Of a stretch of DNA of 41,974 bases, positions 1 through 41,974 are shown in pieces. Source of the stretch: Gemmatimonadota bacterium (GTDB lineage: Bacteria; Gemmatimonadota; Gemmatimonadetes; Gemmatimonadales; GWC2-71-9); the NCBI GenBank assembly GCA_016209985.1, contig JACQVB010000199.1, forward strand, positions 1-41,974. The letters run 5' to 3'. A model generated the notes under the pieces. That model saw only the letters and a list, made by a program, of their open reading frames with translations, did no database searches and was not told the origin of the DNA. The position numbers and the translations under genes are program-made. Every line of letters begins with the position of its first letter. Position 1 is the stretch's first letter.

Positions 1-3
1 CCC

Positions 4-1941
<1,938 letters not shown>

Positions 1942-2079
1942 TCAATTCATCTCCAGTCCATGCCACCGGCGACCCTGCTGGCGGTTAGCCATTCGCGATA
2001 GTCGTGCCGTGCCGTTGTGCCGTCATGCTGTCGTACCGTCATGCGGCATGCCGCCATTCGGTGTCGCCGGAGCCCCGTC
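1942..2079. repeat. short tandem-repeat intergenic element
   Basis: The gap between the flippase/glycosyltransferase stop and the amidotransferase start holds degenerate 9-11 bp repeats of the type TGCCGTCATGC / TACCGTCATGC (about 2001-2044). A perfect 12-bp palindrome GCGGCATGCCGC follows at 2043-2054. No gene is visible. It belongs by appearance, not by sequence, to the group of tandem-arm elements found at other gene ends in this window. Confidence 0.6.
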
Positions 2080-5007
2080 TCAGACCGGGACGCTCGACAA
2101 TTGTGGCGCCGATGCAGCAACTTCCGGCGCCGGTCTCCGGGGTGCTCCCACGATCTCTTCCAGCGCGCCGAACAGGAGGTTGGCCTGGGTCCGGCGGCTC
2201 AGGCGGTCGTCGGCTGCGAGCCGGGTCGGGCCCTCACCCCGTAGGTGCTGCAGGTAGCGCTGGTGGAGGACTTGGTAGAGTCCCTCGAGATCTCCCGGCC
2301 GCACCACGTCGGCCGCGGTCTCTTGCAGCATCAGCTCGGTGGCGCTGCCGCGCTCGGCAAAGGCCAGCACCCACGCGTCGAATCGAGCGTAGTCGAAGAG
2401 CTTGGCCGGGATCGCGAGGTCGCTGTCCTGAGGCAGGACGACCAGCATCTTGGCGCGGGCCAGGAACTCGAGTGCCTCGGCGCGCGAAGCCGCGGGACGG
2501 AGTCGCACCAACTCGGCGACTCCGGCTTCCCGGGCCATCTGGTCGAGTGGCACACCATCGAAGGTCTTCACGTTTCCCATGAACTCCATTTGAAAATCGG
2601 CCGGCGTGAGATCGAGCTCCCTCGCCAGCCGGGCCGCTCCCTGAAAGAGCCAGCGCGGATCGCGGTCCAGGTAGATCGACCCGGCGTACGCCACCGTGAA
2701 CGTGCGGCCCGGTGGTGAAGGCGGCATCCGATCGTCATCGAATCCGTTGGGCACAGCGATGATGCGGTTGCGGGCCGACGGATACGCCCGGCACATGGCG
2801 TTCCGTAACCCCGGGGTATTCGCCACGACCAGAGCCGCCTGCTTGACCGCGCGCCGCTCACCCTGCGTCGACAGGAGCAGCCGTAGCGGGCTCGCGATCG
2901 CCTCCGGCAGCCGCTGAACCAGGCTCCAGGGATCGCGCAGGTCGACGACCAGCGGAAGGCCCGTCTGCCGGGAAATGCGGACCCCGGCTTCGTGCGCCGG
3001 ATGCGGCGGGCCGCAAGTGATAACCGCACGGTGGCGTTGAGGATCGAGAATCTTGAGAGCGAGGCGCGCGGCATCGCGTGCCCAGCGATGGTACCGGACG
3101 TGCTCCACCGCGGCGAAATAGGCGCGTGCCACGTCCCGCCGCTCGCGCGGCCACCACTTCATTTCGTCACGGCCGAGTGATTCGCGACGCGGTCCCGTCG
3201 GTTGCGGTGTGCCGGTGCTCGGGGCGACGCCCTTCCGGACCAGACGGCGGGTGACAAACCACGCGGCGTCGACCACTCGCTCGAAGGCAGGCGTCTCGAC
3301 CGGTACTCCGAAGATCCGCACCCCGGGCGGGAGATCGTCGAGCGCGCCGGCATCGGTGCCCGTGAGGGAGGCCGGATGGGCGGCGATCACGTCCAGCGCC
3401 CACCCGCGCTCGGCCGCGTAACGGGCGAGCTTGCGCCAGCGTAACGCGCCGACCGCCGGGTCCGGGGGAAAGTGATACGTGATCAGCAGCAGGCGGTCCG
3501 CCTCGGGCCGGTCTCCCGTGTCATGCACCGGCTGGTCGCCCGACCGGCCGTCGGCGCGTCCCCGGATGAGCGCGTGCACCGCCCGCAGTCGCTCGCGATG
3601 TCTCGCGTAGATGACGGCGCTGTACGCCGCCGCGCCCACCAGCACTTGCAGGAGCAGTCGCGCGAGCGGTGGCCAGCCGGCCGGAAGCGCCAGCCGAAGG
3701 AGCAGCAGGACCACCGTCATCGCCGCGGTCGCGCCCAGGGCCGGCGCCAGCGCGCGGAGATATTCCCGGGCGCTCATGCCGATGACGCGGAAGGCCGACC
3801 TGAGGAACAGCCCGATCGCGAGCATCGGATAGACCAGCAGCCACCCCATGGCGACACCGGTCGTGCCCCATCGGGTCCCGATGTAGAAGGCGATGGGAAG
3901 GATCACGGCCGACAGCAGGCTGAAATACATGCTGAGTTTCGAGCGCCCCGTCGCCACCAGGATCGTCGGCGCGGGCGTGATGATCGACCGGAACGCGGCA
4001 TACAGCGAGAGCAGGCGGAGCGGAACGATAGCGGCGGTCCACGCGTCCCCCAGCACCACGTGCACGAATTCCGGAGCGACGATCGCCAGGCCGATGCAGG
4101 CGGGCAGGGTGACCACCGCCAAGCCTTCGGTCAGATTGAGCAGATAGCGCCGGAGCGCCGGCGGGTCGTGCTGAACCGCCGCAAAGAAGGCCGGGGTGAC
4201 CCGCGAGACCAGGCTGCTCACGCGGTCGACCGGAACACTCGCGATGGTCCAGGCGAAGCTGTAGGCGCCCAGTGCCGCTTTTCCCAACACGCGGCCGACG
4301 ACCGCGAAGTCCCCGTTGCTGTACGTGTACCAGGCGAGCTGCGACGTCACGACCTGCCAGGCGAAGGAGACCGGACGCTTGATGGGCCCGAGGGTGCGCG
4401 GAAACTTCATCGGATGCGCGCGCCACCGGAGCGCCAGGCTGCTGGTCAGCACTCCGCTCACCAGGGCCCCCAGGCAGAGCGCCCAGAAGCCGAAATGCGC
4501 CAACGCGAGCAGCAGCGTCGTGAGCATCAGCGAGAAGGTCTCGAGCCCATCGATCCAGGCAAGCCGCCGGAAGTCGAGGTCCCGCGCCAGCAACGCGCGG
4601 GGCACCACCTGGACGCTTCGGATCAGGAAGATGGTGGACACGACGGTGATCACGAGGTGGACCTGGCGTTCGCCGAAAAACCAGGAGATCGGCGCCGCCA
4701 GGGCGAGCGTCAACGCGAAGAGCATGACCCCGATCATCACCGCCAGGCCGTTCAGCTGCGCCACTTGATCTGCGGTCAGGTCCCGCTGCTGAACCACGGC
4801 GGCGCTCACGCCGCCTTCGGTCACGATCTGCGCCAGTCCCACATAGATCATCGCCATTCCGACCAGCCCGTAGTCGGTCGGCGTGAGGAGGCGGGCAATG
4901 ACGAACGTCGCTGCCCAGCTGATGCTCTGGGCGGTCCAGCGGATGGCGCCGGTCCATGCGATTCCCTGAACCAGCGTGCGGTCGAGGCTGCTCGAAGTAT
5001 TTGCCAT
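2080..5007 (-). CDS. Wzx-type oligosaccharide flippase fused to a GT4-like glycosyltransferase
   Basis: A 975-residue protein starting MANTSSSLDRTLVQG. The reading frame runs upstream to 5301, but that part overlaps the neighbouring gene and is not protein-like, so ATG at 5007 is preferred. Residues 1 to about 485 are a polytopic membrane protein of the polysaccharide transporter (MOP/Wzx) type, with about 12-14 hydrophobic segments; it would flip lipid-linked oligosaccharide across the inner membrane. After a polar linker, about residue 500 onward begins a glycosyltransferase of GT-B fold (LLLITYHFPPDPAVGALRW, then VVDLRDPW, VANTPGLR, VPNGFDDD). The two domains share one uninterrupted frame. 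Such fusions are unusual, since flippase and transferase are normally separate. A one-base sequence error joining two genes is possible, but no overlap or frame change is seen. Confidence 0.85.
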   Translation of the reverse strand: MANTSSSLDRTLVQGIAWTGAIRWTAQSISWAATFVIARLLTPTDYGLVGMAMIYVGLAQIVTEGGVSAAVVQQRDLTADQVAQLNGLAVMIGVMLFALTLALAAPISWFFGERQVHLVITVVSTIFLIRSVQVVPRALLARDLDFRRLAWIDGLETFSLMLTTLLLALAHFGFWALCLGALVSGVLTSSLALRWRAHPMKFPRTLGPIKRPVSFAWQVVTSQLAWYTYSNGDFAVVGRVLGKAALGAYSFAWTIASVPVDRVSSLVSRVTPAFFAAVQHDPPALRRYLLNLTEGLAVVTLPACIGLAIVAPEFVHVVLGDAWTAAIVPLRLLSLYAAFRSIITPAPTILVATGRSKLSMYFSLLSAVILPIAFYIGTRWGTTGVAMGWLLVYPMLAIGLFLRSAFRVIGMSAREYLRALAPALGATAAMTVVLLLLRLALPAGWPPLARLLLQVLVGAAAYSAVIYARHRERLRAVHALIRGRADGRSGDQPVHDTGDRPEADRLLLITYHFPPDPAVGALRWRKLARYAAERGWALDVIAAHPASLTGTDAGALDDLPPGVRIFGVPVETPAFERVVDAAWFVTRRLVRKGVAPSTGTPQPTGPRRESLGRDEMKWWPRERRDVARAYFAAVEHVRYHRWARDAARLALKILDPQRHRAVITCGPPHPAHEAGVRISRQTGLPLVVDLRDPWSLVQRLPEAIASPLRLLLSTQGERRAVKQAALVVANTPGLRNAMCRAYPSARNRIIAVPNGFDDDRMPPSPPGRTFTVAYAGSIYLDRDPRWLFQGAARLARELDLTPADFQMEFMGNVKTFDGVPLDQMAREAGVAELVRLRPAASRAEALEFLARAKMLVVLPQDSDLAIPAKLFDYARFDAWVLAFAERGSATELMLQETAADVVRPGDLEGLYQVLHQRYLQHLRGEGPTRLAADDRLSRRTQANLLFGALEEIVGAPRRPAPEVAASAPQLSSVPV

Positions 5008-5083
5008 GTGCCGCCCGCGTCTGTGCAAGAGCAGGGCCGAGTCGCCCCGGCCCGCATCCGGCCTTTCGCCTGTTGCGTGCGAG

Positions 5084-6250
5084 CTACAACGCTGCCGGGG
5101 TGAGCGGAGCCGGTGGTCCGGCCATCGGAATGCGGGGGTGCTTGTGTCGCAGGGCGTGGCGGTAGACCGCCTCGTAGCGATCGAGCCAATGGTCGAGCGC
5201 GAAGTCGCGGGCGAGGCGCTTCCGCGCGCTGTCGGCGCGCTGAAGCGCATCCGCAGGGTCGGACAATGCGAGCGATATGGCGCGCGCGAGCGCCTCGGCA
5301 TCTTCCGCCGGCACGAGGTATCCCTCCCTCTCCCCCAGGGTGTCGCTCACGCCGCCCACCGTGGTGGCCACGATCGGAGTGCCGGCTGCCATCGCTTCGA
5401 GAAGAACCACCGGCAGTCCCTCGGAGCGGGAGCTCAGCACGTACACGTCGAACGCCCCGAACAGCGGCCCCGCCTCGGTCAGGTCATCGTAAAAGCGAAC
5501 CATGGAGTCGAGCCCCAGCTCCGAGACCCGTTTCCGGATGGAATCGGACTCCGAACCATGACCGATCATGGTGACGATGGGACGGGGCTCCGGCAGACGG
5601 CGAACCGCTTCGATGAAGAGGTCCGCACCCTTGACGGGAATCATGCGACCGACCCAACCCACCACTCTTGCGTCGTCTGGCAGCGCGAGCCGGCGCCTTG
5701 CCTCACTCCGGGAGAGCGGATGCTGGAAGTTGCTCCACGCGTTGGGGACGAAATGCAGGCACTGATCGGGGACGCCGTCGCGGCGAGTGGCCTCGAGTAG
5801 CGCGCGGGAGACAGCCACGACTCCGTCGAACCGACGGTAGTTCCGGCGCTGGATTCGCTCGTACAGGCTGCCTTTGAGTCCGCCGATGAAACTCGGCCCG
5901 TGAATCGTGGTCACCGTCGCGATGCCGAGGCGGGCCGCGACGCCCCGGTCGACCACGTCGGGTCGGTATCCGTGGGTGTGTACTACGTCGGGCCGGAAGT
6001 CATGGCAGAGGCGACGGATCGCCTTTCGCTCGGCCAGATACGCGTGCGGCGGGAGCACCAGCGGGTGCAAAGGCACGCCCGCCGCGCGCAACGGCGGGAG
6101 AAACGGGTGATCCGCCTGGCCTTCGTCGAGCACCGCCACCACCGCTACCGCGTGCCCGCGACCATGGTGACCGATGGCCAGACCCTGCACCACGCGCTCC
6201 AGACCGCCGGCGACGGCCGGTGAGACCAGGTGCAGAATGGTCAGCGGCAT
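5084..6250 (-). CDS. glycosyltransferase family 4 (GT-B)
   Basis: A 388-residue GT4 glycosyltransferase, probably adding a sugar to the lipid-linked EPS unit on the cytoplasmic side. It begins TILHLVSPAVAGGLERVVQGL, the glycine-rich N-terminal loop typical of GT4. It carries PDVVHTHGYRPD, VPNAW and GWVGRMIPVKG, and the C-terminal nucleotide-sugar signature SEGLPVVLLEAMAAGTP with the two conserved glutamates. It is clearly paralogous to the gene at 10968 on the other strand (shared GGLERVVQ, HTHGYR and VPNAW). It lies 10 bp downstream of the SDR gene and 76 bp upstream of the flippase fusion, in the same operon. Donor and acceptor cannot be told from sequence. Confidence 0.92.
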   Translation of the reverse strand: MPLTILHLVSPAVAGGLERVVQGLAIGHHGRGHAVAVVAVLDEGQADHPFLPPLRAAGVPLHPLVLPPHAYLAERKAIRRLCHDFRPDVVHTHGYRPDVVDRGVAARLGIATVTTIHGPSFIGGLKGSLYERIQRRNYRRFDGVVAVSRALLEATRRDGVPDQCLHFVPNAWSNFQHPLSRSEARRRLALPDDARVVGWVGRMIPVKGADLFIEAVRRLPEPRPIVTMIGHGSESDSIRKRVSELGLDSMVRFYDDLTEAGPLFGAFDVYVLSSRSEGLPVVLLEAMAAGTPIVATTVGGVSDTLGEREGYLVPAEDAEALARAISLALSDPADALQRADSARKRLARDFALDHWLDRYEAVYRHALRHKHPRIPMAGPPAPLTPAAL

Positions 6251-6260
6251 GCGGGTCCGC

Positions 6261-7304
6261 TCAGCTTGCCCCCGTCACCAGTCCCTGGTGGCGAAGCCAA
6301 TCGGCCGCAAGGCGGACGCCATTGCTCATCGCGACCTGTGGTCGCCAGCCGAGCACCTGCTCCGCTTTCTGGGTGGAATACGACGCGCGGCGGCGGTACA
6401 TGGGAAACTCCGAGGGCGAGGGCGTTTTGCGGATGATGCCCTCGGCCCGCTTCATGACCACTTTCGCCCAATCGTAGCGCTGGTAGGCAGCCATGATCTG
6501 CGGCTGGAAGTGCTTCAGCATGATCTTGGCAGAGCGCCGGACCGGCTGGACGGCCAGCGCCGTGAGCCGCGCGCGCGCCGCCGGTTGCGCCACCAGCGGC
6601 GGGAGGCCCATGGCGTCGTTGAGCGCGTGGAAGTACTGGTTCCAGGTCGGGCGCTCGGGGCCGTTGACGTTGAACGCTTCGCCCGGCAGCGTTGGCGCTT
6701 CCAGGGCGCGCAAGACCGCGCCGACCAGATCGTCGACATACAGGAGATTGCACATGCCCTGGGCATCGTCCTCGGCAATGAGCCACGGCCGGGCTTGCAG
6801 GCGCTGTGCGAACTCGACCGTCCAGGTGACGCTGAACGGACCGTGAACCAGCGTTGGCCGGAGAATCGTTATCGGCAAACCTCGCCGCGCGAATTCCTGG
6901 CAGACGTTTTCAGCATCGATTTTGGAATCGCCGTACGGCCGTCCGGTGTAGGTCAGCGGGTGGGACTCGTCCACCGCTCCTTCAGGCATCCCGTAAACAT
7001 CGGCCGTGGAGATATGAACCACGCGTTGCACTCCGGCCTTCAACGCGCCGGCGAGAAGCGTTCGGGTGCCATCGACCGTCACCCCGCGATCGCCGACCGC
7101 GCAATGAACGATATGGCTCACGCCGGCGAGGGTGCTCGCCACGTCGGCCGGGTTGGTGATGTCGCAACGAACCAGGTCTACCGGGAGCCGGCCGACCCGG
7201 GCTGCCGCAGTCCAACGCCGCACCCCGGCTCGCACGGGCGCGATCGCCGACGCGTGCAGTACTTCGACGATGCGTCCTCCGATGAACCCGCTGGCGCCGG
7301 TCAC
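6261..7304 (-). CDS. NAD-dependent epimerase/dehydratase (extended SDR)
   Basis: A nucleotide-sugar-modifying enzyme of the extended short-chain dehydrogenase family, about 347 residues. The cofactor loop is TGASGFIGG (2-10), the catalytic pair is Tyr124/Lys128 in YGDSK, and the serine/threonine site is HISTADVYG (98-105). The GTG at 7304 falls within the first beta strand, so a normal protein would carry a few more residues (the upstream frame reads ERAIFVTGAS). No ATG or GTG exists in that short stretch before the upstream stop at 7325, so the start is uncertain and could be a rare codon a few triplets earlier. Substrate is probably an activated sugar for this EPS; the exact reaction is unknown. 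Confidence 0.88.
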   Translation of the reverse strand: MTGASGFIGGRIVEVLHASAIAPVRAGVRRWTAAARVGRLPVDLVRCDITNPADVASTLAGVSHIVHCAVGDRGVTVDGTRTLLAGALKAGVQRVVHISTADVYGMPEGAVDESHPLTYTGRPYGDSKIDAENVCQEFARRGLPITILRPTLVHGPFSVTWTVEFAQRLQARPWLIAEDDAQGMCNLLYVDDLVGAVLRALEAPTLPGEAFNVNGPERPTWNQYFHALNDAMGLPPLVAQPAARARLTALAVQPVRRSAKIMLKHFQPQIMAAYQRYDWAKVVMKRAEGIIRKTPSPSEFPMYRRRASYSTQKAEQVLGWRPQVAMSNGVRLAADWLRHQGLVTGAS

Positions 7305-7324
7305 GAAAATCGCGCGTTCCCCGC

Positions 7325-8392
7325 TCAGGCGACCTCCGCGGTCTGTTGGGTGTTCACCTCGAGATGCACCGAAGTTGGGGGAGCGATGGCCGGGTCAAAC
7401 CACGGCATGGAGAATGGGGTGCGCCGGGCGTAGCACGTTTCGATCAGTGAAAGCGAAGGGATGACGGCGCGCGCGGGTACCAATGGCGTGGCCCGTCCTT
7501 GGACGACACTCAGGAAGTTTTCCAGGAGCACGTCGGCGAAGCCGGCGTAGGTGGCTGGCCCCGCCGCGGTTTTCAACGTCGAGCGGCGGCCACTCGGCGC
7601 GATGAGCGTGGGGTTCCGCCAGTCATAGATCCCGTGCTCCACCGCATGGCCTGATGCGAAGCCTACGCGATAGGTGTTACGCAGCTTGCCGAGCCAGCTC
7701 AGGCGCACCCGCGCCCGCGTGGGTCCCACGGCCAGCCGCGCTTCGCACATCGCTTCGGTACCACCGAAGGAATCGTCTTCGTAGCGCTCGAGCTCCGGAC
7801 GGCCCCCCAGCCACCAGCACACCAGATCGATCACGTGAGCGCCCACGTCCGAGAGAACGCCACGGCCGCCGGCTTTGAGTCCGAAATACCCGTCACCCAC
7901 CGCGGGCCACTCGAACGCCCCCCCTTCCTCGAAGTCGATGGTCGTGACGGCTCCGCACCCGCCGTCCTCGATCAGCTTTCGCACCGCCCGCGTCGAGGGG
8001 TACAGCCTCCGGGTATTGTTGACGCTCAGTGTGACGCCCGCCTGGTCCGCCGCGCGCGCAAGCTCTTCGGCCTCAGCGGCGGTTTCGGCCAGTGGTTTCT
8101 CGCACAAGACATGGACCCCGTGTTCCACGCAGTCCCGGCTCAGCGGCACATGCAGCCGGTGGGGCACGGCGATCACGGCACCCTGGATTTCCGGCAGAAC
8201 GTCACGGTAATCGGTCGCGTAGCGCGTAATCCCGTGCTTGGCGGCGGCGGTTCTCGCCCGCTCGCCGTCACGGTCGACCAGGATCATCCGACTCCGCACT
8301 TGCGGATGCCGGGAGAGGGCGGGGAGGTGGAAGATGTCGGCGATGGCGCCGGCGCCAATCACGGCGATGGTCGGAGTGCGATCTGTCGTCAC
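7325..8392 (-). CDS. Gfo/Idh/MocA-family NAD(P)-dependent oxidoreductase
   Basis: A 355-residue oxidoreductase. GTG at 8392 is chosen because GAGGAAA stands about 7 bp before it and the Rossmann motif TIAVIGAGAIAD begins at residue 8; the open frame continues upstream but without protein-like sequence. The family signature EKP occurs at 98-100 (HVLCEKPLAE), followed by an alpha/beta substrate domain. In polysaccharide loci such enzymes oxidise C3 or C4 of UDP-sugar acids or make other rare sugars. It is the first gene of the minus-strand operon, facing the FemAB-like gene across a 253-bp divergent region. Substrate unknown. Confidence 0.88.
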   Translation of the reverse strand: MTTDRTPTIAVIGAGAIADIFHLPALSRHPQVRSRMILVDRDGERARTAAAKHGITRYATDYRDVLPEIQGAVIAVPHRLHVPLSRDCVEHGVHVLCEKPLAETAAEAEELARAADQAGVTLSVNNTRRLYPSTRAVRKLIEDGGCGAVTTIDFEEGGAFEWPAVGDGYFGLKAGGRGVLSDVGAHVIDLVCWWLGGRPELERYEDDSFGGTEAMCEARLAVGPTRARVRLSWLGKLRNTYRVGFASGHAVEHGIYDWRNPTLIAPSGRRSTLKTAAGPATYAGFADVLLENFLSVVQGRATPLVPARAVIPSLSLIETCYARRTPFSMPWFDPAIAPPTSVHLEVNTQQTAEVA

Positions 8393-8474
8393 GTCGGTTT
8401 TCCTCGAGTTGCTTACGCAAGTTTCCCGTCGCCCGCTCCGGTACCGGAATCCGGCAACGAACGTGGCCCCGCCT

Positions 8475-8490
8475 TGCAAGACCAGGGCCG
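8475..8490 (-). promoter_or_regulatory. weak candidate -24/-12 (sigma-54) promoter in the divergent region
   Basis: Reading leftward, CGGCCCTGGTCTTGCA has GG and GC at the correct 10-bp separation and a perfect TTGCA, but the -24 half is poor. It would start transcription about 73 bp before the oxidoreductase. The same TTGCAAG faces rightward with TGGCCCC, but there the separation is 9 bp, one short. Chance matches of this quality are expected in a high-GC genome. Nothing else was recognised in 8393-8645. Confidence 0.25.
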
Positions 8491-8645
8491 GACGACCCGT
8501 GAGAGTGCCAGCGGAATCGTGTGGCGCCGCAGCGACACGTTGGGGCGGTACCGCGAGCGCCGTGCTCGCCCAAGCCCCCGGGCGGTCGGGTACAGAAATT
8601 GTTAGGAAGAACCGTGCACGGGCTTGGCATGAGACGAAGGGGACC

Positions 8646-9725
8646 ATGACCATCGCGGCGGGAAGTCTGAATGCGGCACTCGGTACCGACCGCACCCAAG
8701 AAGGGGTGCAGGTCCAATGCGCGGTGACGCGGGAGTGCCCCGGAGGTTGGGATGCGAGCGTGCTGCGCTGCCAGGGCGGATTCTTCCATTCACCCCCGGG
8801 CATCGAGGTGGGCGGGCCACCAGGCGAGACGGTCTACCTGAGGTTCTATCTGGAGAATGACGTAGTTGCCGTGGCTGCCGGCGTCCGCCGTTCCTGTCGA
8901 CTGAGCGGCACGCCCCGGCATGTCTACTTCCCTACCTGGCCGGCCGTCGTGGCGGGCTTCCCCCGCGCCACCGTGCTGTCGGAGATGATGGCCGAGCTGC
9001 GACGCCTGGAGGCGGCGGAGCTGGTGGTGGAATCCTTTGACGCCGCCTGGAATGGCGATGAAGTCTCCAAGCCGCGCGTAACACGGGTGCGTGACGAATA
9101 CGTGATTCCTATCGAGACCCCGGAGAAAGCGCTTTGGGAGGGGCTCGCTTCCAGCCATCGCCGGCAAGTACGCAAGGGCGATCGGGGCGGCTGGCGGGTG
9201 GAAGAGTCGACCGGGGAGGCGGCCCGCTCACTGCTCCTGTCGGTGCAGGAGCTCGCGGCGCGCCGGGCGGCCGCGCGTGGCAATGGCTTCTCCGTCCGGG
9301 TACCTCAGCTGAGCACGCTCAATGTGGCCGGCCCGCGGCCGTGGGGCGCCACCGTGTTCGCCGCCTGGCAGGGCGACACGCCGCTGGCAGCGGCTCTGAT
9401 CGGGTGGGCCAACCGGCGAGCGTTCTACGTGATGGGCGGATCCACCGCCGCCGGCTACGAGCGCGGCGCGTCCGTGTGGCTTCACTGGCAGATCGCCCGC
9501 CGGTTGGCCGAGTCGGGATTCGTCGCCTACAACCTTGGTGGCGCCTCGCCGACCGCGTCGGCGCCGGCCGACCCATCCCACGGCCTCCACCGGTTCAAGA
9601 TCGGTTTCGGCTCGCGAGTCGTCTCCTGCCGCAGCATGACCTGGCTCCTGAACTCGGCCCACGGCCGGGTCCACCAGCTCGGTAGATGGCTTGGCGCCAC
9701 CACTTCTTTCGTGTCGGAAACATGA
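8646..9725 (+). CDS. FemAB/GNAT-like acyl- or aminoacyltransferase
   Basis: A 359-residue protein resembling the double-GNAT FemAB/CelD-like proteins that accompany EPS loci. The start MTIAAGSLNA at 8646 is preceded by AAGGGGA. The N-terminal half (1-150) includes VYFPTWPAVVAGFP. The C-terminal half carries the acetyl-CoA-fold pattern ATVFAAWQGDTPLAAALIGW, then YVMGGSTAAGYERGASVWLH and the closing FKIGFGSRVV, typical of this family. Likely role: transfer of an acyl or aminoacyl group to a sugar or membrane-linked substrate. It heads a plus-strand operon, and its TGA overlaps the ATG of the next gene (ATGA). Confidence 0.72.
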   Translation: MTIAAGSLNAALGTDRTQEGVQVQCAVTRECPGGWDASVLRCQGGFFHSPPGIEVGGPPGETVYLRFYLENDVVAVAAGVRRSCRLSGTPRHVYFPTWPAVVAGFPRATVLSEMMAELRRLEAAELVVESFDAAWNGDEVSKPRVTRVRDEYVIPIETPEKALWEGLASSHRRQVRKGDRGGWRVEESTGEAARSLLLSVQELAARRAAARGNGFSVRVPQLSTLNVAGPRPWGATVFAAWQGDTPLAAALIGWANRRAFYVMGGSTAAGYERGASVWLHWQIARRLAESGFVAYNLGGASPTASAPADPSHGLHRFKIGFGSRVVSCRSMTWLLNSAHGRVHQLGRWLGATTSFVSET

Positions 9726-10963
9726 CCGACACAGCGCTCCTCAAGACCGGGCTCCAGCGGATTCGCTCACACTTCCCGCTGACCCGGCTCGCCGTCATGG
9801 AAGCGTACCGCGAGCGAATCGGCGGCCACGAAGCCCTTCCCGCTCACGGACCGCATGTCGAGGAAGCGCTGGACTGGCTGTTGCGCGCGCAGGAAGCCAA
9901 CGCCGACGGCGGATTCTCGCGCGCATACGGACTCACCTGGAATCCCTACTTCAACGCCCGTGGCTGGCAGCCGTCCTATCCCGAAACAACCGGCTACATC
10001 ATCCCCACGCTGTATCACCTCGCGCGGGTGCTGCACCGCCCGGAGCTGGCGCTCCGAGCGGATCGCGCGGCGCTCTGGGAAATCGACATCCAGCTTCCCT
10101 CGGGCGCGGTACGTGGAGGGGTCATGGGAGAGCGGCCATCCCCGGCGGTATTCAATACCGGACAGGTGCTGTTCGGGTGGCTGGCGGCATTGCAGGAAAC
10201 CGGGGCAGGAGTGTTCGCGGAAGCGGCTCGGCGCGCCGGGTCTTTCCTGGTTGCCGTGCAGGATGGCGACGGTCTTTGGCGCCGCGGCAATTCCGCCTTC
10301 GCCGATCCCCGCGCCACCCTGTATAACGCCCGCACGGCGTGGGCGCTCGCCGAGGCGGGTGTGCGGCTGGAAGAGCCGGCCTTTACCGACGCAGCGGCAC
10401 GTAATCTCCGTGCGGTAGCGCGATTGCCCCACGCGAACGGGTGGATCCCTGACTGCTGTCTCACCGACCGCCAGCGACCGCTGTTGCATACGCTCGCGTA
10501 TGCGATCCAGGGACTCCTGGAAGGCGGGCGGGTTCTCGAAGACGGGAGTCTGATCGAGCGCGCCGCGCACGCCGCTGAACAGATCGCGGCCCGGGTCGAG
10601 CCGGACGGCAAGCTGCCCGGCCGCATGACGTCGGATTGGGGGCCGGCCGCCTCCTGGAGCTGTCTTACGGGCGAAGCCCAGATGATCAACGTCTGGATCC
10701 GCCTCTACGAGATTACCGGAGACGGTGGCTGGATGCGGCCCGTCCCCGCGGTCCTGCGTTTTCTCAAGTCGACCCAGAATCGAACCAGCAGCGACCCCGG
10801 GCTGCGCGGAGGCATTAAGGGTTCGTATCCGGTCGACGGAGAATACGGCCGGTTCGAAGTCCTCAACTGGGCAACGAAGTTCTTCATCGATGCCCTCGCC
10901 CGTGACGAGCGCGCCGCGTCCGGGATTCCTACCCCGTTCGACGACCCGCTGCTGCTCGCGTAG
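9722..10963 (+). CDS. alpha/alpha-toroid protein of unknown role in the EPS operon
   Basis: A 413-residue soluble protein with no signal peptide. The ATG at 9722 overlaps the previous stop by 4 bp. Repeated helical hairpins with aromatic and glycine turns (EALDWLLRAQEANADGGFSR, LFGWLAALQE, LYNARTAWALAEAG, LAYAIQGLLEGGRV, SWSCLTGEAQMINVWIRLYE) indicate an alpha/alpha barrel such as six-hairpin glycosidases, terpene cyclase-like proteins or uronyl C5-epimerases. The motif SWSCLTGEAQMINVWIRL resembles the active-site hairpin seen in several of these. Context points to polysaccharide or lipid-carrier chemistry, but I cannot assign a reaction. Confidence 0.6.
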   Translation: MTDTALLKTGLQRIRSHFPLTRLAVMEAYRERIGGHEALPAHGPHVEEALDWLLRAQEANADGGFSRAYGLTWNPYFNARGWQPSYPETTGYIIPTLYHLARVLHRPELALRADRAALWEIDIQLPSGAVRGGVMGERPSPAVFNTGQVLFGWLAALQETGAGVFAEAARRAGSFLVAVQDGDGLWRRGNSAFADPRATLYNARTAWALAEAGVRLEEPAFTDAAARNLRAVARLPHANGWIPDCCLTDRQRPLLHTLAYAIQGLLEGGRVLEDGSLIERAAHAAEQIAARVEPDGKLPGRMTSDWGPAASWSCLTGEAQMINVWIRLYEITGDGGWMRPVPAVLRFLKSTQNRTSSDPGLRGGIKGSYPVDGEYGRFEVLNWATKFFIDALARDERAASGIPTPFDDPLLLA

Positions 10964-10967
10964 TCCC

Positions 10968-12095
10968 ATGGTCCTTCTCCACGTCCTCGCCCCCGGTGAC
11001 ATCGGCGGGCTCGAGCGTGTGGTGCAGGCGCTCGCGATCGGCATGCAGGAACGGGGAATGGAGGTCCATGTGGCCGCCATCCTCGATCGGCCGGGCGACC
11101 ACTTCATGTTCGGAGCGTTGCGGGATGCCGGTGTCGCGGTTCATCCGATCCCGCTGCCCCCTCGCGCCTACCGGACGGAACGCGCGAGCATCGGGGCGCT
11201 CTGCCGCCGAATCCGGCCCGACATCGTGCATACGCACGGGTATCGCGCCGACGTCGTCGACGCTCCGGCCGCCCGGCGAATCGGGATTCCCACCGTGACG
11301 ACGCTCCACGGGTTCACCGGCGGGAGCTGGAAGAATCGCGCCTACCTGCTGCTCCAGAGAATGTCCTTGCGCCGTTTTGACCTGGTCGTCGCGGTCGCCC
11401 GCGCTCAGCTCCGCGAGCTGGCCCATGCTGGTATTCCGGCCGCGCGGGTGCGGGTCGTGCCCAACGCGTGGTGGCCGGATGACGATCCGTTCGATCGCGA
11501 AACCGCCCGCCGCCGGCTGGGAATACCGCCCGGCTCCTTTCACCTGGGGTGGGTCGGTCGGCTGAGTTGGGAGAAAGCCCCGGAGGTGTTTCTGGATGCC
11601 GCCGCGCGCCTGCGGCCCCTGCCGCTCCGGATCTCTGTAATCGGCGACGGTCCCGAGCGCGCGACACTCGAGGAGCGCGCCAGACAACTCAGACTGCAGA
11701 GTCGCGTCGTGTGGTGGGGGACGCTCGCCCGCGCCAGCCGGTTCTTTCCGGCGTTCGATGCCTTCGTGCTGAGCTCGCGGACCGAGGGAACGCCGATCGT
11801 GCTGTTCGAGGCGATGCGTGCGGCTGTCCCCATCGTCGCGACCGCGGTGGGCGGAGTGCCGGATATGGTGTCACCGCAGGAGGCGCTCCTGGTGCCGCCC
11901 GACGACCCTGCCGCCCTCGCCGGCGCGATCGAGTCGGTGCATCACGATCCCACTACCGCGGCGGCGCGGGCATCGCGTGCCGCAGAGCGGCTCCGGCACT
12001 ACGATGCCCGCGAGTGGATCGAGCGCTACGCGGCACTCTATGAGGCGGTGCGGCGTCCCCACCGGGCCGACCGGCTGATGCAGGACGCCGTATGA
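10968..12095 (+). CDS. glycosyltransferase family 4 (GT-B), paralogue of the gene at 5084
   Basis: A 375-residue GT4 enzyme starting MVLLHVLAPGDIGGLERV four bases after the preceding stop. It shares GGLERVVQALAIG, PDIVHTHGYRADVVD, VPNAWWPDD and GWVGRLSWEKAPE with the minus-strand GT4 of this locus. The donor-binding signature is TEGTPIVLFEAMRAAVP. The two enzymes look like products of one duplication now facing apart in the two divergent operons, probably adding different sugars of the same repeat unit. Its TGA overlaps the next ATG by 4 bp. Confidence 0.92.
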   Translation: MVLLHVLAPGDIGGLERVVQALAIGMQERGMEVHVAAILDRPGDHFMFGALRDAGVAVHPIPLPPRAYRTERASIGALCRRIRPDIVHTHGYRADVVDAPAARRIGIPTVTTLHGFTGGSWKNRAYLLLQRMSLRRFDLVVAVARAQLRELAHAGIPAARVRVVPNAWWPDDDPFDRETARRRLGIPPGSFHLGWVGRLSWEKAPEVFLDAAARLRPLPLRISVIGDGPERATLEERARQLRLQSRVVWWGTLARASRFFPAFDAFVLSSRTEGTPIVLFEAMRAAVPIVATAVGGVPDMVSPQEALLVPPDDPAALAGAIESVHHDPTTAAARASRAAERLRHYDAREWIERYAALYEAVRRPHRADRLMQDAV

Positions 12096-13273
12096 ACGAG
12101 CAGCTCGTGGGCGTCCTCGCGGGAACGACCGCGCTCGCCGTCTACACCTACGCCGGCTATCCCGCCATCCTCGAGATCGCCGGCCGGCGCCGCGTGGCTC
12201 GCCGTCCCGCCCCCGAGGTTACCGATTGGCCGTCCGTCAGCATCGTGATCCCGGCGTACAACGAGGCCGCGGTGATCGGCCGAACGTTGACCCGTCTCCT
12301 CCAGGCGGACTATCCGCCGGATCGCCGCCAGATCATCGTGATCTCCGACGCCTCGACCGACGGCACCGACGACATCGTGCGCTCGTTTGCGGAGCGCGGC
12401 GTCGAGCTGATGCGGATGAACACCCGGGGCGGGAAGACCCGGAACGAAAACGCCGTCATTCCACTGCTGCGCGGCGAGATCATCATGAACACCGACGCCG
12501 CCATGCAGATTCATCCCCAGGCCATCAAGGCGCTGGTTGGGGCGATGGCGGACCCTACGGTCGGGGTCGCTTCGGGGCGGGATGTGAGCGTCGGGTCCGC
12601 CACCGACGAGGGCAAGAACGCCGAAGGGGCGTACGTCGGCTATGAAATGTGGGTCCGCGATCTGGAAACCCGGCTGCACGGCATCGTGGGCGCTTCGGGA
12701 TGTCTCTACGCGATCCGCGCCGATCTCCACCGCCACAAGGTCCGCGACGACCTGAGCCGCGATTTCGCCGCGGCGCTCACCGCGCGCGAAGCCGGCTTCC
12801 GGGCGGTCTCCGTGCCCGAGGCGATCTGCTACGTGCCGCGCACGTCGTCATTGCACCGCGAATACCACCGCAAGGTCCGGACGATCGACCGCGGATTGTC
12901 CACGCTCGGCACCAGATACTACCTCCTCAACCCGTTCCGCTATGGCGGGTTCGCCTGGATGCTGTGGAGCCACAAGCTCTGCCGCTGGCTGCTGCCCTGG
13001 GTGATGGTGGTCGCGATGGCGGCGCTCTTCCGGCTGGCACTGACCGAGACATGGGCGAGGTGGCTCACGGCGGCCGGCCTCGCCACCTGCCTCCTGGCCG
13101 TGATTGGCTGGTTTTGGCCGGAGGAAAAGCGCCTGCCGAAGATGCTCGCCCTGCCGACGTTCGCCGTTCTCGGGAACGTGGCGGTGATACACGCCTGGCT
13201 CCGCACGTTGGGGGGCAGAGGCACACCGGTCTGGGAGCCGACCCGCCGCCCCGCAGACAGCACGACAGTCTGA
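12092..13273 (+). CDS. membrane glycosyltransferase family 2 (GT-A)
   Basis: A 393-residue processive-type or membrane-anchored GT2. One N-terminal membrane segment (about 5-25) precedes the GT-A domain: PSVSIVIPAYNEA, VISDASTDGTDDIV, the metal-binding-region NTDA (IIMNTDAAM) and a later DDLSRDFAAAL acid site. HREYHRKVRTIDRGL stands at the position of the acceptor-binding arginine motif. Three further hydrophobic helices close the protein (about 290-370). It would form a glycosidic bond at the inner membrane, consistent with EPS assembly. Last gene of the plus-strand operon and convergent with the sugar transferase. Confidence 0.9.
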   Translation: MNEQLVGVLAGTTALAVYTYAGYPAILEIAGRRRVARRPAPEVTDWPSVSIVIPAYNEAAVIGRTLTRLLQADYPPDRRQIIVISDASTDGTDDIVRSFAERGVELMRMNTRGGKTRNENAVIPLLRGEIIMNTDAAMQIHPQAIKALVGAMADPTVGVASGRDVSVGSATDEGKNAEGAYVGYEMWVRDLETRLHGIVGASGCLYAIRADLHRHKVRDDLSRDFAAALTAREAGFRAVSVPEAICYVPRTSSLHREYHRKVRTIDRGLSTLGTRYYLLNPFRYGGFAWMLWSHKLCRWLLPWVMVVAMAALFRLALTETWARWLTAAGLATCLLAVIGWFWPEEKRLPKMLALPTFAVLGNVAVIHAWLRTLGGRGTPVWEPTRRPADSTTV

Positions 13274-13382
13274 GGGAAGAGGGAAGAGTAAAGCCCCCGT
13301 GGGAAGATCTGCTCCCATGGGGGCCGTTCGCCTCAAGGGAGGAGTTTACTCTTCCCTTTTCCCTCTTCCCTCTGTTTTCTTT
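13274..13382. repeat. self-complementary intergenic element, copy A
   Basis: Between convergent stops lies a nested inverted repeat. The outer arms GGGAAGAGTAAA (13281-13292) and TTTACTCTTCCC (13345-13356) pair perfectly and continue into GGGAAGA/TCTTCCC tandem units. The inner hairpin GCCCCCGTGGGA (13293-13304) pairs with TCCCATGGGGGC (13313-13324), with one G-T pair and an 8-base loop. It probably serves as a bidirectional terminator. A near-identical core recurs at 14281. Confidence 0.85.
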
Positions 13383-14108
13383 CTACCAGCCCCTCTTCCT
13401 TCCCAGCATCACCGGCACTGTTTGCAGCATGATCCAGAGATCCTCGATGGTCGACTGCCGGCTGATGTACTGAAGGTCCAGCGCGACCTTGCGGCGCACG
13501 TCGGCCAGGGTGCGATCGTAACAGAGATTGATCTGCGCCAGGCCCGTGATCCCCGGCAACACCCGCTGCCGTTGTTGATACCGTCCGATGCGTCCACGAA
13601 GATTGAGCAGGATGTTCGGCTGCTCCGGCCGGGGTCCCACCACGTTCATGTCCCCCTGCAGGACATTGAAAAGCTGGGGAAGCTCGTCCAGCCGGACCCG
13701 GCGCAGGATGCGTCCGACAGGAGTGATTCTCGCGTCGTCGGGCCGCGCCCAGGTCTGCTCGACCCGCGCGGCGGTATCGACCTGCATCGTGCGGAACTTG
13801 TAGATCGTGAACGGGGTCCCGCCGTAATCGAAATGCCGCCGCGTGTTGGTCCCGATGCGTCCCGGCGAGCGCCGGTCGATGCCGATGCGGACCTGCCGGT
13901 AAAGAACCGGACCCCGAGACGTGAGCTTGATCAGGATCGCGATCACCAGCATCAACGGCGAGAGAAGGACGAGGCCTGTCACGGCCGCGAACACATTCAA
14001 GGCGCGTCGTGCGAATCCGTCCAGCCATTGGATGATCGAGCTGGTTCGCTCCGCCTCTGCCGCCTTCGACTTCGGTTGTCCGCGCTCAAGCCGCAGCGAT
14101 ACTGCCAT
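13383..14108 (-). CDS. undecaprenyl-phosphate sugar-1-phosphate transferase (EPS initiation)
   Basis: A 241-residue bacterial sugar transferase, the enzyme that puts the first sugar phosphate on the lipid carrier. ATG 14108 has GGAGGAGAG just upstream. One membrane helix (ALNVFAAVTGLVLLSPLMLV) precedes the catalytic domain with RQVRIG, TIYKFRTMQVDTA, DELPQLFNVLQGDMNVVGPRPEQP (stated in pieces: DELPQL, GDMNVVGPRPE) and LPGITGLAQIN. It is the short form lacking the four-helix and CoA-binding-like N-terminal part of WcaJ/WbaP. It stands alone between two repeat elements and may have its own promoter near 14229-14244. Confidence 0.93.
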   Translation of the reverse strand: MAVSLRLERGQPKSKAAEAERTSSIIQWLDGFARRALNVFAAVTGLVLLSPLMLVIAILIKLTSRGPVLYRQVRIGIDRRSPGRIGTNTRRHFDYGGTPFTIYKFRTMQVDTAARVEQTWARPDDARITPVGRILRRVRLDELPQLFNVLQGDMNVVGPRPEQPNILLNLRGRIGRYQQRQRVLPGITGLAQINLCYDRTLADVRRKVALDLQYISRQSTIEDLWIMLQTVPVMLGRKRGW

Positions 14109-14228
14109 CTCTCCTCCACCGCCCACCGGTTCACACGCGGGGAAGGCAAGCGCCATGCGCAGGAGAGCATTCGTCGCTCGGAGTGTAAGTGATTGAGCTC
14201 CAAGGTGTTTGGGGCGCGCTCGAGGTCG

Positions 14229-14244
14229 TGCAGTCGGACTGCCA
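14229..14244 (-). promoter_or_regulatory. candidate sigma-54 promoter of the sugar transferase
   Basis: Leftward TGGCAGTCCGACTGCA has GG and GC separated by 10 bp, with TGGCA and TGCA matching the -24/-12 consensus. Predicted start is near 14218, about 110 bp before the ATG. The -24 half is inside a perfect 12-bp palindrome TGCCACGTGGCA (14240-14251), which could itself be an operator. It is supported by the sigma-54 regulator encoded 1 kb away, but remains a sequence match only. Confidence 0.45.
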
Positions 14245-14280
14245 CGTGGCAAGGCGACGGCGAATGTGGGCGGGTTGAGA

Positions 14281-14393
14281 CAGGGAAGAGGGAAGGGGGA
14301 AGAGGGAAGAGTAAGGCCCCCGTGGGAAGATCCGCTCCCATGGGGGCCGTCGCGTCAAGGGAGGGATTCTTGCTCTTCCCTCTTCCCTCTTCC
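14281..14393. repeat. self-complementary intergenic element, copy B
   Basis: Second copy of the element at 13274, in the same orientation, at the 3' end of the histidine kinase gene. About 55 bp of core (14316-14370) matches copy A with a handful of changes, including the inner hairpin CCCCCGTGGGA / TCCCATGGGGG. The outer arms are again GGGAAGA-type tandem units on the left and TCTTCCC units on the right (14374-14394), but with a different repeat number. Confidence 0.85.
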
Positions 14394-15206
14394 CTATCTT
14401 GCCGGTGGCAACTCGATCTCGAAGTGGAACCGCGTGCCCCGGTTGGACGAGGTCTCGGCTTTCAGCTCGGAACCCATGGCCGATACCAGCTTGTGCGAGA
14501 TTGCCAGCCCGAGGCCGGAGCTCGAGAAATGACCGCGATCTTGCTCGTGGCTGCTGTGGAAGGGCTCGAAGAGATGGGCCATTTCTTCCGGCTCGATTCC
14601 CCGTCCGGTGTCCCGCACCGAGAACTCCATCCGGCTGCCACCCACCGGCCGTGCGGAAATCGTGACCGAGCCCTGATCGGTGTTCTTGACGGCGTTAGTC
14701 GCGAGGTTCAGCAACACCCGGCTCAGCGCGCGGGGGAATCCGAGCCGTTGATCGGGCTCGGCAGATTCGATCTGAAGCTGAAGACCCCGGACTTCCACCA
14801 TCGGGCGAACCATGTCCCGAACAGTGGCCAGGATTTCCGCCATCGAGAACCGCAGCGGCGTGCCTTCCACCAGCCGGTCCCCGGCCCGCGCCAGCTCGAT
14901 GACATCGCTGGCAGTGGCGCACAGGCAGAGCGCGGCGCTGTAGATCAGACGCAGCTGCCGCTGTTGCGTAGTGCTGACCGGCCCGCTTTGTCCTGACTGG
15001 AGCAACTCGGCGAGGGAAATGATGGATGTCAGCGGCGAGCGCAGATCGTGGGCCATCTCCACCACCAGATCGACTTCCCGCTCGCGCAGCAGACCCGGTC
15101 GCAGCGGATCGTCCTTCCGATCGTACCGCCCCGGCAGCAGCAGCCGGGCGGCGGCGTCTGCCTTGTCGTTCGTCACCGTCTGGATCTGCATCTCATTTGC
15201 TCCCAT
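14394..15206 (-). CDS. soluble sensor histidine kinase, partner of the sigma-54 response regulator
   Basis: A 270-residue histidine kinase with no membrane segment and no recognisable sensor domain. The phospho-accepting His53 lies in EMAHDLRSPLTS. The ATPase domain shows the N-box (Asn171 in NLATNAVKNT), G1 DTGRGI (199-204), LFEPF and G2 SSGLGLAI (229-236). It is translationally coupled to the regulator gene upstream: ATG 15206 overlaps its stop by 14 bp, and a second ATG at 15191 with GGGAG 9 bp before it is an equally good start. A kinase plus sigma-54 regulator next to EPS genes matches the PrsK/PrsR arrangement of exosortase-A loci, although PrsK is larger and membrane-bound. Confidence 0.9.
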   Translation of the reverse strand: MGANEMQIQTVTNDKADAAARLLLPGRYDRKDDPLRPGLLREREVDLVVEMAHDLRSPLTSIISLAELLQSGQSGPVSTTQQRQLRLIYSAALCLCATASDVIELARAGDRLVEGTPLRFSMAEILATVRDMVRPMVEVRGLQLQIESAEPDQRLGFPRALSRVLLNLATNAVKNTDQGSVTISARPVGGSRMEFSVRDTGRGIEPEEMAHLFEPFHSSHEQDRGHFSSSGLGLAISHKLVSAMGSELKAETSSNRGTRFHFEIELPPAR

Positions 15207-16809
15207 GGGTTCCGTCGTGTTCGCCGGCGGGGCCGGCAGCCGCCGCCGTATCGCGAGACACCAGCCAGGCTGCGCTGTGACTGCGCTGCAGTCCGTGACG
15301 CTCCATCAGCCGGTAGAGCGTGGTCCGGTCCACTCCTGCGATCCGTGCGGCCTTCGACATGTTGCCGCCGGCGCGATTGATCAACCAGGTCAGGTACTGG
15401 CGTTCGAATTGCGCGATGACCCGGTCGCGCGCCGCGTGGTAGCTCTCGCCCAGTGCCGTGGAGATCATGGCGTCCGAGCCGAGCTCGCTCGGTAGTCCGG
15501 GGCCGGCCGCGAGGGCCAGCTGCTCCGGACCGATCTCCGAGCCCGGGTCCACCAGGACCACGGTGTGCTCGATGACGTTCTGCAGCTCCCGGACGTTTCC
15601 CCGCCAGGGATGGGCACTGAGGGCGCGCAATGCCGCATCCGTGAACGCCGGCATCGGCGTGCCTTTACGACGGTGCCGCGCCCAGTACGACCGGAGGAAA
15701 TGCTCGGCTAGCGGCGTGATGTCTTCGGGGCGCTCGCGTAGCGGCGGCACCCGCAGAGGCACCACCCGGAGGCGGTAGTAGAGGTCGTCGCGAAGATTGC
15801 CCGACCGCATGGCCGCGTCGGGGTCGCCATTGGTAGCCGCGATGATCCGCACGTTGACGACCGCGTCCGTCCCTTCGCTGCCCACCCGGCGCACGACCCC
15901 GTCCTGGATGACCCGCAGCAGCTTCGCCTGGATGGTCTTCGGCATTTCCAGCAGTTCGTCCAGGAACAGCGTGCCCCCGCTGGCGGTCTCGAACAGGCCG
16001 GGTTTGTCGCGAACGGCGCCGGTGAAGGCGCCCTTGCGATGTCCGAACATCTCGGACTCGAGGAGCGTCTCCGGCATCGCGGCGCAGTTGATCGCGACGA
16101 AGGGCCGACTGGAACGGCGACTATGCTGGTGAATGAAGCGCGCAATCAGCTCCTTGCCGCTCCCGCTCTCGCCGGTGATGAACACCGAAGCGTCGGTCGG
16201 CGCCACCTTGCGCGCCAGCGCGATGACTTCGTTGAACATGGGCGAGGAGCCCAGCATGGTGAGTTTTTCACCGGCCCCACCCTGCGGGCTGTCCAGCTGC
16301 ACATCCTGATCGCCTTTTTCCCGCGACACCAGCAGCGTGTGCGCCGCCCGGCCGATGAGGATCTGCAGGTGACTCGCCGAAAACGGCTTCGGCAGATAAT
16401 CCCAGGCGCCGTGCCGCAACGCTTCGATGCTCGACTCGAGACTGGGATTGCCCGTCATTACGACGACGATGGCATCACGGTTGGTGGAGAGCGCGGCCTT
16501 GAGCAGGTCCATTCCGCTCACCTGCGACATGTAGAGGTCGCACAAAACGATATCGAAAGGCCGGCGGCGAAGCAGCTCGAGCGCTTCCTGCCCCCGGCCC
16601 ATGGTCGTGACATCGTAGCCTTCACCCTGTAGCACGCTGGCGCAGCCTTCGCGCAAGGTGTGCTCGTCGTCTACGATGAGAATCTTGATGCCGGCGCGCG
16701 CCTCGCGTCCTACCGGCAGTGGGCGGACGACATCCCGCCCTGGTGTGCTTTCCGCACTCGCAGCGCGGGATTCTTCCGCTGACTGCTCTGATGTAATCGG
16801 TGTCGACAT
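15193..16809 (-). CDS. sigma-54-dependent response regulator (NtrC family)
   Basis: A 538-residue activator. The receiver domain (about 42-155) is intact: acidic pair Asp47-Asp48, phospho-acceptor Asp91 (VLCDLYMSQVSG) and Lys141 in DYLPKPF. The AAA+ domain has Walker A GESGSGKE (213-220), the sigma-54 contact loop GAFTGA (260-265) and Walker B GTLFLDE (279-285). A Fis-type helix-turn-helix (NMSKAARIAGVDRTTLYRLM) lies near the C terminus, followed by an extra tail of about 25 residues. ATG 16809 is chosen over upstream in-frame codons because residues before it are not protein-like. It should activate sigma-54 promoters of this locus; a candidate lies before the adjacent wzc gene. Confidence 0.94.
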   Translation of the reverse strand: MSTPITSEQSAEESRAASAESTPGRDVVRPLPVGREARAGIKILIVDDEHTLREGCASVLQGEGYDVTTMGRGQEALELLRRRPFDIVLCDLYMSQVSGMDLLKAALSTNRDAIVVVMTGNPSLESSIEALRHGAWDYLPKPFSASHLQILIGRAAHTLLVSREKGDQDVQLDSPQGGAGEKLTMLGSSPMFNEVIALARKVAPTDASVFITGESGSGKELIARFIHQHSRRSSRPFVAINCAAMPETLLESEMFGHRKGAFTGAVRDKPGLFETASGGTLFLDELLEMPKTIQAKLLRVIQDGVVRRVGSEGTDAVVNVRIIAATNGDPDAAMRSGNLRDDLYYRLRVVPLRVPPLRERPEDITPLAEHFLRSYWARHRRKGTPMPAFTDAALRALSAHPWRGNVRELQNVIEHTVVLVDPGSEIGPEQLALAAGPGLPSELGSDAMISTALGESYHAARDRVIAQFERQYLTWLINRAGGNMSKAARIAGVDRTTLYRLMERHGLQRSHSAAWLVSRDTAAAAGPAGEHDGTHGSK

Positions 16810-16863
16810 TTCCCTACAGCCCCCCTTTGCGGGCTGTCTAGAAGCAGGAACAGGGCCATAACG

Positions 16864-16972
16864 CTGCAGGCGCGCTATGCTGCGTGGAATCAACCACATG
16901 CGCATGGCTCGGCGATTTGACATCGGAAAACGCTGCACCATGCTGCCCCCAGTTTTCCACAATCGCTGCACT
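16864..16972. promoter_or_regulatory. cluster of GCTGC half-sites upstream of the wzc-like gene
   Basis: In the divergent region between the sigma-54 regulator and wzc, five GCTGC words occur within about 110 bp (as in AACGCTGCAG, TATGCTGCGT, AACGCTGCAC, CATGCTGCCC, ATCGCTGCAC), 40-150 bp upstream of the candidate -24/-12 element. This is the place where an enhancer-binding protein would sit. The spacing is irregular, and the assignment is a guess from position and repetition. Confidence 0.3.
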
Positions 16973-17007
16973 GTATTGCAACAACGTCGAACTACGCAAA
17001 AGCGGCG

Positions 17008-17023
17008 CGGTACCGGACTTGCA
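17008..17023 (+). promoter_or_regulatory. candidate sigma-54 promoter of the wzc-like gene
   Basis: CGGTACCGGACTTGCA carries GG (17009-17010) and GC (17021-17022) with the required 10-bp separation, a full TTGCA, and GG-AC in the -24 half (consensus TGGCAC). Predicted start near 17034, 35 bp before the ATG. The neighbouring divergent gene encodes a sigma-54 activator, which is the main supporting evidence. Confidence 0.5.
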
Positions 17024-17068
17024 AAGCCGCCCCCACGATCACGGCGCACTCAAAAACAAGGGCGAGCA

Positions 17069-19459
17069 ATGACGGTACATAACCTGCCTGCACGCGGTCC
17101 TTTCGGTTCGTTGCCGACGAACGATCTCAAACCGTCGGCTGATCTGACCTACGCAGTTCCCGTCGAAGAGGAACGCGAAGGCATCAACTGGGGGCGCGTC
17201 TTTCATGCGTTAAGACGCTACCAATGGCTCGTGCTCGCAGTCACGGTCTGCGGAGTCGGAGCCGGATTGCTCGCCACGCGCTTCGTAGCGGCGGATTACG
17301 CGGTGGAGTCCACGCTCTGGGTGGATCAACTGAGTCGCCGGACCGCCGGTGAAGTCAACCGCGGCCCGCTGCGCGGCGAATTCCTCGAGCCCGAGGGCTG
17401 GGTGGATCTGCTCAAGTCCTATCAGGTGCTCGACGCGGTGGTGCGCGATCTCAATCTGTTCCTCGAGCTGCGCTCTCCCTCCGATTCAGCGGTGATGAAA
17501 TCGTTGCGCCTGCGGGAGCAGTTCCGGCCCGGCGAGTATCGCTTCACCCTGAACGACAATGGAAAGAGCTGGGTACTGGCGAGCGAAGACGGCGTAGAGC
17601 TGGATCATGGAATGATCGGCGATTCGGTGGGAACCCGTCTCGGGTTCCTCTGGGTGCCCAGTGCGACCGCCGCCGTCCCGGGCCGGACCGTGGAGTTCCG
17701 GGTCGATACGCCCCGCGATGCGGCGACCCGCCTGGGCCGCCGGCTCGACGTGCATATGGACCCCGAAGGCAATTTCCTCAAGGTCAAGCTAGAGGGCACC
17801 AATCCCCGTCGTATCACCGAAATCGTGAATGCGGTGGTCAACCGCTACATCCTGATCGCGGCGGATTTGAAGCGCCAACGCCTGACCGAGGACAAGAAGA
17901 TCCTGGAAGAGCAGCTCCAGGACGCCAAGACCAAGCTGAGCGAGGCCGAGAACGCCTATCAGGGCTATCGAACTCAGACCATCACGCTGCCGGGAGACCG
18001 GGCGGCGGGGGGAGATCCCGCCGCCGACCGGATCGTAGGCCGGTTCTTCAATATGCAAGTCGACCGGGATCAGCTTCGCCGTGACCGCGAAGCCATTCAG
18101 CAGCTTCTGCGGCAGGGCGGGAATGGCGGTATTCCGACCACCGCACTCGCTTCCATCGAGTCGGTTCAGAAGGATCCCAATCTCTCCGCCGCGCTGAAGG
18201 AGCTGGCGGCCAAGCAGGCCGACCTGCGGTCGATGGAATACAAGTACAACGCGGAATACCCCGGGGTGAAGAAGCTCGCCGGCGAGATCGCCATCCTGGA
18301 GCACCAGACCATTCCGGCCCTCGGAGCGGGCCTGGTCCGGGAGCTGAGTGCGCGCGAGGCCGAGCTGAGCCAGCAGCTCACCCAGCAGTCAGGGAGCCTG
18401 CGCTCGATCCCCGCCCGCTCGATGGAAGAGGCCAGATTGCGTCGCGCCGCGCAGCTCGCGGAAGAGACCTACACCGGTTTGCAGCGGCGGTTTGAAGAGG
18501 CTCGCATCGAAGAAGCTTCCAGTACGCCCGACGTGCGGGTGCTCGATGCCGCGCTGACGCCGATCCGGCCCGCCAAGAACCGGGCCCCTCTCGTGGTGCT
18601 GGTGTTCTTGGTAGGCAGTCTGGGCCTGGCATCCACCGGCGCGGTCGTGCTCGACCGCCTGGATCCCCGGGTGCGCTATCCCGATCAGGTCTCCCGTGAC
18701 ATGGGACTCACCATTCTGGGTGCAGTCCCCCATCTCAAGACCCGCGGGGGCCAGTATCGCCTCTCGCGGGACGAAGCAGCCGAGGTGGTCGAAGCGTTGC
18801 GCGGAGTCTGCCTCAATCTGATCTATGCGCACGGCGGGGCCGGGCCGCTCCTCGTGACCGTGAGCAGTCCCGGCGCGGGCGATGGAAAATCGTTCCTCTG
18901 TGCCAACCTCGCGCTCACCTTCGCGGACGGCGGCCACCGCACCCTCCTGATCGACGCGGACCTGCGGCGCGGCGTGCTGCACCAGCGCTTCCGGGCCAGC
19001 CGGCGCCCCGGCCTCACTGACTGTCTCCGCGGGGAATCCCCCCTCGAATCGGTGATCCGCCCGACGCCTTTCGCCTCGCTCTCCTTCCTGCCCTGCGGCA
19101 GCCGGACCCACAGTGCTCCGGAGCTGCTCGGCTCCGCGGCCATGACCCGGCTCATGGAGCAGGTACGCGCGAATTATGACGTAGTGATCGTCGACAGTCC
19201 GCCGCTCTCGGCGGGCATCGACCCGTGCATTCTCGGCGCGCTCGCGGGCAATCTCCTGATGGTGCTGCGCACCGGTGTGAGTCACCGCGATCTGGCATCG
19301 GCCAAGCTGGAGATGTTGAACCGATTCCCGCTTCGCCTGCTCGGCGCCGTGCTCAATGACGTGCCGCCCACCGGTACCTACCGCTATTACTCGTACTACC
19401 TGCCCGGATACTCCGGTGAGGAAGAAGACAGCGAGAAGCGGCCGCGGGAGCTGGTTTAA
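17069..19459 (+). CDS. wzc: Wzc-like polysaccharide co-polymerase and tyrosine autokinase
   Basis: A 796-residue inner-membrane protein controlling EPS chain length and export. ATG 17069 follows AAGGGCGAG. Membrane helix 1 (YQWLVLAVTVCGVGAGLLAT, about 50-70) begins a Wzz-type periplasmic domain with a long coiled coil (about 270-500). Helix 2 (LVVLVFLVGSLGLASTGAVV) leads to a cytoplasmic BY-kinase: Walker A SSPGAGDGKS near residue 600, Walker A' LLIDADLRR and Walker B VVIVDSPP. The C terminus has a tyrosine cluster (YRYYSYYLPGY, six Tyr), the autophosphorylation tail. Kinase and co-polymerase parts are fused, as in proteobacterial Wzc. Probably sigma-54 controlled. Confidence 0.95.
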   Translation: MTVHNLPARGPFGSLPTNDLKPSADLTYAVPVEEEREGINWGRVFHALRRYQWLVLAVTVCGVGAGLLATRFVAADYAVESTLWVDQLSRRTAGEVNRGPLRGEFLEPEGWVDLLKSYQVLDAVVRDLNLFLELRSPSDSAVMKSLRLREQFRPGEYRFTLNDNGKSWVLASEDGVELDHGMIGDSVGTRLGFLWVPSATAAVPGRTVEFRVDTPRDAATRLGRRLDVHMDPEGNFLKVKLEGTNPRRITEIVNAVVNRYILIAADLKRQRLTEDKKILEEQLQDAKTKLSEAENAYQGYRTQTITLPGDRAAGGDPAADRIVGRFFNMQVDRDQLRRDREAIQQLLRQGGNGGIPTTALASIESVQKDPNLSAALKELAAKQADLRSMEYKYNAEYPGVKKLAGEIAILEHQTIPALGAGLVRELSAREAELSQQLTQQSGSLRSIPARSMEEARLRRAAQLAEETYTGLQRRFEEARIEEASSTPDVRVLDAALTPIRPAKNRAPLVVLVFLVGSLGLASTGAVVLDRLDPRVRYPDQVSRDMGLTILGAVPHLKTRGGQYRLSRDEAAEVVEALRGVCLNLIYAHGGAGPLLVTVSSPGAGDGKSFLCANLALTFADGGHRTLLIDADLRRGVLHQRFRASRRPGLTDCLRGESPLESVIRPTPFASLSFLPCGSRTHSAPELLGSAAMTRLMEQVRANYDVVIVDSPPLSAGIDPCILGALAGNLLMVLRTGVSHRDLASAKLEMLNRFPLRLLGAVLNDVPPTGTYRYYSYYLPGYSGEEEDSEKRPRELV

Positions 19460-19579
19460 GGGTGGTTTAAGGGTCGGTAAGAGTCGGTAAGAGTAAAGCG
19501 GCGGCCGAGGAAAAGATCTCGACCGCCCTTTCGCTTACCCTTACCGACCTTTACCGACTCTTACCGTCTCTTACCGACC
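19460..19579. repeat. self-complementary tandem-arm element between convergent genes
   Basis: The left arm has GGTAAGAGTC units (19475-19496) and the right arm about five TTACCGACTC-type 10-mers (19535-19580), complementary to the left arm. The inner hairpin GGCGGCCGAG / CTCGACCGCC has one mismatch and a short loop containing AAAAGAT. The architecture matches the elements at 13274 and 14281 (tandem outer arms, 10-12 bp inner stem, loop region with AAGATC), yet arm and stem sequences are different. A bidirectional terminator is the likely role. Confidence 0.8.
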
Positions 19580-20530
19580 TCACGCCGGCTCGGTAAACCG
19601 CCTTATCGTCCCGCTCCTCTCCGAGCGCGCCTGTCGCAACGCTCCCGTGGCGCGCGCTAGAAGCTCCACCGGCCCGATGGGCGCGTACGCGAGATTGGTA
19701 ACCGCTTCATAGCCGGCGGTGATCTCCGGTACCCGAACCTGCGCGTCGTTCTGCCCGGTCGCCTCCTGCAGCGTGCGCGTCATCCGTTCGGCCATCTTCT
19801 GGGCGCCGGCGGCATCGGTGGCGGGCGCCAAGACCGCGAATTCGCTGGGCGCCATCCTGCCGATCGGATCGGAGGGACGTCCTGCCGCCTGCAGCGCCCT
19901 CGCGCACCGCATGATCGCGGGCCGCAGCTCTTCGGGAGGCACCTGGTTCGCAACCGGGCTCTCGAAGTCGACCGAGAGGGCGACGCACGCCAGAGCGTCG
20001 TGCGTGCGGAACGCATGGGCGCCCAGCTCGCGTGCGCGCCTCGCCAGCCCCTGGCGATTGTAGAGTCCGGTCATCGGATCGATCAAGCCCACCGATTCGG
20101 CGCGGTCCACGTCCAGCTTCGAGCGCACGTAAAGATCGGCCTTGAGGAGCAGCTCTTCGGGATCGGGCGGCCCCGGCACGCAGTCCCAGGCGCCCGAGCG
20201 CAGCGCGGCGAGCCGCTGCTCTCGCGAGATCGGCTCGGTGGAGACCACCATCACCGGGGTGCTCGGCGCGAGCGAGGACTCTTTCCGCAGTGACGCGCAC
20301 CACTCCAGCACCGGAACGTCGGCCAGCTCCACATCGGCGACCACCAGGTCGGGAGAATATTCGCGCGAGCGCGCGAGACCAATCTCTCCGGTGTGAGCCC
20401 AGATCACATCATAGCCGGCTCGCTCGAGTGCAACGCGTAGTGAGCGCACCAGCGGGCCACGATCGCTCACCAACAACGCCTCGGCCTTGGCCGGCGTTGC
20501 GGGAGATCCACTGAGATGAGGTTCGGTCAT
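19580..20530 (-). CDS. response regulator with receiver and degenerate GGDEF domain
   Basis: A 316-residue protein starting MTEPHLSGSP at 20530. The receiver (16-130) keeps Asp66 (DLVVADVELA), but the usual lysine near the end is replaced (DCVPGPPD). The second domain begins with the diguanylate-cyclase opening DPMTGLYNRQG (151-161), while the active loop GG(D/E)EF reads MAPSEF (226-231) and the metal-binding aspartate region is also altered. It should not make c-di-GMP and may bind nucleotide or a partner. Convergent with wzc and divergent from the glmS region. Its role in EPS control is inferred from position only. Confidence 0.8.
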   Translation of the reverse strand: MTEPHLSGSPATPAKAEALLVSDRGPLVRSLRVALERAGYDVIWAHTGEIGLARSREYSPDLVVADVELADVPVLEWCASLRKESSLAPSTPVMVVSTEPISREQRLAALRSGAWDCVPGPPDPEELLLKADLYVRSKLDVDRAESVGLIDPMTGLYNRQGLARRARELGAHAFRTHDALACVALSVDFESPVANQVPPEELRPAIMRCARALQAAGRPSDPIGRMAPSEFAVLAPATDAAGAQKMAERMTRTLQEATGQNDAQVRVPEITAGYEAVTNLAYAPIGPVELLARATGALRQARSERSGTIRRFTEPA

Positions 20531-20844
20531 GGTCGGTCTTACTGCAAGGCGAAGGCCGTGGATGAGCCGTCGGTCCCTTGGACCTGCTCCATCCGCTGCG
20601 GATGGACGACATCGAGCCATCCATCCGCGGCGTACCCGCAACGCAGGCCTCTTGGGGGCTTTCCCACCATGCCGTGCGCGGCGGTCGTAACTCGTTACGT
20701 CGCAGCGAGCTGGACCGCCGTTGTAGGGCGCGGCTCGGGCGGGCCTCAAACTTGAATAGTCAGTTCGCCGAGTCGAGTGGTCTGGACTTATGCAAGTCGA
20801 GGTCGAATGGATCGCCACATGCGCCGCGCACCGAGTGAGTCGGA
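20531..20844. other. non-coding gap before the glmS operon
   Basis: No protein-like frame is seen on either strand. It contains a perfect hairpin CCATCCGC-T-GCGGATGG (20589-20605), with CCATCCGC repeated once about 30 bp later. A leftward GG-N10-GC match with TTGCA at 20543-20558 would place a transcript start only 2 bp from the regulator ATG, so it is doubtful. No convincing sigma-70 promoter was found, and I see no glmS ribozyme core. Confidence 0.4.
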
Positions 20845-21060
20845 ATGCCACATCTGATACGGGAACGTCGCATGATGAGCGGGATCCCGCCGTTTGCCGG
20901 GGAGCGCCGCCGCTCGGTGAGACGGTTGCGCCGCGGAGGGCCCATTCCGGAAAACGATCTGATCGAGCTCACTCTGGCGAGTGTGTCCTGCCGGCTCGCG
21001 CAATTCGGCCTCGATGCCGATGGGAGCCCGTTGCTGATGCGCAGGAAGTGGGGCTTCTGA
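20845..21060 (+). CDS. possible small basic protein coupled to glmS
   Basis: A 71-codon frame whose TGA (21058-21060) overlaps the glmS ATG by one base (TGATG), an arrangement typical of translational coupling. The product is Arg-rich in its first half (RERR, ERRRSVRRLRR) and ends RRKWGF. ATG 20845 or the double ATG at 20872-20877 could start it; neither has a strong ribosome site. I recognise no family. It may be a leader peptide, a true small protein or a chance frame. Confidence 0.35.
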   Translation: MPHLIRERRMMSGIPPFAGERRRSVRRLRRGGPIPENDLIELTLASVSCRLAQFGLDADGSPLLMRRKWGF

Positions 21061-22886
21061 TGTGTGGAATCGTCGGATATCTCGGGCCACGGGACGCCGC
21101 GCCGATTCTGCTCGCCGGGCTCACCCGTCTCGAATACAGGGGATATGACTCGGCAGGTGTGGCGGTCCAGACCGAATCGGGACTCACCCTCCGCAAGCTG
21201 GCCGGCCGGATCGGCGGGCTGAAGATCGCGCTGGGCCGTGACCCGGTCACCGGATCCTGCGGCATCGCCCACACCCGGTGGGCGACCCATGGCGCCCCCA
21301 ATGAGCGCAACGCCCATCCTCATGTGGATTGCACCGGCCAGATCGCGGTAGTGCACAACGGCATCATCGAAAACGCGGACGTCCTGCGCACCCGGCTGGA
21401 GTGCTGCGGCCACCACTTCGTCACCGAAACCGACACCGAAACGCTGGCGCATTTGATCGAGGACGCCGACGGTCCCACCCTCGAATCGCGGGTGATCGCC
21501 GCGTTGACGCACGTCGAAGGCACCTACGGTCTCGCCGTCATCGCCGCCGGCGAACCGGACAAGATCGTGGTGGCCCGGCGCGGCTCACCGGTGCTGCTCG
21601 GCGTGGGCGAACAGGAGTACTTTGTCGCTTCCGACGCCAGCGCGGTACTGGAGCACACCCGTTCGGTCGTGTATCTCGACGACGGCGACATCGCGGTGCT
21701 GACCCGTACCGGCTATCACGTCATCGATCGGGAAGCCCGGGTCCAGACCCGGCCGGTCAACGCTCTCGATTGGGACCTGGAGCAAATCGCGCTCGGTGAG
21801 TACAGCCACTTCATGCTGAAAGAGATCTGCGAGCAGCCGCGCACGCTGCAGGAAACGCTGCGCGGCCGCCTGCTCTTCGCCGACGGCACCGCGCGTCTGA
21901 ACGGCCTGAACCTCACGCCGGAAGACTGCCGCACCCTCGGCCGGATCGTCATCGTGGCGTGCGGAACGTCCTGGCACGCCGGCCTTGCCGGCCGCCACAT
22001 CATCGAAGCGTTGGCCGGCGTCCCGGTTCAGGTGGAGTACGCGTCGGAATTCCGCTATCGGCAGCCGGTGGGCATGCCCGGAGCGCTGACCATCGCGATT
22101 TCCCAGTCGGGAGAGACGGCCGACACGCTCGAAGCGCTCCGTGCCGCCCGCGCCGCGGGATCGAAAGTCATCGGGGTGGTGAACGTGGTGGGCAGTACCA
22201 TCGCGCGTGAAGCGGATGGCGGCATCTATCTCCACGCCGGCCCGGAGATCGGGGTCGCCTCCACCAAGGCCTTTACCTCGCAGATCACCGCCCTCCTGCT
22301 GCTCGGTCTCTACCTGGCCCGCCATCGGGGTCTTTCGTTGGGCGACGGACGCAAGATGGTCGAGCAGCTCGCGCGGCTTCCCGATCTCGCGGCCGAGGCG
22401 CTTCAGATCGAGGGCGAGATCAAGGCCCTGGCCCAGAGCTATGTGGAGGAGCGCAACGCGCTGTACCTGGGACGCGGGATCAACTTCCCCGTGGCGCTGG
22501 AAGGTGCCCTCAAGCTGAAGGAGATCAGCTACATCCATGCGGAGGGCTATCCCGCGGCCGAGATGAAACACGGTCCCATCGCGCTGATCGACCAGGACAT
22601 GCCGGTCATCTTCCTGGCGCCGAAGGATGCGGTCTATCCCAAGGTCATCTCCAACATGCAGGAAGTGAAAGCCCGTGGTGGCAGGATCATCGCGATCACC
22701 AGCAAGGGGAATGGTGACCTGCGCGGCCTGGTGGATCACCAGCTGAGTGTTCCGCCGAGTCCCTCGCTGCTTTCGCCGGTGTTGACCGTTATTCCACTTC
22801 AACTGTTCGCCTATCACATCGCCGCAATGCGGGGCTATGACGTCGATCGCCCGCGCAACCTGGCGAAAAGCGTGACCGTCGAATGA
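21060..22886 (+). CDS. glmS: glutamine-fructose-6-phosphate aminotransferase (isomerising)
   Basis: A 608-residue enzyme making glucosamine-6-phosphate, the first committed step to UDP-GlcNAc. The start at MCGIVGYLG is dictated by nucleophile Cys2. The glutaminase domain shows RLEYRGYDSAG and HTRWATHGAPNERNAHPH (given here in part). Two SIS domains follow (CGTSWHAG, SQSGETADT, STKAFTSQ), and the C terminus is the conserved DRPRNLAKSVTVE. Full length. It overlaps the SLBB gene by 4 bp, so amino-sugar supply and polymer export are made from one message. A second glmS may exist elsewhere for the cell wall; that cannot be judged here. Confidence 0.97.
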   Translation: MCGIVGYLGPRDAAPILLAGLTRLEYRGYDSAGVAVQTESGLTLRKLAGRIGGLKIALGRDPVTGSCGIAHTRWATHGAPNERNAHPHVDCTGQIAVVHNGIIENADVLRTRLECCGHHFVTETDTETLAHLIEDADGPTLESRVIAALTHVEGTYGLAVIAAGEPDKIVVARRGSPVLLGVGEQEYFVASDASAVLEHTRSVVYLDDGDIAVLTRTGYHVIDREARVQTRPVNALDWDLEQIALGEYSHFMLKEICEQPRTLQETLRGRLLFADGTARLNGLNLTPEDCRTLGRIVIVACGTSWHAGLAGRHIIEALAGVPVQVEYASEFRYRQPVGMPGALTIAISQSGETADTLEALRAARAAGSKVIGVVNVVGSTIAREADGGIYLHAGPEIGVASTKAFTSQITALLLLGLYLARHRGLSLGDGRKMVEQLARLPDLAAEALQIEGEIKALAQSYVEERNALYLGRGINFPVALEGALKLKEISYIHAEGYPAAEMKHGPIALIDQDMPVIFLAPKDAVYPKVISNMQEVKARGGRIIAITSKGNGDLRGLVDHQLSVPPSPSLLSPVLTVIPLQLFAYHIAAMRGYDVDRPRNLAKSVTVE

Positions 22887-23509
22887 AAACCATCGTCCGT
22901 TTTGCCCAGCTCGCAATCGTCCTGTCTTGCGTCACCCCGGTCGCTCGTGCCCAGGAGCTGGTGCGGCCGTTCCAGGTGGGAGACCGGATCCTGCTCAAGA
23001 TCGAGGGTGACTCCACCCTCAGCGACACCTTCAGCGTCGTGGCCGGACCCGCAATCGACTTACCGGTGATCGGGCTGGTCCCGCTCGGAAGCACCAAGCG
23101 GGCTGACGTCCAGCCGTACCTGACCGAGAAGCTGAGTCATTACCTGCGGGAGCCCATCGTCCGCGCTAAGGCCCTGGTCCGAATCTCCATCGAGGGTGAG
23201 GTGACCAGGCCCGGCTTCTATGCAGTGCCGATGGACTACGTCCTGGGTGACGCACTGATGGCCGCGGGCGGTCTGACGCCCAGCGCCAAGGTCGGCGACC
23301 TAAAGATCAATCGGGGAGGGAAGGACCTGCTCCAGGGAAAAACCTTCGAGTACGCCGTGGCGCACGAGACCATCGACCAACTGGGGTTGAGGGCCGGCGA
23401 CCGGATCCTGATCCCGCGCAGAGCGGACACCGAATCGAGGGTGCGGACGCTCAGCATCCTGCTGGGGATTCCCGTCGCGATCTTCACGATCACCCGTCTC
23501 GCCCTCTAG
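22883..23509 (+). CDS. SLBB-domain polysaccharide export protein (Wza-like, short form)
   Basis: A 208-residue exported protein. The N terminus is a signal peptide (MKTIVRFAQLAIVLSC...ARAQ): cleavage after ARA is possible, or lipidation at Cys16 if VLSC acts as a lipobox. The polysaccharide-export domain starts at FQVGDRILLKIEGD (about 30-110), and an SLBB domain contains ISIEGEVTRPGFYAVP and DALMAAGGLTPSAKVGDL. A hydrophobic C-terminal helix (LSILLGIPVAIFTITRLAL) could span the outer membrane, as in Wza. It starts inside the glmS stop (ATGA). It should form or line the outer-membrane exit for the polymer with the Wzc-like protein. Confidence 0.9.
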   Translation: MKTIVRFAQLAIVLSCVTPVARAQELVRPFQVGDRILLKIEGDSTLSDTFSVVAGPAIDLPVIGLVPLGSTKRADVQPYLTEKLSHYLREPIVRAKALVRISIEGEVTRPGFYAVPMDYVLGDALMAAGGLTPSAKVGDLKINRGGKDLLQGKTFEYAVAHETIDQLGLRAGDRILIPRRADTESRVRTLSILLGIPVAIFTITRLAL

Positions 23510-23526
23510 CCCCTGGAGCCTGGTTC

Positions 23527-24720
23527 ATGTTGATCGTCTCGGTGGTCGGTGCCCGGCCCAACGTCATGAAGCTGGCGCCGGTCGAACGCGAGCTGGCGCG
23601 ACGTCCCGACGTGGAGCACGTGGTGGTGCATACCGGGCAGCACTATGACCCGGAAATGTCGGAGGCCTTCTTCCAGGATCTCTGGATACCGCGGCCGCAG
23701 CACAACCTGGGGGTGGGATCGGGCACCCACGCCCAACAGACGGCGGCGGTGATGCTCCGCATCGAACCCATTCTCCAGCTCGTCCGTCCCGACGTCGTGG
23801 TCGTCTACGGTGACGTCAACTCCACCGTCGCGGCCGCGTTGGTGGCGGCGAAGCTGGGCATCCGGGTGGCCCACGTGGAAGCCGGCCTTCGCAGCCGCGA
23901 CTGGTCCATGCCCGAGGAAATCAATCGGGTCCTGACCGACCGGATCGCGGATCTGCTCTTCGCGCCGTCACCTGACGCGGTGCAGAACCTGATCGCCGAA
24001 GGGACGCCGCGCGAGCGGGTGCACTTCGTGGGCAACGTGATGATCGACTCGCTCTGCTGGGCCCTTCCCCAGGCTCGCACGCTCGACACGGTGACCCGGC
24101 ACGGAGTGGAAGGAACCCCGTTCGTCGTGGTGACGCTGCACCGTCCCGCGACGGTGGACAACCCCGCCGCGCTCCGCGAAATGCTGGATACTCTCGTGGC
24201 GCTCGGGGAGGACTGCCCGGTCCTCTTCCCGGTCCATCCCCGCACCCGTGAACGGATCCACGATACCGGATTCCCGGCCGAGGGGCGTGGCGGGTTGCGA
24301 CTGCTCGATCCGATGGGATACGTGGAAATGCTGGGGCTGGTCGCGTCGGCTCGCCTGGTTCTCACCGACTCGGGTGGTCTCCAGGAAGAGACCAGCTATC
24401 TGGGCGTTCCCTGCCTGACCGTCAGACAGAATACCGAGCGCCCGATCACCTGCCAGCTCGGCACCAATCGGCTAGTCGCCCCGCAGCGTGAAGTCGTGCT
24501 TGCCGCGGCTCGCCAGGCCCTCGAGCATCCGCTCGCCCACCGGCCGGTCATCGAGCGATGGGATGGCAAGGCGGCGCAACGCATCGCGGCTAGCCTCTGC
24601 GACGGGGCCCGCTTCGATCTGGACGCGCCGGCGCGCTCGCGCGCTCCGGAAACGTCTACCCGCCGCGTTTCGGAGCCAATCAGTGCAGCGGAGCTCGTGC
24701 CAACCGAAACTGCGGCATGA
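23527..24720 (+). CDS. wecB: UDP-N-acetylglucosamine 2-epimerase (non-hydrolysing)
   Basis: A 397-residue enzyme interconverting UDP-GlcNAc and UDP-ManNAc. Conserved segments are SVVGARPNVMKLAP (N-terminal UDP-binding), HTGQHYDPEMS, YGDVNST, HVEAGLRS, PEEINRVLTD, TLHRPATVDN and TDSGGLQEE. The last 35 residues are an extra Ala/Thr/Arg-rich tail. It lies 17 bp after the SLBB gene and is probably co-transcribed with glmS. No UDP-ManNAc dehydrogenase is in the window, so whether ManNAc itself or ManNAcA is used is open. Confidence 0.95.
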   Translation: MLIVSVVGARPNVMKLAPVERELARRPDVEHVVVHTGQHYDPEMSEAFFQDLWIPRPQHNLGVGSGTHAQQTAAVMLRIEPILQLVRPDVVVVYGDVNSTVAAALVAAKLGIRVAHVEAGLRSRDWSMPEEINRVLTDRIADLLFAPSPDAVQNLIAEGTPRERVHFVGNVMIDSLCWALPQARTLDTVTRHGVEGTPFVVVTLHRPATVDNPAALREMLDTLVALGEDCPVLFPVHPRTRERIHDTGFPAEGRGGLRLLDPMGYVEMLGLVASARLVLTDSGGLQEETSYLGVPCLTVRQNTERPITCQLGTNRLVAPQREVVLAAARQALEHPLAHRPVIERWDGKAAQRIAASLCDGARFDLDAPARSRAPETSTRRVSEPISAAELVPTETAA

Positions 24721-24775
24721 GCTCTGTCACTCAGCCGCCGCGCCAGTTCGGCCCGGCAACGGATGGAGAGTATCG

Positions 24776-25063
24776 ATGCATCGCCGTGCACAAGAGTTTC
24801 ACCGGATTCACACGGAAGAACGTTTGATGCTTCGGCGGCATGCGCTTGACCGTCGGGGTGCCCTCGAGCGGCGCGCCCCCGCCGGCCGGCGAAAGATCGA
24901 GGTGCCGGTGGCGGAAGACCGTCGCGAGGGTGACGACCGCCGCTCCAGCGGCGAACGACGGGAAGGCGCGGAGCGGCGTAGCCGAAGCGACCGGCGGCAA
25001 AGAGTGTCGTCTCTCTTGATGGATGGACTGGCGATACGGGATCAAGGCGGCCGGCGCCGTTAA
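24776..25063 (+). CDS. small Arg-rich hypothetical protein with repeated RR-G-RR motifs
   Basis: A 95-residue, strongly charged protein with no membrane segment. From residue 26 it repeats a motif of paired arginines and acidic/glycine spacers (DRRGALERR, EDRREGDDRRSSGERREGAER, SDRRQR). Similar DRR-G-DRR linkers occur next to signalling domains, but here the motif makes up most of the protein. ATG 24776 is one of several possible starts; a weak GGAGAG lies before it. It follows wecB by 55 bp. Function unknown, and a chance frame in GC-rich DNA cannot be excluded, though it is flanked by regulatory-looking gaps. Confidence 0.4.
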   Translation: MHRRAQEFHRIHTEERLMLRRHALDRRGALERRAPAGRRKIEVPVAEDRREGDDRRSSGERREGAERRSRSDRRQRVSSLLMDGLAIRDQGGRRR

Positions 25064-25112
25064 CCTTACGACCTGACTCTTACCAACTCTTACGACCCCT
25101 ACCGCCCTACTG
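25064..25112. repeat. single tandem arm of CTTAC(C/G)A units
   Basis: CCTTACGACC, ACTCTTACCA, ACTCTTACGACC and CCTACCG follow one another directly after the small Arg-rich gene. They resemble the right arm of the element at 19460 (TTACCGACTC units), but no complementary left arm is visible. It may be a decayed element or a remnant of terminator expansion. Confidence 0.45.
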
Positions 25113-25137
25113 TCTCCTCTCCGCTGCGTTGCAGCGT

Positions 25138-25152
25138 GGCATCGCATTTGCG
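25138..25152 (+). promoter_or_regulatory. sigma-54 promoter of the 49-aa membrane protein
   Basis: TGGCATCGCATTTGC matches the -24/-12 consensus at TGGCA and TTGC with GG (25139-25140) and GC (25151-25152) exactly 10 bp apart. Predicted start near 25164, 45 bp before the ATG of the small gene. It overlaps two perfect hairpins, CGCTGC-GTT-GCAGCG (25123-25137) and CATCGCA-TT-TGCGATG (25141-25156). The second spans the promoter itself and could bind a regulator. Confidence 0.7.
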
Positions 25153-25208
25153 ATGACCGTGCTCGCAGATGCAACGACCGTAAACCTGAACGTGTTCGAG
25201 AGGAAATT

Positions 25209-25358
25209 ATGCTGGTGAAAAAAGTCTGGCACACTGCGAGCGTGGTGTTCGTCGTCGCAACCGGAATGGCACTATGGGCTTTGCTGCGCGAGGATCACGC
25301 GCTGCTGGAGCGCAAGGAAAACGAGTTGGACCGCCTCCGTAACCTGGGCGCCGCGTGA
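25209..25358 (+). CDS. 49-residue single-pass membrane protein
   Basis: A short gene with a textbook ribosome site (GAGAGGAAA, 5 bp spacing) and its own sigma-54-type promoter. The product begins MLVKKVWHTASVV, has one membrane helix (about 8-27) and ends in a charged helix LLERKENELDRLRNLGAA with leucine spacing suggestive of a coiled coil. N-terminal lysines predict a cytoplasmic N terminus, with the coiled part outside. No family recognised. It lies between the EPS genes and the stressosome operon and could be a small regulator or assembly factor of either. Confidence 0.75.
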   Translation: MLVKKVWHTASVVFVVATGMALWALLREDHALLERKENELDRLRNLGAA

Positions 25359-25650
25359 ACCCGGTCCAAGTGTCCCTATTGCGTATTCAATAGGAAGAAG
25401 GGAGGAGAAGAAGGGGCTTTAGAAGAAGGGGCTTTCAGAAGAGAATACCCAGCCTAGACAGCTCGCCTACAGTTTCTGTGCAGCAACCAGCCACTGTTGC
25501 CCAACCACGTAATGTTGGCAATATTTTGGTGCTAAGCTTCAAACTCGGTGCATCCTAATGTTGCACAAATAGAAGCTTCCTGTCGGCTAAGAACATCACC
25601 AAGTCGTTAGCAGTAAGGATCTTGGGGGCATTGAAGCCGCCCTGTCGTGC
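25359..25650. other. AT-richer non-coding region upstream of the stressosome operon
   Basis: No credible gene. It holds a hairpin CCTATTG-6-CAATAGG (25375-25394) 16 bp after the small gene, a perfect 15-bp tandem duplication AGAAGAAGGGGCTTT (25406-25435), an inverted repeat GCAAC-8-GTTGC (25483-25500), and a direct repeat TAATGTTG (25510-25517 and 25556-25563). The last two lie 90-170 bp upstream of a -24/-12 promoter, the usual place for enhancer sites. Base composition is visibly lower in GC than the flanks. Confidence 0.5.
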
Positions 25651-25665
25651 TGGCACTACGTTTGC
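25651..25665 (+). promoter_or_regulatory. strong sigma-54 promoter of the stressosome operon
   Basis: TGGCACTACGTTTGC matches all six bases of the -24 box TGGCAC and all four of the -12 core TTGC, with GG (25652-25653) and GC (25664-25665) at exactly 10-bp separation. Predicted start near 25677, about 108 bp before the RsbR ATG. It is the best -24/-12 match noticed in the window. The operon it would drive encodes its own sigma-54 activator. Confidence 0.8.
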
Positions 25666-25784
25666 GTGTGGCGACCGCACCACATTGAGGCTCATGCGGC
25701 GCCCGTCGGTAGCGGGCCGCGGGTGAGCGCGTGCCTTTTCACCAGGTCGCATTTATTTCACGACGAACTACCCGGGGCCCGTCT

Positions 25785-26702
25785 ATGGCAGCGAAGCAGA
25801 GTCCTTCCGTTGTCTCTCCCGAGCGGCAAACCGGCGCGGGAGCGGACATCGCCGCGCTGCTGCGTGAGCTGGTGGCTCACCTCCGGCAGAACCGGACCCA
25901 GCTGCGCGAGGAATGGGCGCGCCGCATCACCCGCGCCCAGCTGCTGACCGCGATGACCGAAGAGGAGATCTTCGCCGAGGCCACGTCGGTATACGACAAC
26001 TACGTCGAGGCGCTGGAAACGGGCACGTTCGAGGCGTTGCAGGCCTATGCGCGTAATCTGTCGGAGCGCATCATCCCGCGGGGCGTCGAAACCCACGAAG
26101 TCGTCGGCATCGTCTTGCTGCTGCGCGACGTGCTCGCCCGGTCGCTGTTCGCCAAGTACCACGAAGACTTCGAGAAGCTGAACCGGATCCTCGACGCCTA
26201 CGAGCCCGCCGCCAACCGGATCGCCAACACGGTGGCGGTCGGCTTCGTCCAGGAGCGCGAGCGCATCATCCGGCAGCAGCAGGAAGCGATCCGCGAGCTG
26301 TCCACGCCCGTGCTCCAGGTGCGCGAGCGCCTCCTGATTCTGCCCATCATCGGGGTGATCGATCCGCAGCGCGCCCGCCAGCTCACCGAGCAGCTGCTGC
26401 GGGCGATTCGCACCAACCGCGCCAAGGTGGTGGTCATCGACATCACCGGTGTGGCGGCCATGGACGCCAACGTGGCCAACCACCTGGTGCAGACCGTCGA
26501 AGCGGCCCGGCTGCTCGGCGCCACGGTGATCGTGACCGGCCTCTCTCCGGAGATCGCCCAGACCCTGGTGACCATCGGGGTGGACTTGAGCGAAATGGCC
26601 ACCGTCGGCGACCTGCAGGGAGGCATCGAGGAAGCCGAACGACTGCTCGGCTACAAGGTCGTGCTCCAGTCCGAGCTGCCGCACCCGGCAACCAAGGCGT
26701 AA
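25785..26702 (+). CDS. rsbR: stressosome scaffold/sensor protein RsbR
   Basis: A 305-residue RsbR. The N-terminal all-helical (globin-like RsbR_N) domain covers about 20-160. It is followed by the linker helix ERERIIRQQQEAIRELSTPVLQ and a STAS domain (about 175-295) with LLILPIIGVIDPQRARQ, VVVIDITGVAAMD and GATVIVTGLSPEIAQTLV. RsbR and RsbS build the large icosahedral stressosome that holds RsbT. By alignment to Bacillus RsbRA, the site of Thr171 is Ala228 (DANVANH), while the Thr205 position is Thr273. ATG 25785 is chosen; a GTG at 25731 is possible. First gene of the sigma-54-driven operon. Confidence 0.92.
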   Translation: MAAKQSPSVVSPERQTGAGADIAALLRELVAHLRQNRTQLREEWARRITRAQLLTAMTEEEIFAEATSVYDNYVEALETGTFEALQAYARNLSERIIPRGVETHEVVGIVLLLRDVLARSLFAKYHEDFEKLNRILDAYEPAANRIANTVAVGFVQERERIIRQQQEAIRELSTPVLQVRERLLILPIIGVIDPQRARQLTEQLLRAIRTNRAKVVVIDITGVAAMDANVANHLVQTVEAARLLGATVIVTGLSPEIAQTLVTIGVDLSEMATVGDLQGGIEEAERLLGYKVVLQSELPHPATKA

Positions 26703-26711
26703 GGGGGGCCG

Positions 26712-27083
26712 GTGGAAGTCCCTATCCTCAAACAGGGCCACTTTCTGATCGCCTCGATCCAGTCCGCCTTGACCGATGCGGACCTGTCCCAGTTGCGCGA
26801 GGCGCTGGTATTGCGCGTCGGCAAGCTGCGCGCCCGGGGCGTCATCGTGGACGTGACCGCGCTCGACGTCATGGACTCCTTCGCCGTCCGGACGCTGCGC
26901 GACATCGCGCACATGACCCGGCTGCGCGGTGCGGAAACCGTCATCGTCGGCATCCAACCCGAAGTTGCCTTCGCCATGGTGCAGCTTGGGCTCACCCTCA
27001 AGGGCGTCGCCACCGCGCTCGACCTGGAGGAGGGCCTTGCGTTCCTCGACCGCTTTACCAAGGAGCGTTTCGAACGTGCGTGA
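26712..27083 (+). CDS. rsbS: stressosome STAS protein RsbS
   Basis: A 123-residue single STAS-domain protein, the antagonist subunit that holds RsbT. GTG start with AAGGGGG just upstream. The phosphorylation site is present: Ser56 in VDVTALDVMDSFAVR, equivalent to Ser59 of Bacillus RsbS. The C-terminal half (ETVIVGIQPEVAFAMVQLGL) is canonical. It lies 9 bp after rsbR and overlaps rsbT by 8 bp. Phosphorylation by RsbT should release the kinase. Confidence 0.93.
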   Translation: MEVPILKQGHFLIASIQSALTDADLSQLREALVLRVGKLRARGVIVDVTALDVMDSFAVRTLRDIAHMTRLRGAETVIVGIQPEVAFAMVQLGLTLKGVATALDLEEGLAFLDRFTKERFERA

Positions 27084-27483
27084 AGAAACGCTCCAGCCGG
27101 TCTCTTCCGACGTCGACATCGTCAGCGCCCGCCAGAAGGGGCGCGAGCTGGCGGCCAAGGCGGGTTTCTCCGAAGGCGACCAGACGGTCATCGCGGCCGC
27201 CATTTCCGAAATCGCCCGCAACATCCTGATGTATGCCAAGCGCGGGGAAGTGAGTGTGACCCTCGCCAATAGCGAGGACCGGATCGGGGTGATCGTCGTA
27301 GCTCGGGACCAGGGACCCGGGATCAGCGACGTCGCGCGCGCCCTGCAGGACGGCTACTCGACGTCGGGAGGCCTGGGGCTCGGGCTTCCCGGCGCGCGCC
27401 GCCTGATGGACGAGTTCGAAATCCATTCGGCCCCCGGACAAGGCACCACCGTCACGATGAAGAAGTGGAGACGCAGTGCCTAG
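27076..27483 (+). CDS. rsbT: serine/threonine kinase and switch protein RsbT
   Basis: A 135-residue GHKL-fold kinase. GTG 27076 is preceded by AAGGAG; the longer upstream frame lies inside rsbS. N-box EIARN (45-49), G1 box DQGPGI (78-83) and G2 box GLGLGLPGARRL (99-110) are all intact. In the known pathway it phosphorylates RsbS and RsbR, leaves the stressosome and activates a partner (RsbU in Bacillus). No RsbU, RsbV, RsbW or SigB gene follows here; a sigma-54 activator does. Confidence 0.94.
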   Translation: MREETLQPVSSDVDIVSARQKGRELAAKAGFSEGDQTVIAAAISEIARNILMYAKRGEVSVTLANSEDRIGVIVVARDQGPGISDVARALQDGYSTSGGLGLGLPGARRLMDEFEIHSAPGQGTTVTMKKWRRSA

Positions 27484-28099
27484 GCAGCTCCAGGCCGAGA
27501 TTCATGCGCTCGACTGGGCCGTTGCTTCGCGCGCGTTCCCGGGCGAAATCATCTCCGGCGACCACTCCCTGGTGAAGCGGTTTGCCAAGGGAATCCTGGT
27601 CGCGGTAGTCGACGCGCTGGGACATGGTCGGGAAGCCGCCCCCGCCGCCGGCAAGGCGATCGCCATCCTGGAGCGCTACGCACACGAGCCACTCCCCTCC
27701 ATTCTGCAGCGCTGCCACGGAGAGCTGATCGGCACCCGGGGCGTCGTGATGAGTCTCGCCAGCTTCAAGCCGTCCGACCGTTCCATGACCTGGCTGGGAG
27801 TGGGAAACGTCGAGGGTGTTCTGATCTCGGCCGATCCCAGAGCCAGGCCCCAAAGCACGATGCTGCTCACCCTCGGCGGGATCGTCGGAGGGGACCTTCC
27901 CAAGGTGAGTCCGTGGGTGGTCCCGCTCACTCGCGGCGACACGCTGGTCTTCAGCACCGACGGAGTCCGTCCCGGCTTCGCCTCCAGTATCACCCTCGCG
28001 GAATCGCCTCAGGAAATCGCCGACCGGGTGATCGCCGCTCACGCCAAGGAAACTGACGACGCGCTGGTGCTCGTCGTCCGCTACCTCGGGGACCAGTAG
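27476..28099 (+). CDS. rsbX: RsbX-like PP2C-family serine phosphatase
   Basis: A 207-residue SpoIIE/RsbX-type phosphatase that should dephosphorylate RsbS/RsbR and reset the stressosome. Metal-binding acidic motifs are GDHSL (Asp29), VVDALGHG (Asp46), STDGV (Asp162) and TDDALVL (Asp194/195). GTG start overlaps the rsbT stop by 8 bp. It lacks the N-terminal RsbT-binding domain of RsbU, which supports RsbX over RsbU. RsbR, S, T and X together make a complete core module. Confidence 0.9.
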
Positions 28100-28109
28100 A
28101 GGAAGAACC

Positions 28110-29516
28110 GTGTCTCATCCCACCGCCACCGATCTGCCGGTGCCGACGCCCGCGGCCAGGACGGTTAGCCCGGCCGGCATCCGGGTGCTGGCGGTCGGCG
28201 GGGAACCGACGACGGCGCAGGCGCTCCGCGACTGGGCCGCCGATCTCGGAGCCCAGTTCGAGCATGCGCCGGACCTGCCCCGCGCGGCCCGGGTGCTCGG
28301 TACCGGACGGTGGGACGTCGTGCTCGCCGTGCTCGCGGAGCAACCGGAAGACGAGCTGAGCTGGTGGGTGGACGCGCTTCGCGGGGCCCCGGGCACTCCC
28401 AAGCTGATCGGTCTCGCCAATCGCCCCTCCATGGGATTGGTCCTTCGCGCCGAAGAGCTCGGTGTGGTGGATCTGCTCTCCCTCCCGCCCCGCCGCGACC
28501 AGTTCCAGACTGCACTCTCCCGGGTGCGGGCCGCCGCGACCGAGCTGCCCATTCCGCTCCCCTCGGTAGAGGCGCACGCGGTCGGCCAGTACGCGCTCGT
28601 GGGGCAGAGCCACGCGATGGTCGATGTCTACAAACTCATCGCCCGGGTGGGACCGAGCACTGCAACCGTGGTCATCCAGGGCGAGTCCGGGACCGGCAAG
28701 GAAGTCGTCGCGCGGGCCATTCACCAGAACGGTCCCAAAGCCGCCGGTCCCTTCGTCGCGGTCAATTGCGCGGCGATTCCGGAGAACCTGCTCGAGTCCG
28801 AGTTGTTCGGCCACGAAAAGGGAGCCTTTACCGGTGCCGTGATCCGGAAGATCGGGCGCTTCGAGCAAGCGACGCGGGGAACGCTGTTCCTGGACGAAAT
28901 CGCCGACATGAGCCTCTCGCTGCAGAGCAAGATCCTGCGGGCGGTCCAGGAGCGGGAAATCGAGCGGGTCGGTGGGGGCGAGCCCATTCCGGTGGAGGTC
29001 CGGCTCATCGCCGCTACCAACAAGGACCTTCGTAGCGCGATCAACGAAGGCCGTTTTCGCGAGGACCTCTACTACCGGCTCGCGGTCGTCACCATCAACC
29101 TGCCGCGGCTGGTCGACCGGGGCGACGATCTGATCCTCCTCACCTCGCACTTCGCGCGCGAGTTCTCGGCCCGCAGCGGCAAATCGATTCGACGCATTTC
29201 CGACCGCGCGCTGGACCTGCTTCGCAACCACCGATGGGCGGGCAACGTCCGCGAGCTGCGGAACGTGATCGAGCGCGCCGTCATCGTGGCGACCGACGAT
29301 ACCCTGCGGGGCGAGCACCTTCCCGAGGAGTTTCGGGGGGAGGCCGAGGCCATGCCCGAGGCCTCCGCCGGCGGACTGGCCACGCTGGCGGAGGTCGAAG
29401 CGCGCCACATCACCCGGGTCCTGAGTCACACCGGCGGCCAGATCGGCGCCGCTGCCGAGATTCTCGGCATCCATCGGAACACGCTCGCGCGCAAGATCAA
29501 GGAGTACGGGCTGTGA
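28110..29516 (+). CDS. sigma-54 enhancer-binding protein with pseudo-receiver domain
   Basis: A 468-residue activator starting at GTG 28110 after AGAGGAAG, 10 bp downstream of rsbX. Residues 24-142 have the receiver length and pattern but no active residue: the acidic pair reads GGE, the acceptor position in DVVLAVL is Val, the Thr position is Ala103 and the Lys position is Leu125. The AAA+ domain is fully competent (Walker A GESGTGKE 191-198, GAFTGA 238-243, Walker B GTLFLDE 257-263), and a Fis-type HTH ends the protein ([20 protein letters not shown]). Control by phosphorylation is therefore unlikely; control by RsbT or another partner is proposed from context. Confidence 0.93.
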
Positions 29517-30814
29517 GCGAGCTTCCCGGCCGGCCGGCGGTGCGCGTCGAGCAGGCTCTGCGGATCCTGCCCGAGCTGGAGGTGCTGGCGCCGCTCCGCG
29601 CCGTGCTCATGGCGGCCGCCCGCGCGGACGACCTGGCGCAGTGGGGGCCGTCGGGACCGTATCTCACGCTCGGCAAGCGCGGCGTCCGGCCGGAAGATTT
29701 GCGGAGCGAGATCCCCAAGGCGATCCAGCGGGTAGCCACCCATCTGGGCGCGCTGTACGAGCATTACATCGAGGCCCTCGAGGCGCGCCAGTCCCGTGAC
29801 GGCGTCGCCACGGTGAAGGCATTACTGCGGGCCGGCGAGCGCGAGGAAGCCGTCGAGCGGCTGGCGCAGGCGCGCGCGTGGTACGAAGTGGCGCTCACCG
29901 TGTCGGAAGAGCTGCAGGACCGCCGGCCCGAGATCGAGACCCTGCGAGTGCTGGGCCATCTCGGGCTGCGCCAGGGCCGCTACAGCGTGGCGGCTCGCGC
30001 CTTCCAGCGCAGCTTCGTCCTGGCGGAGGCCGAATTCGACCAGGCGGGCGCGATCGCCGCCTGCCAAGGACTGGGCGAAGCGGACCTGACGCAAGGCGAG
30101 TGGCGCGGGGCGCGTGCCTGGTTCGCCCGCGGGTTGCGCCTGGCGGAAGCGGCGGACGACGATGCGAGCATCGGGAGTATCGAGCACCAGATCGCGGTGC
30201 TGGCATTGCGCGAAGGTGACCTCTCCGGCGTGGAAGATCACCTCGCCCGCGCGTATTCCCGCTTCGAGAAACTGGGGAACACCACGCACCTGGCCGAGGC
30301 CATGAATACCCGCGGGGTGCTGGAGACCACCTTGAACCGGTTCGGCCGCGCCGCCAGTGCCTATCGCGAGGCCCTCGCGTGGCTGCGGAAGGGAGAAGCC
30401 AACCCCGCCGTCGAGATTTCCATTCGGCTGAATCTGGCGGACATGTACCTCCGGACCGAGCGGGTGCTGGAGGCCGAAGAAGAGATCCGCCGGGCCGAGG
30501 AGCTGGCGATCGGCGAGAACCTTCCCCGGCGGCTCATCGAGATCTACAGCCTGATGGGCAAGCTCCGCGGCCACCAGAGCGACGAGACCGGGTTTGTCTT
30601 CTTTGAGCAGGCGGTCGAGCTCTGCCGCACGATGGACTGCCCACCCGCGCTGGAAGGCGAAGTCTATTACGGCTACGGGCTGTTCCGGGGGCAGCTCGGC
30701 AACCGCGAGGAGGCCCGCGCCTACCTGGAACGCGCTCGCGAGATCTTCGAATCAGTCGGAGGAGGCAGCGAGCTGGCGCGAGTGAGAGAGGAATTGAAGC
30801 GAATGAGCGCGTGA
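29513..30814 (+). CDS. TPR-repeat protein at the end of the stressosome operon
   Basis: A 433-residue soluble helical protein. GTG 29513 overlaps the activator stop (GTGA) and has AAGGAG 8 bp before it. The N-terminal 100 residues are a separate helical part. From about residue 115 there are seven or more tetratricopeptide-like repeats with Ala/Gly/Tyr at canonical places (for example [60 protein letters not shown]). Such proteins act as protein-binding scaffolds or sensors. Tight coupling suggests it works with the stressosome or the sigma-54 activator. No enzymatic motif seen. Confidence 0.85.
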
Positions 30815-30897
30815 CGAGCGCGGAGTGTGGAGCTCGGAGTGTGGAGCTCGGAGTGCGGAGTGAGTCGTAGTTGGAAGGTTCGTTCCGCGTTCCGCGC
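30815..30897. repeat. tandem-arm inverted repeat between convergent genes
   Basis: Two perfect 14-bp units GGAGTGTGGAGCTC (30822-30849) are followed by a third variant GGAGTGCGGAGTGA. The outer ends pair: GAGCGCGGA (30816-30824) with TCCGCGCTC (30891-30899). It has the same layout as the other 3'-end elements but an unrelated sequence. Probable terminator region for the stressosome and molybdenum-cofactor operons. Confidence 0.75.
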
Positions 30898-32220
30898 TCA
30901 GAAGGGCGGTTCTTCTACGTGCCTCGTCTCCTCCAGCAGGATCGCGCTGAGCGTCTCACCCTCCCCTACCTCAGGCCTGTCTTCCGGCACGATCAGCAGA
31001 GCGTTCGCCTTCGCCATCGACGTGAGGATGCCCGACCCCTGGGGCCCGGTCAGGCGGGCCACGCGGCCATCACCTTCCTCCGTGACCACCGCGCGAAGGA
31101 AATGCCGCAAGCGAGGACCGAGGGCTATCCGTTCACCCACGCGCACGGGGACAGCGCGGCGGTAGAGAGCCCGATGGCCGATCATCTTCCGGATGACCGG
31201 CCGGACGAACAGCTCGAATGTCACCATCGTGCTGACCGGATTCCCCGGGAGACCGATCCAGGGACGCCCCCGCAGCAGGCCGAAGCCCACCGGGGCACCG
31301 GGTCGCATCTTGATGCGCCAGAAGCGGAGATCGAGTCCCAGTTCGTCCAGAACAGTCCGCACGTGGTCATGCTCTCCCACGCTCACGCCGGCGGTCGTAA
31401 CCAGCAGATCGGCATCCGCGGCGCCGCGGAGTCGCGCCCGCAAGTCCTCCGGATCGTCTCGCGCAATGCCGAGGTCTAGCGCCTCGGCGCCGTTCTGATG
31501 CAGTAACGCCCGCAAGGTGTAGCTGTTGGACGAGGCGATCTTCCTGCCGGCGAGAATGGCCTCCCGTTCATCGAGGTCGACGATTTCGTCTCCCGAGCCG
31601 AGGATCGCCACCCGTGGCCGCCGGCGCACCGACACCGGAGACTGCGCCAGCGAGGCCAGCACGCCGAGGTGGGCGGGCGTGAGCTCGGTTCCGGTCTCGA
31701 ACACCACCGTGCTTCGACGAATGTCTTCTCCGCGGTAACGAACATTGCGGCCGGCATCACGCGGATCATCGATCCGGACGCGATCGTCCGGCAGCGGCGT
31801 CGTGTCCTCCTGGCGGATGACGCCGTCGCAGCCTTCCGGAAGCGGAGCCCCGGTGAAGATCCGGGCGCACTCGCCCGGCCCCAGCCGCCGGGTCGGAAAG
31901 CACCCCGCAGGGATGATTTCGATTACTCGGAGCACGACTTCTGCCATCTGCCGCCCCCTCGCTCCGCTCGGGGCAGGCTCTCTACCACCTTCTGTCTCTG
32001 CTGCCCCTCCTGCCCCTTTTCCTCTCACGTCCTCACTTCTCACCGCATAGCCATCCATCGCCGAGTTATCCCAGGCCGGAACGTCGATCGGACTGGTGAC
32101 GCCGGTCGCGAGGACGCGGTCGAGGGCGTCGTTCAGCGGCACGGCCTCGATCGGCAATGGTGAGACCGCGGCAACGATGGCCGCGGCCGCTTCGGTCGGA
32201 GTCAGCCCCTGGCGGCTCAA
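30898..32220 (-). CDS. moeA: molybdopterin molybdenumtransferase MoeA
   Basis: About 440 residues. It inserts molybdate into adenylated molybdopterin. Motifs are PAWDNSAMDGYAVR, ARIFTGAPLPEGCDGVIRQED (given in part), the catalytic-domain stretch TTAGVSVGEHDHV and GLPGNPVSTMVTFE. The start is uncertain: TTG 32220 overlaps the mobB stop (TTGA), and GTG 32247 lies further upstream. The loop between MDGYAVRSEDV and the next strand carries about 25 extra residues compared with E. coli MoeA (see the repeat entry at 31939). Last gene of the minus-strand operon. Confidence 0.93.
   Translation of the reverse strand: MSRQGLTPTEAAAAIVAAVSPLPIEAVPLNDALDRVLATGVTSPIDVPAWDNSAMDGYAVRSEDVRGKGAGGAAETEGGREPAPSGARGRQMAEVVLRVIEIIPAGCFPTRRLGPGECARIFTGAPLPEGCDGVIRQEDTTPLPDDRVRIDDPRDAGRNVRYRGEDIRRSTVVFETGTELTPAHLGVLASLAQSPVSVRRRPRVAILGSGDEIVDLDEREAILAGRKIASSNSYTLRALLHQNGAEALDLGIARDDPEDLRARLRGAADADLLVTTAGVSVGEHDHVRTVLDELGLDLRFWRIKMRPGAPVGFGLLRGRPWIGLPGNPVSTMVTFELFVRPVIRKMIGHRALYRRAVPVRVGERIALGPRLRHFLRAVVTEEGDGRVARLTGPQGSGILTSMAKANALLIVPEDRPEVGEGETLSAILLEETRHVEEPPF
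31939..32025 (-). repeat. in-frame low-complexity insertion inside moeA
   Basis: A block of 29 codons encodes a Gly/Ala/Glu/Arg-rich segment (starting RGKGAGGAAETEGG). The DNA is made of purine-rich GGGGCAG repeats and the palindromic-looking CCCCGAGCGGAGCGAGGGG, much like the intergenic elements of this window. It interrupts a conserved domain at a surface-loop position and keeps the frame. Confidence 0.6.
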
Positions 32221-32750
32221 GGCTGGAGCAGCTTGGCGCGACTCCACGCAAGACCGGACAGGGTTACCAGCCAGGCGGTGTCGGAAAAACGGAATACCGG
32301 GCAGGCGCACCGCAACTCCGGATCATCCGTGACCAAGGCGACCCAGAGATTTGCGTTAGCGGCTGACGGACTGAACAAGGGCTGGGGATGCAGGCTCTTC
32401 CGGTGGACCTCGATCCTCGGCAGCTCGGATTGTTTGAAACCTTCCGCGATGACGATGTCCATCCCCTTCATGTACTGGCGGGCCAGGTCTTCCGGGTTGC
32501 CATCGACATCGGTACGCTCGAACACGACCCGTTGCCCCGGGGACTCGATCATGACCCGCCGCGCGTGACCCTCGTTGTAATGGCGCCAGGTATCGGTTCC
32601 CTGTGTGTCCACCAGGGCGGGATGGTGCCCGTGCTTGATGGTCGCCACGGCGTGTCCCTGTCGCGCGAACTCCGACGCGAGTGCGACCACCAGGGTGGTC
32701 TTGCCGGCGTTCTTTCTCCCCATCACGGAGATTATGCGCGTCGGGCCCAC
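32217..32750 (-). CDS. mobB: molybdopterin-guanine dinucleotide biosynthesis adaptor MobB
   Basis: A 177-residue P-loop GTP-binding protein: IISVMGRKNAGKTTL carries Walker A at residues 11-18, followed by TIKHGHH and DTWRHYNEGHARRV, all typical of MobB. It assists MobA in the conversion of molybdopterin to the guanine dinucleotide form. It overlaps mobA by 19 bp upstream and moeA by about 4 bp downstream. Confidence 0.93.
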   Translation of the reverse strand: MGPTRIISVMGRKNAGKTTLVVALASEFARQGHAVATIKHGHHPALVDTQGTDTWRHYNEGHARRVMIESPGQRVVFERTDVDGNPEDLARQYMKGMDIVIAEGFKQSELPRIEVHRKSLHPQPLFSPSAANANLWVALVTDDPELRCACPVFRFSDTAWLVTLSGLAWSRAKLLQP

Positions 32751-33331
32751 AATTCCTCCGCTCTCCGCAGCTCGTCGGCGGTATTCACGTTGAAGAAGAT
32801 GACGTTGGTGTCGCCATGACGTGCCACCTCGTGGAGCGGGAGAATCCCGACTCGCACCTCGTCATGGAAACCTACCGCGCGGCGGTCGCCCTTCGCGAGC
32901 CGCCCGCGGATGGCGGGGCCGCACGCCGGTCCATACACGGCGCAGAGGGGTTCGAGTCCCCGGCGCCCCCCGCTTTCGGGAAGAAACACGTCATACGGTC
33001 CCGCTCCGTCGATCAGGGCGGTAAGCAGGCTCCCGGGCAGGAAGGGCATATCCCATCCGGTGATGAGGACCGCGCCTTCCGCGGCGGTGACCGCGGTGTA
33101 GATCCCGCCGAGACTTCCCTGATCGGGGACGGCATCCCGGATGACCCGGAGATCGGGCCGCCAGTGAGCGGCGTCGGGAGCGTTGGCCACCAGCAAAGGT
33201 TTTGCACCGACAGCCGTGGTGACGACATCCACCACCCGGTCGAGGATCCGCTCGCCTCCCACGCGTTCCAGGCCTTTGGGCTTTCCCTCGAACCGGCTGG
33301 CGTGCCCGCCTGCCAGCACCGCACCCCTCAA
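32732..33331 (-). CDS. mobA: molybdenum cofactor guanylyltransferase MobA
   Basis: A 199-residue nucleotidyltransferase. The N-terminal signature AVLAGGHASRFEGKPKGL fits the GTP-binding LAGG-S-R-F-G-K consensus. It is followed by DQGSLGGIYTA, ITGWDMPFLP (metal-binding Asp) and LEPLCAVY, in the usual order. It attaches GMP to Mo-molybdopterin. It overlaps the upstream beta-barrel gene by 4 bp. Together with FdhD it points to a bis-MGD enzyme such as formate dehydrogenase elsewhere in the genome. Confidence 0.94.
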   Translation of the reverse strand: MRGAVLAGGHASRFEGKPKGLERVGGERILDRVVDVVTTAVGAKPLLVANAPDAAHWRPDLRVIRDAVPDQGSLGGIYTAVTAAEGAVLITGWDMPFLPGSLLTALIDGAGPYDVFLPESGGRRGLEPLCAVYGPACGPAIRGRLAKGDRRAVGFHDEVRVGILPLHEVARHGDTNVIFFNVNTADELRRAEELWARRA

Positions 33332-34152
33332 TAGCGTCGTCCCCGCTTCTGCTCGAGCACGACGTCGAATGCGACGGTAAGAGCGGCGTTGTGCAGGGCG
33401 AACGATCCGGTAGGCGCCGTTGCCCGGTTGACGTCGGCTGCCGGGCCGGTGACCCGGCGGGGAAAGAGGATTTGATCCCGCAGCTCGAAGCGGAGCTGGT
33501 TACCCGCGCCGGCGGGAATCATGAGGCCGGCCGCCGCACCTACCGATGGGCCGAGCCGGCTGCTGGACGGATCGTTGACCACAATCCGTTCCAGTCTGGA
33601 CCCGCCATCGATGAACGATCCGACCATCGACACCAGGTTTCCGCTCAATGCCGCGACGCCCGCCTGAACCCGCAGGTAGGGACTCACCGCAGCACGGGGC
33701 AGCGGACGGAGGACGCTGCCGACGGAAAAGGCCACCGTGGTGGGGGTGACACCGCTGCTGCTGATGTCGCCACACAGCTGGGAATTCCGGCTTTGCGGGT
33801 CGGCTCCGGCGTTTTCGTAGATCATCGTGCACTGATCTTCCGTGCTGAGTCCCAGGAAGACCATCTCCGCGGAGAGGCCGAGACGCGCGGAGCGGAAGAA
33901 CGTTCCGGAGAGTCCGAGCACCAGGCCGGGACGCACCTTGCGGCCCAGCCGGAGAGTGTCGTAGCGCGGCGCGAGCTCGGTGCCCAGGACCAGCAACGGC
34001 TGCCGCGGGATTTCCCACGCGTCGCGTCCTGCCGAGACCCCGCCGAATACCGAGAGAATGAGCCGCGGTTCGGAGGCGGTCTGCCCCGCGCCGGGGGTCG
34101 TCCCGGCGGCGAGCGTCGTGGCCAGCGCCATCGCGACGCGACCGACCCTCAC
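33328..34152 (-). CDS. probable outer-membrane beta-barrel protein (hypothetical)
   Basis: A 274-residue exported protein. Signal peptide MRVGRVAMALATTLAAGTTPGAGQ, then alternating amphipathic strands (LILSVFGGVSAG, PGLVLGLSGTFF, LGLSAEMVFLGL, TVAFSVGSVLRPL, AALTVAFDVVLEQKRGRRY) ending close to the C terminus. Two cysteines (around QCTMIY and QLCGDI) may form a disulfide in a loop. GTG 34152 overlaps the fdhD stop (GTGA). Why it sits between fdhD and mobA is unclear. No family recognised beyond barrel-like appearance. Confidence 0.7.
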   Translation of the reverse strand: MRVGRVAMALATTLAAGTTPGAGQTASEPRLILSVFGGVSAGRDAWEIPRQPLLVLGTELAPRYDTLRLGRKVRPGLVLGLSGTFFRSARLGLSAEMVFLGLSTEDQCTMIYENAGADPQSRNSQLCGDISSSGVTPTTVAFSVGSVLRPLPRAAVSPYLRVQAGVAALSGNLVSMVGSFIDGGSRLERIVVNDPSSSRLGPSVGAAAGLMIPAGAGNQLRFELRDQILFPRRVTGPAADVNRATAPTGSFALHNAALTVAFDVVLEQKRGRRY

Positions 34153-34931
34153 GATTGCGGCTCGTGAACCTGGGGATGGCCGCTGACAGCGCGCCCCACC
34201 AGCACCATGCCGGACCGTTGGGCGATGTCCACCGCAATGGAGGACGGCACCGACGGAGTGGCCACGTAGGCGAGGCCGGCACGCGCCGCCTTGAACGCCA
34301 GCTCGCCCGAGATCCGGCCGGTGACCAGCAGCCCCAGCCCCGGGAGCTGGCGGCCAGCAATGATCGCCGCGCCGATGACCTTGTCCACCGCATTGTGACG
34401 GCCGATGTCCTCGGCATGGTGGAGCAGGCTGCTGCCGTCGGTCAGCGCCGCCGCGTGAATGCCGCCCGTGCTCTGGTAGCGCTCACCCCGTTGAAACAGC
34501 TGCTTGAAGAGCTGTCGCATGGTACCGAGTTGGGGAATCGATCCGCGTCCGCGGGAAGCAGGCGCCGTTCCCGGATCCGCCATGAACACGGTCACCGCGC
34601 CGCAGCCGGAGGCGAGCACCCGTTGGCGGCCTTCCGATTTGACGCCCGCGACCCGCTCAGGAGCGACCTCCGCCCAGAAACCAAGATCGGTGGCGCAGGG
34701 ACGGAGCCGCGTGAGGTCGGCCGGCGTCCGGATATAGCCTTCGCCGTGCAACCAGCCGACCACCAGTTCTTCGAGCTGTTCCGGTGTGCACATCCAGGTG
34801 ACCGTCGGCTCGCCGTTCACTTCCAGCCAGACCGGCACCTCTTCCACCACCGCAGGATCGGTTGCGCGGTGGGGCTCACCCGCAGCTCGCGGCTCCGGCT
34901 CAGGCGTCGCCGCGGTATTCGGCGTAGAGAT
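34149..34931 (-). CDS. fdhD: formate dehydrogenase accessory sulfurtransferase FdhD
   Basis: About 260 residues. FdhD passes sulfur to the molybdenum cofactor of formate dehydrogenase. Motifs are VPVWLEVNGEP, CTPEQLEELVVGWLHGEGYI, LASGCGAVTVF, TGGIHAAAL, EDIGRHNAVDKVIGAAI and TGRISGELAFKAARAG. Only one cysteine is present in the Cys loop where E. coli has CxxC. The start is odd: no ATG, GTG or TTG lies near the perfect AGGAGG (34938-34943). An ATC at 34929-34931 has the ideal 6-bp spacing and gives normal length; the next plausible codons are GTG 34850 and 34847, which would shorten the protein by 27-28 residues. Confidence 0.88.
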   Translation of the reverse strand: MSTPNTAATPEPEPRAAGEPHRATDPAVVEEVPVWLEVNGEPTVTWMCTPEQLEELVVGWLHGEGYIRTPADLTRLRPCATDLGFWAEVAPERVAGVKSEGRQRVLASGCGAVTVFMADPGTAPASRGRGSIPQLGTMRQLFKQLFQRGERYQSTGGIHAAALTDGSSLLHHAEDIGRHNAVDKVIGAAIIAGRQLPGLGLLVTGRISGELAFKAARAGLAYVATPSVPSSIAVDIAQRSGMVLVGRAVSGHPQVHEPQS

Positions 34932-34972
34932 ACGAATCCTCCTGGATCCTACTTGGTCCTCGATCGAGCGGA

Positions 34973-35674
34973 CTAGAACGCGAACGTGTACCCGACCGAC
35001 AACAGCAGCGCCGGATGCATCGTCCACTCGCTCGCTGCAGCCGAGCCCGACAGCACCGCCGGCACGTTCGGCGCGGGAGGCGTAAAGAACGTGGTAGGAT
35101 AGCTGAGCTTCCAGAGATAATCGCGCGCTTCCAGCTTGATGGCGAAAGCCTGTACCGGATACCACTTGAGGCCCACATGGGGCACCAGAATGGCCTTGGT
35201 GCCGAAGGCGTAGAGGCTGGTCTCCGCACCCAATCCCGTTTCGAAGGCGACGCCCAGACCCCCGCCGACATACGGTGAAAAGCCGTGCCACGTTTTGCGT
35301 CCCATCAGCACCAGGCTCAATCCGGCCTCCATCATGATGAGATCCTGATTGATCGGCCCGGTGGTGCGCGCGTCCGGAGCCCGGCTGGGATCGACCACGT
35401 AGCGCTTGAGGTGCGCGACCGAGAGACCGATCTGTATGTCGGCCGGGGTTCCGACGGCGTGATCGTAGCGGATTCCGGCCAGCGGTCCGTCAGCGGGACC
35501 GACGTTGGCCGCGCCGCGCGAGCCGCCGATGTATCCACCTATCACCTGCGCCGTCTGTTTGGCCACCAGGTCCCGGTAGGGCGATGTTTCGGGCGGGTGC
35601 CCCGACTGAGCCGCGGCGGTTCCGGTTACGGCTGCCGACAACAGCGCTGCTGCAACCAGCATTCGGATCGTCAC
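34973..35674 (-). CDS. probable outer-membrane beta-barrel protein
   Basis: A 233-residue exported protein with signal peptide (MLVAAALLSAAVTGTAAAQ). Barrel-like strands follow: LAGIRYDHAVG, IQIGLSVAHLKRY, MMEAGLSLVLMG, SPYVGGGLGVAFETG, ILVPHVGLKWYPV, AIKLEARDYLW and HPALLLSVGYTFAF ending in a terminal Phe, the outer-membrane sorting signature. GTG 35674 overlaps the gpmI stop by one base; ATG 35662 is an alternative. Resembles small OmpA-fold or YfaZ-like barrels. Function unknown. Confidence 0.8.
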   Translation of the reverse strand: MTIRMLVAAALLSAAVTGTAAAQSGHPPETSPYRDLVAKQTAQVIGGYIGGSRGAANVGPADGPLAGIRYDHAVGTPADIQIGLSVAHLKRYVVDPSRAPDARTTGPINQDLIMMEAGLSLVLMGRKTWHGFSPYVGGGLGVAFETGLGAETSLYAFGTKAILVPHVGLKWYPVQAFAIKLEARDYLWKLSYPTTFFTPPAPNVPAVLSGSAAASEWTMHPALLLSVGYTFAF

Positions 35675-37278
35675 TAGTCTGCTCCATAACGGAGGTCGCG
35701 GCCGGTCATTTCCGGCGGCAGGTCCACCCCCAGCAAGTTCAACAGCATGGGCCCCACGTCACCCAGCGCGCCGCCGGGCCGTAATTCGCGAGTATTCGAG
35801 TCGCCCAGGATGACCAGCGGTACCGGATTGGTGGTATGCGCCGTGTGCGGACCGCCGGTCTCAGGATCGATCATCATTTCACAGTTGCCATGATCGGCCG
35901 TAATGATGGCCACCGCGCCCGAGCGCTCCACGCTTTCCAGCATTCTGCCAAGGCACTGGTCGACCGTTTCGACCGCGCGAATGGTCGCCGGTATCACGCC
36001 GGTGTGGCCCACCATGTCACCGTTCGCGTAGTTGCACAGGATGAAATCGTGCTCCCGCTTCTCGATCCCTCGGCAGAGCACCTCCGTGATTTCCGGAGCG
36101 CTCATCTCGGGTTTGAGATCGTAGGTCGCCACCCGCTGCGAGTCCACCAGAATCCGTTCCTCCCCCGGGTAGGGCACCTCGATCCCGCCATTGAAGAAGT
36201 ACGTCACGTGCGCGTACTTCTCCGTCTCCGCCGTCCGCAACGACGTGCGGCCCGCCTCCGACAGCACTTCCGCCACGATCCGCGCCAGCGAAAACGGCTC
36301 GAAGGCGACCGGAATGGAAAACGTGGCATCGTACTGAGTCATGGTCACCAGGTCGACCGCGGGTCGGGGCGAGGGATCGAAACCGTCGAATCCGTCGATC
36401 TTCAACGCCCGCACGATCTGCCGCATGCGGTCGGCCCGGAAGTTGAAACAGAAGACGCCGTCTCCATCCTTGATCGTTGCGACGGGAGCCTTTCCGTCCT
36501 CTCCCACCCTTTCCCGCCCTTTCCCGCCCACTTCTTCGACCACCACCAGCGGCTTGATGAACTCATCCGTTTCACCTCGCTGGTACGCCTCGAGCACTCC
36601 CTGAACCGGTTCGGTGATGAGGCGGCCCGCTCCACGAACCATCGCGTCGTACGCGAGCTTGGTACGGTCCCATCGCTTGTCGCGGTCCATGGCGTAATAG
36701 CGGCCGGTAAGCGTCGCGATGCGAGCACGAATGCCGCGGTATTTCCCGGTCGTCGCCGCCAGCTGCCGCACGAAGTCCGCGCCCGATTTGGGAAGGGTAT
36801 CGCGCCCGTCGAGAAACCCGTGAATCGCCACGTCCGGAATGTCGTGGCGCTGGGCCAGCTCGAGGGCCGCCTCCAAGTGCCGGTCCAGCGCGTGGACTCC
36901 GCCGGTACCGATCAATCCCAGCAGGTGAAGAGTCCCGCGGCGTTGCTTGACGACGGCGCAGAGGTTCACCAACGCCGGAATCTGATAGAACGATCCATCG
37001 GCGATTGCGTCGGAGATCCGCACGATGTCCTGCGGAACCACTCGACCGGCACCGAGATTCAGGTGGCCGACCTCGCTATTACCCATCTGCCCTTCGGGAA
37101 GTCCCACGGCACGGCCGGAAGCATTGAGGAGGGTGCGCGGCAAGCGCTCCCACAGCCGATGCCACACCGGGGTCCGGCCCAGCTCGATCGCGTTTCCCTC
37201 CCGCGCCGCCCGGTAGCCCCACCCATCCAGCACCACGAGAACTACGGGCCGAATGCCTCGCCGGCCACCCTTTGACAT
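35674..37278 (-). CDS. gpmI: 2,3-bisphosphoglycerate-independent phosphoglycerate mutase
   Basis: A 534-residue iPGM interconverting 3- and 2-phosphoglycerate. The metal and nucleophile motifs are VLVVLDGWGYR and GQMGNSEVGHLNLGAG (catalytic Ser), then HGFLDGRDTLP, RYYAMDRDKRWDR, FNFRADRMRQ, ITADHGNCEMM and HTTNPVPLV. Full length, with an extra loop of about 12 residues between KPLVVVEE and PVATIKDGD (see 36496). ATG 37278 has AGGAGG, though at a long 11-bp spacing. First gene of a seven-gene minus-strand run, divergent from the SH3 gene with only 38 bp between starts. Confidence 0.95.
   Translation of the reverse strand: MSKGGRRGIRPVVLVVLDGWGYRAAREGNAIELGRTPVWHRLWERLPRTLLNASGRAVGLPEGQMGNSEVGHLNLGAGRVVPQDIVRISDAIADGSFYQIPALVNLCAVVKQRRGTLHLLGLIGTGGVHALDRHLEAALELAQRHDIPDVAIHGFLDGRDTLPKSGADFVRQLAATTGKYRGIRARIATLTGRYYAMDRDKRWDRTKLAYDAMVRGAGRLITEPVQGVLEAYQRGETDEFIKPLVVVEEVGGKGRERVGEDGKAPVATIKDGDGVFCFNFRADRMRQIVRALKIDGFDGFDPSPRPAVDLVTMTQYDATFSIPVAFEPFSLARIVAEVLSEAGRTSLRTAETEKYAHVTYFFNGGIEVPYPGEERILVDSQRVATYDLKPEMSAPEITEVLCRGIEKREHDFILCNYANGDMVGHTGVIPATIRAVETVDQCLGRMLESVERSGAVAIITADHGNCEMMIDPETGGPHTAHTTNPVPLVILGDSNTRELRPGGALGDVGPMLLNLLGVDLPPEMTGRDLRYGAD
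36496..36531 (-). repeat. in-frame minisatellite-like insertion inside gpmI
   Basis: About 36 bp of coding DNA consists of near-tandem 10-mers GGGCGGGAAA, GGGCGGGAAA and GGGTGGGAGA, encoding GGKGRERVGEDG. Other iPGM proteins have only a short turn here. Like the moeA insertion, it looks like an intergenic-type purine tandem repeat expanded in a permissive loop. Confidence 0.6.
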
Positions 37279-37316
37279 CGAGAGAACGTCCTCCTACAAT
37301 GGTCTAACTCACGGTG

Positions 37317-38360
37317 ATGACGCAATCTAGCCATCGATCTGGCGGCCTACCAGCCTCGTTCTTCCTGCTGTTTTTAGCGGCCACTGCGTTTCAATCCCTC
37401 GCGGCACAGGACCAGCGGCTCCGAGTGACCAGGGAGGATGCCTTTCGCCAAGAACCCGGCGACAACAGTCGCCAGCTTGCCACCGTTCCGGTCGGCGTCG
37501 AGGTCAGCGGCGGCGCCGCGACCAACGGCTGGATACCCGTCGCGCTGGAAGGGTGGATCTGGAGCGGCTCAGTGGGCCGGACCAGCCGGGACGGGCACAA
37601 TCTCGCGGTGACTGCCTCGCGCGGCGAGAATCTCCGAATCGCACCCAACGGCGCGGTCATCGCCCGGCTGCTCTCCGGATTTCTGCTCGATGAAGTGCGC
37701 CGTGACGGCGCCTGGGTCCGGGTGCGTCGCACCGGCTGGATGCCCGAGCGCTCGCTCGCTCCGATGAGCCAGCCGGATACATCGGCGGCGGCGGTCGCGG
37801 ACACCACGACCGGTCGCCAACCGGGCGCTCCCGGAAGCGGTGGATCGGTGCTGGACCGCGCCGTCGTGGCCCGCGAATCCGAGATGACGGCCACGCCCGA
37901 AGGACAGCGCGGCGGCAACCTGGCCGCCGAGGTACCGGTACGGGTCCTCGCGCGCTCCGGCGACTGGGTGCGCGTTCAGGTCGAAGGCTGGGTGCATGAA
38001 GCCGATCTGCGCCCCACCGCGCCCGGCCTGGTCGCGGGCCTCACCGCCGCCGAACTCAGGAGCCGGCCGGAACAGTACGAAGGAAAGCTGGTGCAGTGGA
38101 CGCTGCAGTACTTGTCGCTGGCCACTGCCGACGAGCTGCGGCCGGAAATTCCACTGGGCCGGCGCTACCTGCTGGCCCGGGGGCCGCTGCCGGAGGCTGG
38201 TTTCGTGTATGTTACCCTTGCATCCGAGCATCTACGTGAGGTGCAGCAGCTCCTGCCTCTGGCCCAGATCATCGTGGTGGCGCGGATCAGGAACGGGCGT
38301 TCGAAATACTTGGGCAACCCGGTGGTGGATTTGGTCGAGCTGAGAGTGAGGCAGCCATGA
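37317..38360 (+). CDS. secreted protein with bacterial SH3-like repeats
   Basis: A 347-residue exported protein with signal peptide (SFFLLFLAATAFQSLAAQ). Three SH3b-like units follow: VTREDAFRQEPGDNSRQLAT...WIPVALEGWIWSGSV, LAVTASRGENLRIAPNGAVIA...WVRVRRTGWMPE, and MTATPEGQRGGNL...DWVRVQVEGWVHEADL. A C-terminal alpha/beta domain (GKLVQWTLQYLSLATADELR onward) is of unknown type. SH3b domains bind peptidoglycan or act as spacers in the periplasm. The start is ATG 37317; GTG three bases earlier is possible. Its stop overlaps the next gene by 4 bp. Confidence 0.82.
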   Translation: MTQSSHRSGGLPASFFLLFLAATAFQSLAAQDQRLRVTREDAFRQEPGDNSRQLATVPVGVEVSGGAATNGWIPVALEGWIWSGSVGRTSRDGHNLAVTASRGENLRIAPNGAVIARLLSGFLLDEVRRDGAWVRVRRTGWMPERSLAPMSQPDTSAAAVADTTTGRQPGAPGSGGSVLDRAVVARESEMTATPEGQRGGNLAAEVPVRVLARSGDWVRVQVEGWVHEADLRPTAPGLVAGLTAAELRSRPEQYEGKLVQWTLQYLSLATADELRPEIPLGRRYLLARGPLPEAGFVYVTLASEHLREVQQLLPLAQIIVVARIRNGRSKYLGNPVVDLVELRVRQP

Positions 38361-38674
38361 ACGACATCTTTCGGGAGCGCATTGTTCGCCGGCTGGAGTC
38401 CTTGCCCGACGAGACGGCCTATCAGATCCTCGACTACATCGAGTTTCTCGAGTCCCGGCACGGAACCGGCGGCCGCGAGCCGGACACCTTGCAGAAGATC
38501 GCCGAAGGGATGCAGGACACATTGCGCGCGGCCCGTTTGCCGGCCACCGCGGTCCGGGGCACCATGGGAGTGATGGATGCCGCGGGGAAAATCATGCGGG
38601 GGGTGGCGGCGGCGGGCCGGGCCGCGGTCAAGGAACTACAGACCCCTGAGCCGCCGTCCAAGCCGTCGTCTTGA
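38357..38674 (+). CDS. small hypothetical protein with DUF2281-like N terminus
   Basis: A 105-residue protein coupled to the SH3 gene (ATGA overlap). The first 35 residues (ERIVRRLESLPDETAYQILDYIEFLESRH) resemble the short helical motif LP-E---VLDFIEFL of DUF2281/antitoxin-like proteins. The remainder is an amphipathic Ala/Gly-rich helix (VMDAAGKIMRGVAAAGRAAVKEL) that might contact a membrane. No toxin gene adjoins it. Function unknown. Confidence 0.7.
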   Translation: MNDIFRERIVRRLESLPDETAYQILDYIEFLESRHGTGGREPDTLQKIAEGMQDTLRAARLPATAVRGTMGVMDAAGKIMRGVAAAGRAAVKELQTPEPPSKPSS

Positions 38675-38697
38675 CCCTGCACCGCGGGCGCCGCTAA

Positions 38698-40242
<1,545 letters not shown>

Positions 40243-40256
40243 TGGCCGCGGTGTTC

Positions 40257-40286
40257 TTGACACATCCCCCCTTTTTGCTCTACTCT
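40257..40286 (+). promoter_or_regulatory. sigma-70-type promoter of the permease gene
   Basis: A perfect -35 box TTGACA (40257-40262) and a -10-like TACTCT (40281-40286) are separated by 18 bp. Predicted start near 40293, about 40 bp before the ATG, whose ribosome site is GAGG with 5-bp spacing. Confidence 0.6.
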
Positions 40287-40331
40287 TGCCTCGCCGTAGT
40301 CCAGTCTCCCCCTTGAAGAATCGAGGTTCTG

Positions 40332-41837
40332 ATGGCAAGCCCGTCTGGGGCACGGATGGACCCTCCCAAGACCGAGGTCGCCGTGAGTCGAGGCCTGTTT
40401 CGGCGGAAGAGTGTCACTGAGCTTCAGCGAGAGGCGGAAACCGACACCAGCCTCAAGCGCGCGCTGGGTGCCATGAACCTGACGATGCTGGGTATCGGCG
40501 CGATCATCGGCACGGGAATCTTCGTCCTGACCGGGACGGTGGCCGCGCGCAACGCGGGTCCGGCCGTCGTGTTGTCGTTCGTGCTGGCGGGCGTCGCGTC
40601 CATCTTCGCCGCTCTCTGCTATGCCGAATTCGCGTCCCTGGTCCCCATGGCCGGAAGCGCCTACACCTATGGCTACGCGACCCTCGGTGAATTCATCGCC
40701 TGGATCATCGGCTGGGACCTCATTCTCGAATACGCGCTCGGATCGGTGACCGTGGCGATCGGCTGGTCCGGCTACGTCGTTTCGTTCCTCAGAGATGTCG
40801 GAATCCATATTCCGCCGGCACTCTCGGCCGCCCGAGGTACTTTGGTGCCGTTACCCGACGGCACCACGATCACCGCGATCTTCAACTTGCCGGCAGTGGT
40901 CATCATTGCGGTCGTGACGGCGCTGCTCGTCGTGGGCATCAAGGAATCCGCGACCGTGAACGACGTCATCGTGATGATCAAGGTCGCGGTGGTGCTGCTC
41001 TTCATTGCCGGCGCGGCCCACGCGATCAACCCCGCCAACTGGCATCCTTTCATGCCGGCCAATACCGGGGTCCGTGAGGAATTCGGATGGTCCGGCATGA
41101 TGACCGGCGCGGGTATCGTGTTCTTCGCCTACATCGGATTCGATGCGGTCAGTACCGCCGCGCAGGAGGCCAAGAACCCGCAGAAGGACATGCCGATCGG
41201 CATCATCGGCTCACTGCTCATCTGTACCGTGCTCTACATCGCGGTATCCGCCATCGCGACCGGAGTCGTTCCTTACCGCGATCTCGACGTGCCTGATCCG
41301 ATCGCCCTCGCCGCCGACGTTGCCGGCCTGGGATGGATGTCGTCGCTGATCAAGCTGGGCGCCATCGGGGGGCTGTCGTCGGTCATCCTGGTCATGCTGC
41401 TCGGGCAGTCCCGGGTTTTCTGGACCATGTCGAAAGACGGCTTGCTGCCGGAGTTCGTGAACAAGATTCATCCCAAGTTCCGCACCCCGTGGATCACCTC
41501 GATCGTCACCGGCATCGGCGTGGCAATTTTCTCGGCGTTCCTGACGGTGCGCGAGGCGGGAAGCCTGGTGTCCATCGGGACCCTGCTCGCGTTCGTGATC
41601 GTGTCGGTCGGAATTCTCGTGCTCCGCATCCGCGAGCCGAACCTGCCGCGGGTCTTCAAGACCCCCATTGTCTGGTTCGTCGCGCCGGCCGGCGCCATTT
41701 CGGCGGTGTACCTGATGGTCTCCCTTCCGTGGGTCACGTGGGAACGGTTGCTCATCTGGTTCGTTCTCGGCCTGGTCGTGTACTTCCTGTACGGGTATCG
41801 CCACTCGAAGCTGGGCAAGCAAGAGCGAGCCGCCTGA
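40332..41837 (+). CDS. APC-superfamily amino-acid permease (cationic amino-acid transporter type)
   Basis: A 501-residue inner-membrane transporter with about 12 helices. The family signature GIGAIIGTGIFVLTG in helix 1 (substrate/ion-binding unwound region) is followed by CYAEFASLVPMAGSAYTYGY, GWDLILEYALG, FFAYIGFDAVSTAAQEAKNPQ and GQSRVFWTMSKDGLLP. This pattern is that of YfnA/CAT-like permeases. The N-terminal 45 residues (RKSVTELQREAE--TSLKRALG) are the usual cytoplasmic lead-in. It stands as a single gene after guaB with its own promoter. Substrate is likely an amino acid, not defined further. Confidence 0.92.
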   Translation: MASPSGARMDPPKTEVAVSRGLFRRKSVTELQREAETDTSLKRALGAMNLTMLGIGAIIGTGIFVLTGTVAARNAGPAVVLSFVLAGVASIFAALCYAEFASLVPMAGSAYTYGYATLGEFIAWIIGWDLILEYALGSVTVAIGWSGYVVSFLRDVGIHIPPALSAARGTLVPLPDGTTITAIFNLPAVVIIAVVTALLVVGIKESATVNDVIVMIKVAVVLLFIAGAAHAINPANWHPFMPANTGVREEFGWSGMMTGAGIVFFAYIGFDAVSTAAQEAKNPQKDMPIGIIGSLLICTVLYIAVSAIATGVVPYRDLDVPDPIALAADVAGLGWMSSLIKLGAIGGLSSVILVMLLGQSRVFWTMSKDGLLPEFVNKIHPKFRTPWITSIVTGIGVAIFSAFLTVREAGSLVSIGTLLAFVIVSVGILVLRIREPNLPRVFKTPIVWFVAPAGAISAVYLMVSLPWVTWERLLIWFVLGLVVYFLYGYRHSKLGKQERAA

Positions 41838-41974
41838 CGAGGTATCAGGTGTCAGGTGCCAGGTGTCAGGTATCAGGTATCAGGTGTCAGGTGTCAGGTA
41901 TCAGGAGCTACGTTCTCCAGAGGTCGGCCCGTAGAGGGTGTCGCACGAGCCGGGACCTCTGTACTCCTGATACC
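41838..41974. repeat. heptamer tandem array in a self-complementary 3'-end element (cut by window edge)
   Basis: Nine head-to-tail copies of GGTRYCA (41841-41903; variants GGTATCA, GGTGTCA, GGTGCCA) lead into a region with AGAGGTC / GACCTCT pairing. The last 11 bases CTCCTGATACC pair perfectly with GGTATCAGGAG at the end of the array (41897-41907). The right arm would continue past the window. Same design as the other elements; it follows the permease stop directly. Confidence 0.8.

Follow-up and report, generated by a model that had tools for sequence, protein, structure and literature searches.

A putative sigma-54-controlled gene for a 49-residue membrane protein beside a stressosome operon in Gemmatimonadota

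The phage-shock membrane protein PspB is driven by sigma-54, and Qrr and CrcZ are sigma-54-dependent small RNAs. In Listeria, the membrane miniprotein Prli42 contacts the N-domain of RsbR through its cytosolic N-terminal residues K4, K5 and R8 (PMC6614362). Prli42 is conserved among Firmicutes, and a later study found no growth difference upon deletion of prli42 (PMC9840623), so the importance of Prli42 itself is debated. In Proteobacteria, sigma-54 together with PrsK/PrsR has been proposed to control PEP-CTERM genes (PMC9850573). Within the PEP-CTERM regulon, sigma-54 promoters lie 23–221 nt from the start codon, and a motif 1 with the core TTTACA, sometimes repeated, is found 32–92 nt before the sigma-54 motif (PMC1569441).

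Here we analyzed a short open reading frame (ORF) of a Gemmatimonadota bacterium (GCA_016209985.1; 4.64 Mb in 289 contigs, 95% complete and hence ∼5% missing). It lies on contig C159, whose whole length of 41,974 nt is referred to as the window. The relevant genes are:

23527–24720, plus strand: wecB (UDP-GlcNAc 2-epimerase), which closes the EPS cluster and is the syntenic neighbor upstream
25200–25205, plus strand: ribosome binding site GAGGAA, ending 3 nt ahead of the ATG
25209–25358, plus strand: 49-aa ORF, ATG at 25209, stop at 25356–25358
25785–26702, plus strand: rsbR (STAS domain; RsbRD_N match slightly under the cut-off)
26703 to 27483, plus strand: rsbS and rsbT, in an order kept in relatives
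27476–28099, plus strand: gene for an rsbX-like SpoIIE phosphatase
28110–29516, plus strand: gene for a sigma-54 activator (EBP)
29504–30814, plus strand: gene for a TPR protein, completing the operon order rsbR-rsbS-rsbT-rsbX-EBP-TPR

Like Prli42, the predicted product is a single-helix membrane miniprotein encoded alongside RsbR, RsbS and RsbT, with K4 and K5 in a basic N-tail and a likely N-in orientation; the third residue of this tail is H8 instead of R8. It differs from Prli42 in its length (49 residues, compared with 31 in the model NF033880), its long acidic zipper tail, its sigma-54-type promoter and its lack of conservation in relatives, and it does not match NF033880. Moreover, an N-terminal KK is common among small membrane proteins, which counts against the analogy. 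With the PrsK/PrsR regulon the locus shares an EPS-associated position, an intergenic –24/–12 promoter, a start-codon distance within 23–221 nt and upstream repeats, but the product carries no PEP-CTERM, the repeats have another core and the response regulator scores under the PrsR cut-off. In outline, the protein also resembles PspB, which is small, has a single N-terminal helix leading into a charged tail with spaced leucines, and has a sigma-54 promoter; unlike PspB, the 49-aa protein has no Pfam match, and no psp genes were seen in the window.

The 49-aa frame and its product

An SLBB export gene (22883–23509) and, after it, wecB close the EPS cluster, and the stressosome operon starts with rsbR, whose start codon we set by comparison with relatives. 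The 1.06-kb gap between wecB and rsbR contains the 49-aa ORF and two sigma-54-type sites. The first-pass annotation had placed an unannotated short gene with an excellent ribosome site between these two clusters, and both the location and the gene-like appearance are borne out: GAGGAA stands at 3-nt spacing, and the codon usage scores 0.33 per codon, where window genes cut to 49-codon pieces have a median of 0.34. Wrong-frame pieces have their 99th percentile at 0.29, below the value of the ORF, which none of 2000 base shuffles reached. The GC content at codon positions 1/2/3 is 0.69/0.37/0.78. The RNA of this stretch is less stably folded than its own shuffles (z +2.3), as expected of an mRNA rather than a structured RNA. 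Taken together, the 49-aa ORF is very probably a real gene.

Hydropathy places a membrane helix at about residues 8–26, with K4, K5 and H8 at the N-terminal side, and the sequence of the charged tail shows heptad leucines (L26, L33 and L40) as well as L43 and L46, in agreement with the single membrane helix and leucine-spaced charged tail described before. From single-sequence input, AlphaFold predicts one helix spanning residues 2–48 (mean pLDDT 83). The charge is +2 on the N side and about –3 on the C side (residues 27–41), a difference that by the charge rule favors an N-in topology.

The ORF is present in a single copy in its own genome. We found no homologue in 60 relatives, none in 102 family genomes at either the protein or the DNA level, and no credible one in 395 phylum genomes. 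The frame is accordingly not seen in close relatives, and conservation can neither back it nor show it broken. The protein has no match in Pfam, NCBIfam or PDB, and PHROGs gave only a match of E 0.13. Among GTDB contigs, the one match, in Actinomadura, covers 22 residues of the charged tail, and a 31-residue match (E 0.003) in the genome G050 lies within a 519-aa open frame. A family-level match in G076 falls within the reading frame of a 285-aa gene resembling lipoate-protein ligase and was rejected as spurious. The upstream regions examined in relatives contain no similar membrane ORF preceded by a ribosome site, and the stressosome-bearing relatives examined lack the 49-aa ORF despite RsbR proteins that are 84–95% identical. 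The stressosomes of this family therefore generally do not need such a protein.

Two sigma-54-type promoters in one gap

The regulatory features of the gap are as follows:

25065–25093, plus strand: three CTTAC repeats (at 25065, 25079 and 25089), 43–72 bp upstream of the –24 element
25122–25136, no strand: perfect palindrome CGCTGC-GTT-GCAGCG, abutting the –24 element
25137–25152, plus strand: sigma-54-type promoter TGGCATCGCATTTGCG, predicted start site ∼25163
25140–25155, no strand: perfect palindrome CATCGCA-TT-TGCGATG, overlapping –24 and –12
25142–25181, no strand: direct repeats TCGCANNTGCRAYGACCGT with a 21-bp spacing, reaching over –12 and the start site
25651–25666, plus strand: second sigma-54 promoter TGGCACTACGTTTGCG, upstream of rsbR, the best site in the window
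25667–25684, no strand: imperfect 18-bp palindrome TGTGGC-GACCGC-ACCACA at the rsbR start site

In TGGCATCGCATTTGCG, 10 nt separate GG (25138–25139) from GC (25150–25151), which is the standard –24/–12 spacing. With 13.5 bits it is the second-best sigma-54-like site of the window, where 0.9 such sites are expected by chance (42 kb, both strands). The strict pattern TGGCAYN5TTGCR matches four times in the 4.64-Mb genome, and a reversed control pattern six times. Two of these four matches sit in the wecB-rsbR gap, on the same strand and 514 bp apart, so the pair, not either site alone, is the significant fact. The remaining two are located before a secreted-looking ORF (C137) and at the start of a larger ORF (C34); neither precedes a similar small ORF. 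Based on the spacing, the pairing and a same-type site in relatives (see below), the short gene appears to have its own sigma-54 promoter, as initially proposed. The proposed distance of 45 bp has to be corrected: the end of the –12 element lies 57 bp from the ATG, and ∼45 bp is the distance of the ATG from the expected start site.

Both palindromes reported at the promoter are indeed perfect and lend it an operator-like symmetry of putative function; only the one at 25140 overlaps the promoter, while the other abuts the –24 element. Among random 90-mers with the composition of the window, 0.4% contain two such palindromes, one with 7-bp arms, and 0.1% contain a direct repeat like the 19-bp one at 25142/25163 (15 of 19 positions identical, spacing 21 bp), but these statistics are post hoc, and the sigma-54 consensus letters themselves favor such symmetry. 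The palindrome at 25140 is not kept at the corresponding promoters of relatives. The repeats TCGCANNTGCRAYGACCGT could possibly serve as tandem operators. Judged by their distance, the CTTAC repeats are possible activator sites; this distance is comparable to that of motif 1 (PMC1569441), and their core differs from TTTACA. With the corrections to promoter distance and palindrome overlap, the first-pass observation as a whole largely holds; it mentions neither the CTTAC repeats nor the stronger sigma-54 site at 25651.

The counterpart of the 25651 site, TGGCAYTAGCCTTGCT, precedes rsbR in at least 16 relative loci, indicating that the stressosome operon itself is under a conserved sigma-54-type promoter. 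In nearly all of these loci, TGGCAYTAGCCTTGCT is followed by the palindrome TGTTGC-N6-GCAACA, at the offset where the window has TGTGGC-N6-ACCACA. In one genus (g28) of the family, the stressosome operon lacks this promoter site. Besides having its own conserved promoter, the operon encodes the EBP, for which Pfam detected no receiver domain in the first 160 residues. The two activators of the window score 371.5 and 355.8 bits against TIGR02915, and thus do not reach its cut-off of 502.6. On this evidence, a coding ORF under sigma-54 control is probable.

The same slot in related genomes

The order wecB-slot-rsbRST is kept in five loci from two genera (G016 and G072; G026:C77, G084 and G077). 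In four of these, synteny extends to the SLBB gene on the upstream side and to rsbX-EBP-TPR on the downstream side, while the G077 contig stops in rsbT. Compared with the window, identity in the five loci is 91–94% for RsbR, ∼92% for RsbS, 71–74% for the EBP and 62–66% for wecB. RsbR and RsbS, which are encoded at 25785–26990 and show 91–97% identity across genera compared with 43–76% for flanking proteins, appear as unusually constrained shell proteins.

Seven relative loci carry YGGCATC-type sigma-54-like sites ahead of the slot. The closest, CGGCATCGCTTTTGCGAAGAC in G026:C77, shares 18 of 21 positions with the window. From the syntenic position and the letters of this short motif, we infer that the 25137 site is orthologous to the slot site of the relatives. 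A structured element starts 51–74 nt past the first nucleotide of the slot site.

In two related genera, this element is a previously undescribed structured RNA between wecB and rsbR. Its first model was built from ten copies upstream of rsbR in four genera. These ten and copies from elsewhere are:

Ten loci upstream of rsbR, in the slot equivalent to window 25137–25650: L067 (1501–1618, minus strand), L077, L066 and L068–L074
L089, 1476–1620: copy outside the stressosome locus
L090, 1476–1620: copy outside the stressosome locus
L092, minus strand, sigma-54-like site at 954: copy outside the stressosome locus
L091, minus strand, sigma-54-like site at 1465: likely a fourth copy outside this locus with the site shortly ahead of it

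The RNA has a GC-rich stem on the outside and a variable one inside, with conserved internal loops TGACCATTCGCGGATTGCGT and frequently a T run. In an alignment of 18 sequences that includes copies found elsewhere, 95.5% of cells are paired and 12 of 25 pairs are changed on both sides (compensatory), figures that are somewhat favorable because the alignment was fitted to the model; none of 500 shuffles reached any of five measures. The model R1 found the RNA in 11 of 102 family genomes and R2 in 11 of 395 phylum genomes, all from the family of the window, and a laxer search of 25 genomes added two weak matches. The RNA has no matching Rfam family. It was found by R1 and R2 neither at 25100–25700 of the window nor elsewhere in this genome, and together with the fold z-score both models lead us to reject a structured-RNA reading of the window transcript.

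A sigma-54-like site lies upstream of the RNA in seven of the ten rsbR loci and within 150 nt upstream in 10 of 21 copies, compared with 0.04 expected per copy, whereby the copies are related and the counts are not independent. In L089, L090 and L092 the site stands 25–26 nt before the model start; the copy in L090 comes after three tRNA genes. No such site accompanies the copies before an apparent proline dehydrogenase gene or those 3′ of a secreted-protein gene. Diverged copies before a proline dehydrogenase-like gene occur in genus g16 (L080, L076, L082 and L088) and are possibly cis-regulatory leaders. The RNA resembles Qrr and CrcZ in being structured, behind a sigma-54-like site and near a gene for an NtrC-type activator. 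Unlike them, it has a long imperfect hairpin with conserved internal loops, no Rfam match and a distribution restricted to one family of this phylum. It is a candidate for a new RNA class and may act as an sRNA, a leader or a terminator-like element.

Function of the locus and competing explanations

The explanation we prefer, with a rough probability of 0.35, is that the ORF forms a sigma-54-dependent unit of its own and encodes a lineage-specific membrane microprotein, co-regulated with the stressosome operon and most likely acting as the membrane accessory of the stressosome. One activator, probably the EBP of the stressosome operon, would drive both sigma-54 promoters, and the 49-aa protein would consequently be made together with the stressosome. 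It may insert with its short basic N-terminus (K4, K5 and H8) in the cytosol and the acidic leucine-zipper tail outside, dimerize by this zipper and tether or tune the RsbR/RsbS shell at the membrane by contacting RsbR, as Prli42 does in Listeria. Its gene would occupy the slot held in relatives by the structured RNA behind the same promoter type. The coding signal, the paired sigma-54 sites, the conserved second promoter, synteny and the single long helix speak for this explanation; the lack of a homologue in 395 phylum genomes and of an NF033880 match speaks against it. A stressosome role of the protein, taken by itself, is possible but doubtful. Of the initial reading, a small membrane-protein gene with its own sigma-54-type promoter and operator-like symmetry is supported; the suggestion that the protein may be an effector of either EPS or the stressosome is weakened as a conserved function, as the relatives examined lack the ORF. 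The locus bears on the way in which stressosomes come to the membrane and on their targets in bacteria that lack sigma-B. Should the protein bind RsbR, tethering to the membrane through a miniprotein would also have evolved outside the Firmicutes.

Given the conserved sigma-54 promoter of the stressosome operon and the sigma-54 activator gene within it, we favor a stressosome link over an EPS link, for which specific support is lacking. An export accessory at the membrane, controlled by the PrsR-like response regulator of the EPS cluster (15193–16905), would fit the adjoining upstream EPS genes, the CTTAC repeats at activator distance and the proposed PrsK/PrsR control of PEP-CTERM genes (PMC9850573). 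However, the repeats differ from the TTTACA core, the regulator scores 371 against TIGR02915 (cut-off 502.6), and relatives with the same EPS neighbors (wecB and the SLBB gene) lack the 49-aa ORF, which makes this account unlikely. Another account is an ancestral regulatory-RNA unit, in which the promoter is orthologous to that of the structured RNA in relatives, the RNA was lost here and the ORF is young and translated with little or no function. The shared slot and promoter type, the presence of the RNA in relatives but not here, and the orphan status of the ORF all agree with such a history. Yet a codon usage equal to that of established genes would be unusual for a newborn ORF, the ribosome site is good, and the RNA could equally be a gain in relatives; we regard this unit as rather unlikely, if worth keeping in mind. 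It is improbable that the gap is a sigma-54-controlled regulator slot in which part of one family has the RNA, co-expressed with the stressosome, and in which the same promoter here drives a membrane microprotein, so that a protein would have replaced an RNA as regulator of one stress-sensing machine.

A coincidence of chance ORF and chance promoter would explain why the ORF is not conserved, and about one sigma-54 match of such quality is expected per window. The coding score, the tandem placement with a conserved second site and the same-type site at the syntenic place in relatives make this quite improbable. Finally, the size, topology and patchy distribution of the protein, together with operator-like symmetry over the promoter, would suit a small peptide that acts on membranes like type I toxins and is tightly repressed via the palindromes. 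Sigma-54 control would be unusual for such toxins, and no sigma-70-like antisense promoter was found in 24600–26000, so we consider a toxin very improbable.

Two further observations concern the rest of the gap. Between wecB and the 49-aa ORF lies a 78-aa arginine-rich ORF with DRR/ERR repeats (24827–25063), which has a weak coding score (0.05) and no match in syntenic relatives. In the purine-rich stretch 3′ of the 49-aa ORF, AGAAGAAGGGGCTTT is perfectly repeated in tandem at 25406–25435.
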